From Leptonema illini DSM 21528 (lineage in GTDB: Bacteria > Spirochaetota > Leptospiria > Leptospirales > Leptonemataceae): a stretch of 64,000 nucleotides of DNA. The position numbers and the translations under genes are program-made. This document shows positions 1-64,000 of this stretch, piece by piece (the stretch's first letter is position 1; every line of letters starts with the position of its first letter). The DNA is taken from positions 2,163,550 to 2,227,549 of the forward strand of contig NZ_JH597773.1 of assembly GCF_000243335.1 (NCBI RefSeq), given 5' to 3'. The notes beneath the pieces were generated by a model. It searched no databases and was not told the DNA's origin. It was given only the letters and a program-made list of their open reading frames with translations.

Positions 1-106
1 CAGCTACAGCACTACTGGGTCCTTTCTTCAAATTCTATTGACCCGAACCTTCCGTACGAAAAACCGACTGAAACCCCGCCGGCAACCCGCCAGAGGAAGG
101 AAAAGA

Positions 107-1264
107 ATGGCTTTAAAAGACTTTACGTTTACCTCAGAATCTGTGTCGGAAGGACACCCCGATAAGATCTGCGACCAGATCTCCGATGCCGTACTCGACG
201 CCTTTTTAAAGAAAGACCCACGTTCGCGAGTCGCTTGCGAAACGCTTGTTACGACGGATTTCGTGTGCATCGCTGGTGAAGTCGCTTCCGAAGCAAACGT
301 AAACGTCGAATCGATTGCAAGAGATGTGATGCGCAAAATCGGCTACGTGCATGACGATATCGGCTTCGACGCCGATAAGGCCGAAGTGCTTGTGAAGCTG
401 CACTCGCAATCCCCCGACATCGCTCAGGGCGTTACCGGCGAAGGCCTCTATAAAGAGCAGGGCGCCGGCGACCAGGGTCTGATGTTCGGCTTTGCCATCA
501 ACGAAACGCCCGATCTGATGCCTCTTCCCATCGATCTTTCCCATAAGCTCGTACACTATCTGGCCCAGCTGCGTCACAGCGGCGAGATGAAAGACATTCT
601 TCCCGACTCCAAGTCGCAGGTCACCGTCGAGTATCGTGACGGAAAGCCCGTTCGCGTCGACACCGTCGTCATCTCCACACAGCACCGCGAGCATCTGCAG
701 CACAAGCAGCTCGAAGAGATGATGATCGAGCAGGTCGTGAAAAAGGTTATCCCCGCTCAGTATCTTCAGAACACACGCTATCTGATCAACCCCACCGGCC
801 GCTTTGTTATCGGCGGTCCGCACGGCGATGCAGGCCTTACCGGTCGCAAGATCATCGTCGATACCTATGGCGGTTATGGTCGTCATGGTGGCGGCGCCTT
901 CTCGGGCAAAGATCCGTCGAAGGTCGACCGATCGGCCGCCTACATGGGCCGCTATATCGCGAAAAACATCGTCGCCTCGGGCCTGGCCGAGAAGTGCGAG
1001 GTTCAACTCTCGTATGCCATCGGATTTCCCGAGCCGACATCGGTTCTGGTCGATACGTTCGGAACGGGCAAGATCTCGGATGCAGAGATCTCGAAGCGCG
1101 TACTGGCTAACTTCAAGCTGACTCCGGCCGGAATCGAAGCATCGCTGAAGATGCGCGAAGCAGGTCGCACGTATCTTGACACGGCCTCTTACGGTCACTT
1201 CGGTCGCCAGGGTGAAACGTTCACCTGGGAACGCACCGACGTTGCCGCCGCTCTGAAAGGCTGA
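107..1264 (+). CDS. metK: S-adenosylmethionine synthetase (methionine adenosyltransferase)
   Basis: This cytosolic enzyme makes S-adenosylmethionine from methionine and ATP, releasing phosphate and pyrophosphate. The protein of 385 residues has the normal family length. The N-terminal GHPDKICDQ motif, the [10 protein letters not shown] signature near residue 119, the [13 protein letters not shown] segment near residue 236 and the glycine-rich [14 protein letters not shown] loop near residue 261 are all present. The reading frame is open further upstream to 38, but the ATG at 107 follows an AGAGGAAGG ribosome site and gives the canonical [12 protein letters not shown] start. It appears monocistronic, closed by a hairpin terminator and convergent with the next gene. 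No SAM riboswitch was recognised in the short leader. Confidence 0.97.
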
Positions 1265-1330
1265 TCATCAGCTTTTCGTCAGCCTCAGCCATTGAAAACG
1301 TTTCGACGCCCTTTACTGCGGCGTCGCCCA

Positions 1331-1370
1331 CTCACAAAAAGACCCGGCTTCGACCGGGTTTTTTTGTGAG
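1331..1370. terminator. bidirectional Rho-independent terminator after metK
   Basis: An ACCCGG/CCGGGT stem is extended by a CTCACAAAAA arm on one side and a TTTTTTTGTGAG arm on the other. This gives a T tract on both strands. It lies between metK and the convergent gene ending at 1384 and can serve both. Confidence 0.85.
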
Positions 1371-1383
1371 TCCGGTGCGGTTT

Positions 1384-1857
1384 CTATGGAGCGACGGGTT
1401 TGAAAATCACCGGCCCGTATTCGGTTACCATGCGAGTCTCGTTTTCTTTGCGATCGATCTGAAAGAAGCGTCGGCGGCGATCAAAGTAAAAGTGAAGCAT
1501 CCCGCCTTTAACAAAAAGCGCATCGGCCTCCACCTCTTCGCTCTGTGACCCGCTTCCCGGAACGCCGGTCACGGTTAACCTGTAGCGGCATGCTTTTAAA
1601 TGCTGGACGCGCACCCTTCCCTGCGGGCGAACGGCGCCTGACGTGACGGCATACTCGAATTCCAGAAGTCCCGATCGAGATTCGAGCAGCCTGCCCGTGC
1701 CGGCCTTTTGAAGACCGACATCGTTTCTTGAGAAAAGCTCGAAGTTACGAGTATTCTTAACAAAGAGGCTGTCGAGGATGCTGCTACAGCTTTCGCCATA
1801 GACCGGTTGCAGCGCTACAGGCGACGAGAAAAGCAGTATCGACAGAAGACGTTTCAT
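1384..1857 (-). CDS. exported hypothetical protein
   Basis: No family was recognised. The 157-residue product begins with a typical signal peptide (MKRLLSILLFSSPVAL, then a cleavage-like VYG|ES site), so it is probably periplasmic. The rest is short beta-type sequence with a single Cys just after the predicted cleavage site. Its ATG overlaps the stop codon of the upstream OmpA-like gene in an ATGA arrangement at 1854-1857, so the two are likely cotranscribed and translationally coupled. An envelope role is inferred from the signal peptide and the partner gene only. Confidence 0.75.
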   Translation of the reverse strand: MKRLLSILLFSSPVALQPVYGESCSSILDSLFVKNTRNFELFSRNDVGLQKAGTGRLLESRSGLLEFEYAVTSGAVRPQGRVRVQHLKACRYRLTVTGVPGSGSQSEEVEADALFVKGGMLHFYFDRRRRFFQIDRKENETRMVTEYGPVIFKPVAP

Positions 1858-3626
1858 GGCTTATGAAGCAGCTCCACTCGAACCCTGTTATTTCTGTACT
1901 CGGAGTATTCATCGGCGGCTTCAGAAACGAGATCGGTTTCGCCTTCTCCGCGAAAAACGACGCTTTTATCGGGGATTCCTTTTTGAACAAGAGCATCGCG
2001 AATGCGTCGCGCCAGGGCTTCGCTGCGAAGAAGGTTTTCTTCTTCTTCTCCCTGAAAAGATACAAAGACCCGCACGCGCACGGAATAACCATCCAGATCA
2101 GACCACTCTCTGTAAATCTGTTCGATCAGCGTATTCGCTTCAGAGGCAAAGGAATCGGCGGCAAAGTCAGTCAGGCTGAGGTCGGCAATCAAATCGATCG
2201 AATCCCTTTCTCGTGCGGCGAAACGCACATCGGTTCTAACCGGTGAAGATCGAAGCACCGTCGTATGCCCGGCGGCGTCGGTGGCCTCAAACTCAAACAG
2301 AAGCTCTTCACCGGCGGCGATGTCGTGATCCACATCGGTATCGCCGTTCCACTGTATCTCGTCGGGTAGCAGATCACCCTTCCATTCGCGCAGCATCGAT
2401 CTTTCTTTGCCCGTAACAACAAGCAGCCTTAGCCTGTACTGATAGAGAGGCGATGCGTCTTTATAGGTCGGTCGAATCCGGAACACCTCGCCGGGCCTGT
2501 AGCGAGAAGACGATAGGTTGAGCGATAACTCCGGACGCTTCGTATCAAGCATAAGATATACAGGGGCGACGCTATCGCCGGTAGGGCGCAATTCATACAG
2601 GCCAGGCAGAGAATTCTCGGGAAAAATGGACAGCGCTGTGAGGTTGGCGCCAGCCGTCGTATTGAGCGAGCGAATGCTCTTCCAGCCGGCACTGCCGCCG
2701 AAAGTGGAACCTTCTCTCAAACGCAGAAGCAGCGAGGACGGCCTCGAAACGCCCGTAAAGCCTACGCTTAACGATTTTGCAGGTGCGTACATCGACGCCG
2801 GATTCACATAATAGGCCTCTGTAAAAAGCATGTTCGCCGGCGGCCGGGCAGCGGCAAGAACGAGCAGCTGATGTACGGCGACGGCCCGGCGATTCCCGGC
2901 CATATCGCGCCACTCCAGTTCATAGCGATAGACGCCGACGGGAGCGGGATCGCCGCCGATCATACCGTTCCAGGCGACGCGAGGCGGAAGCGTGTCCTTC
3001 CAATGACGGGTCTCAACGGCCTTCCCTTCCGTATTCACAATGCGCCCTGTATAGCTAACGTTAGGGCGCGATCTCTTCTGTGTTTGATCGATCAGGATCT
3101 CGCCCGTGGGCTGGCCGATCTTACCGTCGGCAAGCGCAGGACGCAGCACATACAGACGAGCCGGGGAAAGCTGCACCTCGGGCAAGGTCGTTTCAATCCA
3201 GACCTCTTTTGAACTGAAGCGCTCGATAGCGTTGTAGTCATGCGTTACGCGCAGCTCCAGACGATAGCGACCGTCGGCCTGACGTTGGCCCTTTTCATCG
3301 CGCCCGTTCCAGTAAAAGAAAGCCGGTAATGGCGTGGCTTTCGAAGATCCAAAGAAGCCAGACTTGCGAATCCTTCGATCGGGCGTGTAGGTACGAACGA
3401 GCCCCGAAGGCCCGTAGATGCTCAACTGCCAGTCCGTGATCTCTATGTTGCGACCGCTCTTTACGTTCACTTCAACAGAGAGAAAATCCTGCACGCCATC
3501 GCCATCCGGAGAGAAGCGACTGTACAGCGGCCGCAGCTGCACGACGGGAAACGAACGACTGACCGCTTCGACGGTGAGAGGAATGAGAAGGACAAAGAAA
3601 AAAGAGAATGACTTCAAGGATTTCAT
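1854..3626 (-). CDS. exported multidomain protein with FlgD/Ig-like segments and a C-terminal OmpA-like domain
   Basis: The 590-residue protein starts with a signal peptide (MKSLKSFSFFFVLLIPL). Near residue 38 it has the SPDGDGVQD motif seen in FlgD-Ig and gliding-associated domains, followed by several repeats of the type 'W-NGRDEKGQ-ADGRYRLEL', which resemble FlgD Ig-like modules. The last 120 or so residues resemble the OmpA peptidoglycan-associating fold: a helix-rich segment, then RSEALARRIRDAL and a terminal NNRVRVEL. It probably sits in the periplasm or outer membrane and contacts peptidoglycan. The OmpA match is judged by eye and is weak around the usual Asp/Arg ligands. The gene is first in a two-gene minus-strand unit. 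Confidence 0.75.
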   Translation of the reverse strand: MKSLKSFSFFFVLLIPLTVEAVSRSFPVVQLRPLYSRFSPDGDGVQDFLSVEVNVKSGRNIEITDWQLSIYGPSGLVRTYTPDRRIRKSGFFGSSKATPLPAFFYWNGRDEKGQRQADGRYRLELRVTHDYNAIERFSSKEVWIETTLPEVQLSPARLYVLRPALADGKIGQPTGEILIDQTQKRSRPNVSYTGRIVNTEGKAVETRHWKDTLPPRVAWNGMIGGDPAPVGVYRYELEWRDMAGNRRAVAVHQLLVLAAARPPANMLFTEAYYVNPASMYAPAKSLSVGFTGVSRPSSLLLRLREGSTFGGSAGWKSIRSLNTTAGANLTALSIFPENSLPGLYELRPTGDSVAPVYLMLDTKRPELSLNLSSSRYRPGEVFRIRPTYKDASPLYQYRLRLLVVTGKERSMLREWKGDLLPDEIQWNGDTDVDHDIAAGEELLFEFEATDAAGHTTVLRSSPVRTDVRFAARERDSIDLIADLSLTDFAADSFASEANTLIEQIYREWSDLDGYSVRVRVFVSFQGEEEENLLRSEALARRIRDALVQKGIPDKSVVFRGEGETDLVSEAADEYSEYRNNRVRVELLHKP

Positions 3627-3785
3627 CGTTTCTTTAGTGTATGACTTCCGTTATGTTTTTCATGCGGAACGTTGTCAACCGGCTTATAGGCACCGGACTG
3701 AACCGTGATCTCTGACGTAACCTCTGAATCGAACGCTGAATTGAAGACTTCACCCACAAACACCCTCTCTTCGCAAGAGGCGGCC

Positions 3786-4988
3786 ATGCAACATATGCCC
3801 TCTTCGCTTGAAGAAGATAACCCGGCTCCACCGGCGGGAAGCCGAGTCGTCGTCGCCATGTCGGGCGGCGTCGATAGCGCCGTCGTCGCCCTCATGCTAC
3901 GAGAGCGCGGCTACGACGTCGTCGGCGTCAATCTTCGCGTCTGGGAATACGAGGCCTCCTGCGATCCGAGAAAGAAATCATGCTGCAGCCCCGAAGACAT
4001 CCAGGACGCAAGAGCGGTGGGAATGCAGATCGACATTCCCTTCTATGTTCTGCGTATGGAGAAGGTCTTTGAAGAGAAGGTCATGGACCGCTTTGTGCGC
4101 GACTACTCCCATGCGCGCACGCCCAATCCGTGTGTTGAATGCAATACGTTTGTGAAGTTCGGAGCGCTGTTTTCGAAGGCGCGAGACCTGAACATTGAAA
4201 CCATCGCCACCGGACATTACGCCGGCATCCGCCGGTTGCCGAACGGTCGATATGCGATTCGCACAGGCAGAGATGAGCGAAAGAATCAGGCCTATTATCT
4301 TTATGGACTGAGCCAGGAGGTGCTCAAAGCGACCTACTTCCCGCTTGCCGATATGACGAAGGCAGAGGTGCGCGACATCGCACGCCGCCACGGACTGGTC
4401 GTCGCCGATAAAGAGGAATCGCAGGAGATCTGTTTTATTCCCGACAACGACTATCGCGAATTCCTTGAGAAAAAAGGGGTCGCCTTCACGCCGGGATACT
4501 TTCGCGACGAAGAAGGACGCATACTCGGCAAGCATTCGGGCCGGGAGAAGTTCACCGTCGGCCAGCGCAAGGGCCTTGGAATCGCCTGGAAGGAGCCTCT
4601 CTATGTTCTTCGCATCGAAGAGAGCGGCGACGTCATCCTCGGTCCGGTCGATAGAACGCTGTGCACGGATTTTGTCGTCGAGCAGGTTCATTGTATGGGC
4701 CTTTCAGAAGAAGAGCTGAAAAACCTTACACCGGGCTCCTCTGCTTCTTCTATCGAGGGGCGCGTTCAGGTGCGGTACCGTTCCACGCCCGTGCGCTGCC
4801 GCGTTTCGTTCCTTGAAGAAAGCTCTGAGATTTCTTTTAACGGCCTGCCCGTCGGCATGCGCCTGCACGTCGAGCTTCTTGAGCCGGTCAGTTCCGTCAC
4901 GCCCGGCCAGAGCGCCGTTTTTTTCCCGCCGCTTGAAACGACGCCCTCGGACTGGGTCATGATGGGCGGCATCATCGCATTGCACTGA
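3786..4988 (+). CDS. mnmA: tRNA-specific 2-thiouridylase MnmA
   Basis: MnmA thiolates U34 of tRNAs for Lys, Glu and Gln, using ATP to adenylate the uridine and a relayed persulfide sulfur. The PP-loop SGGVDS is at residues 26-31. The two catalytic cysteines are recognisable in NPCVECN (Cys119) and EICFIPD (Cys216), and the ATGHYA segment is intact. The frame extends upstream to a GTG at 3705, but that site has no ribosome binding sequence. ATG 3786 follows AGAGG at suitable spacing and gives about 400 residues. The 3' end overlaps the next gene as TGATG, suggesting coupling. Confidence 0.93.
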   Translation: MQHMPSSLEEDNPAPPAGSRVVVAMSGGVDSAVVALMLRERGYDVVGVNLRVWEYEASCDPRKKSCCSPEDIQDARAVGMQIDIPFYVLRMEKVFEEKVMDRFVRDYSHARTPNPCVECNTFVKFGALFSKARDLNIETIATGHYAGIRRLPNGRYAIRTGRDERKNQAYYLYGLSQEVLKATYFPLADMTKAEVRDIARRHGLVVADKEESQEICFIPDNDYREFLEKKGVAFTPGYFRDEEGRILGKHSGREKFTVGQRKGLGIAWKEPLYVLRIEESGDVILGPVDRTLCTDFVVEQVHCMGLSEEELKNLTPGSSASSIEGRVQVRYRSTPVRCRVSFLEESSEISFNGLPVGMRLHVELLEPVSSVTPGQSAVFFPPLETTPSDWVMMGGIIALH

Positions 4989-6412
4989 TGCCATGCGTTT
5001 TTCTGCACGCCCTTCATCGCCGGATGCCGATCATAGATACGATGTTCTCGCTTCATAAAAAAAGGCTGCCCCGCATCCTGCTTCTGCTCAGCATGATCGC
5101 CCTGCCGCTTCTTACGCTCACGCAGGCCGAAAACCGTCATCTCATACCCGAAGAGAACCGGCAGGAACTGTCGGATTTCTATCGCTATCTGCGCACCCGC
5201 TACGGTAAAGCTCCTGAAGAGCGACGCAGTGAAACGCCGCAGCCTTCTGTCCCTTCTATAGAAAAGCCGCGCGCCGGGATAACGGAACAAAAACAGGAAG
5301 CGGAGCCCCGAGCAAAAGAACCGACTCCTGAGACGTCCCCTTCTGATCTGAAACGCAGGTCGGCAGAGAAGCCCGCAGAAAAGAGGCCCGATGAACTGAA
5401 ACAGAACTACTCTGACAGGAAACCCGCTGAACGGAAGCAGGTTCTGAAAAAGAACACTTCCGAAAAGCCCCGCGAAGACAGGACTTCGCAAGAAAAGCCT
5501 GAAGACGAGATCGAACTCGTCGCCATGAGCGATACGGTCGAACTGCCCGAGCCGCGAAACAACCGCAGCTTCGCGAAGGCGGCGCCGTCCTTTTACAGAG
5601 GCCTGTATATCAACAACGCCCTTGTGCGCGGCAAAGGATTTGCAAACTTCCTGAAGACGGCGGATAACCACGGCATCAACGTGCTCGTCATCGACATCCA
5701 GCCTCATATGCCGCCGGCCGAGGCTCTCAAGCTTGCCGAAGATATGGGATTCTATCTTGTTGCGCGTGTCGTCGTCTTCGACGCAGGACTGAAAACATAC
5801 CCGGCTCCGAAAGGGCACATTGAACGTATCGTTAACAGGGCCGAAGAAGGGGCAAAGGCCGGATTCGCCGAGATACAGCTCGACTATATTCGTTTCGCCG
5901 ACAATCTGCGCGTTAAAGGCCTGACCGTGCAGAAGCGATACGATTATATCTCCTCGGTGCTCTCGCAATTCGAGAGGCGTCTGCGCCCGTATAAAGTGCG
6001 AATCGGCGCCGACATCTTCGGTCGCATCGCCTTTAATCGTGACGATATCATCGGCCAGAAGCTTGAACTTTTCGATCGACACATGGATGTGATTTATCCG
6101 ATGCTGTATCCGTCGCATTTCTACGGCGACCCGATACGACGCAGGAAGCCCTATCATACGATCTTCGACGGCACGCTCGGCTCAAGAAAGCGCGTGCGGA
6201 ACGCCCGCATCGTTCCTTATATCCAGGCCTTTGGAATGCGCGTGGGTGAGTCGGGCCTGTCGGTGGAAAACTATATCAGAGCACAGCTTGATGCGGCTCA
6301 GGATTCGGGAGGAGCGGGCTATGTTGCATGGAATGCGCGCAACGATTACAGCGTATTCTTTCGCGCCATCCGTTCGGGCCGCTTTATGCCCGCAGTAAAA
6401 ACGAAACGATGA
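4988..6412 (+). CDS. exported DUF4015-type putative glycoside hydrolase
   Basis: A hydrophobic segment (RILLLLSMIALPLLTL) marks a signal peptide or anchor. A long Lys/Glu/Pro-rich low-complexity linker follows to about residue 190, and then a TIM-barrel-like domain. The domain matches my memory of DUF4015 putative glycosyl hydrolases: FYRGLYINN, the VLVIDIQ strand, a KAGFAEIQLDYIRF strand and DVIYPMLYPSHF. Substrate is unknown. The start is uncertain: ATG 4988 overlaps the mnmA stop, while ATG 5024 or 5042 would give a shorter, more usual signal peptide. The 3' end overlaps hslO as ATGA. Confidence 0.8.
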   Translation: MPCVFLHALHRRMPIIDTMFSLHKKRLPRILLLLSMIALPLLTLTQAENRHLIPEENRQELSDFYRYLRTRYGKAPEERRSETPQPSVPSIEKPRAGITEQKQEAEPRAKEPTPETSPSDLKRRSAEKPAEKRPDELKQNYSDRKPAERKQVLKKNTSEKPREDRTSQEKPEDEIELVAMSDTVELPEPRNNRSFAKAAPSFYRGLYINNALVRGKGFANFLKTADNHGINVLVIDIQPHMPPAEALKLAEDMGFYLVARVVVFDAGLKTYPAPKGHIERIVNRAEEGAKAGFAEIQLDYIRFADNLRVKGLTVQKRYDYISSVLSQFERRLRPYKVRIGADIFGRIAFNRDDIIGQKLELFDRHMDVIYPMLYPSHFYGDPIRRRKPYHTIFDGTLGSRKRVRNARIVPYIQAFGMRVGESGLSVENYIRAQLDAAQDSGGAGYVAWNARNDYSVFFRAIRSGRFMPAVKTKR

Positions 6413-7284
6413 AAACAGATTCCTATATTCGAGGCGTGCTGCCCGATATCGCCTATCGCTACGTTATTGCGACGGCCTTCTCGTCGGTTCAGGAGATCTG
6501 GACCAGACATGAGATGGACGTAGGGCCGGCTCTTTTGATCGGTGAGGCGGCCGTCGCCTCCTTTCTGCTTGCGGCGCGCGGCACAAAAGAGGACGACCAG
6601 ACGGTCGGGCTGCACTTTGAATGTGAGGGCCCCGTCCGTCGCCTGATGAGCTTCGGACGTTTTGACGGCGGGATGCGCGGTTATACACCGGAGGCAAGGT
6701 CGGACTGGCCCGGCTCATTAATGGACGGAAAGGGATCGGGGACGCTAAACGTCAGCCTGTTTCGCCAGCAATCCCGCAAGGTCTATGCCTCGAGCGTGGA
6801 ATTCCGCAATCAGAGCATCGCCCGCAACGTAGAGGAGTTTCTCGGTAAGTCCGAGCAGGTTCAGGTCTTTGTGGAGCTCGGACCCTTTGCCGACGACGGC
6901 ACCCGAACCTCATTCTTCCCGGGTCCGATCAGCCTGCAGCATGCAGGCATCTACGGATCGCTTTTCGAGGCCATGCCCGGAGCAACGGCCGACGACACCG
7001 ACAGGCTTCTTGATTTCTTGAAAGAGCATTCCGTTCTCGACCTTCTACGCCGACAGGGGATTCTTCCCGAGCTTCCTGGAACGCTGGCAGAAGGGCGGTT
7101 ATTTCATTACTGTGACTGTTCAAAAGAGAAGGTGGAAAGGCTGATCATCGGTATGGGTCGGGAAGAAGCCGATGCGCTCATCGCCGAACGGGGCAAAATC
7201 GAGATCACCTGCGAATTCTGCTGTGAAAAATATCTGTTCGGAGACTCCGATCTGGAAAGGATTTTTGTTGAAGAATCCGTCTAA
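6409..7284 (+). CDS. hslO: Hsp33-type redox-regulated chaperonin
   Basis: Hsp33 is a cytosolic holdase activated when oxidation releases zinc from four C-terminal cysteines. Those cysteines are visible as CDC (HYCDCSKEKV) and CEFC (ITCEFCCEKY) near the end of the 291-residue protein, the expected CXC-X(about 30)-CXXC layout. The N-terminal fold is recognisable from the GEAAVASFLLAA and GSGTLNVS segments. An extra Cys directly after the second pair is a small peculiarity. ATG 6409 overlaps the upstream stop (ATGA), making a likely mnmA-DUF4015-hslO operon. Confidence 0.88.
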   Translation: MKTDSYIRGVLPDIAYRYVIATAFSSVQEIWTRHEMDVGPALLIGEAAVASFLLAARGTKEDDQTVGLHFECEGPVRRLMSFGRFDGGMRGYTPEARSDWPGSLMDGKGSGTLNVSLFRQQSRKVYASSVEFRNQSIARNVEEFLGKSEQVQVFVELGPFADDGTRTSFFPGPISLQHAGIYGSLFEAMPGATADDTDRLLDFLKEHSVLDLLRRQGILPELPGTLAEGRLFHYCDCSKEKVERLIIGMGREEADALIAERGKIEITCEFCCEKYLFGDSDLERIFVEESV

Positions 7285-7304
7285 ACACCTATCGGTGTAA
7301 AAGG

Positions 7305-8360
7305 ATGTCATCTCCCTACTTCCAGAAATCGAGGTATATTCTCATCGACACGGTCGATGACCTTGACCCGCGCCGTATCAGCATCCGCGACCTGAACAAG
7401 AAATACATGGATCGCGAGGGAAACCGCTATGCCCTTCGCTTTGACCTGAACAGCAGGCAGATCCATGTCGTGCGTCTGGCCGGATCAAAAGACGAGGCCG
7501 TGCGCATCCGTGCTGAAATCCTGCGACAGCGAAGAGCCGAAAAGGGCGATGAGCTCGAGTTCACGCTCGAACCCGACGAGCATGACGATCCGTTTAAGAG
7601 CGAGCTGCCCGAGCCTCTGCTCTCACGCGCTCCTGATTCTTACACGGCTTCTCAGCCTTCTTCTAGCGCTCCTGAAAAACCTATGGATCAACCTCATGAC
7701 CGTGGTGCCCGTCGGGATTCATCCGGAGAGTTTCGCCCCTCACGACAGGACGCATCCGGTGACCTGCCCGATCCGTCACAGCTTTTCAGCGAAGAGGATT
7801 CGGGCTTTATCGACGATTTCACGGCTCCGGGCACTCCGCTCATCAGCGAGATCGACCTTTTTCCCGAACTCGAGCGCGAGATCTCACGCATCATCGACAG
7901 CCAGAAGGCCATCATTAAAGTCATGAGCCGGTCAAGAGTACTCGATCATATCGGCGGATCAGAAGACTTCTTTGCGACCGCTAAAAAAGTAGATGAATCC
8001 TGCATACAGGCAGCCGTTGAGGCGGCCCGCCTCTATCAGGAGTTATCGGGATTTCCAAAATCCCCGCTGCATTACCTGAGTTCTTTTCCTGCTATCGAGA
8101 AGAAGCGCATCGAAGCCCTTCCCGATGAGCGCCAGCAGATCGAGCAGATCAAGCATTACGAGCTTCACCGCACGTATTCAGAGCTTCTACGGAACATTCT
8201 CGATCTGACGATTCAGCTGCGTCGCAGCCTCGAAGGCCTGCCCGAATCGGAGCGCGGCAAGCAGTATTTCATCGACCTCATCCCATCGTTTGCCGAGATC
8301 ACGGGCAAGGCGTCGTCGCTGCAACATCGATTGCAGGAATGGTTCCGACAGACGGTCTGA
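7305..8360 (+). CDS. hypothetical cytosolic protein
   Basis: No family was recognised. The 351-residue product has a small mixed N-terminal part, a Pro/Ser/Asp-rich disordered linker from about residue 90 to 180, and a helical C-terminal half with many charged residues (DEERQ, EQIKHYEL, RRSLEGLPESERG). There is no signal peptide or membrane span. It follows hslO by 20 bases and may belong to the same operon. The AAGG before ATG 7305 is immediately adjacent, which is unusually close for a ribosome site, so a later start is possible. It ends one base from the convergent ACT-domain gene. Confidence 0.7.
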   Translation: MSSPYFQKSRYILIDTVDDLDPRRISIRDLNKKYMDREGNRYALRFDLNSRQIHVVRLAGSKDEAVRIRAEILRQRRAEKGDELEFTLEPDEHDDPFKSELPEPLLSRAPDSYTASQPSSSAPEKPMDQPHDRGARRDSSGEFRPSRQDASGDLPDPSQLFSEEDSGFIDDFTAPGTPLISEIDLFPELEREISRIIDSQKAIIKVMSRSRVLDHIGGSEDFFATAKKVDESCIQAAVEAARLYQELSGFPKSPLHYLSSFPAIEKKRIEALPDERQQIEQIKHYELHRTYSELLRNILDLTIQLRRSLEGLPESERGKQYFIDLIPSFAEITGKASSLQHRLQEWFRQTV

Positions 8361-8361
8361 T

Positions 8362-8976
8362 TCAGTTTTCAGATGCGGTAAACTGCGAAAGAAAAGACGA
8401 TAGGGCTTCGATCTTTTCCGCGCTCAGCGGCTTCCCTTTGCTCTGTAGATGAAAAAGATCGCGCGCATGACCGCCATAGGTCGAACGCAAGGTCGCCGAG
8501 ACGATATTCACGTCATGCCGGAATAACAACCTTGCCACCGTAAAAAGAAGACCCGGCCGGTCGGGCGCCTCAAGATACATCGTCGTCTCGCCCTTCTCTG
8601 TGTTCTGATCAAACAGTACCTCGACTCCCGCTTCAAAGAACGACTCCGGCCGGGGGATCTCTTTCTCGCCGGCACGAATCAGCTCTTCGGGGTCGGAGTC
8701 GTCTGACAGCAAAGCCTCCATCAACATACCGAGCTTCAACCCGATTTCGGATAACTTCCGGGCGCTTCCGTCCACCATCGTGCGCAACACAAAGCGATCG
8801 TAAGAGTACAGCTCGCCGTCCTCTTCAAGCGTGTCGATATCGCCCGAATATATGTCGAGATCAAGCGAATAGATCGCCGCAGAAAGCCTGTACAGCGTGC
8901 CTTCTTTGATCGACGGGGTGCGGATTTCCAGTATGAGTTCGCGATCGCCGGCTACGGTACAGCTGAACGATTTCAC
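8362..8976 (-). CDS. ACT-domain protein, two ACT modules, GlnD-like C terminus
   Basis: The protein of about 204 residues carries two ACT modules. The first is around ELILEIRTPSIKEGTLYRLS and the second around TTMYLEAPDRPGLLFTVARL, which is close to the ACT repeats at the end of GlnD uridylyltransferases. ACT domains bind small ligands, often amino acids, and no catalytic domain is attached here. I place the start at GTG 8976, which has GGAGACGG upstream and overlaps the stop of the preceding gene as GTGA. An ATG at 9012 lies inside that gene and is less likely. The role is probably regulatory, with an unknown partner. Confidence 0.8.
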   Translation of the reverse strand: MKSFSCTVAGDRELILEIRTPSIKEGTLYRLSAAIYSLDLDIYSGDIDTLEEDGELYSYDRFVLRTMVDGSARKLSEIGLKLGMLMEALLSDDSDPEELIRAGEKEIPRPESFFEAGVEVLFDQNTEKGETTMYLEAPDRPGLLFTVARLLFRHDVNIVSATLRSTYGGHARDLFHLQSKGKPLSAEKIEALSSFLSQFTASEN

Positions 8977-9902
8977 GTTCCGTCTCCACGATGGCTGATG
9001 ACGTCGTTGCACCAGCGTATGAAAAGATCGGGATTGAGTCGTGAGGCCGGCATTCGGTCGTAGTTCTGACCGACGCGAATATCCATATCCTGCTCGATGC
9101 TGAAACGATCGGCGAAATCCTGTAGATTGCGGCCGAGAATGGGATCAAGCTCTCGCCAGCTCATCACAAGCTGACCGGCCTTCTGCGCTCCGAAGATCTT
9201 CTGCCCGCGGGCGACGAATTCCATCTCGGTATAATTCTCTTTGCAGTACCATTCGCCCTTTCCGTCGAGCTCCTGAAAGACCTTCCAGAGAATTTTTGAG
9301 GCCTTCTGCTTCTCTTTTTTCGCCCTCGTCTCTTCTTCCATACGCCGAAGAAACTCTTTCAGATCGGCAAGCACGGCAGGACGGTACTCTCCCTTCCAGG
9401 TATCGTTATCCCACCACGGTTCGGGTTCTTCATCGCGAAGCAGCTGTTCGAGAGCGGGTGCCGCCAGTTTCCAGATGGCCTCGTACTCGGCGCGCAGCGC
9501 CGGATCGGTCCATCCCTCATGATAGATGTTGACGCGAATACCTTCGCCGGCCGAGCCGCGACGCACGCCGCGATCCTCGATTTCGAACGTAATGATCGTT
9601 TCGCCCTGCTGCGACGGCCATGACCTGCCTTTCAATCCATAGCGGATGAGTTCGTTCTTATCCTGCGTGAGCAGAATCATCTCGACCTCATCGCCCGGCT
9701 TATGCGAGACGATGTTGCGCGACATGATGACGCGAGGAGCCCACCACTTCCGCAACTCGGTTTGCGAGGTGAGCGTGCGAAAGGCCCTGGCCGGCGTCGT
9801 TACGGCCTGTAACGAAAATTCCAGCGGATCAAGCTCTTCCCGGCGATTCATATCCCCATCGAACAGAAAGCGGTCCGCCAGCGGAACTAAATTTTCGCGC
9901 AT
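8973..9902 (-). CDS. SRPBCC / AHSA1-like domain protein
   Basis: Residues about 25-150 resemble the START/SRPBCC fold of the Aha1-like (AHSA1) family: SLQAVTTPARAFRTLTSQTELRKWW, a strand with GDEVEMILL, and a helix EAIWKLAAPALEQLL closing the cavity. The remaining 150 residues are acidic, helical and unrecognised. The family binds hydrophobic ligands or acts as a co-chaperone, and the function here is unknown. The start could be ATG 9902, or ATG 9851 where GGGGAT precedes. It overlaps the ACT-domain gene by GTGA, so the two products are probably made together. Confidence 0.72.
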   Translation of the reverse strand: MRENLVPLADRFLFDGDMNRREELDPLEFSLQAVTTPARAFRTLTSQTELRKWWAPRVIMSRNIVSHKPGDEVEMILLTQDKNELIRYGLKGRSWPSQQGETIITFEIEDRGVRRGSAGEGIRVNIYHEGWTDPALRAEYEAIWKLAAPALEQLLRDEEPEPWWDNDTWKGEYRPAVLADLKEFLRRMEEETRAKKEKQKASKILWKVFQELDGKGEWYCKENYTEMEFVARGQKIFGAQKAGQLVMSWRELDPILGRNLQDFADRFSIEQDMDIRVGQNYDRMPASRLNPDLFIRWCNDVISHRGDGT

Positions 9903-9973
9903 CCGCTAAAAAAGCGAGATCGTGAATGGGGAAATCCCGTCGACAGCCCGCTGCCAGAGGCTATTTTCGCCCT

Positions 9974-10579
9974 ATGTTCACCGGCATCATAGAGAACACC
10001 GGCATCGTCGAAAGCATCAGCCAGTCGGGTACCAATCGCATCTTCCACATTAAAAGCGCGATCGCCTCAGAGCTGAACGTTGGTGAAAGCGTCGCCCATA
10101 ACGGCGTCTGCCTGACCGTGGAGCCCGAAGAAGGCCTTAAAGAGGCCTACAGGGTGACGGCCATAGCCGAAACGCTTGAGAAAACGGCCATCGGCTCCCT
10201 CCTCGTCGGGTCAAAGATCAACCTCGAACGAGCGCTGCGAGCGGACGGCCGCCTTGACGGCCATTTTGTGCAGGGCCATGTCGATGCCGTAGGTGAAGTC
10301 GATGCCGTGCTACCGCGTGATGGCAGCACCGAATACTGGATTCGTTATCCAGAGAGACATGCTTCTCTGCTCGTACCTCAGGGAAGCATCTGTGTGAACG
10401 GCATCAGCCTGACCGTATCGGGCCTTCGCGAGAATCTGTTCGCCGTTAACATCATTCCGCATACGGCGTCGATCACCGATGCAGGTACATGGCAGAAAGG
10501 AACTCAGGTGAATCTTGAATTCGACATCCTGGGCAAGTACATCCTTCGATTCCTTGAGAAGAGAGAATCGATCAGATGA
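9974..10579 (+). CDS. ribE: riboflavin synthase alpha subunit
   Basis: The enzyme dismutates two molecules of 6,7-dimethyl-8-ribityllumazine to riboflavin and a pyrimidinedione. The 201-residue protein begins with the invariant MFTGIIE and contains two lumazine-binding beta-barrel repeats, each with the VAHNGVCLTV / VCVNGISLTV type motif (near residues 45 and 140), and GHFVQGHVD between them. The reading frame opens at 9926, but ATG 9974 gives the canonical N terminus. No other rib gene is adjacent. No FMN riboswitch was recognised in the 70-base gap upstream. Confidence 0.94.
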   Translation: MFTGIIENTGIVESISQSGTNRIFHIKSAIASELNVGESVAHNGVCLTVEPEEGLKEAYRVTAIAETLEKTAIGSLLVGSKINLERALRADGRLDGHFVQGHVDAVGEVDAVLPRDGSTEYWIRYPERHASLLVPQGSICVNGISLTVSGLRENLFAVNIIPHTASITDAGTWQKGTQVNLEFDILGKYILRFLEKRESIR

Positions 10580-10769
10580 TATCGCGGACCTCGCGGCCCT
10601 TCTCGTCGCGCACGATGAAGCGCTCTTCGGACTCAGGCTCCGATGCGCGAAGCTTCTGGTTCAGGGCTCGTGATTTTTCAAGAGCCCGTTCTTTCATGGA
10701 AGTAACGCCCATATTCGAAAGCGGAAAACCGTCTCCGGCCGGCGTCACCCTCCAGATCGTATATTTCAT
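10572..10769 (-). CDS. possible small hypothetical protein
   Basis: A short reading frame convergent with ribE, overlapping its last eight bases. From ATG 10769 it would give 65 residues rich in charged residues (KERALEKSRALNQKLRASEPESEERF). This looks more like protein than its antisense, which is Ser/Arg repeats. There is no clear ribosome site, and no family was recognised. It may be a real small gene or chance. Confidence 0.35.
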   Translation of the reverse strand: MKYTIWRVTPAGDGFPLSNMGVTSMKERALEKSRALNQKLRASEPESEERFIVRDEKGREVRDII

Positions 10770-10831
10770 ACAGAGAGTCAGAAAATCGAGTACGGGCACA
10801 GCTTCAACTCAAAAACAGGGAGAGGACCGCC

Positions 10832-11692
10832 ATGCAGATCGCCATCGTCGGTGACATTCACACCTGCTGGAACGATTTTGATACGCACTATTTCAATTCA
10901 TCGAAGTACGATCTTATTCTTGTATGCGGTGACCTTCCTGGCCGGCTGCACAGACAGACCTTCGATATTGCTCGCGCTCTATCGGCGTTAAAAAAGCCGG
11001 CGCTGATGATTCCTGGCAACCATGATGCGACAACGGTACGCCAGAACCTCGGCGAGATCATAAAAAACGAAACGCTGATCGGCACATCGGGCATGGGGCA
11101 GTTTAAACGCGTCATGGCGCTTGAGAGAGCCCTGGACCCGGTCGTGCTCGGCGGCTACAGCCTGCATGCCTACGGCAGTTACGATATCGTCGTGCTGCGA
11201 CCGCATTCGATCGGCGGTCCGGGCCTGGCCTTTATCCCCTATCTGCGCGATCGCTTCGGAGTGACGACCGTCGAAGAATCAGCCGAGAAGATCCAGAAGC
11301 TCATCGATCGCACCGAGCGTGAAATCATCTTCTTCGGGCATAACGGTCCGACGGGACTGGGCGAGGATCGCAGCGACATCTTCGGCTGTGACTTTCGCAA
11401 AGAGATGGGGGACTTCGGCGATGAAGACGCCGAACTCGCCCTCAATTATGCTCTGAAAAAAGGGAAGCGTATTCGCGCCTTTGTCGCCGGTCATATGCAT
11501 CATCATCTGCGCGGCGGAGGAGATCGCCTCTGGACCGTGGAACGCGACGGAATTCATTTCATCAATGCCGCTCGCGTTCCGAGGATATACAGAGAGGCCG
11601 GAGAACCAGTTCATCATCATGTGCGGCTTCAACTGAACAGAACTGATACGATCGTCGAAGAGATACTGATCAAACCGGGACAGACAGCATGA
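10832..11692 (+). CDS. calcineurin-like metallophosphoesterase
   Basis: The 286-residue protein has the complete set of metal-binding motifs of the calcineurin-like phosphoesterase fold: GDIH at residues 7-10, VCGDL near 36, PGNHDA near 66, FGHNGP near 167 and AGHMHHH near 220. It probably hydrolyses a phosphoester using two metal ions, and the substrate is unknown. A strong GGGAGAGG precedes the ATG. Its stop overlaps the next gene's start as ATGA, linking it to a large protein of unknown function. Confidence 0.88.
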   Translation: MQIAIVGDIHTCWNDFDTHYFNSSKYDLILVCGDLPGRLHRQTFDIARALSALKKPALMIPGNHDATTVRQNLGEIIKNETLIGTSGMGQFKRVMALERALDPVVLGGYSLHAYGSYDIVVLRPHSIGGPGLAFIPYLRDRFGVTTVEESAEKIQKLIDRTEREIIFFGHNGPTGLGEDRSDIFGCDFRKEMGDFGDEDAELALNYALKKGKRIRAFVAGHMHHHLRGGGDRLWTVERDGIHFINAARVPRIYREAGEPVHHHVRLQLNRTDTIVEEILIKPGQTA

Positions 11693-13554
11693 GCGAAACA
11701 TCCACTTTTCTTACGGCGGCGGAGCTACAGGCGGCCCTTGCCGGCATGAATCCGTCTGCCCTGAAAGACGTCGGTCTCATCGAGCAGGGAACGACGGCGG
11801 CTCTGACGATGACGCGGTCCATCCGCAGCCTGAAAGGCCCCGAGCATCTTTTCAGTTCTCCCGAAGACCTGCGTCTGCTTGTGCAGCGTAACATCGTCAA
11901 CGAATACGTCTGGCTCGATTATCAGGTCGATTCCGGACGCCTCTCCACCAGAAAGGTGTTTATCCGACCCGCATCGCTTCGCACTTCGGATGCCGATCGC
12001 ATCGTGCAGGATTGCGACGAGATGAGCGCTCTCTCCCTCGCCTGCTATCTGCATCACCGCGAAAAGGTCGGATTCCTCGCCGAAACGCCGACGGCGGTCT
12101 TTCGCGGATTGCTCGACCGACATCGCCTCATCGAAGCGCTGGGCACGCTCGAATCCCATACGATGGAGGGATTGCTCGAATCGTATGATCTTCCCGATCG
12201 CACCATCGGCAGGGTTATGCAGATCCTCAATCGTCCCTGTAGCGAACTTTTTCTGCATTTTCAATCCAGTCGTGAGATTCCTCCCGGCGTGCTTGAGGCC
12301 GTAGAGAACAGAGGAGAACAGGTATTTCTCTATGCCATCGCTCCGGAACGACATATCCTTTTTCCCGATCCTGCTCTTTTAATCCAGCCCGGCGACGACG
12401 ATCTTGTCGAGCAGCCCACCTATGCGGAGTGGCTGTATCAGGCACACCTTGAAACGGCGAGATCGCTTGCCCTTCAGGTAGAGAGCTCAGCTGAAGGGTT
12501 CGACTATGAAACCCTGCGCGCCCTTTTCGATCAGCATGCCTCTCTCAGGTCGGATGACGCCTGGCCGGGCATTCAGTCGTTTCATGACGCCCTGCGTCGT
12601 CTGCACGATCTCGTCGAGATTCTGCGTCAGATGCGACTCGAAGCGGCGCTTGATTTCGCCTACACCGACATGCTCTCGGTGCTCAATATGCAGCTGCGCC
12701 CCGTTTCTATTACGGCCGAGACGCTGACCCCGCCTCCTTTTTTATTGAAGAGGTTAGCCGATCCTCTTCGCATCTTCAAGCAGTTTCTCGAACGAGCAAA
12801 AAAGGACCCAGAGGTTCTCGTGCATCAGGGAAGCCGCGGCGAACACTTCTTTCTGTTCAGGTCCAATCTGATTCAGGCATTCATCGACCACCGCAGCCAG
12901 CGAACCCTTCTGCATCTTATGGCGAAGCAGAACGGTATTCCCGGAGGTATCTACGATTTTGTCGCGCAGTCGGCCGGCCTCACCGAAGCGGCCCGACGCC
13001 TGCAAGAAGAGCTGCTGCTTGCCATTCGCCGCTGGGAGGACGACCGCAAACGCGAGATTGCAAAAAGCGAGAGATCGAAGAAATCCATCTTTCAGCGCCT
13101 CATCGACTGGGTGCTCACCGTGCTCGGACTCATGCCATCGGCTCCGGTTAACGATGAGTCGACCGTTCCCGAGGCGACGCCCGCTACGACCGCATCTCGA
13201 CGCAAGCGACCGTCGGCCCCAGCCGAACGACGCAAGACGCTTCCCTCGCGCGTCGAACAGGCCGTCTCTTTTGTCGAAAGAAAATTCGACGGCCTCATCT
13301 GGGTGGACGACGTCGTCGAGGCCCTGGCGTCGCCTAACATGAACGCCGATGCCGTAAGCGATATGCTCTTCTATGACAGAGAACAGAGATTCAAGGAGAT
13401 CCGCGCCCTGTCCAAGCTGCGTCGTCTCTATATTCGCATGGAGTTGCTTGAGAATCCGGAATGGATGAAAAAGACCATTCAGGCGCTCGAAACGACGTCA
13501 CGCATGCCGCATCACCTGGCCCTGCTTGATTATCTGAAAAAAGACGAAGACTGA
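11689..13554 (+). CDS. large hypothetical protein coupled to the phosphoesterase
   Basis: No family was recognised in the 621 residues. The protein is mostly helical and rich in Leu, Glu and Arg, without a signal peptide. A hydrophobic helix (FQRLIDWVLTVLGLM) lies near residue 470. It is followed by a Pro/Thr/Ala-rich linker with RRKRPSAPAERRK, and then a compact helical tail. The one hydrophobic helix could be a weak membrane anchor. The start overlaps the phosphoesterase stop (ATGA), so the two likely act together or are at least made together. Confidence 0.75.
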   Translation: MSETSTFLTAAELQAALAGMNPSALKDVGLIEQGTTAALTMTRSIRSLKGPEHLFSSPEDLRLLVQRNIVNEYVWLDYQVDSGRLSTRKVFIRPASLRTSDADRIVQDCDEMSALSLACYLHHREKVGFLAETPTAVFRGLLDRHRLIEALGTLESHTMEGLLESYDLPDRTIGRVMQILNRPCSELFLHFQSSREIPPGVLEAVENRGEQVFLYAIAPERHILFPDPALLIQPGDDDLVEQPTYAEWLYQAHLETARSLALQVESSAEGFDYETLRALFDQHASLRSDDAWPGIQSFHDALRRLHDLVEILRQMRLEAALDFAYTDMLSVLNMQLRPVSITAETLTPPPFLLKRLADPLRIFKQFLERAKKDPEVLVHQGSRGEHFFLFRSNLIQAFIDHRSQRTLLHLMAKQNGIPGGIYDFVAQSAGLTEAARRLQEELLLAIRRWEDDRKREIAKSERSKKSIFQRLIDWVLTVLGLMPSAPVNDESTVPEATPATTASRRKRPSAPAERRKTLPSRVEQAVSFVERKFDGLIWVDDVVEALASPNMNADAVSDMLFYDREQRFKEIRALSKLRRLYIRMELLENPEWMKKTIQALETTSRMPHHLALLDYLKKDED

Positions 13555-13630
13555 GCGTCTTCGAAATCCGACATTCAAGCACTCAGTATGTCCGGACAGG
13601 CGCACGCCAAACAACCCGGCCAACAGCCAA

Positions 13631-14299
13631 TCAATGAGCCGGCGCCTCGTTCATGAAATCGCCGTCGACCTGGTTTCCAATAAGATGCGGATACATTTCA
13701 GCTAACCCTCGCATCACCTCTTCAAACGGGAATTCGTCGAACTCGCCTCGCTCTCGAATATACTCCATGAATCGGTGGCCTTTACCGTCATACTGTTGAA
13801 ACAGGGCATCGTTCTCGCCGTCAAAATCAAGCGGAGCGACTCCGAACTTTGCACAGAGCTTCGCATCAAAAACCGGGGTCGCCTTCAAACGTCTTCCGTT
13901 CACCTCGACGACGGCATAGCCGTGGTAGGCGAAGACGTTCGTGCCGAGATACTCGATAAATCTCTGTGAAGAGAGATGATTGACGACGTCGGCGAGACCT
14001 ATCCAGGAGCGAAAGCCAAGCGCTCGCGCGCAGGCGGCAAAAAGAAGAGACTTCGGTATACAGTAGGCCCGCTTCATACGACAGATACGCGAGGCGCGAT
14101 AGTATTCGCGCTGTAACGGAATGCGATAGGGATTATAGGCGATGCCGTCTCGCACGGCGATATAAGCGGCCTTCAAGCGCTCAAGGGGGGCGGCATCGAC
14201 GGGCGTCACTCGATCGAGAAAGGCCTGCATTTCAGCAGATTCAAAATCGAAGAACTCCGTTGATGAGAGGGATGGGTCGTCGCTATCCTTCTGAAACAT
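13631..14299 (-). CDS. transglutaminase-like superfamily protein
   Basis: The 222-residue protein shows the Cys-His-Asp arrangement of the transglutaminase/cysteine-protease fold. Cys is in AYCIPKSLLFAACARALG, which gives the typical 'C..(K/V)...L..A..RA.G' helix. His is in FAYHGYAVVEV, and Asp is in KATPVFD. Such bacterial proteins are usually peptidases or inactive relatives, and the substrate is unknown. The frame is open to 14482, but that would run into the divergent gene. ATG 14299 is preferred because the domain begins soon after it. There is no signal peptide. Confidence 0.75.
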   Translation of the reverse strand: MFQKDSDDPSLSSTEFFDFESAEMQAFLDRVTPVDAAPLERLKAAYIAVRDGIAYNPYRIPLQREYYRASRICRMKRAYCIPKSLLFAACARALGFRSWIGLADVVNHLSSQRFIEYLGTNVFAYHGYAVVEVNGRRLKATPVFDAKLCAKFGVAPLDFDGENDALFQQYDGKGHRFMEYIRERGEFDEFPFEEVMRGLAEMYPHLIGNQVDGDFMNEAPAH

Positions 14300-14438
14300 A
14301 GTACAGGAAACGCCCGGCCTCCGTCGCTGTAAAGAAAACCGTCGTCTTTTTGCACTTGACCGTACGGGAGAGTGGTGACCCTTTAAAAGGGATGCCCGTA
14401 TATGTCTTAACAACATTTCACACAACCGGAGTAACTGC

Positions 14439-14861
14439 ATGAGTCGGGAAAACGAATTGCCAGGCAACATGAGCAATTCCATTTCTGCACTGACGGCCGA
14501 AGACCTACAGGATATGGCCCACTATCTGCAGATGCTGCTTCAGCTGATGATTGCCGACGGCCATCTGCATCCGGCAGAACAGGCCCGGTTTAAAGAATAC
14601 GCCATCCGGCACGGCTATGCCGAGCGCTTCATCGATGAGACGATGGCCTCAGCCCTCACAAACCGGCATATGAAGCGATCCCCTCACCGGTTCCACTCTC
14701 AGGCGACGGCCATGCAGTTCCTCAAAGACGCCGTGCAGCTTGCCCGATGTGACGGCATCCTGCATGATGAAGAAAGGGCATGGCTTGAAGAGGCCGCCGA
14801 AGTCAACGACCTTGATGCTGAGGACGTCTTTCTGATCCTTGCCGATACAGAAAAGGATTGA
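14439..14861 (+). CDS. TerB-like small helical protein
   Basis: The 140-residue protein has two similar helical halves, each with an acidic motif: MIADGHLHPAEQARF and ARCDGILHDEERAWLEE. This matches the TerB/YebE-like fold, in which paired 'D-G-xxxxEE' segments bind metal. The family includes tellurite-resistance TerB, but many members have no known function. GGAG lies seven bases before ATG 14439. The CobW-type GTPase gene follows within about 30 bases, so cotranscription is likely. Confidence 0.7.
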   Translation: MSRENELPGNMSNSISALTAEDLQDMAHYLQMLLQLMIADGHLHPAEQARFKEYAIRHGYAERFIDETMASALTNRHMKRSPHRFHSQATAMQFLKDAVQLARCDGILHDEERAWLEEAAEVNDLDAEDVFLILADTEKD

Positions 14862-14892
14862 CGGCCGGCAAGCGCATACCCCGGTAGAGTAT

Positions 14893-15966
14893 ATGAAGCC
14901 ACAACTCGCCCTGATCGGCGGCCTGCTCGGATCTGGCAAAACAACCTTACTGCGATCCTTTGCCGCGCATCTCAATAAACAGGGGCGGCGCGTGGCGCTC
15001 ATCACCAACGACCAGACCGGCGGACTCGTCGATACGATCTTCCTCGAAAAGGCAGGGTTATCCGTCGAAGAGGTCGTCGGCGCCTGTTTCTGCTGCGATT
15101 TTGACGGACTGACCCAGGCCATCCTGAACTCGCTGGCTCACTGCCCCGACGTGATTCTTGCCGAGCCCGTCGGCAGCTGCACCGATCTGCAAGCCACCGT
15201 CGTCGCTCCTCTGAAAGATCTGCTGGCCGATAGCGTTTCCATTCTGCCTCTTACCGTACTCGTCGATCCGCATCGCATCAATGAGATGAACGCCCTCTTG
15301 CCCGATGATGCAGCCGGTGAGGCCGTTAAATATCTGTTTACAAAACAGCTCGAAGAGGCCGACCTGATCGCTCTCACCAAGATCGACACGCTCGACGATG
15401 CCCTTCGCGAAGATGCCATCCGACAGCTCACCGTCCAGGCGCCCGTCGTCGCCCTCAGCGCCGTAACCGAAGAAGGCATCGTGCAGTGGTGGGATGCGCT
15501 TCAGCGACTGCGGCCCGGCGATGCCCGTCTGAAAGAGATCGACTACGCCGTCTATGCAGAGGCAGAGGCGGCGATGGGATGGCTGAACATGAAGCTATCC
15601 GTCAGCCCCGAAACGGCGCCCGATCTTGCCCTGGCCGGATTTCTCAAAGGCGTGGTTAACGACATTGAAACGCGTCGCGGGCATACGGGCAATTTCAAGT
15701 GCGTGCTTGTCGGCGACAACGGCTATCTCAGAGGTGGCCTGTTGCGCTCGACTGAGAGTCCGTCTATTGAGGGCCGTCTTTCACTGCGATCAGGGAATGA
15801 GAAGGCCGAATTCACGGTCAACCTTCGCGCAACCCTCGCCGCCACCGAGTTGAAAGAGACGGTGCTGCGGCATCTCACGGACTGGAATGCCGAAGTGCTA
15901 TCGGTCGATGCGCTGCATCCGGCGCCTCCGCGACCCACGCACAGATACGCTCCCCACGGTAGTTAA
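14893..15966 (+). CDS. CobW/COG0523-family GTPase, putative metallochaperone
   Basis: These GTPases (YjiA, ZNG1 and CobW relatives) deliver metal ions to target enzymes. The 357-residue protein has a Walker A GGLLGSGKTT at residues 9-18, the hallmark C-F-C-C metal-binding motif at residues 65-68, a LAEPVGSCTD segment that matches the family's E-(P/S)-x-G switch, and LTKID for guanine recognition. The C-terminal domain is divergent. GGTAGAG precedes ATG 14893. It heads a tight run with an aquaporin-like gene, a PCuAC chaperone and Sco, consistent with metal handling. The metal is not known. Confidence 0.85.
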   Translation: MKPQLALIGGLLGSGKTTLLRSFAAHLNKQGRRVALITNDQTGGLVDTIFLEKAGLSVEEVVGACFCCDFDGLTQAILNSLAHCPDVILAEPVGSCTDLQATVVAPLKDLLADSVSILPLTVLVDPHRINEMNALLPDDAAGEAVKYLFTKQLEEADLIALTKIDTLDDALREDAIRQLTVQAPVVALSAVTEEGIVQWWDALQRLRPGDARLKEIDYAVYAEAEAAMGWLNMKLSVSPETAPDLALAGFLKGVVNDIETRRGHTGNFKCVLVGDNGYLRGGLLRSTESPSIEGRLSLRSGNEKAEFTVNLRATLAATELKETVLRHLTDWNAEVLSVDALHPAPPRPTHRYAPHGS

Positions 15967-15968
15967 CG

Positions 15969-16550
15969 ATGAACGAATGCAGTAGCCGATCCGAAGGCGT
16001 ATGCCTCTTTCTGGCAGAAGCCGTCGCCACCTTCGCTCTCGTCTTTGCCGGAACAGGCGCCATCATCTTCAATGATGCCTTCGGCGGCCCCGGACACACG
16101 GGAATCGCTATCGTATTCGGCGCAGTCGTGGCGGCGATGATACTGGTCTTCGGTCCCGTGTCGGGCGCTCATATGAATCCGGCCGTCAGTATCGCCATGA
16201 CTCTGGCCAGGGAACTATCGCTGAAGCGACTGCCCCTCTATCTCACGGCTCAGGCCGTGGGTGGCTTTGCAGCAAGCGGCTTTCTGTTCTACGTCATGCC
16301 AGAACATGCAACACTCGGAGCGACAACTCCGCGAGTCGCTCCGCATGCGGCCTTTTTACTGGAACTCCTGCTCACGTTCTTACTCATGGAAGCGATCGTT
16401 CAATCGGCCCTGCTGCGCAGATCCGGCACCGCCTATGTGGCAGCCACGGTCGGGCTGATCGTCGGATTGCAGGCGATGTTTGCCCGTCCCGCTATGAGCG
16501 CAAGAGCAGTGAAAACACTTTCCTTTCTGAGCGGGGCGCAGAAGATGTGA
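15969..16550 (+). CDS. truncated, atypical MIP/aquaporin-family channel
   Basis: The protein resembles the aquaporin/glycerol facilitator family in its first helices, and GPVSGAHMNPAVS carries an intact first NPA box (residues 70-72). The place of the second NPA box reads ARPAMSAR, with Arg173 instead of Asn. The protein then stops after 18 more residues, leaving no sixth transmembrane helix. At 193 residues it is shorter than the usual 220-280. The reading frame is otherwise clean, and no frameshift that would restore the missing part is visible, because the next gene starts at once. It may be a degenerate gene or a specialised short channel. Confidence 0.72.
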   Translation: MNECSSRSEGVCLFLAEAVATFALVFAGTGAIIFNDAFGGPGHTGIAIVFGAVVAAMILVFGPVSGAHMNPAVSIAMTLARELSLKRLPLYLTAQAVGGFAASGFLFYVMPEHATLGATTPRVAPHAAFLLELLLTFLLMEAIVQSALLRRSGTAYVAATVGLIVGLQAMFARPAMSARAVKTLSFLSGAQKM

Positions 16551-16552
16551 CT

Positions 16553-16978
16553 ATGCGTCGCTTTCCTGCCTTTCTCGGCATCGTATCCGGCATCCTACTG
16601 CTTTTTGCCTGCTCGCCGCAGAATATCCTGCGTTTCGAAGATATGCACATCGCCTATACGCCCAGCCCTGTTCTCGGAATGTATGGCACAATCCACAACG
16701 GCACCGAGAACGCTCTTGTTCTTGAAAGCGTAAAGTCCGATCGCTTTAAAAGAATCGAGATTCATCAGACGACGACGTCCGAGGGTCGCATGCGCATGGA
16801 ACGCATCGACACGCTCACGATTCCCGCTCGAAGCGCCGTGGAGCTTGCACCGGGCAAGGCACATATCATGCTCTTTGAAGCGACCGAGCCTGTAAAAAAC
16901 GGCGAGATCATTCCGGTAACGATCACGCTGAGCGGAACGACTCATTCTCTTGAAGTGCTCGTCAGAGGAAACCCATGA
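16553..16978 (+). CDS. PCu(A)C copper chaperone lipoprotein
   Basis: PCu(A)C proteins carry Cu(I) in the periplasm and pass it to the CuA site of cytochrome oxidase. The 141-residue product has a lipoprotein signal ending in LLLFAC|S and the copper motif, seen as EIHQTT with GRMRM and then KAHIMLFE, which matches the family's H-M...H-x-M pattern. A GTG at 16547 overlaps the upstream stop (GTGA), and ATG 16553 is two codons later. Either could be the start. The Sco gene follows with an ATGA overlap, a well-known functional pairing. Confidence 0.85.
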   Translation: MRRFPAFLGIVSGILLLFACSPQNILRFEDMHIAYTPSPVLGMYGTIHNGTENALVLESVKSDRFKRIEIHQTTTSEGRMRMERIDTLTIPARSAVELAPGKAHIMLFEATEPVKNGEIIPVTITLSGTTHSLEVLVRGNP

Positions 16979-17550
16979 AACGGATCCTGCTATTTCTCGT
17001 ATCAAGCTTCGCTTTCAGCCTCTTGCTCGCCTGCGAAAAAGAGCCCTTTCCGTTGAAGCAGCTCGGCTCGCCCGCTGCATTCACGTTAACCGATACAGAG
17101 GGACAGCCGTATAACTACGAACCGACGTCGGGAACGGTGCGCCTCGTCTTCTTCGGCTACACGCAGTGCCCGGACTACTGCCCGGCCACCATGTCGAAAT
17201 TGCAGAAGGTTTTCGAGAAGCTTCCCTTCCCCGCCGAGGAACGCCCCGAGATCCTCTTTATCTCCGTTGATCCGGAACGAGACACGCCCGAAGTACTCTC
17301 GCGCTATCTTGAGGCCTTTAAGATCCCCGCCACCGGATTAACAGGCGATCGCAAATCGCTCGAAGAGATCGCCCGCAACTTCGGAACGTTCTTTCACATA
17401 GAGAAGAAAGGCAAAGACGTCATCGTCGATCATTCGACGTATCTGTATCTCATCGACCCTGAAGGCAGAATCCGCTATCTCTTTCGAAGCCAGGACAGCG
17501 CCGACACGATCTTCGAAGGCGTGACGGCGTTATACGCCGAGATGGACTAA
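16975..17550 (+). CDS. Sco1/SenC-family copper-binding lipoprotein
   Basis: Sco proteins have a thioredoxin fold and help assemble the CuA centre of cytochrome c oxidase. The 191-residue protein has a lipoprotein signal (SFAFSLLLAC, Cys20). The copper ligands Cys65 and Cys69 are in GYTQCPDYCP, and the third ligand His153 is in VDHSTYLYLID. VDPERDTPE, also typical, is intact. It overlaps the PCuAC gene by ATGA, so the two are made together. It ends one base before the first copy of the structured hairpin repeat. Confidence 0.92.
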   Translation: MKRILLFLVSSFAFSLLLACEKEPFPLKQLGSPAAFTLTDTEGQPYNYEPTSGTVRLVFFGYTQCPDYCPATMSKLQKVFEKLPFPAEERPEILFISVDPERDTPEVLSRYLEAFKIPATGLTGDRKSLEEIARNFGTFFHIEKKGKDVIVDHSTYLYLIDPEGRIRYLFRSQDSADTIFEGVTALYAEMD

Positions 17551-17551
17551 G

Positions 17552-17650
17552 GCCCGTTTGCACTCTGCCTGTCCGGCGCGTGGCGCGATCGTGCGCCAGG
17601 CGCCGTCGCTTTACCGTCCATGGCTCGCTACAGGCAGAGAGCAAACGGGC
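17552..17650. repeat. structured hairpin repeat, copy A
   Basis: A 99-base element directly after the Sco stop. The outer arms 17552-17572 and 17630-17650 are complementary at 20 of 21 positions. An inner hairpin (17575-17586 with 17593-17604, 11 of 12 paired) is capped by the loop GATCGT. The apical TGGCGCGATCGTGCGCCAGG is identical in copy B at 23121-23219, whereas the lower stems differ in sequence but still pair. It could be a transcribed structured RNA, a terminator-like element or a REP-type DNA element. It was not recognised as a known family. Confidence 0.8.
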
Positions 17651-17700
17651 TGGAATGGGAGGGACGGGAGCGGCGTTAGCCCCTCCCTATACCTGCGATC

Positions 17701-18201
17701 CTATTTACTCGGAACGGGCACGCTTAACCAGATTTCCGATTTTTTTTCGTCCAACGCTTTCGATAGCTTGAATGTCGTCGGCATTTTGTCTTTCGGATAA
17801 ACGAAGACAAAGACCCGCCGGGCGGCCTCGCCCGATCCAAGCTCTATCGGCCCCTCGCCGGTTCGCCCTTTAAACATTGATTCTCCAAACGCCTCAAAGG
17901 CATTCTCATAGTCGACAACGGCCGGCATTGATCCCTGAATGCCCACAGTGGGCTCAAGCTGGCCAGTATGCGGGAGGATTGTAACTTCTTCATTCCTGAG
18001 ATTCATGAATTCAACATGCAGGATGAGCATCGTATCCTTTTCGGGATTTTTCGGCGAATAGAGACCCGGATTATAGGTATCGGCCGTTTCGACAGCGGTA
18101 ATGCGAATAGCGCCGGATTCATTCTTTACCGGTGCAAGCTCCTGAACCGTTTTAGCGGAAACACAGGACCCGAGAAAAATCAAAAGAACGATACGTTTCA
18201 C
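17701..18201 (-). CDS. hypothetical lipoprotein
   Basis: The 166-residue product begins MKRIVLLIFLGSC, a short lipoprotein signal with Cys13. The body is beta-rich, with DTMLILHVEFMNLRNEEVTI resembling the immunoglobulin-like DUF4352 pattern (conserved 'vdv.v.N' strand), but the match is weak. The start is GTG 18201, with AAGGAG seven bases upstream and a well-formed promoter further up. It appears to be transcribed alone and sits at the edge of the accessory island. Confidence 0.7.
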   Translation of the reverse strand: MKRIVLLIFLGSCVSAKTVQELAPVKNESGAIRITAVETADTYNPGLYSPKNPEKDTMLILHVEFMNLRNEEVTILPHTGQLEPTVGIQGSMPAVVDYENAFEAFGESMFKGRTGEGPIELGSGEAARRVFVFVYPKDKMPTTFKLSKALDEKKSEIWLSVPVPSK

Positions 18202-18223
18202 ATTTATACTCCTTATTTATTAG

Positions 18224-18252
18224 TATATAGACTGTCCCGATTACAGAGTCAA
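18224..18252 (-). promoter_or_regulatory. sigma-70-type promoter for the 17701-18201 lipoprotein gene
   Basis: On the minus strand a TTGACT (18252-18247) is followed after exactly 17 bases by TATATA (18229-18224). Then come the AAGGAG ribosome site and the GTG start. Element quality and spacing fit the vegetative consensus. Confidence 0.7.
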
Positions 18253-18327
18253 TAAAAAAACCATCGGATGCTTTCAGCAGAAAGCCCATCGGCGAATATT
18301 CTGCAGGAGCAAATGCACCTCGCTCGA

Positions 18328-18786
18328 CTAATACGATCGACAGTTCCACTTACAGCCACACGATGCTCCGCCTGTTCCAAACAGGCCGCCGGGATTCAGG
18401 CCGCAGGCACACCCGGTCCAGCACCAATCTGTACTGTGCGTCTTCACTCGCACAAATGAAGCCTGCTGATTTTCCGAAATCGTAATAGTCGATCGGCCCG
18501 CCGGAACGATAAGCGGCAGAGGAACACATCCGACAACCGGCGTGACGCCGACCCAACGTAGGCGATTTCTACTGTAGACCTTCACCTTCCAGCCATTCGC
18601 ATCCTCGTATTCCTCGACTGGAGGACCGTACAGAAGATCCCACTGTTTTATGAGAGATGCTGTGTATTCTTCTCTTTTGAATTCGCGTTCGCTGGTATCC
18701 GGCCGGGTTGAAAACACTCCAAGACCGATACAGGCGCACAGGTGTGGTATGCACAGAAGTAAAGCGACGAAGAGGCGGACATTCAT
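18328..18786 (-). CDS. hypothetical cysteine-rich lipoprotein
   Basis: From ATG 18786 the product has 152 residues, beginning with a lipoprotein-type signal (VALLLCIPHLCAC). The final 30 residues are unusually rich in Cys and Gly (DWCWTGCACGLNPGG, then ASCGCKWNCRSY), which suggests disulfides or a metal site. No family was recognised. It lies in the same orientation as the next lipoprotein gene, but that one has its own promoter. The IS cluster lies about 140 bases upstream. Confidence 0.6.
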   Translation of the reverse strand: MNVRLFVALLLCIPHLCACIGLGVFSTRPDTSEREFKREEYTASLIKQWDLLYGPPVEEYEDANGWKVKVYSRNRLRWVGVTPVVGCVPLPLIVPAGRSTITISENQQASFVRVKTHSTDWCWTGCACGLNPGGLFGTGGASCGCKWNCRSY

Positions 18787-18884
18787 GTCGTGTCTCAGCA
18801 TTCTCGTATGACCAGTATGACAAGCTATAAACACTCTCTATGTGACAGCGATCCAGAGAAATCGTTGCTACAGGCAGAACAGGC

Positions 18885-18925
18885 GGCGCGACATAATTTC
18901 ATTACTGTCGTATTACTATTGTCCC
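18885..18925. repeat. left half of a small hairpin element interrupted by IS elements
   Basis: GGCGCGACATAAT at 18885-18897 is exactly complementary to ATTATGTCGCGCC at 21193-21205, on the far side of two IS elements. Joined, the halves would form an element of about 62 bases with imperfect arms of about 22 bases. The last eight bases, ATTGTCCC, are the target duplication of the first IS. Confidence 0.75.
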
Positions 18926-20057
18926 GGCTTTGTTGTATTGAAACGGTCAGTAGAGTGCGAACTTCCATGCTCAGTCGTTTTAACATTGAGTCTTCAGGTT
19001 TTTATCGGAACAGAAACGGGCTTGCCGAGCTGATTGAGCTTGTTCAACAACCGGCTTCTCAAGAGAACTTCGGCTTGCTGGTTTGGGAAATTACGAGCGG
19101 CCATCCTTTCTCCGAATACTGTTTTGTAACGAAAGAAAGTCATTTCTACGAGTGATCGCTTATGATAGTCGCTTTCCTTCTTCCATGCTGCTCGGGTCTT
19201 CTCTCTCACAGCCCTGATAGTATCATCCCTCTGCCAGGATATCTTGAACCTTTCCGCATTTGAATACTTTTCATCGAGCGTCACTGCATGTTCGCGGGGT
19301 GGAACGATCACATTGATTCCGTTGATGCGGGCGGTATTGTAAACAGCATGAGTATCATAGGCTCCGTCGCCCCTGAACGACTTTATTTTCACGCCTGACG
19401 AAATCAAATCTCGCATCGCCTTTACCGCTTCTTTGCTGTCGCCGCTATCCTCATTATTGCTTGTTAACTCGGCATAAACTATCTCGCCGGAATTAACGTC
19501 GATTCCGATATGCAGTTTTCGCCACGTACGACGTTTTGAGGGACCATGCTTTCTGGTCATCCATTCACCGTCGCCATAGACTTTCAGCCCCGTCGAATCC
19601 ATAACCAGATCCACGCCTTTTTTCATAGCCTTTGAGGCATTGATCGGCTTCATCTTGATCCCCGCCTGTCTTCTGCAAACCTGTGAATAATCGGGCACTT
19701 GCAGATCCAGCTTTAGCATCGTGAATAGCGACCTTACAAAACCGGTGGTCTGGCGAAGAGGGAATTTGAACAGGCCCCGGAGAGTCAGCATGAACTCAAT
19801 TGCCTGGTCCGAATAAACAGGCTGATGGCCGCGTCCTCTATGACGGTATTCCGCTGCCCAGGTCGTGCTGATATCATCTGAGATCCATACGGTCAGGCTT
19901 CCCCGGTTCACGAGGGCCTGGTTATATTCCCGCCAGTTCTTTACACGATAACGTGTTTTCTCTTTTGCTTCGGTCTGTGTTTCAGCTTTTTTCCGGGCCA
20001 TGCGTTCAGTTTATACGACTCATTGCAGGGTACAAGCATTTTCAGTACAACAAAGCC
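18926..20057 (-). mobile_element. IS5-family (IS903-like group) insertion sequence, first type
   Basis: The ends are GGCTTTGTTGTA at 18926-18937 and its complement TACAACAAAGCC at 20046-20057. Similarity continues a few bases inward. The 1132-base element carries one transposase gene reading leftward. ATTGTCCC flanks it on both sides (18918-18925 and 20058-20065) as an 8-base duplication. The base before the duplication differs (T versus C), so an original 9-base duplication with one change is also possible. The GGCTTTGTTG terminus is typical of the IS903 group. Confidence 0.9.
18994..20001 (-). CDS. IS5-family transposase (first type)
   Basis: The 335-residue DDE transposase has VMDSTGLKVYG for the first Asp, FRGDGAYDTHAV for the second Asp and KRSLVEMTFFRYK for the catalytic Glu with its following Arg/Lys. 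The N terminus, KNWREYNQALVNRGSLTVW, is typical of the IS903 group. The gene appears intact, so the element could be active. It is clearly related to, but different from, the transposase of the neighbouring element (20129-21118). Confidence 0.92.
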   Translation of the reverse strand: MARKKAETQTEAKEKTRYRVKNWREYNQALVNRGSLTVWISDDISTTWAAEYRHRGRGHQPVYSDQAIEFMLTLRGLFKFPLRQTTGFVRSLFTMLKLDLQVPDYSQVCRRQAGIKMKPINASKAMKKGVDLVMDSTGLKVYGDGEWMTRKHGPSKRRTWRKLHIGIDVNSGEIVYAELTSNNEDSGDSKEAVKAMRDLISSGVKIKSFRGDGAYDTHAVYNTARINGINVIVPPREHAVTLDEKYSNAERFKISWQRDDTIRAVREKTRAAWKKESDYHKRSLVEMTFFRYKTVFGERMAARNFPNQQAEVLLRSRLLNKLNQLGKPVSVPIKT

Positions 20058-20065
20058 ATTGTCCC

Positions 20066-21174
20066 GGCTTTGTTGCGCAAAGATTATCCGAGCCAATAGC
20101 CTCCCGGATTTCAATTCCAGAACGTTTATTACCTGATCCGCTTCTCTGACTTCGGTTTAGCCGTCTTGATCATTTTATTAAGCATAGAGGCCCGCAATGT
20201 GACCTCTACTCGCTGATTCTCAAGGTTACGAGCGCTCAGGCGGTCACCGAACGTTCGCTTGTAGCGATAGATTGCCATTTCTACAAGTGATCGTTTGAAA
20301 TATCCGCTCTCTGTCTTCCAACCTCCTTTTCCGATTTCCCGAATTCTTTTCACGATTTCATCGCGTGGCCAGGTATTATCCATGGCATTCTCGTATTTTT
20401 CGCTTGATAGAATGGCTCCTTCCCTGCTTGGAATAATGGCTTTGATTCCATGCTGCAAGCATGTCAGAAACACTCTATGAGCATCGTACGCTCCATCCCC
20501 GCGAAAATCCTTTATGTCATAGCCTTGCTTTACGAGTGATCGAATGATATCGGGTGCGGGCTCCGCATCGTGAGTATCACGCTGGGTTAGTAACGCAGTC
20601 AGTATCTGTCCGCTACCTGCATCAATGGCAAGATGAAGCTTGCGCCATGTCCTTCGTTTCCCCGCACCGTGCTCGCGAACTTTCCATTCGCCTTCGCCGA
20701 AAACCTTGAGCCCCGTTCCGTCGAGTACAAGATGAATTGGTTTTGATCGGATTCCCTTCGGCAATTTGATAGAAGGGGAGAGCCGACCCTGTCTGCGTGA
20801 GATTCGACTGTAATCCGGTACTTCCAGATCCAATCCGGAGAGCTTGAAAAGCGATGCCAGCAGCCCCGTTGTTTGCCGTAGAGGCAGCCCGAAGAGACTC
20901 TTCAAAACGAGAACACATTCAATAGCAGCATCAGAGTATTTATCTCTTCTTCCCCGGCGATTCGGTGTTTCCACGGAATACCAGCGATCCTCAATTCCAT
21001 CCTCTATCCAGAGACAGAGATCCCCTCGCTTAACGAGCCCTCTGTTGTAATCTCTCCAGTTCAGAACTCGATAGGGAACCTTTGGATCTTGCTTTCCCTT
21101 TATCCGCAATGCGCTCATAATATCGTTATGTCGCCAAGGCCGCTCAGTACAAGCCTTTTTTGCGCAACAAAGCC
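20066..21174 (-). mobile_element. IS5-family (IS903-like group) insertion sequence, second type, copy 1
   Basis: The 1109-base element is bounded by 16-base inverted ends: GGCTTTGTTGCGCAAA at 20066 and its complement ending at 21174. The flanking 9-mers CATTGTCCC (20057-20065 and 21175-21183) are identical, a standard IS903-group duplication. The left 9-mer uses the last base of the first IS and its target duplication, so this element arrived second. By inspection it matches the copy at 60869-61977, with an identical transposase. Confidence 0.93.
20129..21118 (-). CDS. IS5-family transposase (second type, copy 1)
   Basis: The 329-residue DDE transposase has VLDGTGLKVFG (Asp), FRGDGAYDAHRV (Asp) and KRSLVEMAIYRYK (Glu). 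It is intact, and its protein sequence is identical to the copy at 60932-61921. The N-terminal LNWRDYNRGLVKRGDLCLW resembles the first-type transposase, so the two element types share a common origin. Confidence 0.93.
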   Translation of the reverse strand: MSALRIKGKQDPKVPYRVLNWRDYNRGLVKRGDLCLWIEDGIEDRWYSVETPNRRGRRDKYSDAAIECVLVLKSLFGLPLRQTTGLLASLFKLSGLDLEVPDYSRISRRQGRLSPSIKLPKGIRSKPIHLVLDGTGLKVFGEGEWKVREHGAGKRRTWRKLHLAIDAGSGQILTALLTQRDTHDAEPAPDIIRSLVKQGYDIKDFRGDGAYDAHRVFLTCLQHGIKAIIPSREGAILSSEKYENAMDNTWPRDEIVKRIREIGKGGWKTESGYFKRSLVEMAIYRYKRTFGDRLSARNLENQRVEVTLRASMLNKMIKTAKPKSEKRIR

Positions 21175-21205
21175 CATTGTCCCCATAATTATATTATGTC
21201 GCGCC
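21175..21205. repeat. right half of the interrupted hairpin element, with target duplication
   Basis: CATTGTCCC (21175-21183) is the target duplication of the second IS. It is followed by CATAATTAT and then ATTATGTCGCGCC (21193-21205), which pairs exactly with the left half at 18885-18897. See the matching pair at 60829-60868 and 61978-62006. Confidence 0.75.
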
Positions 21206-21571
21206 CCATATTCACAGTTCCAGCGCCGTACTCCATCCCCGAGACTCCCGCCGCAGCCGCTATTACAGCCCCTACTGGCATTGAAGTATCCCCCAGCCGC
21301 CCTCCCGACTAACCACTCCCACTGCATCCCACGTATATTCCAATCGCTCGATGCGCTATCTGCGTGGAAAAACGTAATCCAAGCCCGTCAGCAGCGACTG
21401 TTAAAGAATGTTTTACGGGTTCTCGCGAAAACTATAGATCCAATTCGAGCGGATACAGCGCTACCGGATTTTTCAACTTCCTCAATTCGTTCAATTTAAA
21501 GTGAACAGCAGACGATCCAGCATACTCTAAAAAGCACACAGCATAGACATACTCACTTCAAGAGGTAGATC
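21206..21571. other. intergenic stretch without a recognised gene
   Basis: About 366 bases between the hairpin element and the lipoprotein gene at 21572. The first half is unusually C-rich on the plus strand. The second half is AT-richer and has no coding signature in either direction. No tRNA, terminator or convincing promoter was recognised. It may be a decayed remnant of earlier insertions. Confidence 0.5.
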
Positions 21572-22285
21572 ATGAATGTTCGAAGGTTGACTCTCTTTGT
21601 TTTCTCGATTATGCTTTTATCATACTGTTCAACAGGTTTTACCCGCGAAGAGCGATCCTATCCGTCCGCCGGATATCAGGTCGATGTTGCTTCTATTCAC
21701 ACGGAGCTCCAGAGACGTCCACAGCTTCGCTTCCCGACGCGAATCGCCGTATTCCTCGATCAACCGCCAACCAGACGGGGCGAGGCGCCCTGGCGATTCA
21801 CGGCTTCAGAAATCGAGCAGGTAACAGGTCTTGAGGAAGAACTCCGGGCTGCCGGTGTGGCAAGCCAGCTCTTTCTGATGACCGAGCAGACAGCGATCCT
21901 TAGCGGCCTCGCACACCAATGGGATCAGGCCAACCTCGAAACCATTCGACTGCTCGCGGCTCGACATGGTGCGGAGGCAGTACTTGTCATCTCTGGTGAA
22001 AGTCGAGTTACTGCATCTGCAAACCCGCTGAGCATCATGTATTTGACGGTTGCCGGCGTGTGGCTCATCCCCGGCTCGCATCGTGACGCTCTCTTTTATA
22101 TACGCGCCTCTCTCTGGGACGTTCGCAACCAGTTTCTTTACGCGTCAGTACAGGCTGAAGGCGAAGCAACACAGCTCCGTCCGTACGGCTTCATCAGCGA
22201 GGAAAGTGTTGTCGAGTCGGCTAAATCCAAGGCCTTCGCCGATTTCACGCCGGAGTTACGCAAACGATTGCTGGCGCTGAAGTGA
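21572..22285 (+). CDS. hypothetical lipoprotein, rhombotarget-like
   Basis: The 237-residue product has a lipoprotein signal (LFVFSIMLLSYC, then ST). The body alternates strand and helix: FPTRIAVFLDQPP, an IRLLAARHGAEAVLVISGES segment, a SIMYLTVAGVWLIPG turn, and a late ASLWDVRNQFLYASVQAEGE strand. This layout reminds me of the rhombotarget lipoprotein family, but that is a visual impression without confirmation. AGAGGTAGATC precedes the ATG. It stands alone next to the IS cluster. Confidence 0.65.
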   Translation: MNVRRLTLFVFSIMLLSYCSTGFTREERSYPSAGYQVDVASIHTELQRRPQLRFPTRIAVFLDQPPTRRGEAPWRFTASEIEQVTGLEEELRAAGVASQLFLMTEQTAILSGLAHQWDQANLETIRLLAARHGAEAVLVISGESRVTASANPLSIMYLTVAGVWLIPGSHRDALFYIRASLWDVRNQFLYASVQAEGEATQLRPYGFISEESVVESAKSKAFADFTPELRKRLLALK

Positions 22286-22433
22286 AGCAAGCGGTGTGTG
22301 CTTGCTTCTACGTGGCATGGGCGAGGCTGACGGTTCGCATGTCAGTTAGTCACAGCCCCCAAACAAAATCGTGCTGGCCTATTCTACGTAGTAGTAAGTA
22401 TTCGGTAATTGATTTTTCCATTTGGACATTCGT

Positions 22434-23042
22434 ATGGCTGTTTTCTCACCCATAGTATTTCTCGACCGTTGCCGAGAGTTCGAAACGGATGAACTCATCA
22501 AAGGGTTCGTTACTCATAACACTTGGAAGATCGGACTCGCCTTCGTTGAAGGCTTCGAATTTTCCTTGATTCAAGACTCAGGATTCGAATTGGACCAGCT
22601 CTGGGACAAGATGTATAACACACTCCGGAAGCTTCGATTCTTTTATTCCCCTGGTGAACCAACTTCATTTCAAGGATTGAGTGAATACTACAAAGAGATG
22701 GACGAAGTCTCTGTGAAAGCAAACGATCTTTTTGACCGCTGGACCCGTTTGCTCAGCAGCCCTCAATCAGCCCCGATCCATAATCCAGACTCGGCGGCCA
22801 AATCCTTTGGCCTCTTTCATGGCCGATCGTCCAAGGAATATCTCGAAATCTACCTGTATGGCTTCGCCCTGCATTCCGATCTGGACAAACGGCAGCGACG
22901 AGCGGACGATCTCGCGTATCTGGGCGAACACCTTACAAATCATAACTTCTACGTGTTGATCTGTATTCTGCGCTCGGCACGGGAGATCATTCGGGATGCC
23001 GCAGATTTTGTCCAATACGAATGTGGACGTTCGCCTAACTGA
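22434..23042 (+). CDS. hypothetical protein in the accessory island
   Basis: No family was recognised. From ATG 22434 the product has 202 residues and is mostly helical with many aromatic residues (FVEGFEFSLIQDSGFEL, NTLRKLRFFYSPGE), without a signal peptide. A TTG four codons earlier is an alternative start. It is flanked by the IS cluster on one side and the nested palindromic tract on the other, and it has no operon partner. This is consistent with acquired DNA, but there is no direct proof. Confidence 0.6.
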   Translation: MAVFSPIVFLDRCREFETDELIKGFVTHNTWKIGLAFVEGFEFSLIQDSGFELDQLWDKMYNTLRKLRFFYSPGEPTSFQGLSEYYKEMDEVSVKANDLFDRWTRLLSSPQSAPIHNPDSAAKSFGLFHGRSSKEYLEIYLYGFALHSDLDKRQRRADDLAYLGEHLTNHNFYVLICILRSAREIIRDAADFVQYECGRSPN

Positions 23043-23073
23043 ACCTTGCTCCTCTGCCCCGCCTCCCCACACC

Positions 23074-23395
23074 GTCCCGCACGCACCCACCTGAAAGCGG
23101 AGCGTGCCGGGCCTGGTAGGGCCCCTTTGCTCTCGTCCTCACCCGACGATGGCGCGATCGTGCGCCAGGTCGGGCCGCTCCGCCCTCCGTGGCACGCTTT
23201 CGGACGAGAGCAAAGGGGCTGGACTCTGGGCATCGGGAGTAAACTCAAGCCTCGTCTAACCCACTCCATCTCGCACGCATCCATCCGAACCCCGCCTGGC
23301 ACTCAGCCGATCAACAAGGTGCCACCCGCGGGGTGAGGAATGAGATGCGTGCGAGATTTACCACCCGCACGGCTGAAGGTGGGTGCGTGCGAGAC
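23074..23395. repeat. nested palindromic tract before the rpoD stop codon
   Basis: The outer arms 23074-23092 and 23377-23395 are complementary at 18 of 19 positions, and the right arm touches the rpoD stop codon. Inside are the structured hairpin repeat copy B (23121-23219), a 13-base pair of arms ATCTCGCACGCAT (23268-23280) and its complement (23345-23357), and a CCCCGC...TGGCAC hairpin (23289-23302 with 23319-23334). The recurring CGCACGC unit links the outer and middle arms. There is no gene. It probably includes the transcription end of the rpoD operon. Confidence 0.75.
23121..23219. repeat. structured hairpin repeat, copy B
   Basis: This is a 99-base element, the same length as copy A at 17552-17650. 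The outer arms GCCCCTTTGCTCTCGTCC (23121-23138) and its perfect complement (23202-23219) replace the different outer arms of copy A. The inner stem CCCGAC/GTCGGG replaces GGCGC/GCGCC. The apical GATGGCGCGATCGTGCGCCAGG region is unchanged, as are parts of the 3' strand (GTGGC-CGCT, GAGAGCAAA, GGGCTGGA). Confidence 0.8.
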
Positions 23396-25156
23396 TTACG
23401 CGTCTAAGTAGTCTTTCAGCTTCTTGCTTCTCGACGGATGACGCAGACGGCGCAGTGCCTTCGCTTCGATCTGACGGATACGTTCCCGCGTTACCTGAAA
23501 GACGTAACCGACCTCTTCCAGTGTATGCGTATAACCGTCTTCGAGGCCGAAGCGCATCTTGAGCACCTTCTGCTCGCGGGCGGGCAGCGTATTGAGTACC
23601 GAGCGGATCTGATCTGCAAGCAGCTTGTTCGCCGTCTGATTGAGCGGCGACTCGACGACCTTATCTTCGATGAAGTCGCCCAGTTCGGAATCCTCTTCAG
23701 AGCCGACGGGCACCTCAAGCGAGATGGGTTCTTTGGCGACGCTTTTCACGGCCTTGACGCGCTGCACCGGCCAGCCAAGGCGTTCGGCCAGCTCTTCGAT
23801 CGTCGGTTCACGTCCGTGCTCCTGCATGTACATGCGCGATTCACGGGTAACCTTGTTGATCTGCTCGATCATGTGTACAGGAACGCGAATCGTGCGCGCC
23901 TGATCCGAGATGGCTCTTGTGATGGCCTGGCGGATCCACCATGTCGCATACGTCGAAAACTTGAAGCCTTTACGGTATTCGAATTTGTCGACGGCCTTGA
24001 TCAGGCCGATATTGCCCTCTTGAATCAGGTCGAAGAACTGCATGCCGCGGTTCGCATATTTCTTCGCAATCGATACGACAAGACGCAGGTTCGACTTGAT
24101 GAGCTCGCGCTTCGCCTGTGCGATCTCGCGCTCGCCTTTGGTGATGGCCTCGCCCCACTGTAGAATCTCTTGAATGGTGCATCCGGCATCCTGCTCCATA
24201 CGACGCAGCTTGCGTTCGTTGTTGCGAATATCCTTGATGATCTCGCGCACCTCGTCGATTGAGACGCCCATCTCTTTCTCGATGCGATCGAGATCTTCGT
24301 CTTTTTCAATAAAACGGTTATACCCTTTGATCTCTTTTACGTCTTTCTGATACTTCGCCTTCAGGCTCAAGAAATGCCGCTGGATCTCTTTAATGCGAAA
24401 GACCATCGACTTGATCTTCTGCGAGATGCGCTGGATCTCTTTCTGCGATACGCCCATGCGACGCACGGCCTCGAAGATCTTGCCCTGCGAATCCTCGACG
24501 ATGTCCTGATATTCACGCCATTTCTTCGAGCCTTCAGGATACTTGCGCACCTTCGAGCGGCCGTCGTTCAGACGCTTCTCTTCTTTCGAGATGATGTCCA
24601 TCTTCTCGAAGAAGAGCTTCTCGAGTTCTTTCAGTTCGCCGCTGTTTAAATAGTTAGCCTTATCGGAATAAATGACCTCCGACACCTTCAGGCGTCCGGA
24701 GCGGATCTTCGGCATGAGCTTCTGATAGTTCACGCGAAGAAGCGTCGAGCTGAGAATGGTCTCTTCGATGATCTTCTCGCCGTTCTCGATGCGCTTGGCG
24801 AGGAAGACCTCTTTATCGCCCGAGATCAGCGATACCTTACCGATCTCGCGCAAATATAACTTGATCGGATCATCGGACGCCGATACGCTCGACTCCTTCT
24901 TCTTCTTGCGAGGAGCGGCCTCTTTATCACGATTGCGACTGTTGCCGGGAATATAATCGTCCGACGGCAGATTGGGCGTGTACTCCTCGACGACATTGAT
25001 GCCGAGGCGGTTTAACAGCGTGAATACGTCTTCGATCTTCTCGGAGTTGATGATCTTCTCGGGAAGATACTCGTTGATCTGATCGTAGGTGATCTCGCCG
25101 TTTGCGCGTCCGATTGCGATAATTTTCTGTATTTCTTCAAGATCTTCGATGGCCAT
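23396..25156 (-). CDS. rpoD: RNA polymerase primary sigma factor
   Basis: This is the housekeeping sigma factor. Region 2 is clear ([54 protein letters not shown]), region 3 follows ([16 protein letters not shown]), and region 4 closes the protein ([20 protein letters not shown]). A long charged non-conserved region lies between regions 1.2 and 2, as in other primary sigmas. I choose ATG 25156, seven bases after AGGGG, giving 586 residues. A GTG two codons earlier sits too close to that site. It is the last gene of the rpsU-dnaG-rpoD macromolecular synthesis operon. Confidence 0.97.
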
Positions 25157-25189
25157 CTGCACACCCCTGGTTGGAATTCGCCGCGGCGG

Positions 25190-27055
25190 TCATACACCGC
25201 CTCTGAGAAGCGATTTCAGTCGGAGTTTTTCCTTCTGCAAACCGTGCATGGCCAGCACAAGCGGGCCCGGATCATCCGCGAACTTAATCTCGCTTTCCTT
25301 TTCCTTCAGCTCTCTCTCCACCCGTTCCAGGCTGTGTTTGATGGACAGCTCCAGAAGGATCTCCCGCGTTATCTTATCGGTTTTGCTCTCCCTGTGCTTC
25401 AGGACGATGGGCAGGAAAAGATCTCTGACAGACGCGGGAAACTGGGCCATTTCGGCCGGATCGCCCGTCCAGGGCTGTGCGCTCAGAGTTCGATTTTCCA
25501 GGATGCGCCATAACGTCTCAGACGAGGGATCTTCGAAGGCAAGATCGCCCAGCGTTTGATGCACGACAGGAAAGAGAGTCGGATTCAGAAAAAGATAGGC
25601 CATAAGCTCCCGTTCTATGCGAACGAGATGCGTCTCAGGAACACGGCGCTGCACGGGAGCAGCGGGTTCTTCGCGACGATGCGTCATGCGCGGACGCTGC
25701 GATTTATCAAGCTCAGCTCGTATCGTCGCCGTATCGACGCCGAGGATCTGCGCCGCTTCGTCTTGCAGCAGATTGCGATCGAGATCATTCAGATCGAGTA
25801 AAAGAGCGGTCAGGCGCAGAAAGGCCTGCTTGCGCGTTTCAAGGCCGAGCTCGGTCAGACGGTTATGCGCCGCCTCGCGCTGCATGCTCTGTGAGATATA
25901 ATCCATATACTCGACCGGAGGCAGCTCTTTCGCAAAGACCGAGTCGAGTCGTTCTTCTTCAAGGACGTTTAACAATAAAAAGCGATGTGCCGGCACGGCC
26001 TTCTCAAGCATGCGCTCAAAAAGCGAGGCGGCGTCGGGCGAACGGCTGAAGTCAAAGGGATCGGCGCCGCCGGGAAGAAAGAGCATGCGAGCCGTGCGGT
26101 TGCCCGCGAGCATGGTACGGGCCGCCTTCGCCGCCGCCGTACGCCCTGCTCGGTCGCCATCAAGAAAGATAACCATCTCGTCGGAATAGCGCGCGATCAG
26201 GCTACGGTGATCATCCGTAAAGGCCGTGCCCAGCGGAGCAACGGCGCCTTCTATTCCCGCTTCATAAAGTCCGATCACGTCAAGATAGCCTTCGACAAGG
26301 ATGGCGCGGCGGTTCTTACGCAGCGCCGGCAGAGCACGGTTCAAACCGTAAAGGACGCGCCCCTTATGAAAGACGACGCTATCCGGAGAATTCATATACT
26401 TCGGCTGATCTTCAGGCTTGAGCACGCGACCGCCAAATCCGAGGCAGCGATCCGACATGTCTTCGATGGGAAAGATGACCCGGTCGCGAAAGAAATCATA
26501 GACGCGCCCGTTATCGGATTTGCGAGCAAGGCCTGCCTCGATCAGCAGATCCTCTTTGTCGGGATGTCGGTCGGTGAAGAAGCGCCAGTCGGCTGGCGCT
26601 GCACCGATGCGAAAGGTATCGATCGTTTCGGGCTTGATGCCGCGTCCGAGCAGGTACTGCATGGCCGTCTGTCCGTCAGCGCCGCGCAGATACTCCTGAA
26701 ACAGGGCCCGCGCCTCGGAAAGCAGGTCAAGGCATGCTCTCTCGCGCCCCCCGTCGGAGGACCTGCCCTGTTCTTCAAGGGGGATGCCCGCATAGTTCGC
26801 CAGGATTTCGACCGCTTCGGGAAAAGGCACGCCCTCCTTTTCCATCACAAATCCGAAAAGATCACCACTGCGGCCGCAGCCAAAACAGTGATAGATGCCT
26901 TTTTCGGGAGTGACGGTAAAAGAAGGTGACTTTTCGCCGTGAAAGGGGCATAGCCCCTTCAGGTAACGCCCCTGTTTTTTCAGAGAGACGGTGCGGCCTA
27001 TGTACTGGTCGATGGATACGGCATCGAGGATTCTCTGTTTGAGAGCTTCTTTCAT
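25190..27055 (-). CDS. dnaG: DNA primase
   Basis: Primase lays down RNA primers at the replication fork. The N-terminal zinc site is C36-H39-C57-C60 (CPFHGEKSPSF...CFGCG). The TOPRIM catalytic part shows VEGYLDVIGLYEAG near residue 255 and VIFLDGDRAGRTAA near 295. The C-terminal 200 residues form the helicase-interacting region and are divergent, as usual. At 621 residues the length is normal. It lies between rpsU and rpoD, the classical arrangement that couples translation, replication and transcription initiation. Confidence 0.96.
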   Translation of the reverse strand: MKEALKQRILDAVSIDQYIGRTVSLKKQGRYLKGLCPFHGEKSPSFTVTPEKGIYHCFGCGRSGDLFGFVMEKEGVPFPEAVEILANYAGIPLEEQGRSSDGGRERACLDLLSEARALFQEYLRGADGQTAMQYLLGRGIKPETIDTFRIGAAPADWRFFTDRHPDKEDLLIEAGLARKSDNGRVYDFFRDRVIFPIEDMSDRCLGFGGRVLKPEDQPKYMNSPDSVVFHKGRVLYGLNRALPALRKNRRAILVEGYLDVIGLYEAGIEGAVAPLGTAFTDDHRSLIARYSDEMVIFLDGDRAGRTAAAKAARTMLAGNRTARMLFLPGGADPFDFSRSPDAASLFERMLEKAVPAHRFLLLNVLEEERLDSVFAKELPPVEYMDYISQSMQREAAHNRLTELGLETRKQAFLRLTALLLDLNDLDRNLLQDEAAQILGVDTATIRAELDKSQRPRMTHRREEPAAPVQRRVPETHLVRIERELMAYLFLNPTLFPVVHQTLGDLAFEDPSSETLWRILENRTLSAQPWTGDPAEMAQFPASVRDLFLPIVLKHRESKTDKITREILLELSIKHSLERVERELKEKESEIKFADDPGPLVLAMHGLQKEKLRLKSLLRGGV

Positions 27056-27122
27056 CCAGACATGGAAAAGTTAACGAAAAAAACCGGAGCCGGAAACAGC
27101 GGTTCGACCGCAGAGTGAAAAA

Positions 27123-27332
27123 TCAGGCCCGGTCACGCCGGAGCATAATCATCTTGCGCTTCTCGCGCTTGCGATGAGCTGCTTCCATCTTGCGCTTCTT
27201 CTTCTCAGAAGGCTTCTCGAAGAATTCTCTGCGCTTGATTTCGGACTGGATGCCCGAGTTCACGCACTCTTTTTTAAATCTTTTAAGGGCGGACTCAATG
27301 GACTCGCCTTCTCGCAGAATAACGCCGATCAT
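27123..27332 (-). CDS. rpsU: 30S ribosomal protein S21
   Basis: S21 is a small basic protein of the 30S platform near the anti-Shine-Dalgarno. The 69-residue product has GESIESALKRFKKECVNSGI and REFFEKPSEKKKRK followed by a very basic tail. The frame opens at 27356, but ATG 27332 lies just after a near-perfect GGAGGAG and gives the standard N terminus. It is the first gene of the operon with dnaG and rpoD. Confidence 0.94.
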   Translation of the reverse strand: MIGVILREGESIESALKRFKKECVNSGIQSEIKRREFFEKPSEKKKRKMEAAHRKREKRKMIMLRRDRA

Positions 27333-27779
27333 ACTCCTCCGAACAGTACCGAACAATGGATAATAGCGGCCAGATTCCGATCGGCCGGTACCGCGTCAAC
27401 GGGAAAAACTCTCTTTTATAGGAAGAACCGGCTCGCTCCGGAGGCCGGAAAACCTCGCTATCAGCCAGAGAGCAAGGCAGGACCGAGGGGGCGGCATCCA
27501 TTAAACGCCTCCCCGCTTTTCCTTTTTCGCGCTTTTCGTGTTTTTCGTGGACCAAAAGGATTCTTAACCGCGAAAAGCGCGAAATACGCGAAAGTTTCGA
27601 TCCATAGTCAGGATAATGACGCCAGGCCCGGCTCGTCGTTTCGACGAGTTCGACCGCGCACGGAGGCTTACGTAAAAAACGCGAGATTATACGACATAAA
27701 ATCGTTACGGGAACAAAAAAGGCTGAACCATTTTGAAAAAGCGGCCGACACTATCGGAGTAACTGCGGAGGAGACGGCC
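27333..27779. other. rpsU leader and repeat-containing intergenic region
   Basis: About 447 bases between rpsU and the small TTG-started gene at 27780. It holds the rpsU leader (an AT-rich TATTAT lies about 28 bases past a TTGACG, which is not a good promoter spacing) and one dispersed inverted repeat at 27523-27594. No protein-like frame or tRNA was recognised in it. Confidence 0.6.
27523..27594. repeat. dispersed inverted repeat of the TTTTCGCGCTTTTCGTG type
   Basis: The arms 27523-27550 (TTCGCGCTTTTCGTG, then TTTTTCGTGG) and 27566-27594 (AACCGCGAAAAGCGCG, then AAATACGCGAAAG) pair with few mismatches around a 15-base loop. The TTTCGCGCTTTTCGTGT core recurs at 33631-33648, inside the larger repeat cluster after dnaE. 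Confidence 0.7.
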
Positions 27780-27995
27780 TTGAAACTTACAGATAGAGAA
27801 TTCCTGAAACAGCTGAACCGATACATTCAATTTCGCGGCATCGATATCGTGCTGCATATGCGAGACGGCTCCGTCGTCGAGCTCGATAAAAACCGTCGTA
27901 TGGACGGGCGCATGATCATCTGCCATAACCGCACCGGCGGTCAGGAGTTCATCGCCATCGACGACATCCGCAGCGCTGAGTTCTTCGCAGCCTGA
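27780..27995 (+). CDS. small hypothetical protein with a TTG start
   Basis: GGAGGAG at 27768-27774 sits six bases before TTG 27780 and opens a 71-residue frame, KLTDREFLKQLNRYIQFRG onward. The second half, IVLHMRDGSVVELDKNRR then FIAIDDIRSAEFF, has a strand pattern like small beta-barrel RNA-binding or Sm-like proteins, but this is only a resemblance. The frame is open far upstream, but that part runs through the inverted repeat and is not protein-like. The gene is convergent with the next one, one base apart. Confidence 0.65.
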   Translation: MKLTDREFLKQLNRYIQFRGIDIVLHMRDGSVVELDKNRRMDGRMIICHNRTGGQEFIAIDDIRSAEFFAA

Positions 27996-27996
27996 A

Positions 27997-28932
27997 TTAC
28001 AGCTTTAATTTGCTCTGATAGATCGTACGTAGAAGCCCCGCATCGCCGGGGCTTAAATGTCTCTTATTCACAAGATCGATCAGCATGAGGTTCTGGATCT
28101 CAAAATCTTCGGACGCCAGGATCTCATAGATCTCGTTCATCACGGCATCGCGTGCCTTCTCGGCGCTGTCTGAGAATTCGGCCTCGATCTCGACGATGCG
28201 CCGTTCGAGTCCCGCCTCAAGACGCTTCACAATCTCCAGATACTCCAGCTTATCCTTTACCTCGTCGGGCAGATAGGCGATGATGTCGCGGGCCGTGAGA
28301 AACGTATAAAAGCGAAGGTCATACACTCCGGCCGGAACGACCTTGAGGATTTCAGGCCGCTTCTTCGTGATTTCAATAAGAATGAACTGCCTCAGTTCAT
28401 CGGGCGCATAAATCATCAGCACCGGAATGATAATCGGACGGTTCCCGAGAATGATGGAGATGATGTTGCCGAGTCGATCGGGATTGAGATCCCGCAAATA
28501 GAGGAATTTCAGGCCCGTGTTCCGCTCTCTACATGCAAGAAGCGTTTCCATGGAGGCGCGCACGGCGTCATAGTCCTTGATATCGAGGAAGGTCTCACCC
28601 GTCGAGCGATCAAGCTCTTCGACAAGACGGCTGAGATTCACCAGGAATTGCGGGTCTTCGCTTGTATGTCCGAAAAGCGAAAGCAGCATGAGCCGTATCT
28701 CTTCTTCCATCAGATACATGATGGAAGTGTCGGTCAATCGATCGAGAAGAGCGACGGCCGTCGAAGTATCGAGGATGTTCAGCAGATAGATGATAACGCT
28801 TGTGTACTTGCCCGTGAAGCGTTCGAGAACGTCATGCGGAAGCTCGAGCACGTCGCGCGCCGTCTTCTTCAATCTGAGGAAGTTCAGCTTCTCGAAGATC
28901 TCGTCGATATCATTTATTCTCTGATCGTCCAC
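27997..28932 (-). CDS. hypothetical helical protein
   Basis: No family was recognised. The 311-residue product is helical, Leu/Ile-rich and acidic, without a signal peptide or membrane span. Segments such as VIIYLLNILDTSTAVALLDRL and RLGNIISIILGNRPIIIPV suggest repeated helical hairpins. The start is GTG 28932, whose GGAG ribosome site lies in the last codons of the TPR gene, so translation is probably coupled to it. It may be a partner of that protein. Confidence 0.72.
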   Translation of the reverse strand: MDDQRINDIDEIFEKLNFLRLKKTARDVLELPHDVLERFTGKYTSVIIYLLNILDTSTAVALLDRLTDTSIMYLMEEEIRLMLLSLFGHTSEDPQFLVNLSRLVEELDRSTGETFLDIKDYDAVRASMETLLACRERNTGLKFLYLRDLNPDRLGNIISIILGNRPIIIPVLMIYAPDELRQFILIEITKKRPEILKVVPAGVYDLRFYTFLTARDIIAYLPDEVKDKLEYLEIVKRLEAGLERRIVEIEAEFSDSAEKARDAVMNEIYEILASEDFEIQNLMLIDLVNKRHLSPGDAGLLRTIYQSKLKL

Positions 28933-28934
28933 GA

Positions 28935-29834
28935 TTACTCCGTATCTCCGTAGAGAGATAGCTGCTCGATATCTTCAATAAACTGGCGGGCCGATTCGGC
29001 CCACTGCCCCGAGTCGGACTGCACGACGGCCTGGAGCGTTTGTATCGCCGGACCGACATAGTTCAACGATAGATAGAGCAGGCCCAGGCTGTACAGCGCC
29101 TCGGGGATCGGTTTGATCTGAATGCTCATGTGATAGGCGCGGATCGCCGCCGCGTACTCTTTCTTCTGCACATGGCACCCGGCGATGTTATACAGAGCCT
29201 CGGCGCAGTTCCCGTCAAGGGCGCGGGCGCGTTCATAACAGCCCTCCGCTTCTGTATAACGCGACTTCTGAAAAAGCAGATTGCCGAGTTCGATCCAGGC
29301 CTCAAGCGAGCCGGGCTGCTCCGTAACAAAGGCCTGCAGACGAGCTTCAAGATGATCTTCGTCGGGCCCGTCGTCAAAGATCGCCTGAAGCGGATCTCTG
29401 ACTTCCTGGAGCGCCGTGATCTGCGTTTCCACAGGCGCAGAGAAGGCAAAGAGCATCTGCCCCGTGCCCGGCTCTTCCATGACGTGGCCGTTGCGGATTA
29501 CAAGATCATGGCTGAGCAGGCCCGATTCCGAGCTGTAGGCCGTCAGCTGATGCAGCTCCCTCTCTTCGCTGCCTGCTGCCTGTTTCAGTTTCATCAGGCG
29601 GGCCGGCCGAAATCCCATCTCGAAGCACTGATCGACGAAGCGACGCCTTCTCTGCCCGATCAGGCTTGTATCGCCCGGATCGGGAAGTAATCCCTTCTTC
29701 TGCCAGTAACGGCGGCTGCTCTCTGATAGCGGATATGCGCCCGAATGACTCATTTTTCTGATTCCGTAAACGACCTTCTCAAAGTCCGGTGCGTTTTTGA
29801 GATAGTCTTTCACCACTGCTACAAATATCGGCAT
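28935..29834 (-). CDS. TPR protein with an N-terminal MerR-like helix-turn-helix
   Basis: From ATG 29834 the product has 299 residues. The first 80 contain YPLSESSRRYWQKKGLLPDP and RRRRFVDQCFEMGF, which resemble the winged helix-turn-helix of MerR regulators, including the 'R-Y-(W/Y)-x-x-x-G-L-L-P' turn. The last 130 residues hold about three TPR units (AWIELGNLLFQKSRYTEAEG, EALYNIAGCHVQKKEYAAAI, EALYSLGLLYLSLNY). It may be a DNA-binding regulator that uses TPRs for protein contact. The frame extends to 29939. It is divergent from dnaE. Confidence 0.72.
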   Translation of the reverse strand: MPIFVAVVKDYLKNAPDFEKVVYGIRKMSHSGAYPLSESSRRYWQKKGLLPDPGDTSLIGQRRRRFVDQCFEMGFRPARLMKLKQAAGSEERELHQLTAYSSESGLLSHDLVIRNGHVMEEPGTGQMLFAFSAPVETQITALQEVRDPLQAIFDDGPDEDHLEARLQAFVTEQPGSLEAWIELGNLLFQKSRYTEAEGCYERARALDGNCAEALYNIAGCHVQKKEYAAAIRAYHMSIQIKPIPEALYSLGLLYLSLNYVGPAIQTLQAVVQSDSGQWAESARQFIEDIEQLSLYGDTE

Positions 29835-30012
29835 TCTGCCTTTGCTCTTTGCTCTGCCTATCCTTAAATTAGTATGACAGGGTTTTCGAAATTCCCCATC
29901 CGTCTTATGTCCCGCAACCAGAAAGTACTTGATCGGCACGGAACACCTGATTAGCTTTTCCCGGTAGCTTGTTTTTTTCCAGCTATTCTATTTTCCCGGG
30001 CCAGGCTTCGCA

Positions 30013-33000
30013 ATGCAAGAAAGACAGAATCCAACGCAATTCAACGAAAAATTTGCACATCTGCATTTGCACACGACGTACAGCCTTCTCGATGGCGCCA
30101 TTCGCATCGACGAGCTGATGAAGCATTGCAAAGCGAACGGCATGGACTCCGTCGCCATCACCGACCACGGCAACATGTTCGGCGTTATCAACTTTTATCA
30201 GCAGGCGATCAAGCACGGCGTCAAACCCATCATCGGCAACGAATTCTATGTCGCACCCGGCAAGATGACCGAGACGCGTACGCTTGAAAACCTGGCCGAC
30301 GGGAACAACTACCATCTGGTGCTGCTTGCGCAGAATGAAACGGGATACCGCAATCTTATCAAGCTGACGTCGCGTTCCTTCACCGACGGCTTCTATCGTA
30401 AACCGCGCATCGACTATGATCTTCTTGCCGCACACAGCGAAGGCGTGATCTGCCTGACCGCATGTCTGGGCGGCGAGGTGCAGAGAAAGATTCTCTCGGG
30501 CAAGCAGGATGAGGCGGCGAAGCTTGCGGGCAAACTCTCTGAGATGTTCGGCAAGGACCGCTTCTATCTCGAGATCCAGCGTCACGGCCTGCCCGAAGAA
30601 GAGACGGTGGCGAAGGCTAACCTTGAACTCTCGCGACGACTCGGCATTCCGCTCGCCCTGACGAACGACTCGCACTTCCTCACACGCGAAGATCATCTGA
30701 CGCAGGATATTCTTCTGCGCATCAATCAGAAGAAGAATATCGACGAGCCTCTGCAATTCGGCTTCAACGACGAATTCTACGTGAAGTCGCCGGCCGAGAT
30801 GTGGAATCTTTTTCCCGAGATGCGCGACGCCTTTCATAATACTCAGAAGATCGCCGACATGGTCGATCTGAACTTCAAGTTCGGTAATCCGCTTCTGCCG
30901 AAATTCGAGGTGCCCGAAGGCTACGACATGAACTCGTACTTTCGCAAGCTGGGCGAAGACGGATTGAAGCGTCGCTACGGCGATCCAGTACCGGCGCAGA
31001 TGATGGAGCGCTTTGAATTCGAGCTGAACGTCATCTACGATATGGACTTTCCGGGCTACTTCCTTATCGTGCAGGACTTCATCAACTGGGCGAAACGCAA
31101 CGGCATTCCCGTCGGTCCGGGCCGCGGATCGGCGGCCGGCTCCATTGTCGCCTACGCCCTGGGCATCACCGATATCGACCCGATCCGGTATAACCTTCTT
31201 TTCGAGAGATTCCTGAACCCTGATCGAAAGGAGATGCCCGATATCGACGTCGACTTCTGCGTCGATCGACGGGAAGAGGTGATCAACTACGTGCGCGAGA
31301 AGTACGGACGCGAGAACGTCGCTCAGATCATCACCTACGGAACGATGGCGGCGAAGGCCTGCATTAAAGACGTCGCCCGCGTGCTCAAGATGCCCTTTGC
31401 CGACGCCAACAAGTTCTCGGCTGCCATTCCGGCCGTTCCGAAGATTTCGCTTGATAAGGCGCTTGAAGACAGCCCGGAATTCAAACGACTGACTGAGGCC
31501 GGCGATCTCAATAAAAAGATCTTCGCCGTTGCGCGAGCGCTTGAAGGCAACTCCCGGCAGACGGGCGTGCATGCAGCAGGCGTCGTCATCGCACCGGAGG
31601 CTCTCGAAAACCTCGTGCCTCTGGCCACCGTCACCAATCCAGGCAACAAAGAAGGCGGACGCATCCTCGTAACGCAGTTCGATATGAATACCGTCGCCCA
31701 GGTCGGCCTGGTGAAGATGGACTTTCTCGGCCTGCGTAACCTCACCGTCATCGACAATGCGATTAAAGGCATAGAAGAACGCACGGGGCAGAAGATCGAC
31801 GTTAATGCACTGCCGCTCGACGATAAAAAGACGTACCGCATTCTGCAAGAGGGAAACCTGAAAGGCGTCTTCCAGCTTGAGACGTCGCCGGGCATGCGAG
31901 ACTTTGTGATCCGCCTGCAGCCCGAAAACTTCGAAGATATCATCGCCCTCATCGCCATGTATCGCCCGGGCCCTCTTAACTCTGGCATGGCCGACGCCTA
32001 CATCAACAGAAAGAAGGGCCGTGAAAAGCTCGTTTATCCGCATGCGCATCTTGAAGAGATCCTGAAAGAGACCTACGGCGTTATCCTCTATCAGGAACAG
32101 GTGATGCAGATCGCTCAGCGTATCGGCGGCTTCACGCGCGGACAGTCCGACGCCCTGCGCAAGGCGATGGGCAAGAAGATCCGCGAAAAGATGGCCGAGA
32201 TGAAGGAGCTCTACCTGAAAGGGGCGCAGGAGCTCGGTTATGATCCGAAATTCGCCGCATCTCTCTACGACGACATGGCCGCCTTCGCCGAATACGGCTT
32301 CAACAAGTCGCATTCGGCGGCCTATGCGATGGTCGTCTATCAGACGGCGTATCTGAAGGCGAATTTCACCGCCGACTACATGCGCGCCGTTCTTGACTCC
32401 GAACGCAACAACACCGACTCGCTTGTTCCTTATATCAGAGAATCGAGAGATCTCGGACTGACCGTTCTCGGCCCCGATATCAACAGCTCTGAATTGCGCT
32501 TCAGCCTTGAAGACGAAAAAACGATACGCTTCGGCCTCGGCGCCATCAAAGGCGTGGGCGAAGGAGCCGTCGAAAGTCTGATCGCCAGCCGGCGCTGTCT
32601 CGACGACGGCCGTTTTAAAGGATTCTATCATTTTCTCGAAAACGTCGATCTGCGGCAGTGCAACCGACGCATGGTCGAGGCGCTGATCCATTCTGGTTGC
32701 TTCGATGCGATGGGTTATACGCGCAAGGCGCTGATCGAGGCCATCGATATGGGCATCCAGCATGCGCAATCGAAGCAGCGCGACATCGCCCAGGGGCAGA
32801 GCTCTCTTTTCGGCATGATGGAAGAAGAGGCCGAACCGATTCCGCGCGGCGAAGGCGTGCGCGAATTCTCAGAGCAGGAAAGGCTGCGCGCCGAAAAGCA
32901 GGTGCTCGGAATCTATTTCTCGGGCCATCCGATGAAAAAATACGAGCGAGCGCTGAAGTCGATTCGCTCCATACCGATCGAACGCCTATCGGGCATGACG

Positions 33001-33558
33001 TCAGAATCGAAAGTAGAGATCGCCGCCGTCATCCATGAGGCGCAGATCAGAGCGAATAAAAACAAGCGTGAATTCGCAAGGCTGCAGCTCGAAGATCTGA
33101 CCGGCACCGTGTCGGCCATCGCCTTCTCGCAGATCGTCGAAGCGAAGCGTGAACATCTGATCGAAGATCTGATCGTCTGGGTAAAAGGCACGGTCGATAT
33201 CGATGAAGAAACGGGCGTTCCCACCGTCCTTGTCGAAGACCTGATTCCGTTAACCGACGAGATCATGGAAGAGAAGCAGGAGCGTTCCCTTCATTTAAAG
33301 CTGCGTAAGCACGACATGGATGAAGGATCGCTTCAGGGGCTTGTGCAGATCTTAAAAAGCAGCCGCGGACCGCTTCTCATCTATTTTCATATCGAGGCCG
33401 ACGCCGGCGAACCGATCGTCATCCGCGCCCACGAGTCCTTCTGTGTGGAATGGAACCAGGAGTTAGCCGAACGACTGAAAAGCTTTCAGGGAGTCGAAGG
33501 CGCCTACCTGTCGGTCGGCGGTCAGGTAAGGCCGCTTTTCGAACTGGCCGCTCCTTAG
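30013..33558 (+). CDS. dnaE: DNA polymerase III alpha subunit
   Basis: This is the replicative C-family polymerase of 1181 residues, normal for DnaE. The N-terminal PHP domain starts with [15 protein letters not shown]. The palm has [10 protein letters not shown] near residue 370 and the catalytic PDIDVDFC near 409. Further on are [11 protein letters not shown], the MYRPGPL segment, and [11 protein letters not shown]. The tail has the helix-hairpin-helix region, an OB-like part and the beta-clamp-binding region (GQSSLFGMM). A long antisense open frame runs through the gene but is only a shadow. The gene is single and followed by a cluster of dispersed repeats. Confidence 0.97.
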
Positions 33559-33575
33559 CGGCAACAGCCTCGATA

Positions 33576-33714
33576 AACCGCAGAGGTCACGGAGAGCGCA
33601 GAGGGAGAACCGTGAGCATACATGGGTTATCTTTCGCGCTTTTCGTGTATTGAGCGCTTGAAAAACTCTTCCGACTTTCTCTCTTCCTCCGCGCCCTCAG
33701 AGCCCGCCGCGGTT
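33576..33714. repeat. dispersed inverted repeat module 1 after dnaE
   Basis: The arm 33576-33608 (AACCGCAGAGGTCACGGAGA, then GCGCAGAGGGAGA) is the imperfect complement of 33682-33714 (TCTTCCTCCGCGCCCTCAGA, then GCCCGCCGCGGTT). The middle includes TTTCGCGCTTTTCGTGT, also present at 27526. Similar 'ACAGAGGTCACGGAGA' repeats are known to me from many unrelated bacterial genomes. Confidence 0.75.
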
Positions 33715-33758
33715 AAACCTCTTTGCTGCAATAACACGAGCAAAACCAGTAACATCTA

Positions 33759-33895
33759 CCACAGAGGTCGCGGAGAACACGGAGAAGATTAAAGAGATGG
33801 GTAAGAGGTTGACTTCTTCCTCTTTTTTTCTTCCCCCGTGTCTCCGTGGTTATTTCTTCCTCCGCGCTCTCAGAGCCCTCCGCGGTTAACCCTCT
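33759..33895. repeat. dispersed inverted repeat module 2 after dnaE
   Basis: CCACAGAGGTCGCGGAGAAC (33759) pairs with CTTCCCCCGTGTCTCCGTGG (33830-33849). The following 40 bases (33855-33895) are a direct, nearly identical copy of the right arm of module 1 at 33682-33721. No gene is supported anywhere in 33559-34011. Confidence 0.75.
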
Positions 33896-34011
33896 CCCCT
33901 GAAAAACAGAAAAGCGCACCATCTGATTACGATGATGCGCTCTTGAGTCGGGCTTTTTCCCGGGGCGGTTTTTGGCGACGGAGCCTTCCCGCTTTGAAAG
34001 GCCTGCCTGAT

Positions 34012-34696
34012 TTATTCCGCCGGACCGAGCAGACGAAGCGTGAACGTGCGATCCATCGAGCCGCTCATCTCAATCGTATAGTCGCCCGCGGTTAATCCGT
34101 CGAAGTGGATTCTGCCCGTCGCATCACGCACGGTCTGCGACGAGATGGGGCGGCCGTTTTCAGAAAGACGAACGGTCAGCGGTTCTTTAAGATCCTGAAA
34201 GAGCAGCGATATCATCACCGTTTCTTCTGTCGATCGCAGGATGCTGTATTCGATGAGTCCGCCGCCTTGAAGCGCCTCATTCATCGTAAGACGACGGGCG
34301 GTCTCGACGCCGGATCGGCGAGTCGGTGTGACGGCAACGAAGACCGGTTCGAGACCCATAAGCGTGGAGGCCACAAGCTCCAATCCGGCGCCAAGGCGAA
34401 CGATAATCGAACCGGGCTTCTTTTTTTCGAGCGCCCTTTTTCTCGGCCGCGAAATAACGCCCGACGGCGGCCTGCAGAGCTTCGGGAACGGCAACGGCCG
34501 GCCCGGACTTCATGCGATCGACGACGGAAGAAAGAGAGAGAACATAGGCCACATCCTCAGCGCCGATCTTCTTTCCCGACGCATGCCGATCATAGACCGA
34601 CGCCAGGCGACCTTCATCGGCTTCGGAAACCTGCGCCCGGGCAAGCTCCTGGAGGGCTGCAATCAGCAGCAGTTCTTCATGTTCAGATGTATTCAT
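34012..34696 (-). CDS. frameshifted gene next to the sigma factor, possible anti-sigma or partner protein
   Basis: From ATG 34696 (AAGAGG upstream) a protein-like frame of about 92 residues runs to an A7 tract on the coding strand (34421-34427). It then becomes shadow-like, ending at 34277. Protein-like sequence continues in another frame from the same point (LEKKKPGSIIVRLGAGLELV) to the stop at 34012. Together they would give about 227 residues. The C-terminal part has ATGRIHFDGLTAGDYTIEM, like a small carboxypeptidase-regulatory beta domain. Position just downstream of a sigma factor gene suggests a regulatory partner. It could be a disrupted gene, a sequencing error or slippage-dependent expression. 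Confidence 0.6.
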
Positions 34697-34882
34697 AGCA
34701 AACCTCTTCTGTCGTCCGACTGATTGGACGGTACCGACGGAAAAAACCTTACGCACTGCCCGAAAAAAAAGCTCACACTCCGTATCTTTTCGAAGGCAGC
34801 TTTTCTGATCGGGCCTTTCTGTGGCCGCCTGATAGCGGGCGATGGCTCCGATGAGGGGTCTGCTCAGGCTTTGCCCGGATCG

Positions 34883-35845
34883 CTAAAAAAGCTTCTTCAG
34901 CTCCATGTCATTCGTCAGAAACGACGCCACCTTGCCCATATAGACCGACACGCTCCCCTCGGGAATTTTCAGGAAAGAGGCCACGACGCGGTAAGGAACC
35001 CTTGCCACAAGCAGCCCCTTTTTCTTGCGTTCGAGGATCTTGTTCCGCGTCGCATACTTCTTATCAAGCGCCAGTTCGATGCGCTCCCGTTCGGCATCGG
35101 CATCCTTCTTTTCTTTGTTTCCATCGGATAGCAGCCGCTCCCTCTTTTCTTTGAGACGATGGATGGACAGATACAGATGCGTCAGAGAGTCTTCTTTCTT
35201 GAGGTTTTCCTCTTCCCGATCCGCCAGTTCGGAGCGCGTGGACAGCACGAAGTGCATGATCTCTTCGGGTGTGAGCGCGTATTCCTTTTCGAGAAAGGTG
35301 ACCTCGGCGGCCGTGAGATCGACGTAGTATAGATAGACGAGTTTGAAGATGACTTTATGCAGAACCGGCACCTGATCGAGCTTGCGAAAAAGCAGGCCGC
35401 CGAGCTCTTCACCCGCAGTAAGCACGGCCTCGGCTCCGGGACGCGTCTCTTCTTTCTCGATACGCTCCACGGGTATCAGATCGAGCTCGCGCCGGCTGCG
35501 CAGCCAGTCGATTACCAGGTTGCGTAACACCGTATAAAGCCAGGTGCGGAACTTCGAATCGTCGACAAAGGTCTTCATGCGCCGTCCGTCGCGAAGGCGC
35601 TCGAAGGCGAAGAGGAAGAAATCACCCGCCTCGTCTTCGGTCATATTGAAAACACGGATCGGAAAATTGTATATATCCTGTCCGTAGATCTGAAAAAAGC
35701 GCTCCAGGGCGTCTGCATCTCCCGTCTTGCATTGATTGACAAGAGCGAGGATCTCTTTCTCATCAGAGACAGGATCGGATTCCACTGCAAGCGCCGTCTG
35801 CGATTCGGATTTTTTATTGTTCCCGGACATAGGCGTAGAATTCAT
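34883..35845 (-). CDS. atypical sigma-70-family (ECF-like) sigma factor
   Basis: Region 2 is recognisable around GDFFLFAFERLRDGRRMKTF and KFRTWLYTVLRNLVIDWLR, residues about 70-120. Region 4 appears only near the C terminus, around VPYRVVASFLKIPEGSVSVYM, with the helix-turn-helix pattern. Between them lie about 160 residues, including a highly charged stretch (LKEKRERLLSDGNKEKKDAD), whereas ECF factors usually have short linkers. The start, ATG 35845 or ATG 35830, lacks a strong ribosome site. It is divergent from an M23 peptidase gene and followed by the frameshifted gene, hinting at envelope-stress control. Confidence 0.78.
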   Translation of the reverse strand: MNSTPMSGNNKKSESQTALAVESDPVSDEKEILALVNQCKTGDADALERFFQIYGQDIYNFPIRVFNMTEDEAGDFFLFAFERLRDGRRMKTFVDDSKFRTWLYTVLRNLVIDWLRSRRELDLIPVERIEKEETRPGAEAVLTAGEELGGLLFRKLDQVPVLHKVIFKLVYLYYVDLTAAEVTFLEKEYALTPEEIMHFVLSTRSELADREEENLKKEDSLTHLYLSIHRLKEKRERLLSDGNKEKKDADAERERIELALDKKYATRNKILERKKKGLLVARVPYRVVASFLKIPEGSVSVYMGKVASFLTNDMELKKLF

Positions 35846-35868
35846 AACATACAGATCCGGATTGTATC

Positions 35869-36807
35869 ATGTCCAGCAAATTTCCATACCTCCTCCTGCC
35901 ATTCTTACTGCTCTCTGTCCTGACTTCCCTGCCCGACCTGTTACGGTCTCAAACCGGTCGATTTTCGTGGCCGATCGAAAAAGGAAAGTCGCCGGAGCTG
36001 GCGATGATCTCTTCTACGTTTGGAGAATCCCGCACCGACCACTTCCATGCCGGCGTCGATATTGCCGGCGATAAAGAAGAGGTGCGCCCGATGGCCGGCG
36101 GAAAGCTGCTTTTCTACCAGTTTCAATCGATGAATCCCTACCGCCCCATGCCCGGAGCGGGTAATCAGATCTGGATCGACCACGGCGAAGGCCGCTGGAG
36201 CGGCTATTATCACCTGAGCCAGTTTCGCATCACGAAAAGATACGTGGAGCGCAGCAACGTCATTGCCCTCTCCGGGAATACCGGACGCTCGGGAGGCCCG
36301 CACCTGCACTTTTTCCTGACCGAGAACTACGGCAAAACCTACGTCAATCCGATGATCGAGCTGCTTCCTCAAGCAGCGGAAAGCAATGCGCCCGTGGTCG
36401 AGCATCTTGTCTTCATCACTGATCGCGGCGTTTCGAGGCTGAAGCCAGGCGAAGACGAAAAGAACAGAATCCGTCTTACAAAGCCCTACCCTCTTTTTCT
36501 GGAGCTGCGCGATCCTGGCCTCGAGTCGGGCAGTCGCCGCAGCCCCCGCATCGTCGAATGGAAGCTTGAGAGCGATGCCGGACAGAAAGCCGGCGGAAGC
36601 ATCGATTTTCGCAGGCTTGACTTCACAGGCGGAGCGCTGCGGTTAAACGGCGAACAGGAGTTTGAATCCGTTTACAGCGACAGCTTTCTGCGACTCGGCG
36701 ATCCAGAGATTGCAAACGGCATCAACCGGCTGACGGTGCGCGCCGTCGACCATGCGGGGAACGAATCGACGACCGTCTTTGTCATCGACGTCAAGCGCGA
36801 ATATTGA
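35869..36807 (+). CDS. M23-family (LytM-like) peptidoglycan endopeptidase homologue
   Basis: The 312-residue protein has an N-terminal hydrophobic signal (LLLPFLLLSVLTSL). Its M23 domain carries the zinc ligands in HFHAGVDIAG (H-x3-D) and GPHLHFFL (HxH), with GNTGRSGG before the second site. The C-terminal 150 residues form extra beta-rich sequence ending in a NRLTVRAVDHAGN strand. It likely cleaves peptide cross-links of peptidoglycan in the periplasm, or regulates an amidase if inactive. The metal ligands look complete. It is divergent from the sigma factor gene only 23 bases away, so they may share regulation. Confidence 0.88.
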   Translation: MSSKFPYLLLPFLLLSVLTSLPDLLRSQTGRFSWPIEKGKSPELAMISSTFGESRTDHFHAGVDIAGDKEEVRPMAGGKLLFYQFQSMNPYRPMPGAGNQIWIDHGEGRWSGYYHLSQFRITKRYVERSNVIALSGNTGRSGGPHLHFFLTENYGKTYVNPMIELLPQAAESNAPVVEHLVFITDRGVSRLKPGEDEKNRIRLTKPYPLFLELRDPGLESGSRRSPRIVEWKLESDAGQKAGGSIDFRRLDFTGGALRLNGEQEFESVYSDSFLRLGDPEIANGINRLTVRAVDHAGNESTTVFVIDVKREY

Positions 36808-36829
36808 GCGATACAGCGATACTGCGCCG

Positions 36830-38767
36830 CTATTTACGCACGACTCGCGTAAACCGCAGATCTACGCCGATACGATCCGTTCGACCTTTAACCACGCTGA
36901 CCCGACTGATGTAGCGCGATGTCTCTTCAACTTTGACGATAATATCTCGATCCGAGTCGGCGCGAAGCAGCTCTTCTTTCTTGAGTCCGTCGGCCGTCCC
37001 GACGTTAACGATGAGATTCTTCACGTCGATGATCGACGCCTGAAGCGGGATTGTTCTATCAAGAAAAGCAAGAACCTTCGTCGCAAGCAGATCGACGTCG
37101 GCCGGCGCTGCATCATCGTTAAACGAACCGAGCACGATGCCGTCTCGATTACGAAGCGTCAGCCGCAGCCGCAGCGACGAAGGCCTCAGGTCATAGGAAC
37201 CTTCAAGAATGCCGTCAAGCTCACGCACTCCCATTCCCGTAAGCAGGTCCGGAACCGATGGATCATAGAAGAGAAAGGCGGCGTCGCCGGGCAGTCGTCT
37301 CTGCAATCCCGAACGAACGTCTTCGCCGGCAGCCTGCCAGCGCGGCACCGAACGTAACGAATCGATCAGGTAATCGGAAACAAGCGAAGGCTCGCGATAG
37401 TGCTCCATCGAATTACGATCGGGCCGCAGATCGAAGATGAGTACGTGCTGCGGCTGACGACGGTAATCTGCCTCTTCGAGGCCGATGCGATACGGAAGAT
37501 ACTCGCGCCGCGAACGCAGCGCTTCACGCAGCCTCGTATTCCAGCGCTGCTCGCCCGGCTCTCGTTCTCGCAGATACGTCAGGGTACGCAGATAATCCTC
37601 GTAGGCGCCGGATAGGCGATATCTCTCAAGCATCTGCTTTCGCAACGACAGGTCGTCGGGATACAGCTCAAGCGCTCTCGTCAGATGCAGCTCTTCGGCA
37701 TCGGTGCGATTGCGCGCAAGCCGGCGCTTCGCCTCCTGAATTCGAGCTTTCATGCGCTGCAGACGCTGCGGTTGCAGCGACCGATTGCGATCATGTCGCA
37801 TGATGGCTTCTTCCAATCGAAAGCACGACAGTGGTAGCATGGCACGCTCGCAGGCGATCTGCAGGGATTCGGTTAAACTCGTCACCGAACCGCCCGGAAG
37901 CATGGCCTCGGCGATATTCGCATGAAGAACGGGACGGCGATAGATATCGCTTCTATCGATGCGCTCCGTCAGAGCTTTTGCCTCGTCGGCATGGCCGAGC
38001 AGATACTCGATATGAATCAGATCGGCGATCACTGACGGATCGTCGCCGGCCGCATGAAGATACATGCGATAGTAGTGCCGCGCCTTCTCAAGTTGCGGAC
38101 GACCGTACTTCGAATACGAAAGTCGGTAATGGATCTCCGCTCGCTTTTTTATCAGCGATAGAGCATCGGGCGAGATTAAGGCCGCTCGTTCGAGCCGTTG
38201 TTCCGATTCCGATATCTTTCCTTCTTCGGCGGCAAGCACGGCCAGTTCAAGCACGGCCGGCAGCATCGCCGGGTCCTGTCGCAGGGCCTTTTCGAGATAT
38301 CCTCGACGCAGGTCATTGCGACCCATCAGGCGATAGTACGAGGCAAGACTCAGATTAAGTTGCGCATTGGACGGATCTTTTTTGCGGACCGCATCCAGCA
38401 ATTCATAGGCCTTCGACGCCTGACCGTTCATCAGGTACGTCTCGGCAAGGCCGATCTTCGCTTCGAGCAGATCGGGGCGCAGCTGCTCGGCCCGCAGAAA
38501 AACCGCCCTTGCGCGATCTGCATACCCCATACCGAGAAGGCTACGCGCCAGACCGAGAAAGGCCTCGGATCGTCTCGGCTCTCTTTCCGTCCACTGCCTG
38601 TAAAGCTCGGCCGCTTCGGGCAACCGCCCGAGAGAGAGGGCCGTCGCCGCCTTCTGCTTCAGATCAGAAAGCGGAACGGTCGTTTCGGTCGGATCGGCCG
38701 GCAGCGCGAAAAGAGGAAGAAGAAATACCAGAATGACAGCTTTGAAAACGATCTTCTTACGGAACAA
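36830..38767 (-). CDS. exported TPR-repeat protein
   Basis: The start is best placed at TTG 38767, five bases after GGAGG, overlapping the end of the upstream NHL gene by 11 bases. The frame itself opens upstream at 38824. The product has 645 residues: a signal peptide (VILVFLLPLFALPA), then many TPR-like helical pairs (EAAELYRQWTEREPRRSEAF, ARAVFLRAEQLRPDLLEAKI and more) to about residue 420, and a beta-rich C-terminal domain. It is presumably periplasmic. The coupling with the NHL protein suggests that the two work in one envelope complex. Confidence 0.78.
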   Translation of the reverse strand: MFRKKIVFKAVILVFLLPLFALPADPTETTVPLSDLKQKAATALSLGRLPEAAELYRQWTEREPRRSEAFLGLARSLLGMGYADRARAVFLRAEQLRPDLLEAKIGLAETYLMNGQASKAYELLDAVRKKDPSNAQLNLSLASYYRLMGRNDLRRGYLEKALRQDPAMLPAVLELAVLAAEEGKISESEQRLERAALISPDALSLIKKRAEIHYRLSYSKYGRPQLEKARHYYRMYLHAAGDDPSVIADLIHIEYLLGHADEAKALTERIDRSDIYRRPVLHANIAEAMLPGGSVTSLTESLQIACERAMLPLSCFRLEEAIMRHDRNRSLQPQRLQRMKARIQEAKRRLARNRTDAEELHLTRALELYPDDLSLRKQMLERYRLSGAYEDYLRTLTYLREREPGEQRWNTRLREALRSRREYLPYRIGLEEADYRRQPQHVLIFDLRPDRNSMEHYREPSLVSDYLIDSLRSVPRWQAAGEDVRSGLQRRLPGDAAFLFYDPSVPDLLTGMGVRELDGILEGSYDLRPSSLRLRLTLRNRDGIVLGSFNDDAAPADVDLLATKVLAFLDRTIPLQASIIDVKNLIVNVGTADGLKKEELLRADSDRDIIVKVEETSRYISRVSVVKGRTDRIGVDLRFTRVVRK

Positions 38768-40826
38768 AGTATCCTCCGTCGGCCGCGCCCGTCGTCTTTC
38801 GGTGATGCACCTGCACGGAAACATCCATAAAACGACCGTGCAGCGTTCCGCCTGGAGAACGATAGGTTATGATATAACGGGGATCTTTTATCGCCGTCAT
38901 CCTGGAGTAAAGCTTCTTACGTTCGGTTTCATCAAAGAAACGCACGTAATATCCGCCTGTGTCGGCGCTGATGCGTCGGTATATCTCAGCGGCGCCCGTA
39001 TCACCGTCGGCCATGCCCGCCTCAAAAGAGATGATATGAACGGGAATAGAATGCGCCTTCGCATACTGCACGAGCACGGTCGGATCATACCGGTCAAAGG
39101 CCGTCGAAAACGAACGGCCCGACACGACGAGCAGAATACCGGCCGGACCCTTGCGATCGAGCAGATCGGTGATACCGTCGTAGATCGCGCGTCCGATGGC
39201 AGGCTCTTCAACGGGAGGCTGCGCCTGCATGCGCGAAAGAAGCTGTCGGCGCTCCAGGCCTTCATAAACGGGAATCGTACGCGTATCGGCAAGCGACAGG
39301 CGTAGACGATCAGAGACGCGTATGCCCGAAAGGATATCATGCATGCCCGCATCGAGGAATTCATCGAGGCCGTCTTTTTCAAAAGAGATGGAGTTCTCTT
39401 TGATGATAACGAGGTTCATGCGATTCTGAAAGCGCTCCATTCCGTCCACACGAACGGGGTGGATACGGCTGCCGTTCTCAAAGATCATGAAGTTATCGTC
39501 TGTCAGACCGCGAACGATCGCATTCTCGGACGTCGATCGATCGACGACGCGAAGTGCGAAAGCGACGTCGGGATACGAAGCGCTCTCAATCGGATAAAAC
39601 GTGAGATCATAGCTCGAACGAAGAGCGGCCTCGCCCGTCAGATGAAGCACGCTACCCTTGCCGTTTGCTATGTATAACCTGCCTCGGCTATCGGAGCGGA
39701 AGGCGACGGCTCGTTCAAGCGGAACGGTGCGATCCGCCTCATCCCGTATGCCAGGCATCCCGACAAAGCTGCCGGCTTCCAAATCGTAGATCTGCGGACC
39801 CGTCTTTTCATCGGCGATAAAGAGACGATTCGCCTTCCAATCCAGGCCCGACGGACGCTTCAATTCGCGTCCTTCGATTCTGTTCATTACAAGGCCGTCT
39901 TCATCGAGAATCAGAACGGCTCCGTCCGTATCGGCGACGGCGATGCGCTTTCCATCAGAGGTTAACCCTGAAGGCTTCTGCAATGCAGACGGTTTCCAGG
40001 CACCGAGAAAGCCGCCCTCCAGATCGAATTTCTGCAGACGGCGGTTTCCCTGATCGGCCACATAGATCACATCGTTAACGACGACAATGCCGGACGGTCC
40101 GTGAAACTGTCCCTCACCAGAACCGGTCGCTCCGAAGCTACCAGCGAATCGTCCGTCTTTTTCAAGAATATAGATGCGGTCACCGGCGAAGTCGGCGATA
40201 TAAAAGCGATTCTGATACAGGTGAAAGGCCATCGGTCCTTTCAGACGATCCCAGATGCGGCCGACAAGCGTTCCGGTTTGATCGAAATCAGGACTTCTGC
40301 CATCAGACCTGATCTGCTGAAAGGCGGGACGGAACTGATAGATGCCCGGCGGGTCGAAGCTCAGAACATAAATATTCTCGCTTTCATCTGCCTGAATATC
40401 GACGGGCGCATACGGGCGCTTTTCGGGACGAATCCAGCCATAGAAACGATAGGGCCCGGGCTCGCTCTGGCCGGTGAATCCATGCTGGATCAGGTTCCGG
40501 CGATCCTGGATCATCAGATCGGGACCGGAGGACTCAAGCAGCGACTCCCACTGTTCAAGGGCGCTTTCGTAGTCGCCGGTGAAGTAGTAAGAATCGCCGA
40601 GAAAGCGTCGCGCAAGATGAAGATCGGATTTTACGTCAAGAGAACGGTAGAAATACTCACGGGCGGCGACAAAGTTGCGGGCATTATAATGGTAGAGGCC
40701 TTTTTCAAGGTACTCCGAGGCCTTCTCCTCTTTTAACCGAAAAAAAGGAAGTTCGCGCGCGATCAAATACCCGCCCCCCGGCACCACGGTGATGCCGAAG
40801 AGAAAAAGAAGTCTTTTGCCCCACAT
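38757..40826 (-). CDS. membrane-anchored TPR-NHL propeller protein with a degenerate VWA-like domain
   Basis: The 689-residue protein has an N-terminal hydrophobic anchor (RLLFLFGITVVPGGGYLIA) and two or three TPR helices (residues about 35-85). A six-bladed NHL beta-propeller follows (repeats such as GQFHGPSGIVVVNDVIYVAD, GNRRLQKFDLEGGFLG). The C-terminal part has the VRGLTDDNFMIFENG strand seen in VWFA-related domains, then LLVVSGRSFS. The usual metal site DxSxS is missing: the first strand reads LVIIKENSIS. It probably scaffolds other envelope proteins rather than binding metal. It is coupled to the TPR gene downstream. Confidence 0.75.
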   Translation of the reverse strand: MWGKRLLFLFGITVVPGGGYLIARELPFFRLKEEKASEYLEKGLYHYNARNFVAAREYFYRSLDVKSDLHLARRFLGDSYYFTGDYESALEQWESLLESSGPDLMIQDRRNLIQHGFTGQSEPGPYRFYGWIRPEKRPYAPVDIQADESENIYVLSFDPPGIYQFRPAFQQIRSDGRSPDFDQTGTLVGRIWDRLKGPMAFHLYQNRFYIADFAGDRIYILEKDGRFAGSFGATGSGEGQFHGPSGIVVVNDVIYVADQGNRRLQKFDLEGGFLGAWKPSALQKPSGLTSDGKRIAVADTDGAVLILDEDGLVMNRIEGRELKRPSGLDWKANRLFIADEKTGPQIYDLEAGSFVGMPGIRDEADRTVPLERAVAFRSDSRGRLYIANGKGSVLHLTGEAALRSSYDLTFYPIESASYPDVAFALRVVDRSTSENAIVRGLTDDNFMIFENGSRIHPVRVDGMERFQNRMNLVIIKENSISFEKDGLDEFLDAGMHDILSGIRVSDRLRLSLADTRTIPVYEGLERRQLLSRMQAQPPVEEPAIGRAIYDGITDLLDRKGPAGILLVVSGRSFSTAFDRYDPTVLVQYAKAHSIPVHIISFEAGMADGDTGAAEIYRRISADTGGYYVRFFDETERKKLYSRMTAIKDPRYIITYRSPGGTLHGRFMDVSVQVHHRKTTGAADGGYFVP

Positions 40827-40914
40827 CTATGGATTATGTCGGCAAAAACGCCAACTTTTTGACGAAAAAAGGACCGGCACTTTCCGGGCCCTGTCGGCAA
40901 TCACGAAACCACGA

Positions 40915-41772
40915 CTATTCCCGAGCGGGCATGCCCAGCTTTTTGCGAAGATCCTGATTCTCCCGGTAGAGTTCGACCACCTCGGAATCGGTGTAGATAT
41001 TCAGATGCTGAAGGGCCTCGATGATTTTGTCTCTCTCAAGATTCTCTTCACGACTCAGGTTCAAGGCGATTTCGGCGGCACGCAGCGTATCACGAGCCAG
41101 TTGCAGCTCGCTGTCCCTGAAATCCTGCAACTTTTCCATCGCCATGAAGGCATCCTGCACGCGCAGCATCTCATGCTCTTTCAGGCGAAAGGCCTCGTTG
41201 ATGGCGCTGTTCACCTGCTCTTCAAATACTCTGTAGCGCTGCTCGAACTCAAGAAGGTGTTGATAGGCCACGCTCTCGCCTTTCACCTGCGACATCTCTT
41301 TTTGAATGAGATTCGAGAAGGAGTCAAAGAACTCCCTGTGCGCGCGCAGCTGCGTGGAAAAATCCTGGATAATATGACGGTAGCGTTCCATCTGCAGAAG
41401 CGTTGACAGGAACATCTGTAGAACGCCGGACTTAATCGCGTCATCCAGCAGATAGAGCCTTTTACGCACTCGCAGCAGCTGGTCGGCTCTACGATAATCG
41501 GCCTCGGGAACCAGGACGACACGGAAGAACGGAAGGAGCGTAGGAAGCTCGTCAAGAATTCGACATTGCGTATCGAGATCGGACGCCTCTACCTGAAAAA
41601 AGAAAAGATGAATGCCTGAGTCGTCGGGCTGAAGCGTTTTTGCCTCATCAAAATTACACTCACGAACGACAAGACCTGAAAACTCATCGGAAAGGTTCAG
41701 AGGGAAGTTGCGATTCTTTGAAATATGCCAGATCGTGAAAGAAGCCATAGAATCAGCAATTATCTCCGCCAA
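40915..41772 (-). CDS. hypothetical protein with a C-terminal coiled coil
   Basis: No family was recognised. The first 110 or so residues look globular (mixed strands, DLDTQCRILDELPTLLPFFR). The remainder is a long helical, Glu/Arg/Leu-rich coiled coil (QVNSAINEAFRLKEHEMLR, VVELYRENQDLRKKLG). The start could be TTG 41772, which overlaps the permease stop, or ATG 41748. Neither has a strong, well-spaced ribosome site. It is coupled to or follows the LptF/LptG-type permease, and its position suggests an envelope-linked cytosolic partner. Confidence 0.7.
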   Translation of the reverse strand: MAEIIADSMASFTIWHISKNRNFPLNLSDEFSGLVVRECNFDEAKTLQPDDSGIHLFFFQVEASDLDTQCRILDELPTLLPFFRVVLVPEADYRRADQLLRVRKRLYLLDDAIKSGVLQMFLSTLLQMERYRHIIQDFSTQLRAHREFFDSFSNLIQKEMSQVKGESVAYQHLLEFEQRYRVFEEQVNSAINEAFRLKEHEMLRVQDAFMAMEKLQDFRDSELQLARDTLRAAEIALNLSREENLERDKIIEALQHLNIYTDSEVVELYRENQDLRKKLGMPARE

Positions 41773-43430
41773 ATTGCGTATTTCTCAAGTCTTTTTTGTA
41801 TGCCGGCCGCGATTTTTTCGCTCAGCGCACGCCACAGAAGAGCGAATCGATCGAGGCGAACTCTGGCAGAATGCCGAATCGGCTCGGGAACCCAGCGAAC
41901 AAGCAGATCGATTAGCCGACCGAGCACGGGCCGTACAAAGCGTCGAAAAAGCTTACGCACTGGCGCAGTCACAAACTGAAAGGGCGTGAAGCCTTCCGTG
42001 CGAGTGGCCATGATGTAGAGCCCGAGAATCAGCACTCCGACGTCGGCCATCCAGGCGCCGGCAACGGCGGGAAGCTTTCCTGCATTGGCCTGTCCGATGC
42101 CATAGGTGAGCAGCAGATAATAGAAGAAAAAGACAAAAAGCGCGAGCGCAAAGCTCATGCCCTTCCCCGATCGCTTCACAACCAGTCCAAGCGGAAACGA
42201 AACATAAAAGAAAAGAAGCGAGGCAATGGGAACGGCGATGCGCTTCTGGATTTCTATCTCAAAGCGGCGCTGCGTGCGGTCCACGTCGCCAAGAAACCCC
42301 TCGAACATAAGAATCATCTGAATCTTCTGCTGCATCTCTTCTGCCGTCGGACCGCCGGGCTGCCCGACTTTTGAAAAATTCATAAGCACCCAAGCCCGCA
42401 TCTGCTGCGCCATCAGCTTCATCTCGGGCGGCGAAGGCAGACGCTTTCCTTCTTCAGAAAAACTGACCCCTTCTTCGCCGAAATCCATCTTCATCTTACC
42501 GCCTTTCAGATCGCTGAGGAACTGAAAGAGCTCGGGAAAGGTGTAATTCTCAGGCCTCACGTCGATTTTGCCAAACGTCGATTTCGGAGGAGGCAGCACG
42601 TAGTCCATATATCCATCTGTGAAGTCCGTTACCTCGATCTTGCCGAATGCAGAGTCGGTCTCAAGCATGTACCCCTTTTCCATGCGAAGAAACTTCTCTG
42701 TTCCATTGTTCAGGTTATTCGGATCTTTCAGTCGAGTAAAAAGTCTGCCCTTCTCTGCCTGGATAACTCTCGTTACCGTCGCCTCACCGATGCGCACGGG
42801 AACGCCGTTGATCTGCGCTATCTCGGATTTTTGATCATCAAGCTTGTAATCCCAGAATCGAATCTGAATACCCTGAAGCACCGAACCGTCTCGCGAAAGG
42901 GCATAGATATCCTGTCCGCCTTTTTGCAGGCCGTCGATGTCGCCGCCGCCGAGAAACTGTCCGGGCCGGGCGAGACTCAGGCTATGATACGACTTGAGCC
43001 AGGTCTCAAACTTCTCTCTTGCCGTCGCCGCCATCGGACCGAGATAGAGATTCATGGCCGCTACGGCAAGGGCGGCGAGCAAGCCGGCGAAAAGAAAAAC
43101 GGAGTAGATACGAGGAAAGCTGATGCCGGCGGCGCGCATGGCCGTGATTTCGGAATCGCCTGAAAGACGACCGGCAGCAAGGATGCCGGCGAAAAGGCAG
43201 GCCATGGGTATGGTCAGCGTTATCTTTTCGCCGACGAGATAAACGAGGAAGCGTCCGATATCGAGCAGGCTGATCCCCTTGCCGAGAAGGTCGCCGATGA
43301 CGTCTTTCAAGACCATGGCGACGAACAGACTCGTCCAGAAAAGCAGTGCCGTCAGAAAGGGCTGCAGGATCTCCAGAAAGATATACCGATCGAGAACAGC
43401 CGGTTGAAATCGCCGAAAAAAGCCGATCAC
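41760..43430 (-). CDS. LptF/LptG-family (YjgP/YjgQ) permease
   Basis: LptF and LptG form the inner-membrane core of the lipopolysaccharide exporter with the ATPase LptB. The 556-residue protein starts with LDRYIFLEILQPFLTALLFW and has the ITLTIPMACLFAGILAAGRL segment and the SGDSEITAMRAAGIS motif between the first helices, typical of the family. Further membrane spans lie in the C-terminal third (IASLLFFYVSFPLGLVV, FALALFVFFFYYLLLTYG). It is longer than E. coli LptF because of an enlarged periplasmic part and a basic C-terminal tail. Which of the two subunits it is cannot be told, and no second permease gene is adjacent. Confidence 0.85.
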   Translation of the reverse strand: MIGFFRRFQPAVLDRYIFLEILQPFLTALLFWTSLFVAMVLKDVIGDLLGKGISLLDIGRFLVYLVGEKITLTIPMACLFAGILAAGRLSGDSEITAMRAAGISFPRIYSVFLFAGLLAALAVAAMNLYLGPMAATAREKFETWLKSYHSLSLARPGQFLGGGDIDGLQKGGQDIYALSRDGSVLQGIQIRFWDYKLDDQKSEIAQINGVPVRIGEATVTRVIQAEKGRLFTRLKDPNNLNNGTEKFLRMEKGYMLETDSAFGKIEVTDFTDGYMDYVLPPPKSTFGKIDVRPENYTFPELFQFLSDLKGGKMKMDFGEEGVSFSEEGKRLPSPPEMKLMAQQMRAWVLMNFSKVGQPGGPTAEEMQQKIQMILMFEGFLGDVDRTQRRFEIEIQKRIAVPIASLLFFYVSFPLGLVVKRSGKGMSFALALFVFFFYYLLLTYGIGQANAGKLPAVAGAWMADVGVLILGLYIMATRTEGFTPFQFVTAPVRKLFRRFVRPVLGRLIDLLVRWVPEPIRHSARVRLDRFALLWRALSEKIAAGIQKRLEKYAIWRR

Positions 43431-43511
43431 TCCTCCAGCTTACGATTCCGGCATCTGATGCCAACCATTTCCTGCTTTACGCTCCGGCGGCGCACACGTT
43501 TATGAACGGGC

Positions 43512-44588
43512 ATGGACGGAACAGGGCTTCGCATTCTTGTTATTCAGACCGCCTTTATAGGAGACGTGGTTCTCACGACTCCGATGCTACGAGCCCTGCG
43601 ACGCAGCCGCCCCGACGCCGAGATTACCGTGCTGGTCAAACCCGAGGCCGCTCCTTTTTTAAAAGGTCATCCCGACATTGACGATGTGATGGTCTTTGAT
43701 AAAGGTAAAGAGCATCGCTACGGAGGCATGCTTCGTCTGATCCGACAGATCCGCGCGAAGAAGTTTCACGTATTGCTTTCGCCGCATCAATCCCATCGTA
43801 CGGGGCTGCTTGCGATGTTCTCGGGCATTCCTGTGCGCTATGGGTATGCATCGGCCGGTTTCGCGCAATTTGCCTATAACAGACATCTGAAACGAGATCT
43901 CAGCGAGCATGAGATTTACAGACTTTTACTTTTCCTGAAAGAAGGCTACTGTCCTGAATTGCCGCCCGTTCATGAGATCGACTCGTCGCTTATCCTCGCT
44001 GAATCGCAGTCAAGCGCCCTGAAGGCCGTGCAGCTTCTCGACTCTCTTGCCATTGGCGGTCGCGGTTCTAAGCCTGTGCTCCTGGCGATCTCGTCGATCT
44101 GGCCGACAAAACGCTGGACGCCTTATGGTTTCGCCGAACTTGCCGGCAGACTCTTTGACGCCTACGGACAGGAGATCCTTCTTGTCGGCTCGAAAGCGGA
44201 TTCGGCTATCGCCGAACAGGTTCTCTCGTTCGCGCGAGAGATGCTGCCGGCAAGCACGCTGCCGCATATACGCAATATATGCGGCCAGACCGACCTGTTA
44301 ACGCTTTACTCTCTCATGAAGCGCAGCATGCTTGTCGTTTCCAACGACTCCGCCCCCGTGCACTTCGGTTGTGCCGCCGGTGTGCCCGTCGTCGCCATAT
44401 TCGGCGCGACCACACCGTCACTCGGTTATGCGCCCATCGCTCAGCGAAGCGCCGTTGCGGAAATAGATCTGCCATGCAGGCCCTGTGGAACTCATGGAGC
44501 AAAAAAGTGTCCTCTCGAACACTTTCGCTGCATGAAAGATCTGACCGCCGCTCAGGTATTTGAGAAGGTCAGAGCCGTCGTTGAATAA
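43512..44588 (+). CDS. glycosyltransferase family 9, heptosyltransferase II-like
   Basis: The family transfers ADP-activated heptose to the lipopolysaccharide core at the inner face of the cytoplasmic membrane. The 358-residue protein has the N-terminal ILVIQTAFIGDVVLTTPML, a GT9 signature, and in the C-terminal half VSNDSAPVHFGCAAGVPVVA with FGATTPSLGYAP for nucleotide-sugar binding. The late CRPCGTHGAKKCPLE Cys cluster is typical of WaaF-like members. It is divergent from the LptF/LptG-type permease, and both serve the outer membrane. The exact acceptor sugar is unknown. Confidence 0.85.
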   Translation: MDGTGLRILVIQTAFIGDVVLTTPMLRALRRSRPDAEITVLVKPEAAPFLKGHPDIDDVMVFDKGKEHRYGGMLRLIRQIRAKKFHVLLSPHQSHRTGLLAMFSGIPVRYGYASAGFAQFAYNRHLKRDLSEHEIYRLLLFLKEGYCPELPPVHEIDSSLILAESQSSALKAVQLLDSLAIGGRGSKPVLLAISSIWPTKRWTPYGFAELAGRLFDAYGQEILLVGSKADSAIAEQVLSFAREMLPASTLPHIRNICGQTDLLTLYSLMKRSMLVVSNDSAPVHFGCAAGVPVVAIFGATTPSLGYAPIAQRSAVAEIDLPCRPCGTHGAKKCPLEHFRCMKDLTAAQVFEKVRAVVE

Positions 44589-44636
44589 AAAGCTGCCGGT
44601 CTGTTAAACGCCTCTCGCACGCGCAGGTTCAGCCGA

Positions 44637-45383
44637 TCAACTCTCGCTATCGACGTTGAGGCGAGGGCCGATTTCTTTGCCCTTTGCGTATACGGTTTCG
44701 AAAACAGTTCGACCGTCGCGAAAGATACGAAACTCGCCTTCGAGCTCGCCGTTCTGATAGCGTTCTTCCCTTATAAGAGATCCGGATCTGTCGTAGATCT
44801 TCCACAGGCCTTCTTTCTGTCCCCCACTGTATCGTCCTTCGTATTCAATCCGGCCCGTGCGGCCATAGCGACGAAAGAAGCCGTCGAATCGACCGGCCCT
44901 GTACTCGCCGGTTAACTCGATTCTGCCGTCGGGATAATAACGCTCAAACGGACCGTTTTCGTTACCCGTTTCCCCCGACACGGCAGAAAGCACCGGATCA
45001 GAAGGCTCTGCGGAATAACCTATCTTAACGTAAAGCCGACCGCTATCGTCTCTGTGAACCCAGGTACCATCCCGACGGCCGTTGCGATACTCGCCCGATG
45101 TCGTAACGGTTTTTCCATCCGGGGCATAAGAGTTCCAGGGGCCTTCTCGCCGTCCGCCCTTCAGCTCTCCCGCATACGCAGGCTTTCCATTCGCATAAAA
45201 GGCGAGCTCCCGATTATCCTTGCGTATGACCCACAGCCGGTTACGTCTGTCGTACGACGCTCCTTCAGGAACGCCATCGGGCAGCGGAGGCAGCACAAGC
45301 CTATCGCATCCGATAGATAAGAGGATCGGGGCGATAAGCAGAGCCACAGAAAGGAAAAAACGGATGTTCGAGGCCGTTTTCAT
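44637..45383 (-). CDS. MORN-repeat lipoprotein
   Basis: A lipoprotein signal (ALLIAPILLSIGC) is followed by about six MORN-type units of the bacterial kind: GELKGGRREGPWNSYAPDG, GEYRNGRRDGTWVHRD, GEYRAGRFDGFFRRYG, GRYSGGQKEGLWKIYD and similar. Such exported MORN proteins are abundant in Leptospira, and their function is unknown. The protein is 248 residues long and anchored to a membrane. Its ATG overlaps the stop of the upstream gene (45380-45383, ATGA), forming a small operon with parA and the membrane protein. Confidence 0.85.
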   Translation of the reverse strand: MKTASNIRFFLSVALLIAPILLSIGCDRLVLPPLPDGVPEGASYDRRNRLWVIRKDNRELAFYANGKPAYAGELKGGRREGPWNSYAPDGKTVTTSGEYRNGRRDGTWVHRDDSGRLYVKIGYSAEPSDPVLSAVSGETGNENGPFERYYPDGRIELTGEYRAGRFDGFFRRYGRTGRIEYEGRYSGGQKEGLWKIYDRSGSLIREERYQNGELEGEFRIFRDGRTVFETVYAKGKEIGPRLNVDSES

Positions 45384-46126
45384 CGCACCTTGATCTCCTT
45401 CTCTTTAAGGACGTCGCCTTCGCGATTCAGCACCTCGACACGGTATTCGCCTGGATCAAGAGGACCGTAAAAATAAATATAGTTAGCCGTCTGCGGAGGT
45501 CGGCGACCGAGCTCGGCCTCGGCTTCATAGTCGCCGCTGCCTTTCTTGCCTATCATGATTTTCAGGTAATCGGTGTCGAGCTCGTCGGCCTCCCACTGGA
45601 AGCGAATATGAATAGGACGACCGGGACCGAGCATCAGCGATTCCGTATCTTCATAGTCTTCGATGTTATCTTCGGTCAGTTCGACGGCGGCGATGCCGAG
45701 CTTATAGCTCGGGCCGAAAAGCCATGCAAAGAAAAGCCAGAGAACGGTGAGCAGCATGAGTGCCAGGGCTGCAAAGCCAAGAGTCCGGTAAAAGCCCTGC
45801 TTCTTCCAGAACGGATTTTCTTCTCTCGAATCGATATAATCCTCAAGCCGTATGTCGCCGGTGATGTTATACACCGATTCGCGCTTCTTCGCCGAAGAGA
45901 CGCGATAGTCCTGAGAACGCGATCGATCGGCCTCTTTCTTACGTGTAAAACGAGCGAAGCGCCCGGGTCTTTCGCCCGACGACGCGCCTTCTGATTCAGA
46001 CGGGCCTTCGTCGCGGCGCGAGGCGACGTCATCGACGAAGCCGCTCATGCCCGATTCGCCCGGACCGATGTTCTTTTCCACTTCATCCCGTATCTTGCGA
46101 GAGAGTCTATCTTTCTTTGATGCCAT
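45380..46126 (-). CDS. hypothetical single-span membrane protein
   Basis: From ATG 46126 (GGAG seven bases upstream) the product has 248 residues. The cytoplasmic part of about 110 residues is charged and probably disordered (Arg/Ser/Glu). A single membrane helix LGFAALALMLLTVLWLFFAWLF follows. The external part is beta-rich (GEYRVEVLNREGDVL), resembling a small Ig-like or DUF-type domain. The start overlaps the end of parA by 20 bases. A role with ParA is suggested only by the operon. Confidence 0.75.
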   Translation of the reverse strand: MASKKDRLSRKIRDEVEKNIGPGESGMSGFVDDVASRRDEGPSESEGASSGERPGRFARFTRKKEADRSRSQDYRVSSAKKRESVYNITGDIRLEDYIDSREENPFWKKQGFYRTLGFAALALMLLTVLWLFFAWLFGPSYKLGIAAVELTEDNIEDYEDTESLMLGPGRPIHIRFQWEADELDTDYLKIMIGKKGSGDYEAEAELGRRPPQTANYIYFYGPLDPGEYRVEVLNREGDVLKEKEIKVR

Positions 46127-46865
46127 CAAGGATCTCCTGTACCAGCGCATCGTATTCAATGGCCACGCGGTTCTTCGCGTCATATTCAAAAACGGTTTGA
46201 TGCATGAGATGGGCCTCTTCGACGACGACGGAACGACCGATTCTCGTTGCAAAGACCGGCAGACGTTCTTCGACCGGTTCCATCATCAATCTCGAAACGG
46301 CCGTGCGAGGGTCAAACATCGTGAGCAGGGCGCCGAGCACACGCAGCTCGGATCGAAAACGGCTGCGCACGGTTTCACACGTATCAAGTATCGTGCGGAT
46401 ACCATCAAGAGAGAATTTCGACGCAAGCATCGGCACGATAAGATACTGCGATGCGACAAGGGCATTCACGGTCAACAGACCGAGATTGGGCGGGCAGTCG
46501 ACGATCACATATTCATAGTGCGTGCCCTGCAGCGCCTCCTGCAATCTGAAAAAACCGTCGACGTTGCCGGCAAGCAACGTCTCTATCTCGGCCATCTGAA
46601 GCACGGCCGGCGCAAGATGCAGATGGCGAATACGGGTCGGGACGGCAATCTGACGCACCGGTTTCTTTTCTCTGAAAATCGCATGCGCCGATTGATCCAT
46701 CGCCGGAGGTTGTTCGATAAAAACGGAGGTTGCATTGGCCTGAGCGTCAAGATCGACAAGCAGTGTCGGGCTTTCGCGTCGGGCCAGGCCGGCCGCCACG
46801 TGAATGGCCGTCGTGGTTTTGCCGACGCCGCCCTTTTGATTGGCTACCGTAATGACTGTGGCCAT
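46107..46865 (-). CDS. ParA-family ATPase, orphan
   Basis: The 252-residue protein starts with VITVANQKGGVGKTTTAIHV, a deviant Walker A with the signature Lys11. It has VIVDCPPNLGLLTVNAL and the ASKFSLDGI helix of the family. ParA proteins position chromosomes, plasmids or protein clusters by binding DNA and a partner. No ParB-like gene or parS-like repeats are adjacent. It lies in an operon with a membrane protein and a MORN lipoprotein, so it may position an envelope-linked complex. It is divergent from gatB. Confidence 0.88.
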   Translation of the reverse strand: MATVITVANQKGGVGKTTTAIHVAAGLARRESPTLLVDLDAQANATSVFIEQPPAMDQSAHAIFREKKPVRQIAVPTRIRHLHLAPAVLQMAEIETLLAGNVDGFFRLQEALQGTHYEYVIVDCPPNLGLLTVNALVASQYLIVPMLASKFSLDGIRTILDTCETVRSRFRSELRVLGALLTMFDPRTAVSRLMMEPVEERLPVFATRIGRSVVVEEAHLMHQTVFEYDAKNRVAIEYDALVQEILDGIKER

Positions 46866-46918
46866 TGCCGCACATTGAATTTGCTTGCCCCTGCAGGGAA
46901 AGCCAAAAAATTAAGCGT

Positions 46919-48370
46919 ATGTCCTCCTATGAACCCGTGATCGGCCTTGAAGTCCACTGTCAGCTGAAAACGAACACAAAGATATTCTCCACCGACCCTT
47001 ACACCTTCGGACAGCCGGCCAACACGCTTGCCGGTCCGGTTACGCTCGGCCTTCCGGGCGCCCTGCCCGTCCTGAACGAAGAGGTTCTGCGTATGGCCGT
47101 TACCGCCGGCCTTGCCCTGAACTGCAGCATCACGCGCATCACAAAATTCGACCGCAAGCACTACTACTATCCCGACCTTCCGAAAGGATATCAGATCTCG
47201 CAATACGACCGTCCTTACGCCACAAACGGCATCGTACAGTTCAAGAAGAAGGATGCCGCTGACGTTACGCAGGTGCGCATCCATCGCATCCACATGGAAG
47301 AGGATGCGGGTAAGCTGCTTCACAGCGGATCGGGAGCAGAGAGCGTATCGTTCGTCGACCTGAACCGAGCCGGTGTGCCACTGCTTGAGATCGTCACCGA
47401 GCCCGACCTGCGAAGCTCCGAAGATGCCTGGTGGTTCCTGCAGACGTTGCGGGCCATCATCCGAGCAACCCATATCTCTGAAGCGAATATGGAAGAAGGC
47501 TCGCTGCGCTGCGACGCGAACGTATCGGTACGTAAAGGGCCCGATGCTCCGTTTGGTACTCGCGTCGAGATTAAGAACCTGAACTCCTTCAAGGCCGTAA
47601 GAGCGGCCATCGATTACGAAATCGAACGACAGATCTCGGTGATCGAATCGGGCGGCAAGATCATTCAGTCCACCGTTCTGTGGGATGCCGATAAACGCGA
47701 GACGCGTCTGATGCGCACGAAAGAGGATGCCGAAGATTACCGCTACTTTCCAGATCCCGATCTTCCCGTTTTCGAGATCAAGCCCGACTTTGTCGAAAAG
47801 ATTCGCAATAACATGCCCGAGCTGCCCGATCAGAAGCGCGAGCGTTATATGACGAAGATGGGCCTGCCTGAATACGACGCCGATGTGCTTGCCCGCGATC
47901 GCGAAACGGCCGCTTATTTCGAGAAGGTAGCCGAGCTGAGCGGCGACGCGAAAAAATCGTCGAACTGGGTAAAAGACGAGGTACTCGGTATCATCAATAA
48001 GAAAGACATCGCACTTGATCAATTCCCGTGTACCGTCGAGCGACTGGCCGCCATCATCAAACTGCTGAACGCCGGTAAGATCACACAGCGCATCGCGAAG
48101 CAGGTCTTCGAGCACGTCTATGAAGAGGATCTCGACCCCGAGGCCGTTATCGAGAAATACGACTACAAACCTGTCGATACGGGCGCTCTGCCACAGATCA
48201 TCGACGAGGTCATTAAGGCTCATCCCGAGCAGGTGCAGGACATCCTCGGCGGCAAAGATCGCGTCAAAGGCTTTCTTGTCGGCCAGATCATGAAAGCGAC
48301 GCGAGGCCAGGCCGTTCCCGACGAGGTGAATCGCCTGCTTGATGAAAAGCTCGCGGCCATGAAAGGCTGA
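46919..48370 (+). CDS. gatB: aspartyl/glutamyl-tRNA amidotransferase subunit B
   Basis: GatCAB converts misacylated Glu-tRNA(Gln) or Asp-tRNA(Asn) to the amide form. The 483-residue subunit B begins YEPVIGLEVHCQLKTNTKIF and has the LPGALPVLN, RIHMEEDAGKL and YRYFPDPDLP motifs, with the C-terminal YqeY-like tail (KGFLVGQIMKATRGQAVP). ATG 46919 matches the conserved N terminus, though its ribosome site is weak, and the frame opens at 46865. gatA and gatC are not nearby. pdxH follows six bases later. Confidence 0.96.
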   Translation: MSSYEPVIGLEVHCQLKTNTKIFSTDPYTFGQPANTLAGPVTLGLPGALPVLNEEVLRMAVTAGLALNCSITRITKFDRKHYYYPDLPKGYQISQYDRPYATNGIVQFKKKDAADVTQVRIHRIHMEEDAGKLLHSGSGAESVSFVDLNRAGVPLLEIVTEPDLRSSEDAWWFLQTLRAIIRATHISEANMEEGSLRCDANVSVRKGPDAPFGTRVEIKNLNSFKAVRAAIDYEIERQISVIESGGKIIQSTVLWDADKRETRLMRTKEDAEDYRYFPDPDLPVFEIKPDFVEKIRNNMPELPDQKRERYMTKMGLPEYDADVLARDRETAAYFEKVAELSGDAKKSSNWVKDEVLGIINKKDIALDQFPCTVERLAAIIKLLNAGKITQRIAKQVFEHVYEEDLDPEAVIEKYDYKPVDTGALPQIIDEVIKAHPEQVQDILGGKDRVKGFLVGQIMKATRGQAVPDEVNRLLDEKLAAMKG

Positions 48371-48376
48371 TCAAGC

Positions 48377-48979
48377 ATGAAAATCCCCGAACGTGAGCAT
48401 CCGGCCGATCTTTTCCAGGAGTGGCTTGATGCGGCCATCGCCGACGAAGGAAAAGAAATGGCCACAGCCATGTCGTTATCCACGCTCGACGACGATGGGA
48501 TTCCCGATTCGCGCATGGTTCTTTTAAAAGACGCCGACCGACAGGGCTTCGTCTTCTATACAAATCTCGAAAGCAGAAAAGGTCGCCAGCTCAGGCGACA
48601 TCCGTTTGCCGCTCTATGCTTTCACTGGAAGGGGCTCGGCCGTCAGGTGCGCATCAGAGGCCCGGTGGAACCGGTCACCGAGGCCGAGGCCGACGCCTAC
48701 TTTCAGTCGCGGGCTCGCGAAAGTCGCATCGGAGCCTGGGCCTCAAAACAGTCCGAAGCGCTTGAGGATAACTTTGCCCTTGAAAAACGCGTCGCTCTTT
48801 TTACAGCGAAGTATGCTATCGGCGAGATTCCGCGTCCGCCGCACTGGTCGGGCTTTCGCGTAAAACCGACACGTATTGAATTCTGGATGAATCGCCCCTT
48901 CCGGCTACACGAACGGCTTGTTTATGAGCCTGACACGACCATAGCATCGGGCTGGAAAACGGAACGCCTTTATCCTTAA
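48377..48979 (+). CDS. pdxH: pyridoxamine 5'-phosphate oxidase
   Basis: This FMN enzyme oxidises pyridoxamine or pyridoxine phosphate to pyridoxal phosphate. The 200-residue protein has [19 protein letters not shown], the [19 protein letters not shown] flavin segment, [10 protein letters not shown], and the terminal WKTERLYP, typical of the family. It lies six bases after gatB and is probably cotranscribed. A perfect hairpin terminator follows. Confidence 0.95.
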
Positions 48980-48984
48980 TAAAA

Positions 48985-49023
48985 CGTCTCAAAACCCCTC
49001 CATTGTTCTGGGGTTTTGAGACG
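48985..49023. terminator. hairpin terminator after pdxH
   Basis: CGTCTCAAAACCCC (48985-48998) and its exact complement (49010-49023) form a 14-base-pair stem with an 11-base loop. The AAAA/TTTT steps around the CCCC/GGGG core let it work in both directions, between pdxH and the convergent malic enzyme gene. Confidence 0.8.
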
Positions 49024-49133
49024 GAACGGGAAATGCCAGCAAAGCTACCATTTCCCTCACGCCTTTGCTCAACTTTCTGGCGAAAATTTCGCGGCGCAAC
49101 CTGACCTTGAAGAGCCGGTTTTGCAACCAGCCC

Positions 49134-50273
49134 TTAAACCCCAGCCGTCACGACGGACTTCACGGCCTGAGCGACGGCATCGGCCACACCGGGCTCAAAA
49201 GGCCCCGGTATAACGCGTTCCGGAGTCGGACTCTCAACCATCGCTGCAAGCGCCAGACCGGCCCGTATTTTCATCTCGCCCGTAATGCGAAAGGCGCCGG
49301 CATCAAACAGGCCGCGAAAGAACCCAGGGAAGACGAGAACGTTGTTGATCTGATTCGGATAATCCGAACGTCCCGAAGCATAGACGGCGACACCGGCCGC
49401 CGCGCACTCTTCGGGAGAGATCTCGGGAACAGGGTTAGACATCGCAAAGACGATCGGATCGGCCTTCATTCGCCTGATATCATCACGGCCAAGAAGGTCG
49501 GGCTGCGAAACGCCGATGAAGACATCGGCATTTTCAAGCGCATCATTCAGAGTGCCGCCTTTTTCGACGGCGAATTCCATCTTATAGGGATTTAAATCGG
49601 TACGATCTACGCTGCAGATGCCTTTTGAATCGGTCAGGATGAAATCACGCACTCCCCAATCGCGAAGCAGTCGGGCGATGGCAATACCGGCGGCGCCGGC
49701 TCCGGAGAGCACGACGCGAATGTCTTCTTTCGAGCGTCCGGTGATTTTCAGCGCATTGGCAAGGGCGCCAAGAGTACAGATCGCCGTGCCATGCTGATCG
49801 TCATGAAAGACGGGGATGTCAAGTAGCTCGCCTAACCGTCTCTCGATCTCGAAACAACGAGGAGCCGAGATATCTTCAAGGTTGATGCCGCCGAAGCCAG
49901 GAGCGATATTGACGACGGTCTGCACGATTTCATCGATGGATTGTGTTGCAAGAACGATAGGATACGCGTCGATGTCGGCAAAGCGTTTGAAAAGCATCGC
50001 CTTCCCTTCCATAACAGGCAGGGCCGCTTCGGGGCCGACGTTACCGAGTCCAAGAACGGCGCTACCGTCGCTTACGACGGCCACAGAATTGCGTTTGATG
50101 GTCAGCTTGCGTGCAAGGCTACGATCGCCGGCAATGGCAAGCGACGGCGCTGCAATCCCCGGGGTGTAGAGAACAGAAAGATCTTCTTTCGTGTTCAGCT
50201 GTTGCTTTAATAATGTTCCGATCTGTCCTCCGCCTGCTTCGCGAAGCTCAATCGACTGCCGACCATAATCCAT
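49134..50273 (-). CDS. malic enzyme (oxaloacetate-decarboxylating malate dehydrogenase)
   Basis: It converts malate to pyruvate and CO2 with reduction of NAD or NADP. The 379-residue short bacterial form has VLYTPGIAAPS, SVAVVSDGSAVLGLGNVG, the metal-binding FHDDQHGTA and the dinucleotide-binding LSGAGAAGIAIARLL, plus FAMSNPVPEIS. ATG 50273 follows AGGAG at good spacing and is preferred over the upstream ATG 50312. Cofactor preference cannot be told reliably. No phosphotransacetylase-like extension is present. Confidence 0.93.
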   Translation of the reverse strand: MDYGRQSIELREAGGGQIGTLLKQQLNTKEDLSVLYTPGIAAPSLAIAGDRSLARKLTIKRNSVAVVSDGSAVLGLGNVGPEAALPVMEGKAMLFKRFADIDAYPIVLATQSIDEIVQTVVNIAPGFGGINLEDISAPRCFEIERRLGELLDIPVFHDDQHGTAICTLGALANALKITGRSKEDIRVVLSGAGAAGIAIARLLRDWGVRDFILTDSKGICSVDRTDLNPYKMEFAVEKGGTLNDALENADVFIGVSQPDLLGRDDIRRMKADPIVFAMSNPVPEISPEECAAAGVAVYASGRSDYPNQINNVLVFPGFFRGLFDAGAFRITGEMKIRAGLALAAMVESPTPERVIPGPFEPGVADAVAQAVKSVVTAGV

Positions 50274-50350
50274 ATAGCTCCTGACACACGCCGCCGTTGC
50301 CGGCACGCTCATACCAGAAAAAAAGTGCTCTCTCTGCGGTAAAGTGGAAG

Positions 50351-51493
50351 CTACGGTGCAGCGCCTGCAAGAGTTCTCTTTACGAGAGGACGCCCCGACT
50401 TGCGAAAGTGAACAAGCTCGCCTCCCTGAACAAGGTCAAAGCGATCGGCGGCTATCCCGAGTCGCTGCGCCGTTTCAAGCATGCGGGTCGGCGGCTCCAT
50501 CATGCCCTCTTCAGCCATCGGAAAGGTTCCCCAGTGAACGGGAAGCATACGCCCGGCCTGCAAATCGTGAAAGGCCTGCACGGCCTGATCGGGATCCACA
50601 TGCACCTCTGACATGAACCATCGCGGCTCATAAGCTCCGATAGGAATAAGAGCAAGGTCGGGCGACCCTATCGTTTCCCGTATCTCTTTGAAGTGCGAGG
50701 AGTATCCCGTATCGCCGGCAAAATAAAAGCTGAAGCCGGCGGGCTCATCCTCTACATACCAGCTCGCCCAGAGCGTTTCGTTGCGATCGAAGATTCCTCG
50801 AGCCGAAAAATGCCTGGCCGGCGTACAATGAAATCGTACACCGCCGACGGTTACATACTCCCACCAGTCAAGCTCGACGACCTTATCGGCTCCCCAGGAT
50901 CGCACAAGGCTGCCGACGCGAGCCGGCACAAAAAATCGCGGACTGTACAATCGCTGCAGCTCCTTCACCGTCGCCTCGTCAAGATGATCATAATGGTTAT
51001 GCGAGATGAGCACGTAATCGACGCGACCGAGATCGCCGATCTGCGCCGCAAGCGGAATCAGCCTCTCCGGGCCTGCGAACGAAACGGGGCTTGCGCGATC
51101 GCTGAATATGGGATCGGTCAGGAAAACGCCCGATGACGTATGAATAAGAACGGTTGAATGCCCGAGCCACCAGTAACGTATGCCCGACTTCTCGCGTATC
51201 GCCGACTCATAAGAAGTCCGTATCTCTTCGGAGGTCACCTGCCTGACCTTGACCTCAGAAGAACGTTCTTCACCGAAGAGGATCTTGTTAACGATCCAGA
51301 AAAAGGCCTTCGACGTCTGTCGCTCCGGAGCCGGGTCAAGATTGCGATAGCCTTCTTCGGTATGATGTCTCTGGTGAAAGTTCGCATGCCTCTGTACGTC
51401 AGTATCGTTTTTTGTCGCAGGCAGGGCGCAGGCAATGACTGACAGCAGTAGCGCAGGAAGCGCCGACTGAATGGCTCTCTTTGATGCTATCAT
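50351..51493 (-). CDS. MBL-fold metallo-hydrolase lipoprotein, NAPE-PLD/UlaG-like
   Basis: The 380-residue protein has a lipoprotein-like signal (ALPALLLSVIAC). Its MBL core has the metal motif HNHYDHLD, an upstream LGHSTVLIHTSSGVFLTDP strand, and GDTGYSSHF and HWGTF for later ligands. This resembles the UlaG / NAPE-phospholipase-D-like group. The exported form suggests action on an envelope lipid or phosphodiester, but the substrate is inferred only. GGAGG lies within the end of the upstream DUF547 gene, so the two are coupled. Confidence 0.85.
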   Translation of the reverse strand: MIASKRAIQSALPALLLSVIACALPATKNDTDVQRHANFHQRHHTEEGYRNLDPAPERQTSKAFFWIVNKILFGEERSSEVKVRQVTSEEIRTSYESAIREKSGIRYWWLGHSTVLIHTSSGVFLTDPIFSDRASPVSFAGPERLIPLAAQIGDLGRVDYVLISHNHYDHLDEATVKELQRLYSPRFFVPARVGSLVRSWGADKVVELDWWEYVTVGGVRFHCTPARHFSARGIFDRNETLWASWYVEDEPAGFSFYFAGDTGYSSHFKEIRETIGSPDLALIPIGAYEPRWFMSEVHVDPDQAVQAFHDLQAGRMLPVHWGTFPMAEEGMMEPPTRMLETAQRLGIAADRFDLVQGGELVHFRKSGRPLVKRTLAGAAP

Positions 51494-51496
51494 GCT

Positions 51497-52234
51497 TTAC
51501 TTTACCTCCGGAAAGCTATTCACTCTCCAGTCATATTCGATATCGGTGACCGGACGCAGTCCCGGCGGCAGTTTTCTATAACGAGCGACAAAGGCCCGGG
51601 CATCTTTAAAATCAGCGGCATACCATTCGAAGAGCTTGGAAAGACGAAGCGTATTGCCTGAAACGATCGCTCCGCGCGCGGAGTTCAGATACCGTACCGT
51701 CTGGTCGTTCAGCTGCGCATCGAGCGTCACAGGCATATAGGGCTCGGCACGCAGATCGGGGCAACCGATCGCCGCACAAACAAGCGCAAAGTGAATACGC
51801 GGGTCATCGGACGGGCGAAGAACCTTCTTCTCAAGATCATCAAGCGAGATACGACGGCCCTGTATGAGAACGCGAGGGCTCTGAAACACCTTGCCGTCTT
51901 CAAGATCGAGGATGCTTGTGACCGGCCAGTTCTCGGCTATCACATGAATCACTGCGATATTGTAGGCATTGATATAAAAGGCCTTCCACTCCGCCGGTGT
52001 TGATCCGGTATACGCCTCGACATCGGCCATGGCCTTCGCTGAAAGCGCTCTCAGCGCCGGGTCATCATAGCGTATGCCGGCATACGCTATGGAACCGGAG
52101 CGTACGATCGTCCGGTGATTCTTGAGAATCTGGCGAAAGGCCTGTGAATCAAAGGGAGCGGCCAGAAGGTTACCCGAAGTGACCATCAGCAGAACGAAAA
52201 ACCCGATCAATCGGTGAAAGATCCTTCTTCTCAT
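51497..52234 (-). CDS. exported DUF547-domain protein
   Basis: The 245-residue protein has a signal peptide (LIGFFVLLMVTSGNLLA). Its DUF547 features are WKAFYINAYNIAVIHVI, the RISLDDLEKKVLR segment and the Cys pair region FALVCAAIGCPDLR. DUF547 proteins are periplasmic and of unknown function. ATG 52234 follows AGAGGAAGG and is preferred over ATG 52255, where the ribosome site would abut the codon. It lies between the DCC-family protein and the MBL lipoprotein in one minus-strand operon. Confidence 0.85.
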   Translation of the reverse strand: MRRRIFHRLIGFFVLLMVTSGNLLAAPFDSQAFRQILKNHRTIVRSGSIAYAGIRYDDPALRALSAKAMADVEAYTGSTPAEWKAFYINAYNIAVIHVIAENWPVTSILDLEDGKVFQSPRVLIQGRRISLDDLEKKVLRPSDDPRIHFALVCAAIGCPDLRAEPYMPVTLDAQLNDQTVRYLNSARGAIVSGNTLRLSKLFEWYAADFKDARAFVARYRKLPPGLRPVTDIEYDWRVNSFPEVK

Positions 52235-52263
52235 TTTAACCTTCCTCTTAAGCATCCTCTCTG

Positions 52264-52692
52264 CTACGGCAGAAACAACTCGCGATCCGCCTTTTTGCCG
52301 ACGGCGCAGTAATCGGCTCGTCCGAAGACGCGATACCGAAGAGCGGCGATCATCCTATATAGCGCAGCCCCGCCCCATGATATCGGCGGGAAGGCAAGCA
52401 CAGCCAGCAACAGTCGCGCCCCGGGCCACAGAAGCGATGCGATTCCAAGGAGCGCCTTCCACGTTACAAGCAGCCGCTTACCGTCAAAGAAAACGATAGA
52501 GTCGGGCAAGGCTCTCGTCAGGCTACTCGATTCATCGATTTGCTCAAACAGTATACGAGCCGTCTCACCCTGTAACGGAGCGTACCGCAGCCGCCGATGA
52601 CGATCCAGTTTCAGTAGCAGTCGCACCGATTCGTTACACAGATGACAGTTACCGTCAAAAAATAGAACAGGCGTCATAGGGGTGACCGGCAT
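52264..52692 (-). CDS. DCC-family (DUF393) thiol-disulfide oxidoreductase-like protein
   Basis: The 142-residue protein begins [19 protein letters not shown], the D-x-x-C-x-x-C pattern that names the DCC family. A thioredoxin-like layout follows ([28 protein letters not shown]) with a hydrophobic C-terminal helix. Redox function is assumed for the family and has rarely been shown. The start may be at ATG 52692 or ATG 52677. It is first in a minus-strand operon with DUF547 and the MBL lipoprotein. Confidence 0.82.
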
Positions 52693-52804
52693 GATACATG
52701 CTAATAAAGGTAGGGCAAGACGTCTGCTTTTTTGTAGCGAAAGGGCAAGTGGCTTCCCTGATCGGAACCGTCAGACACGGAATCCGGCCTTCAAAGGGCC
52801 TCCG

Positions 52805-53872
52805 CTAAACTTCAGGGATCGGCTCGAAGGCGAACATACCCGTCGAATCGGTGATCGTTCCCGTATCGAGATTGTAACCGATGAGCGGTCTGAAATCCTT
52901 TTCAGATTTCTTACCTGCGACAAAGTCTCGGGCCAGCCTGATCCAGTCGGCCGATTGTTCGGCTGCGCGATGCACGAGCTGATTGAAGCTTTCCGTCGAT
53001 ATACGATCGGGATCAGCGGGAAATTTCCATGGCTTTCTGTGTGTATTCGGATAACGATCGTCGATCATGTGCCGCGGCGGCAGGATGAGGTTCCGCGCCT
53101 TCAATCGATGAAAGGTTACAGTATCGATCGTTCGAAGCAGGCCTCTTACGACTTTCGATCGTGTATCGACGATGCGATTAAACTTCAAGAACCCTGAAAA
53201 AGCGTCGTTGATCAGATCATCCTCTCGAATCGTCTGCAATGATCCCGGATACTCCGTTCGAAATTCATCGGGATAAACGACAGAGAGCGCATTCACCCAC
53301 ATCTGCCAGATGTCAAAATCCAGGATCTTGCGTCTGCGGTATTTTTCTGTAATATCGACGTATTTCAGGAAGTTGTATTTTTCGGGCGAGATACCCCACC
53401 GCTCGTAAACCAGATACGAATCGAGGATGTTCTCGACTCGCAGGTGGTTCTCCTGCGCCCGGTTCGCCTCATCGCGATCGGGGGAATAGTAGTTGCCGGT
53501 AATATAAAAGATATACGGATGCGTTACGATATCGGCCGCACAGTGCGAAATGTAGCCGAGCGCGAAGGCCAGCCTTTTGTTGCGTCGTTCCTCGTCCGCG
53601 TCCCTCCGTATACGATCGAGAAATGCAAGTATCAGCTCAAAGACGCGGCCGTGATGGATACGGTTGCCCCAATTCATGCCGATCTTCTGCTTCTTTGCAG
53701 AAAGCAAATGGTAATAGTAGAAGATATCGGGGGAAACGGCTCCGGCACATCCGTAGCGAAAGAGGTCATCGCGCTCAAGAAGCGACGCTATCTTTTGATC
53801 GGCATCATTCCCGTGCTCGAGAAGGACCAGAGACTGCCTGTAGATCTCAAGGTGCGTGATCTTAGCGGCCAT
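52805..53872 (-). CDS. zinc-dependent phospholipase C-like protein
   Basis: The 355-residue product has the all-helical Zn-dependent PLC/S1-P1-like pattern: an N-terminal THLEI, LFRYGCAGAVSPDIFYYYHL, and GYISHCAADIVTHPYIFYI, where the His and Asp residues match the family's metal ligands. HHGR and RVENILDSYLV follow. The family hydrolyses phospholipids, but many bacterial members are of unknown activity. There is no signal peptide, unlike secreted PLCs, so a cytosolic role is possible. hisG lies nine bases upstream in the same orientation. Confidence 0.8.
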   Translation of the reverse strand: MAAKITHLEIYRQSLVLLEHGNDADQKIASLLERDDLFRYGCAGAVSPDIFYYYHLLSAKKQKIGMNWGNRIHHGRVFELILAFLDRIRRDADEERRNKRLAFALGYISHCAADIVTHPYIFYITGNYYSPDRDEANRAQENHLRVENILDSYLVYERWGISPEKYNFLKYVDITEKYRRRKILDFDIWQMWVNALSVVYPDEFRTEYPGSLQTIREDDLINDAFSGFLKFNRIVDTRSKVVRGLLRTIDTVTFHRLKARNLILPPRHMIDDRYPNTHRKPWKFPADPDRISTESFNQLVHRAAEQSADWIRLARDFVAGKKSEKDFRPLIGYNLDTGTITDSTGMFAFEPIPEV

Positions 53873-53881
53873 AGAGGGCTC

Positions 53882-54529
53882 CTAAACGGCGGCCAGTCGC
53901 GACTTACGGATCAATTCCATGATACGCGAATTCTGCAGTGCATACGCAGGCCTGTTAACGAGAAGCAACGCAGTCGATTCCTGGATCGTTTCGAGTTCGA
54001 CGAGACCGTTTGCCCGCAGTGTATTCCCGGTGCTGACAAGATCGACGATACAATCGGCGATTCCCATGAGCGGCGCTACTTCAATCGAGCCGTGCATCTT
54101 GATAATCTCGCAGCTGAGTCCTCTTTCATGGAACCAGCGATAAGCAAGGTGCGGGTATTTCGTGGCCACGCGAATATGCGGCAGCCGAAAAAGCCCATCC
54201 GCCTGAGTGGATGGTGCGGCGACAGAAAGCCGGCATTGCCCGAACGGCAACGCGACGGGAACGGTCAGATCGTAACGATGCTCGAGGATAACGTCACGGC
54301 CGCAAACGCCGGCCTCGGCGCCCCCGTGTAACAGGCAGAGCGGAACATCCTGGTTGCGCACAAGAAGTATGCGCACGGTTCCGGTTTCATCGAAAAAGGA
54401 TAGCTCTCGGCTTGACGGGCCCGAAAAACGGGCAAAGCCGATACGAGCAAAAAACTCCAGGCTTTCTTCTGACATGCGCCCGGCGGGCAGCGCAATCGTG
54501 AACGGCTTATTTTCCACCGGCGCTTTCAT
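53882..54529 (-). CDS. hisG: ATP phosphoribosyltransferase, short form
   Basis: This is the first step of histidine synthesis, joining ATP to PRPP. The 215-residue short form (about 210 in the family) has IALPAGRMSEESLEFFARIGF, LVRNQDVPLCLLHGGAEAGVCG, and the PRPP loop GIADCIVDLVSTGNTLRANG. Short HisG needs the regulatory subunit HisZ for activity, and hisZ is not in the window. Its start lies 23 bases inside the upstream TPR gene, so translation is likely coupled to the rpsA-TPR operon, an unusual setting for a his gene. Confidence 0.92.
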   Translation of the reverse strand: MKAPVENKPFTIALPAGRMSEESLEFFARIGFARFSGPSSRELSFFDETGTVRILLVRNQDVPLCLLHGGAEAGVCGRDVILEHRYDLTVPVALPFGQCRLSVAAPSTQADGLFRLPHIRVATKYPHLAYRWFHERGLSCEIIKMHGSIEVAPLMGIADCIVDLVSTGNTLRANGLVELETIQESTALLLVNRPAYALQNSRIMELIRKSRLAAV

Positions 54530-55262
54530 CTAATAAAAAAACCAGCGCAGCCTGTTTAATTGGAACTACTTCTGGATGCGTCTTTTCATCCATCTTCATC
54601 AGCGTCTCAACGACCTGGCGAACCGCGCTTTCCTTTCCGGTCGCTCTCAGCGCCCGTGCTTGCAAGAAAAGCAGCGTCGCCTTGATCTCGCCTTCATCTG
54701 ACGTGAGGGTTAACGCCTTCTCGGCCGCTGTCAGACTGGCTCCGGCTTCGCCGGCTCCTTCATAGAGAATAGCGGCGCGCGTATACATGAAGACTTTAAG
54801 CGAAGGAGCTTCTACCTTCTCGGCAAGCTGTGAGGCAACTTCAGCCGCATCCTTTTTGCGATCGGCCTTTTCCAGCAGAGCAAGCTTATGCATCAGGCCC
54901 CGACGTACGGCGTTATCCGTCGTATGGGCGGCCGTATATTCATCGAGTTTTCGCACGGCTGCCGATGGATCGGCGGCGGCCGTCATCACCGGGTTCTTCA
55001 AGAGTTCTTCATACGCGAGAAGGGCCTTATCTTCACGCGAAGTCTGATAGATATCATATACGACAAGACCGACAAGCGTGATGAAGCCCGCTCCCACGGC
55101 AAAAAGAACGGCGCGAATATTGTCCCTCAGATAATAGAAGAACTTCGCCACCATCAGCTCATATTTGCTGCCTTCAAAACCCGCGAACAGATCATACACG
55201 GCCTCATGAACCTGATGGGCCTTCTCAACAGTCTTTTTACGATGCAATCGTTTCGTGCTCAT
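54507..55262 (-). CDS. membrane-anchored TPR-like protein (YfgM-like)
   Basis: The 251-residue protein has a basic N terminus of about 45 residues, a membrane helix AVLFAVGAGFITLVGLVVYD, and then a helical TPR-like domain outside (LLAYEELLKNPVM, EAPSLKVFMYTRAAILYEGAG, IKATLLFLQARALRATGK). This layout resembles YfgM, the ancillary SecYEG/BamB-associated protein, but similarity is structural only. The ATG overlaps the rpsA stop as ATGA, and the end overlaps hisG. Confidence 0.75.
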   Translation of the reverse strand: MSTKRLHRKKTVEKAHQVHEAVYDLFAGFEGSKYELMVAKFFYYLRDNIRAVLFAVGAGFITLVGLVVYDIYQTSREDKALLAYEELLKNPVMTAAADPSAAVRKLDEYTAAHTTDNAVRRGLMHKLALLEKADRKKDAAEVASQLAEKVEAPSLKVFMYTRAAILYEGAGEAGASLTAAEKALTLTSDEGEIKATLLFLQARALRATGKESAVRQVVETLMKMDEKTHPEVVPIKQAALVFLLDESAGGK

Positions 55263-56974
55263 TGATCAGGCTCGTCGTTTTTCTGATTGAGGTTATTCTT
55301 GAGTAGAGCGCCGAAGCTGTAGCCTTCGTTCTCGGGCACCATGTACCGGCTCATCAATTCTTTCTGCTGGCGACGGTCGTAGTCTTTAATCGAAAGCGAT
55401 ATCCTTTTTTCATCGGCATCGATCTTGAGAAGAACGGTCTTCACCTCATCGCCGACGGAATAACGCTCTTCGATCTTCTCGTCGCGGCGCAGCGGCAGAT
55501 GAGAGACATGAACAAGTCCCTCGAACCCTTCGCCGATATCGACAAAAACGCCGAACGAAGTGATATTCGTGATCTTGCCGTCGATAGACTGGCCCTTTTT
55601 GTATTTCTGCTTCAGGGCCTCGTAAGGGCCTGGAGTGAGCTGTTTAATTCCGCAGGAGATACGGTGGTGCTGTCGGTCAACGTCCAGAATCTTGAATTCA
55701 ACCGTCTGCCCTTTGCGCAACATCTTGCGATCGGGATGATCGTCCCAGCTGTAGTCTTTAAAATGAATCAGACCTTCGACTTCTTCGCCGAGTTCCACAA
55801 AGGCGCCGAATTTAGTGATACTTGTTACGACTCCCTGACGCACATCGCCAGCCTTAGCGATCGAATCGATCTGCGTCCATGGATCGGGTCGCGTGCGCCT
55901 GTAACTGAGAGCGATGCGACGCTTATCATGATCTATGGTGAGAATGCAGACCTTCGATTTCTCGCCAGGATTGAAATAGCGCTTCGGATGCTTGAGTTTA
56001 TTCAGCCAGGACAGTTCAGAGATGTGGATCAGCCCTTCCAGACCTTCGCGAACCTCGACAAAGGCGCCATAGTCGGTGATGCTCGTAACCGTACCTTCCA
56101 CGACATCGCCTTCATGAAGCTCTCGCCTTGCCCACTCCCAGGGATCTTCAGAAAGCTGCTTGATACCAAGCGAGAGACGGCGGTTTTCCACATCGATCGA
56201 GAGAATTCGAACGTTGGCCTTATCGCCTTTTTTATAGAGATCGCGAAAAGGACGGTTCGGCTTCCAGCTCAGATCGGACTGATGCACGAGTCCGTCGATG
56301 CCGTCGATGCGAACGAATATACCGAATGATACGATGCGTACGACCTCGCCTTCAAGATCTTCGCCGACCTGATGGGCGGCGGTGAACTGATCCCATTTTT
56401 CGTGGTCCTGTTCTTCTTGAATGACGCGGCGGCTGATGATGCCCGATTTGCGGCGATCGTTGACTTCAAGGATACGGAAGTCGATCTTCTCGCCGCTTTT
56501 CAGATGAGCGCCGCGCGAACGGGCGCTGACCTGCGACTGAGGCAGAAAGAGATCAAGGGCGCCGTAGTCGACGATATAGCCCTTGCGATTCTCCAGCTCC
56601 TTTTTCACAACTCCGGTAAGAGGAACGGAGCTGGCATGAGCTTCTATGATTTTATTCCATGCTTCGCGGCGACGCGCTTCGGCATGCGATACGAGCGTAT
56701 TTTCTTCAAGGCCGGCGCCGCGCATAACGACGACGGTAACGCGCATGCCCGGTTCGGGCGTGCCCTCGAATTCATCGCGCGAGCATACGCCTTCCTGCTT
56801 CTGACCGATATCGAGGAAGACCTGGCGATCGTTTGCATCAAGGACAACGGCATCAAGCAGATCCCCCTTGCTGAATCGGACCATCTCGAGTTGTTCGTTC
56901 TCGCTTTCTTCGAGATACTTTTCAAACTCTACCTTATCGTCCTGTGCTTTGTCAAAGGGAGTCGCTGCCGCCAT
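55259..56974 (-). CDS. rpsA: 30S ribosomal protein S1
   Basis: S1 binds mRNA upstream of the start codon on the 30S subunit. The 571-residue protein has six S1 (OB-fold) domains with the usual pattern: the divergent first two (KGDLLDAVVLDANDRQVFLD, GVVKKELENRKGYIVDYG), then four well-formed ones (FGIFVRIDGIDGLVHQSDL, YGAFVEVREGLEGLIHISEL, FGAFVELGEEVEGLIHFKDY, FGVFVDIGEGFEGLVHVSHL). AAGGA precedes the ATG. Its upstream neighbour encodes cytidylate kinase fused to TyrA, so the classic cmk-rpsA order is kept. Confidence 0.95.
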   Translation of the reverse strand: MAAATPFDKAQDDKVEFEKYLEESENEQLEMVRFSKGDLLDAVVLDANDRQVFLDIGQKQEGVCSRDEFEGTPEPGMRVTVVVMRGAGLEENTLVSHAEARRREAWNKIIEAHASSVPLTGVVKKELENRKGYIVDYGALDLFLPQSQVSARSRGAHLKSGEKIDFRILEVNDRRKSGIISRRVIQEEQDHEKWDQFTAAHQVGEDLEGEVVRIVSFGIFVRIDGIDGLVHQSDLSWKPNRPFRDLYKKGDKANVRILSIDVENRRLSLGIKQLSEDPWEWARRELHEGDVVEGTVTSITDYGAFVEVREGLEGLIHISELSWLNKLKHPKRYFNPGEKSKVCILTIDHDKRRIALSYRRTRPDPWTQIDSIAKAGDVRQGVVTSITKFGAFVELGEEVEGLIHFKDYSWDDHPDRKMLRKGQTVEFKILDVDRQHHRISCGIKQLTPGPYEALKQKYKKGQSIDGKITNITSFGVFVDIGEGFEGLVHVSHLPLRRDEKIEERYSVGDEVKTVLLKIDADEKRISLSIKDYDRRQQKELMSRYMVPENEGYSFGALLKNNLNQKNDEPDQ

Positions 56975-57064
56975 ATAGAATCCTTGACCCGACCCGAAGG
57001 CGGATCCTTACATTATTGTGCCGTATCTACCGTCTTGCCGCTACGGATCGGAACTGCGCTTTTT

Positions 57065-58726
57065 TCAGAATTGCTCCTGCAGATGCGCAAGAATCCCCGA
57101 TACAACCATATCCCGGTCAATGTTAGAAGTGTCAATTAGAATCGCCCCGGGCGGTATTTGCAGGGCTCCGATTTTCCGGTTTCGGTCCTGTTCATCTCGA
57201 TCGGCGATCTGTTTTTCAAGCTCTTCAAGAGACGGAGCTTCCATGCCCGATTCAATCAGCTCTTTGCGACGACGCTCCGCCCTCGTTCTCACGGCAGCAT
57301 CGAGATAAAACTTGAACGGCGTATCAGGAAACACAACGGTTCCGATATCACGGCCGTCGACGATAAGGGCCGTCTTTGCACCAAGCTCACGCAGCAGTTC
57401 GTTCACACGATTTCGATACTGCGCATGGTCGGCGATATACCGAATACGTGCCGTAACGGAAGGCGTTCGTATCTTTAGTCCGAGTTCTTCCTCATTCAGA
57501 TAATGCAGCTGCTTTCCATTATCATAATCCACTCGCAGAGCGAATCCGTGCGGATCCGGTGTTTGTTCAAGGAAGACTCTGCCGAATTCCTCGGGCGATG
57601 CCTGCTCGCCGAGCAACTGCATGCAAGCATACGTTAGAGATCTGTAGATGGCTCCCGAATCGGCATGCAGACATCCGAGCCTCCGGGCAATAATACCGGC
57701 AACCGTACTCTTGCCCGATCCTGCCGGTCCGTCCAGCGACAGGATGCGGGGCTTAGCATTCTCGGAGCCCACCACCAGAGAGGAGGAGGCTTCATGCGTT
57801 GCCGGAATCAGGTTTGCCGAACTCCCGTTTCCCATCCTTGCATTGCCATAGATACGATCACGTACCTCATGCGCCCTGCCCTGATACGTCAACACCCAAT
57901 CCGTATCGGATCGTTCGGCGTTTTGTATCAGCGTATCGAGCTCGTTTCGAAAGCTTTTCAGAAAATCAACGATAGGACGTTGATTCGTAGCAAGGATATC
58001 GCGCCACATGACGGGATTTGATCCGGCAATACGCAGCATATCACGCAGACCGCCTCCCGTGATGGCACAGGGCGATTCTTCGTTCTTTGCAAGAAGCAGC
58101 GGATCAGAGAGATAGGTCATGGCAAGGGCGCTGGATAAAAAATGCGGACCATGACTCAAGCCGGCGACAATACGATCGTGGGTCGTCGCATCGAGCCGGA
58201 ACGTATGCATGCCCAGCTCTTTCCAGAATGTTTCGATAGAATCCAGAAGATCAGCGTCTCGATCGACGACGGCCTCTTCGATCCCGTTTATAATTATGCA
58301 GAGCCGATTCACAAAGAGGTCGGGCACCAGAGCCTCGGGCCCGCTGTTCTCAGAACCGCACATCGGATGCGATCCTGCGAATCGAAGGGTCGTGCCGCGC
58401 GCCGCACGCTCAATCGCCAGCCGCGTCGATCCCATATCGGTCACCGGACAGTCAAGCCTCAGTAGCGGAAGCATCTCCACCAACGAAAGCACGGGCGTTC
58501 CGAGAACTACAAAATCCGGGTTATACTGCGCAAGCGTCGTCGGATCGACATCGACAAGAATCGTATCGGCAAGGCCTTTCTCGCGCAGAGCGGCGGCCGA
58601 TCTATCGCTGCGCACCACAGCGATGATCTCTCCTGAAAAATGCGCATGATGGCGCAGCGCATGGGCAAGCGACGCCCCCATCATGCCCGCTCCGTAAATA
58701 ACGACACGCTTCAAAGAAGAAATCAT
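57065..58726 (-). CDS. bifunctional prephenate dehydrogenase - cytidylate kinase fusion
   Basis: One uninterrupted 553-residue frame. Residues about 1-290 are TyrA-like: Rossmann motif YGAGMMGASLA at 10-20, VTDMGSTR, GSHPMCGSENSGPEA, and DRIVAGLSHGPHFLSSALA. After a linker of about 40 residues the cytidylate kinase begins: LDGPAGSGKSTVAGIIARRL near residue 329, LHADSGAIYRSLTY, LIVDGRDIGTVVFPD, and RDEQDRNR near the end. The kinase part has about 228 residues, normal for Cmk. It makes 4-hydroxyphenylpyruvate from prephenate and also phosphorylates CMP/dCMP. It overlaps pheA by TGATG and precedes rpsA. Confidence 0.9.
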   Translation of the reverse strand: MISSLKRVVIYGAGMMGASLAHALRHHAHFSGEIIAVVRSDRSAAALREKGLADTILVDVDPTTLAQYNPDFVVLGTPVLSLVEMLPLLRLDCPVTDMGSTRLAIERAARGTTLRFAGSHPMCGSENSGPEALVPDLFVNRLCIIINGIEEAVVDRDADLLDSIETFWKELGMHTFRLDATTHDRIVAGLSHGPHFLSSALAMTYLSDPLLLAKNEESPCAITGGGLRDMLRIAGSNPVMWRDILATNQRPIVDFLKSFRNELDTLIQNAERSDTDWVLTYQGRAHEVRDRIYGNARMGNGSSANLIPATHEASSSLVVGSENAKPRILSLDGPAGSGKSTVAGIIARRLGCLHADSGAIYRSLTYACMQLLGEQASPEEFGRVFLEQTPDPHGFALRVDYDNGKQLHYLNEEELGLKIRTPSVTARIRYIADHAQYRNRVNELLRELGAKTALIVDGRDIGTVVFPDTPFKFYLDAAVRTRAERRRKELIESGMEAPSLEELEKQIADRDEQDRNRKIGALQIPPGAILIDTSNIDRDMVVSGILAHLQEQF

Positions 58727-59838
58727 CAGAGCACCTTCGCCGCCGGATACGAACCGAGAATCTTGAGAAACGAAGATCTCTCTTCAAGCTTTCTCAGGAT
58801 ATCGGCAATATGCGGATCTTCAAAGTGTCCCTGAAAGTCGATGTAGAAGTTATACTCACCGTAATTGCGACGCGTGATGCGGGACTCTATCTTCGTCAGA
58901 TTGATGCCGGCCATGTGAAACGGATCAAGAATCGAGAAAAGCGAACCGGGACGATCGTGCACTCCGACGATGACCGACGTCTTGTCGTCGCCCGTCGGCT
59001 TGCACTGTTCGTTACCGATCACCCAGAAGCGCGTGATGTTATTCGTCGAATCCTGAATGCTGCGGGCAATGATGCGAAGGTTATACAGCTCGGCCGCAAG
59101 ATTTGACCCTATGGCGGCTCCGTCTTTGCGTTCGGCGGCAAGGCGAGCGGCGGCCGCGGTCGAATTGGTCTCGACGAACTCGACATCTCGCAGATTCAGA
59201 TGAGCGGCTAACCAATCCCGGCATTGTTCCTGCCCGATGCGAATCGAGTAGATACGCCGGATGTCGTCGAGAGCGATCTCATCATGATAGAGAAGATGCT
59301 GCTGAATTCTCGAGAAGTGTTCGGCATATATTTTCAACCCCGATTCAAGAAAGGCGTCCAGCGTCGTCATTACCGAACCGCCCGTGGTGTTATCCACAGG
59401 CACCATACCAAACGTCGCTTCGCCGCCGGCCTCCAGCGTGCGAAAGACGTCGGTGATCGTGGGCAGCGGCAGCGAGCGAACCGATGATCCGAAACGCTGC
59501 ACCGTCGCCATATGCGAGAACGATCCTTCCGGTCCCATATAGGCGACGATCGGACCGCCCTCGATATAGATCGTTCCCGACATCAGCTCTCTGTAGATAC
59601 TCTGCAAAGCCTCGGCCGGAAAACGCGTCGAATCCGGATTTTCCTGATAATAGCTCTCTGCGATGGCCTGAACGTTCTGGTAGACCTCTTTCTCGCGATC
59701 GGGGCGGTACACGGTTTCGTTCCGGTCCCTCTTGACGCGCCCGATCTCATGGGCCAGATCGGCGCGACGCAGGATCATACGCACGATGTCGCGATCCAGG
59801 CCGTCGATCTCCTGACGATAATACGAAAGATCTTTCAT
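58726..59838 (-). CDS. pheA: chorismate mutase / prephenate dehydratase (P-protein)
   Basis: The bifunctional enzyme leads chorismate to phenylpyruvate for phenylalanine. Residues about 1-90 are the AroQ chorismate mutase (YYRQEIDGLDRDIVRMILRR, VYRPDREKEVY). Residues 95-280 are the dehydratase (VAYMGPEGSFSHMA, FGMVPVDNTTGGSVMTTLD). The ACT domain (VIVGVHDRPGSLFSILDPF, LTKIESRITRRNYGEYNFY) gives feedback inhibition by Phe. The stop overlaps the tyrA-cmk start, so the two branches of prephenate metabolism are coupled. Confidence 0.95.
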   Translation of the reverse strand: MKDLSYYRQEIDGLDRDIVRMILRRADLAHEIGRVKRDRNETVYRPDREKEVYQNVQAIAESYYQENPDSTRFPAEALQSIYRELMSGTIYIEGGPIVAYMGPEGSFSHMATVQRFGSSVRSLPLPTITDVFRTLEAGGEATFGMVPVDNTTGGSVMTTLDAFLESGLKIYAEHFSRIQQHLLYHDEIALDDIRRIYSIRIGQEQCRDWLAAHLNLRDVEFVETNSTAAAARLAAERKDGAAIGSNLAAELYNLRIIARSIQDSTNNITRFWVIGNEQCKPTGDDKTSVIVGVHDRPGSLFSILDPFHMAGINLTKIESRITRRNYGEYNFYIDFQGHFEDPHIADILRKLEERSSFLKILGSYPAAKVL

Positions 59839-59866
59839 CCGGCGTCAGGATGCACAGGGCGTTCTG

Positions 59867-60619
59867 TCAATCAAGAGAGATATCGTCGATGCGGTCGGCG
59901 TCTCCGAACGGCAGTTCTTTGAGATCTCGCAACGGCGGCAGATCGGCAAGCGTATTCAGATGAAAACGCATCAGGAACTGACGAGTCGTCACATAAAGGG
60001 TCGGACGCCCCGGCACGGGACGATAGCCCTGCGGCTTCACAAGCTTCTTCTGTAAGAGGGTCGCAATCATAGCCCTGCTGTTCACTCCGCGCACCTCTTC
60101 GATCTCGGGCAGCGTAATGGGCTGACGATACGCCACGATGGCCAGCGTCTCGATCACCGAACGTGACAGACGTTCGGGCCGGCGATCGGCAAAGACACCC
60201 GAAAGGGCGCCCGAATAGGCCTCAGAGGTAAGAAAACGGTATCCGCCGGCTACCTCACGCAGGGTAATCCCGCCTCCGCGCTCGGTATAGTCATCGACGA
60301 GCGAATCGACAAGGATGCGCGTATTGGTGCGGTCCAGGTTACACTGACGGGCCAGCGCCGTCACAGAGATCGGCTCGGGGCTTACGAAAAGCACGGCCTC
60401 GATCAGACCTCTATAGAAGTCCATCTCCTCTGCCGTAAGCTCGCGGTGAGACGGCAGTCCGGCATCTGAGTCGGACTGAATCGGAATCTCAAGCTGATCT
60501 TCTGATTCGTGCTCTTCCACTTCTCGCTCTGCAAGCTGAACGGCCTTTTCCGTCGCCTCATGTATCTGCGATTCATCGGACGGCAGGAGCTTCTCAGACT
60601 CCACCTGTTTTTTCTTCAT
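59867..60619 (-). CDS. scpB: segregation and condensation protein B
   Basis: ScpB joins ScpA and SMC in the bacterial condensin. After an acidic N-terminal extension of about 65 residues (EVEEHESEDQLEIP), the two winged-helix domains are clear: FYRGLIEAVLFVSPEPISV and YRFLTSEAYSGAL, followed by RSVIETLAIVAYRQPITLPE and EEVRGVNSRAMIATLLQKKL, with PGRPTLYVTT. The extension makes it longer than usual (250 residues). scpA is not in the window. It is first in a run with pheA, tyrA-cmk and rpsA. Confidence 0.92.
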   Translation of the reverse strand: MKKKQVESEKLLPSDESQIHEATEKAVQLAEREVEEHESEDQLEIPIQSDSDAGLPSHRELTAEEMDFYRGLIEAVLFVSPEPISVTALARQCNLDRTNTRILVDSLVDDYTERGGGITLREVAGGYRFLTSEAYSGALSGVFADRRPERLSRSVIETLAIVAYRQPITLPEIEEVRGVNSRAMIATLLQKKLVKPQGYRPVPGRPTLYVTTRQFLMRFHLNTLADLPPLRDLKELPFGDADRIDDISLD

Positions 60620-60828
60620 AGCAATGTAACCCCGAACAGCCCGATGCGGGCCGCTTTTTTATGTCGCATCAGATTCTACGCAGCCGGAACATCAGACAAG
60701 TACTTTTTACGGCAGCTGCGTTCGGCGTTTGGGAGAGAGTGATCATCGATAGGCAAAGCGGAGGATTGGAACAAGCCGTCTCGGGCTGGATGCGGCGGGC
60801 GGGGAAACCTTTCGTCTCAATTGAGGGA

Positions 60829-60868
60829 GCGCGACATAATCTCATTATTTTCACATAACGAGTGTTCC
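60829..60868. repeat. left half of the second interrupted hairpin element
   Basis: GCGCGACATAAT (60829-60840) is followed by CTCATTATT and ends in GAGTGTTCC (60860-60868), the left target site of the IS. It corresponds to the left half at 18885-18925 and pairs with ATTATGTCGCG at 61996-62006. The bases between scpB and this point hold no recognised gene. Confidence 0.75.
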
Positions 60869-61977
60869 GGCTTTGTTGCGCAAAGATTATCCGAGCCAAT
60901 AGCCTCCCGGATTTCAATTCCAGAACGTTTATTACCTGATCCGCTTCTCTGACTTCGGTTTAGCCGTCTTGATCATTTTATTAAGCATAGAGGCCCGCAA
61001 TGTGACCTCTACTCGCTGATTCTCAAGGTTACGAGCGCTCAGGCGGTCACCGAACGTTCGCTTGTAGCGATAGATTGCCATTTCTACAAGTGATCGTTTG
61101 AAATATCCGCTCTCTGTCTTCCAACCTCCTTTTCCGATTTCCCGAATTCTTTTCACGATTTCATCGCGTGGCCAGGTATTATCCATGGCATTCTCGTATT
61201 TTTCGCTTGATAGAATGGCTCCTTCCCTGCTTGGAATAATGGCTTTGATTCCATGCTGCAAGCATGTCAGAAACACTCTATGAGCATCGTACGCTCCATC
61301 CCCGCGAAAATCCTTTATGTCATAGCCTTGCTTTACGAGTGATCGAATGATATCGGGTGCGGGCTCCGCATCGTGAGTATCACGCTGGGTTAGTAACGCA
61401 GTCAGTATCTGTCCGCTACCTGCATCAATGGCAAGATGAAGCTTGCGCCATGTCCTTCGTTTCCCCGCACCGTGCTCGCGAACTTTCCATTCGCCTTCGC
61501 CGAAAACCTTGAGCCCCGTTCCGTCGAGTACAAGATGAATTGGTTTTGATCGGATTCCCTTCGGCAATTTGATAGAAGGGGAGAGCCGACCCTGTCTGCG
61601 TGAGATTCGACTGTAATCCGGTACTTCCAGATCCAATCCGGAGAGCTTGAAAAGCGATGCCAGCAGCCCCGTTGTTTGCCGTAGAGGCAGCCCGAAGAGA
61701 CTCTTCAAAACGAGAACACATTCAATAGCAGCATCAGAGTATTTATCTCTTCTTCCCCGGCGATTCGGTGTTTCCACGGAATACCAGCGATCCTCAATTC
61801 CATCCTCTATCCAGAGACAGAGATCCCCTCGCTTAACGAGCCCTCTGTTGTAATCTCTCCAGTTCAGAACTCGATAGGGAACCTTTGGATCTTGCTTTCC
61901 CTTTATCCGCAATGCGCTCATAATATCGTTATGTCGCCAAGGCCGCTCAGTACAAGCCTTTTTTGCGCAACAAAGCC
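60869..61977 (-). mobile_element. IS5-family (IS903-like group) insertion sequence, second type, copy 2
   Basis: A second copy of the element at 20066-21174, with the same length, ends and orientation, offset by 40803 bases. The flanks are GAGTGTTCC on the left and GAATGTTCC on the right (61978-61986), a 9-base target duplication with one later change. It again lies within the small hairpin element. No difference from copy 1 was noticed by eye. Confidence 0.93.
60932..61921 (-). CDS. IS5-family transposase (second type, copy 2)
   Basis: The 329-residue DDE transposase has the same amino acid sequence as the copy at 20129-21118, with catalytic motifs VLDGTGLKVFG, FRGDGAYDAHRV and KRSLVEMAIYRYK. 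The frame is intact, so at least one copy may be active and recent. Confidence 0.93.
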   Translation of the reverse strand: MSALRIKGKQDPKVPYRVLNWRDYNRGLVKRGDLCLWIEDGIEDRWYSVETPNRRGRRDKYSDAAIECVLVLKSLFGLPLRQTTGLLASLFKLSGLDLEVPDYSRISRRQGRLSPSIKLPKGIRSKPIHLVLDGTGLKVFGEGEWKVREHGAGKRRTWRKLHLAIDAGSGQILTALLTQRDTHDAEPAPDIIRSLVKQGYDIKDFRGDGAYDAHRVFLTCLQHGIKAIIPSREGAILSSEKYENAMDNTWPRDEIVKRIREIGKGGWKTESGYFKRSLVEMAIYRYKRTFGDRLSARNLENQRVEVTLRASMLNKMIKTAKPKSEKRIR

Positions 61978-62006
61978 GAATGTTCCAATAATTTTATTAT
62001 GTCGCG
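61978..62006. repeat. right half of the second interrupted hairpin element
   Basis: GAATGTTCC (61978-61986) is the right target site. It is followed by AATAATTTT and ATTATGTCGCG (61996-62006), complementary to 60830-60840. The layout equals that of 21175-21205. Confidence 0.75.
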
Positions 62007-62143
62007 TTCATACTCCTGTTATCTCCCCATTCCCGCTCAATATTACTATCCCCTTATGCAACCGGGCCGCATAACAGCCTCAAGCCGCCTCCCTCCTTCC
62101 ATTTTCCACTTTTCCCTGTAAGTTGATCTTCGATCCTGGACGC

Positions 62144-62569
62144 ATGTCGCTTCATCCCGCCCTTGTTCATCTGCCTGTTGCTCTGGCCTTTGTGATGCCG
62201 CCTGTGATGATACTGCTTGCCGTTGCCGTCTTCAAGAAGACAATCTCTGAGAAGGCGTGGGTGGTGGCGCCTCTTCTGTCATTGCTGCTCTCGGGCTTTA
62301 TCTATGCGGCCATGTACACGGGCTCCGTGGATCGCGAAGAACTGGAAGGCCGTGTCGCCGTTGAGGTGCTGGATGCTCATGAGCAGGCGGCGGAATCGCT
62401 TCTTCTTACAAGCCTTGCCTGCTTTCTCTTTGCGGTTTTTGCCATCAAGGGCCGGAACGCTATGATCTTTCGCATCATGTATCTGATCAGCATCCTGTTT
62501 CTATCCGGCCTCACGTATCGCACGGTGGAAAAGGGCGCCGGCATCGTGTACGGAGTGCCGGCCCGTTAG
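62144..62569 (+). CDS. DUF2231-family membrane protein
   Basis: The 141-residue protein begins MSLHPALVHLPVALAF, the HP-x-x-VHLP motif of DUF2231. It has four membrane helices (FVMPPVMILLAVAVF, VVAPLLSLLLSGFIYAAM, LLTSLACFLFAVFAI, MYLISILFLSGLTY) with a conserved-type DAHEQAAE segment between the second and third. The family is of unknown function. A TTG seven codons earlier is an alternative start. The gene is convergent with the next, sharing four bases at the stops. Confidence 0.8.
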   Translation: MSLHPALVHLPVALAFVMPPVMILLAVAVFKKTISEKAWVVAPLLSLLLSGFIYAAMYTGSVDREELEGRVAVEVLDAHEQAAESLLLTSLACFLFAVFAIKGRNAMIFRIMYLISILFLSGLTYRTVEKGAGIVYGVPAR

Positions 62570-63384
62570 CATCCTCTGTCGTCGTCGATGCGATCCGTCA
62601 TGCGTGAATTCGGGTAAAACGGATCGGCCTGGATAACTCTCAGCTCGTCGTCCGCCGACCTTGAGAACAGGCGCCCGTCAGGGGAGAGGCCTTTATCCAC
62701 GTCGATGGCATAGAAGCAGGCAGGGAACGTTGTGGCACGCCCCCGCGCTCCGTCTGCGTCAAAGAGATAGACCGAGCCGGCGCTTTTAACGTAAAGTCGG
62801 TCTTTCATAAAGCGAAAGAGTGGCGTGCTTGAACTGCCCGGAACCTCATATGATCCTTCAAGCCTCGCTTTAAGCCGACCGCTCTCATCAAGCCCGGAAA
62901 CCCACACAACCGTGCGACCCGACAGAAGGCCAAACACGGCCAGCGTACGCTCAGAGGCGCTGATGGCCAGGATCTCGCCGCTTAAAAGGGACTGCGGCTG
63001 TCCGCCGTTCATGTCGACGACAAAAAGCGTGCGCAGACCGTCCTCTTCAACAAGATAATAGACGCTTGTTCCAGATACGACTAACCCGGACGGCAGAATC
63101 CGTCCGGGGCTTTTGCCGATCTGCTTCGCTTCGGATAACGAAAGAGAGGCCGGCTTCATTGCATAGACGAGGATCTCAGTCGTCGCCGGACCGACAATCA
63201 TCTCCTGACTGAGCGGATTCCACGAGAGTCGGGCCTTATACCGGCTGAGCCCCTCGACAAGCTGCGTATCTCCGTTCCAGGTAGCCGTCGATTCTCGATG
63301 CTCCCGTGGTATCAAAACGCGACAGCTCATCGTAAGATTCACACCCATCAGAATCACGCCGAGCAGAATCAGCCGCTTCATCAT
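62566..63384 (-). CDS. hypothetical lipoprotein, beta-propeller-like
   Basis: The 272-residue product has a lipoprotein signal (LILLGVILMGVNLTMSC). The remainder is beta-rich with regularly spaced strands (SGTSVYYLVEEDGLRTLFVV, KDRLYVKSAGSVYLFDADG), which suggests a small propeller, but no repeat motif was clear. Its start overlaps the stop of the upstream gene as ATGA (63381-63384), so the two products are probably made together. Confidence 0.7.
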   Translation of the reverse strand: MMKRLILLGVILMGVNLTMSCRVLIPREHRESTATWNGDTQLVEGLSRYKARLSWNPLSQEMIVGPATTEILVYAMKPASLSLSEAKQIGKSPGRILPSGLVVSGTSVYYLVEEDGLRTLFVVDMNGGQPQSLLSGEILAISASERTLAVFGLLSGRTVVWVSGLDESGRLKARLEGSYEVPGSSSTPLFRFMKDRLYVKSAGSVYLFDADGARGRATTFPACFYAIDVDKGLSPDGRLFSRSADDELRVIQADPFYPNSRMTDRIDDDRGC

Positions 63385-64000
63385 CCCTGCTCCCGTACCA
63401 TTTTCTCGAGAAATTCAATGCGGCGGCGTTTCTCGTCAGAGTTCCATTCCTCTTTACCGAATTGAGAGGCCTCGTATTCCTGCGTTTCGTGCGGTGCGGC
63501 CATGCGAACGAACTCCCATAGAGGCTCTGTATGATCACCTGAGACCTCTTCGCCCGTTTCAATCGAACGCTGCACCATATCGGGCGTTACCGGGGAGTTA
63601 TTTCTTCGCGCACGCAGCTGACGCACGACATACGGACCGTCCACGCCCTGATCACGCAGGATCTTTCCGAAGAAACGCAGAGCGACGACCTGGCGGCCGG
63701 GCTCGAACTTGCCTTCTAAGCTGGCGGTGGCAAGAAAACGATTCGGATCATTCTTCTCCTGCAGATTGGCCTCGATCAGGTAATAGCCAGCCTTATGAAT
63801 CTGTATCGGCACGCGCACGACAAGATGACCGTCTTCATTGTGATCGGTGATTCCCTGCTGGAATTCGGCGACGACATGGGGCGTGCTGAACCAGCCCACG
63901 CGCTGATTGTGTTCTTTGCCCGCCACGTTGAAAGTGGCTTCCACAAACATATCGCCCCAGTCGGCCTTTGTCGGTCGCACGGTGACCGTGTACATGAGAT
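63381..64000 (-). CDS. hypothetical protein, 5' end beyond the window
   Basis: The frame is still open at the window edge, so the N terminus is missing. The visible 205 or so residues contain a beta-sandwich-like segment (GHLVVRVPIQIHKAGYYLIE, ANLQEKNDPNRFLATAS, GRQVVALRFFGKIL) and a charged helical tail (SDEKRRRIEFLEKMVRE). The HKAGYYLIEANL strand is typical of exported Ig-like or CARDB-like domains. The function was not recognised. It overlaps the lipoprotein gene by four bases. Confidence 0.65.
   Translation of the reverse strand, partial: LMYTVTVRPTKADWGDMFVEATFNVAGKEHNQRVGWFSTPHVVAEFQQGITDHNEDGHLVVRVPIQIHKAGYYLIEANLQEKNDPNRFLATASLEGKFEPGRQVVALRFFGKILRDQGVDGPYVVRQLRARRNNSPVTPDMVQRSIETGEEVSGDHTEPLWEFVRMAAPHETQEYEASQFGKEEWNSDEKRRRIEFLEKMVREQG

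Follow-up and report, generated by a model that had tools for sequence, protein, structure and literature searches.

Dispersed, probably mobile palindromes with exchangeable hairpin modules in the intergenic DNA of Leptonema illini

Two palindromes and a nested composite in the window

The window is a stretch of 64,000 nucleotides from Leptonema illini DSM 21528 (NZ_JH597773.1:2163550-2227549). It carries two intergenic palindromes, element A (17552-17650) and element B (23121-23219), each 99 nt when measured from stem to stem. Folded as RNA, A and B have predicted energies of -65.7 and -65.4 kcal/mol (z = -6.9 and -7.4, respectively), and none of the shuffled sequences reached the stability of the native folds. 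The fold is very stable on both strands. An inverted-repeat search recovered A as repeat I3 (21 bp, 95%) and B as repeat I5 (18 bp, 100%). Coordinates, length, stability, and the inverted-repeat search all agree with the initial annotation, which had described two 99-base hairpins with a shared fold. Its further observations, an apex that is identical in A and B and compensating changes in both the inner and outer stems, were also borne out; the two elements are identical at 71 of 99 positions in an ungapped comparison.

The reading of A and B as single hairpins needs revision. While the palindromic, paired fold is correct, the strand said to lie outside the stems (CGCT...TCC...CGCT) is not only partly conserved, as had been noted, but is itself paired and forms a small second arm. 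Each element is therefore a three-way junction, with an outer stem of 18-21 bp, a GC-rich hairpin (arm 1) with the apex GATCGT in the window copies, and a small hairpin with a TCC loop (arm 2). Counted from its start (AGG) to its foot (CTGGAA), both of which are conserved, element A spans positions 17550-17658 on the plus strand. The two sides of its outer stem (17552-17572 and 17630-17650) pair with each other around arm 1 (17574-17605; CGGCGC/GCGCCG plus TGGCGC-GATCGT-GCGCCA) and arm 2 (17608-17628). The first base of element A is the final A of the TAA stop codon (17548-17550) of a SCO1/SenC-like gene (16975-17550, plus strand); the TA of this codon is the presumed target, and the last A belongs to the element. 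Element B (23119-23227, plus strand) has the same architecture with different stems, and its arms 1 and 2 lie at 23142-23174 and 23177-23197. The statement that no known family is recognizable was upheld by Rfam 15, which gave no match in the window.

Element B makes up the left half of a 242-bp composite (23119-23360, plus strand) that consists of a hairpin, a spacer, and an inverted hairpin, with TA on each side (23117-23118 and 23359-23360). The 48-nt spacer, or tail (23220-23267), is kept in the L071 copy (C1:2337 kb). The second palindrome of the composite (23268-23357, minus strand) has a long stem and one arm, with no TCC loop, and represents a second palindrome class of 86-102 nt that we refer to as type 3. 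A similar arrangement occurs at C1:4170.9-4171.2 kb, where a spacer of 45 nt separates two three-way hairpins in inverted orientation. A search of the plasmid collection with the B composite gave no match.

The composite is itself located in the loop of an older type 3 palindrome on the minus strand, of which the left half lies at 23074-23118 and the right half at 23361-23395. The outer arms of this host palindrome (23074-23092 and 23377-23395) remain paired, and TA is present at both junctions. An intact type 3 copy at C3:10167 served as a guide to the original form of the host, which is missing part of the loop present in L077. Because the host has lost this portion of its loop, the TA pair flanking the composite is suggestive, not proof, of target duplication. 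Neither the third palindrome of the window (23268-23357, minus strand) nor the interrupted fourth (arms 23074-23092 and 23377-23395) had been described in the initial annotation.

A family dispersed through the genome and across genera

The draft genome of L. illini 3055T comprises 4,522,760 bp in scaffolds of 4,325,094, 184,087, and 13,579 bp (PMC3746420). Four places in the genome have the exact apex and three others have it with a single mismatch; all seven lie within the 99-nt architecture. A covariance model built from these seven apex-bearing copies (R1) detected 24 places with E values below 1e-5, and a model from an alignment of 25 copies (alignment A4, model R2) detected 25 places with E values of 8.2e-11 or lower. 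A covariance-model search of the genome had been proposed as the check on A and B, and with 25 copies at E values below 1e-10, chance similarity is ruled out. The observations that were to count against the two hairpins, a lack of further copies and a lack of covariation, were not made: the genome holds 25 copies, and covariation among them is strong. Elsewhere, the exact apex pattern had 53 matches in 84,980 genomes and seven in viral contigs; these are apparently unrelated singletons and not members of the family.

Besides the approximately 25 full copies there are partial ones, and all are dispersed in intergenic DNA, scattered singly or as small clusters. The elements are 97-127 nt long, with no gene inside any of them. 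In nearly all copies the outer-to-outer length is 97-102 nt, and a minority have a longer arm 1 loop (GATCGACCCRCAGGGCCCAGG...). The arm 2 segment contains TCC in 25 of 25 copies, and in most of the aligned copies the element ends are (A/G)GGCC...GGCTGGAA. Rfam, searched at an E value of 5 with 11 loci bearing elements, gave no match, and no description of these palindromes was found in the open-access literature. Together with the main family, type 3 palindromes account for nearly everything recovered by a long-stem scan of approximately 0.46 Mb around the copies, which looked for stems across gaps of 45-150 nt. Half-copies, predominantly right halves, are found near several full copies. We considered a retroelement-like 5' truncation, given that right-half remnants outnumber left halves, but set this idea aside as the cases are few.

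Many elements are placed at the ends of genes. In L. illini, the start of 9 of the 25 aligned elements coincides with, or lies no more than 6 nt from, the stop codon of an ORF that is at least 80 codons long, compared with 2.6% of random positions, and in the exact cases the element contributes the third base of TAA or TAG. Before some L. illini elements the dinucleotide is CA, AA, or GA instead of TA, and a search for longer target-site duplications in this genome found none that were consistent. Single elements have a ragged right end, no general terminal inverted repeat was evident among them, and inverted outer ends, (A/G)GGCC...GGCC, are present only in some L. illini composites. TA lies on both sides of the B composite and of the units in a relative, G005, and may be part of the inverted repeat.

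Beyond Leptonema, seven or more genera of the spirochete family have elements of the same shape. A search of relatives had also been suggested in the initial annotation, and it returned the same architecture in several genera. Under R2, another genus (G012) gave five copies in units of approximately 207 bp with sharp borders. G003, G004, G007, G008, G011, and G021 each gave a single weaker R2 match in which the two TCC-loop arms are likewise present. An arm 2 pattern yielded 24 matches across 10 genomes, not all within a convincing outer stem, and the reversed control yielded none. The clearest case is G005, which contains eight near-identical copies of the three-way core within a unit of approximately 255 bp that has TA ends. 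The ends of this unit, TARCCCGGATTATTC...GAATAATCCGGGYTA, form a terminal inverted repeat (TARCCCGGATTATTC and its inverse), and many shortened or solo ends occur besides the full units. Among the 30 ends inspected in G005, 17 form the stop codon of an ORF that is at least 80 codons long, against a background of 6.4%, and in at least one case (C3:138718-138827) two convergent genes each have their stop codon at one of the two ends. The pattern in G005 would be expected of a MITE that targets TA in a gene-dense genome.

Compensating stem changes and their possible origins

Among the 25 copies in alignment A4, 92% of cells are paired. The proposal that structure is kept through compensating change is strongly supported: two-sided changes are present at 32 of 38 pairs, and the covariation score is 0.48, compared with 0.158 for shuffled alignments (0 of 500 as high) and at most 0.11 for slid partners. 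Since the copies are related and recombine, both common descent and recombination inflate these covariation counts, and cell counts do not equal event counts. Standard changes are two-sided in 169 cells and one-sided in only 4. Watson-Crick pairs fill 862 cells, A-C 22, and G-T 5. G·T wobble thus amounts to 0.5% of cells, versus 7.2% G-U in tRNA stems (12 G-U in 167 pairs from eight tRNAs of L. illini and its relatives). This near absence of wobble points to folded or self-copied DNA, over RNA, as the origin of the stem pattern. Given that both wobble and one-sided changes are scarce, it is unlikely that the stems were produced by slow RNA-level drift through wobble intermediates.

Comparisons between individual copies revealed mismatched modules. 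The outer stems of L059 and L070 are identical (42/42), whereas their interiors match at 40 of 58 positions, and both copies fold. The B and L071 composites are 90% identical across the spacer and second palindrome (125 of approximately 139 positions), whereas their first hairpins are only 49% identical (50 of 103). Entire hairpins have been swapped within units that are otherwise nearly identical.

An alternative explanation is that the elements are structured RNA modules of 3' untranslated regions, with stems under RNA selection, that act as a terminator, an mRNA stabilizer, or a minus-strand pair of hairpins with GGA loops to which CsrA could bind. The fold is very stable on either strand, many copies start directly at a stop codon, and A-C cells, which are wobble pairs on the minus strand, exceed G-T cells (22 versus 5), all of which would suit such a module. 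However, both wobble pairs and one-sided changes are much scarcer here than in tRNAs, and Rfam lacks a match even at an E value of 5. With respect to CsrA, minus-strand loops like CANGGANG, always found in arm 2 and often in arm 1, resemble CsrA sites, and L. illini has a csrA gene. GGA is present in the minus-strand loop of arm 2 in 25 of 25 copies and in arm 1 in roughly two thirds; arm 1 lacks GGA in approximately 9 of 25 copies, and elements downstream of a gene show the TCC strand, not GGA. In addition, csrA likewise occurs in genomes where no elements were detected, so its presence does not discriminate. We consider the RNA explanation unlikely: of the structured RNA put forward in the initial annotation, the conservation of structure stands, and the scarcity of wobble pairs and one-sided changes weakens the assignment to RNA.

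Somewhat less likely again is that structure is not selected at all, and that template switching (quasipalindrome correction) and recombination rewrite the palindromes, with compensation as a mutational by-product. Changes that are almost all Watson-Crick and two-sided would be expected from such a process, as would the replacement of whole stems between otherwise similar units, but the near-constant length of 99 nt, the fixed order of the arms, the TCC loop in 25 of 25 copies, and the presence in several genera need constraint. This mutational explanation is partly compatible with the mobile palindromes that we favor below.

Probable mobility and comparison with known systems

The search for a partner transposase covered Y1, IS630/DDE_3, and the pair of DDE transposase genes that lie between A and B, and it yielded none with matching ends. 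A search for a Y1/RAYT transposase had been suggested, but no match to Y1_Tnp (PF01797) was obtained in the L. illini genome, while five control genomes were positive. As the foot also lacks a GTAG-type tetranucleotide, REP/REPIN elements moved by a RAYT are highly improbable, even though the family shares with them short, dispersed extragenic palindromes and inverted pairs with a spacer. No IS630-type DDE_3 was found in the L. illini genome, and G005 carries two IS630-type elements whose ends are different and unrelated. The inverted repeats that flank the two DDE genes are of the GGCTTTGTTG type and bear no relation to the element ends. Integron attC-type sites are hardly credible: structure-based recombination would fit variable stems and sites just past stop codons, and a tyrosine recombinase that resembles integron integrases is encoded 2.4 kb away from one copy, but the integrase matches are below the curated cut-off, the element ends differ from RYYYAAC/GTTRRRY, and the copies are dispersed with no cassette arrays.

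The best explanation, to which we assign a probability of roughly 0.6, is that A and B are dispersed, non-coding, non-autonomous mobile palindromes of a MITE-like kind, whose hairpin modules can be exchanged and whose TA target is compatible with stop codons. A and B are best explained as members of this family and not as isolated RNA genes. We infer mobility from dispersal, nesting, and the near-identical copies in G005. A mobile element needing an external transposase is the best fit among the three candidates of the initial annotation, although not in its REP/RAYT form, for which Y1 is lacking; a role as a protein-binding hairpin is possible. A transposase acting in trans would insert the unit at TA, and insertions on stop codons would survive because the element begins with A or G, which preserves the stop. 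Folded into a hairpin or cruciform, the single strand may be copied or exchanged as a module, in which case both sides of a stem would be rewritten together. Module exchange of this kind would explain why stems compensate without passing through G-T intermediates and why hairpins have been swapped between composites that are otherwise near-identical. More tentatively, the elements could form a class of mobile DNA, spread across the spirochete family, that is recognized by its folded three-way junction and not by its sequence. Some enzyme would exchange or rewrite folded single-strand modules, such that stems diverge completely but shape, arm 2 loop, and stop-preserving ends persist.

Compensatory change is usually read as proof of functional RNA. 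Two-sided changes, scarce wobble, and stem swaps suggest that mobile DNA palindromes could write the same signal, which calls for caution in RNA discovery based on covariation. If an enzyme does recognize the shape, this family would add to the few DNA recombination systems that read shape. Placement on stop codons would offer a TA-targeting element a route to fill a gene-dense genome cheaply.

The Leptonema elements resemble several known systems in part. Like REP/REPIN-RAYT elements, they are short extragenic palindromes with spacer-separated inverted pairs, but they differ in having no Y1 transposase, no GTAG foot, a three-armed fold, and divergent stems. Mitochondrial double-hairpin elements and GC clusters are small mobile hairpins of non-coding DNA that show compensating changes; they differ in that they reside in eukaryotic organelles and consist of two tandem hairpins with no three-way junction. 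The Yersinia palindromic sequence YPAL/RU-2, compared here by its description only, is likewise palindromic, of similar size, not A+T-rich, and equipped with internal inverted repeats; it has no TA termini (PMC2229807). Its host is unrelated, and the description given in that source makes no mention of module exchange or a three-way junction (PMC2229807). ERIC/IRU, RUP, and Correia elements, as summarized in the same source, are similarly non-coding, palindromic, intergenic, and multicopy, with a length of approximately 100-260 bp and TA termini, and mostly have no known autonomous partner, the named exception being RUP with IS630-Spn1 (PMC2229807). Unlike these elements, the Leptonema palindromes are GC-rich, show a clear end inverted repeat only in the relative G005, are frequently placed on stop codons, form composites of two dissimilar hairpins, and are built on a three-way-junction core, with stem sequences that copies exchange freely.

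Palindromes surrounding B and a variant arm 1 loop

Two further palindromes accompany the three-way-junction palindrome B in the window. The third lies to its right on the minus strand (23268-23357), and the fourth, which is interrupted, encloses the whole B composite of hairpin, spacer and inverted hairpin (23074-23395). Elsewhere in the L. illini genome, the arm 1 loop is longer in five copies of the dispersed palindrome family, reading GATCGACCCRCAGGGCCCAGG(C/G)TG instead of GATCxT (L061 9462-9586; L066 10368-10491; L069 10288-10409; L076 8671-8797 and 8917-9043). The outer and lower stems differ among these five copies.

Possible contacts with genes in relatives

At two loci of the related genome G005 (L211 and L214), ATGAATAATCCGGGTTA lies within the right end of the approximately 255-bp unit, in frame with the downstream sequence, and this end may provide genes with start codons. 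In a second relative, G011, the outer palindrome seems to reach into the upstream gene at its 3' end (CTGGAAGATTT / AAATCTTCCAG; L046 1475-1630), as if gene sequence had been duplicated onto the opposite side.

Recombinase and transposase-like genes and a nested insertion

Two transposase-like ORFs that share an N-terminus adjoin palindromes in L. illini (L070 8570-10310 and L058 5170-6306). Inverted repeats (GTCTGTCGAAAAACCT / AGGTTTTTCGACAGAC) flank the L070 ORF, which seems to have inserted among the palindromes. L058 also encodes a 403-aa tyrosine recombinase (9041-10252), 2.4 kb from one element, that is related to integron integrases but scores under the curated cut-off. At L070 10303-10470, a type-3 palindrome (AGTCACGCGTGCACTCAGCC...GTGACT), the kind with a long stem and one arm but no TCC loop, splits a type-1 left stem (GCCCGCCCGCACCCCCTGCGTGCGTCGA). 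This nesting order is the reverse of that at B in the window.

Follow-up and report, generated by a model that had tools for sequence, protein, structure and literature searches.

A tyrA-cmk fusion gene in Leptonema illini, in a phylum where cmk joins its operon neighbors

Does a single gene in Leptonema illini encode both the TyrA dehydrogenase of tyrosine synthesis and the cytidylate kinase Cmk, and how might two such enzymes have come to share one chain? The question is raised by one open frame in the window, the 64,000-nucleotide stretch of L. illini DNA that we analyzed (C1:2163550-2227549). The coding strand is the minus strand; the plus strand over the same interval contains seven stop codons. 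The gene and its neighbors, in window positions, are as follows.

57065 to 58726, minus strand: tyrA-cmk fusion gene, 553 aa (uninterrupted ATG-to-stop frame; Pfam, NCBIfam and solved-structure matches)
57848 to 58726, minus strand: TyrA half, residues 1-293 (PDH_N at 20-174, PDH_C at 180-276; best Foldseek match 4wji)
57746 to 57847, minus strand: linker, residues 294-327 (predicted disorder at 297-324; in-frame ATG298, GTG318 and GTG319)
57065 to 57745, minus strand: Cmk half, residues 328-553 plus the stop (Cytidylate_kin; Foldseek match 2h92)
58726 to 59838, minus strand: aroQ-pheA, chorismate mutase, prephenate dehydratase and ACT (Pfam)
59867 to 60619, minus strand: scpB, the upstream neighbor (Pfam)
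55259 to 56974, minus strand: rpsA with S1 domains, the downstream neighbor (Pfam, NCBIfam)

The initial annotation had proposed that the frame encodes a complete TyrA and a complete Cmk, and the domain searches agree, with full-length Pfam domains above cut-off across the 553 residues. PDH_N scored 53.1 bits, PDH_C 69.9 bits and Cytidylate_kin (residues 330-549) 183.4 bits. The C-terminal half also reached the NCBIfam equivalog for cmk, TIGR00017 (164.2 bits against a cut-off of 135.55), and all of its expected motifs were found: the P-loop GPAGSGKST, DSGAIYR, DGRDIGTVVFPD and RDEQDRNR. The TyrA half carries the HPM-G and SH-PH motifs and is predicted to fold as solved TyrA enzymes do (aligned with 3b1f; Foldseek 4wji and 3ggg). 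Solved TyrA enzymes matched over residues ~4-293 and CMP kinases over 327-550, and the catalytic motifs of the fusion align with those of the solved chains. The matches to both enzymes are far above chance.

An AlphaFold2 model, built with 45 relatives (35 of the 72 TyrA rows found and 10 of the 47 Cmk rows found), had a mean pLDDT of 86.7 and a pTM of 0.63. Its single segment with pLDDT below 50, residues 297-324, lies within the linker. When the model was compared with the PDB by Foldseek, TyrA structures came first (4wji, TM by target 0.89), followed by CMP kinases (2h92, 0.84). As modeled, the protein reads as two ordinary, well-formed enzymes on a flexible tether.

The whole L. illini genome (4,522,760 bases in 3 contigs) yielded one match to PF02224 (Cytidylate_kin) and one to PDH_C. 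Both are the fusion gene, which is therefore the only copy in both families. The separate cmk for which a check had been proposed was thus absent from PF02224 genome-wide, and only a distant Cytidylate_kin2 relative was found. This 238-aa protein (L203:1384-2100, minus strand; C1:3818879-3819391 in the genome) scored 90.6 bits. Against the archaeal-type model of (d)CMP kinase it reached 25.2 of the 102.1 bits required, and it did not match TIGR00017. Judging by sequence, it is a possible second CMP kinase-like enzyme that might share the CMP kinase role.

The four genes scpB, aroQ-pheA, the fusion and rpsA all lie on one strand. As the initial annotation had it, the frame overlaps pheA and precedes rpsA: the tyrA start and the pheA stop share one base (TGATG), and the rpsA start lies 90 bases beyond the stop of the fusion. 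Directly upstream of scpB is a DDE transposase (DDE_Tnp_1_5, DDE_Tnp_1; window positions 60932-61921, minus strand). Beyond rpsA lie a TPR protein and then hisG, all running the same way; at 215 aa, hisG (53882-54529, minus strand) has the length of the short type.

A TyrA-Cmk pairing had been called unusual, and our searches bear this out. Matches were found in 46 of the 48 genomes of the class, a set that contains one Leptonema genome, and a single match across residues 1-553 occurred only in the window's own genome. We saw no second TyrA-Cmk fusion in the 48 class genomes, of which three from the family are uninformative (one with a piece of cmk at a contig end, two unmatched), nor among the matches listed for 392 phylum genomes, in which distant genomes are partly covered. 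We found no description of a TyrA-Cmk or PheA-Cmk fusion in the papers and curated families searched, and 0 of 100 matching records in a plasmid collection covered 80% of the query.

Several candidates were rejected. At L065, L079, L080, L108 and L117 both halves were matched, yet by adjacent genes in separate frames. A 617-aa frame in G198 has a TAA between tyrA and cmk, and in the 434-aa case of G154 a stop codon separates scpB from cmk. The 536-aa frame of G162 is tyrA lengthened by over-run on its upstream side, cmk lying beyond a stop codon, and the 497-aa frame of G210 proved to be a PheA-Cmk fusion. The G198 pair (L174) is worth recording in its own right: tyrA and cmk share a frame, the single TAA is all that separates them, and the next in-frame ATG is four codons on, so the pair is one substitution short of fusion.

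The order of these genes in relatives supports the proposal that the fusion arose from neighbors in the order pheA-tyrA-cmk-rpsA. Among 21 other genomes of the family, tyrA and cmk lie on one contig in 17 and on two contigs, in separate frames, in one; one of the rest has a piece of cmk at a contig end and two gave no match. In all 17, tyrA is upstream of cmk, adjacent to it and in a separate frame. With the cmk start taken as the ATG that we chose in each, 11 of the 17 pairs overlap at the tyrA stop by 4-20 bases, and in the other six the ATG lies 10-1,032 bases past it.

Phylogenetic trees grouped the TyrA half with g2, a genus in its own family (support 99/95), and placed the Cmk half inside the main family group (97/94). 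Both halves therefore appear to have been inherited with the lineage, and horizontal acquisition is unsupported. The Cmk tree puts genus g2 outside the main family group, in conflict with the TyrA tree, and the deeper forks are modestly supported. Three of the four g2 genomes start cmk at an ATG inside the codons for the 'YGN' end of TyrA, in the +1 frame, with an overlap of 17-20 bases.

From these arrangements we infer a route to the fusion. The ancestral order would have been pheA-tyrA-aroA-cmk-rpsA. In the class families f4 and f5 these neighbors are unfused: tyrA, a frame the size of aroA, and cmk. The one such frame that was scanned (L165) is an EPSP synthase. The departure of aroA would have left tyrA abutting, and later overlapping, cmk; in L. 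illini, aroA (TIGR01356, 399 bits) is at C1:359130-360350, remote from the window. Some small change within the overlap, such as a local indel, would then have brought both genes into one shared frame. Most likely it was an indel, and a g2-like overlap would become the present frame by a net one-base shift plus a lengthening of the linker. The upstream edge of the linker retains a +1-frame ATG, at the site where cmk starts in genus g2, whose frame stops after 13 codons. This ATG is only suggestive as a relic of a separate cmk start because any TAT-GG yields one.

Taken as a whole, we think it highly probable that L. illini makes one bifunctional TyrA-Cmk chain with a flexible linker of ~30 residues, born from overlapping neighbors, and we propose a dimer with a 1:1 output of the two enzymes. 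The function predicted for each half is very likely ordinary. The N-terminal half would act as a TyrA dehydrogenase, converting prephenate or arogenate to a tyrosine precursor or tyrosine, and the C-terminal half as a (d)CMP kinase, each domain most likely working independently. Since TyrA and Cmk share no substrate, no channelling is expected. Pairing of the TyrA half through PDH_C would make the chain a dimer bearing two Cmk domains. The main effect of fusion would be to fix the production of both enzymes at 1:1, and their operon already has a tie to ribosomal protein S1.

It is possible, though unlikely, that the frame is fused yet some or most of the Cmk is produced as a separate protein, either from an internal start at ATG298 or GTG318/319 or by cleavage in the linker. 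The initial annotation had described neither a stop nor a start between the halves. It was right about the stop; the three in-frame start codons in the linker mean that the rest does not strictly hold. These codons, the predicted disorder of the linker and the position of cmk starts in relatives, within or just past the end of tyrA, would all suit a separate Cmk. Against an internal start, no Shine-Dalgarno-like purine run was seen by eye at normal spacing before any of the three codons. This is weak evidence because several other genes of the region also have no clear Shine-Dalgarno sequence. As for the reading of the linker as coding sequence, its score in the fused frame (-0.01 per codon) exceeded those of the other two forward frames (-0.40 and -0.28), although one reverse frame scored higher (0.063). 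The fused-frame score falls at the 95th percentile of wrong-frame windows but at the 6th percentile of true coding windows.

The single bifunctional chain becomes less singular when set beside other Cmk fusions, since AroA, PheA and RpsA are all found joined to Cmk in this phylum as well. AroA-Cmk was confirmed by Pfam in class family f3 (L169, L172, L181) and is indicated there at four more loci (L170, L171, L173, L180), where only the length and position of the frame speak for it. In this type (NF008816), too, Cmk follows the enzyme of aromatic synthesis encoded just ahead of it in the operon, but its partner is EPSP synthase, and the L. illini fusion scores 129.6 bits against a cut-off of 943. 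In TyrA-AroA (NF011381) the next operon gene is again fused behind an N-terminal TyrA; there the C-terminal part is AroA, and the L. illini protein scores 152.5 against 902. PanC-Cmk (NF010004) and Cmk-Der (NF007071) resemble it in joining Cmk to an enzyme without a common substrate, but the partners differ (163.2 against 524 and 105.5 against 953, respectively). With whole-protein scores below these cut-offs, the L. illini fusion was rejected as a member of all four families, and no NCBIfam bifunctional model reached its cut-off.

L010, L011, L015 and L177 were confirmed to encode Cmk joined to S1 domains. Treponema TP0279 is named 'Bifunctional cytidylate kinase/ribosomal protein S1' in a table of PMC3373638. 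The Treponema Cmk-RpsA is similar to the L. illini fusion in joining Cmk to its immediate operon neighbor within the same phylum. It differs in that the neighbor is the downstream one, with Cmk N-terminal to it.

The PheA-Cmk frame of G210 (L175:1499-2989, minus strand) contains PDT (residues 8-182), ACT (194-258) and Cytidylate_kin (281-494), and was present in one of the 20 genomes of family f23, a draft that is 72% complete. Like the L. illini protein, it places Cmk behind a prephenate-using enzyme in a gene adjoining scpB, but with PDT and ACT in place of TyrA and almost no linker. By eye or BLAST, its relative G143 has the unfused order scpB-pheA-cmk. In G097, identified by the same means, a 290-aa TyrA-like frame lies after pheA, in the place where cmk follows.

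The fusion partner of Cmk in L. illini is the gene adjacent to cmk in relatives with unfused genes, the 17 with tyrA upstream of cmk. With AroA, TyrA, PheA and S1 all serving as partners in one phylum, partner choice thus follows gene position, and TyrA-Cmk adds a new pairing to an established pattern in which cmk fuses to its neighbors in the operon.

A bolder view of the same facts takes TyrA-Cmk as the first TyrA fusion to reach beyond aromatic biosynthesis, with one nucleotide kinase, as AroA-Cmk and PheA-Cmk of this phylum would also show, captured by one aromatic enzyme after another and kept for coupling amino acid and CDP supply to each other or to the making of ribosomes; we consider this decidedly doubtful. 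We consider it very improbable that the fusion was selected for a useful link between aromatic and pyrimidine nucleotide supply, for example by allosteric cross-talk. That AroA, TyrA and PheA, three aromatic enzymes, are each joined to Cmk somewhere in the phylum fits such a link, but TyrA-Cmk and PheA-Cmk were each found in one genome only, and proximity alone explains all of the partners. Cmk is also fused to its other neighbor, ribosomal protein S1, and these fusions argue for simple proximity over a regulatory value of the link.

That the genes are truly separate and overlapping, and were joined by an indel error in the linker, is very improbable: tyrA and cmk are in different frames in most relatives, one wrong base would suffice and a single Leptonema sequence lies behind the junction, but the L. 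illini 3055T genome report (PMC3746420) gives a polished assembly of 1,312x mixed Illumina and 454 coverage with an error below 1 in 100,000, the longest homopolymer near the junction is 4, inspection by eye showed no ribosome site that could plausibly serve a cmk start of its own, and among the forward frames of the linker the fused one scores best as coding sequence.

The bifunctional chain is a clear example of operon neighbors becoming one protein. Within one phylum there are unfused neighbors, overlapping genes, two genes kept apart by just one in-frame stop (G198), and the fused chain. It also bears on 'Rosetta Stone' inference: because Cmk has been joined to AroA, TyrA, PheA and ribosomal protein S1 by position, a fusion need not signal a shared pathway. 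For L. illini itself, a single gene appears to serve both tyrosine and CDP synthesis.
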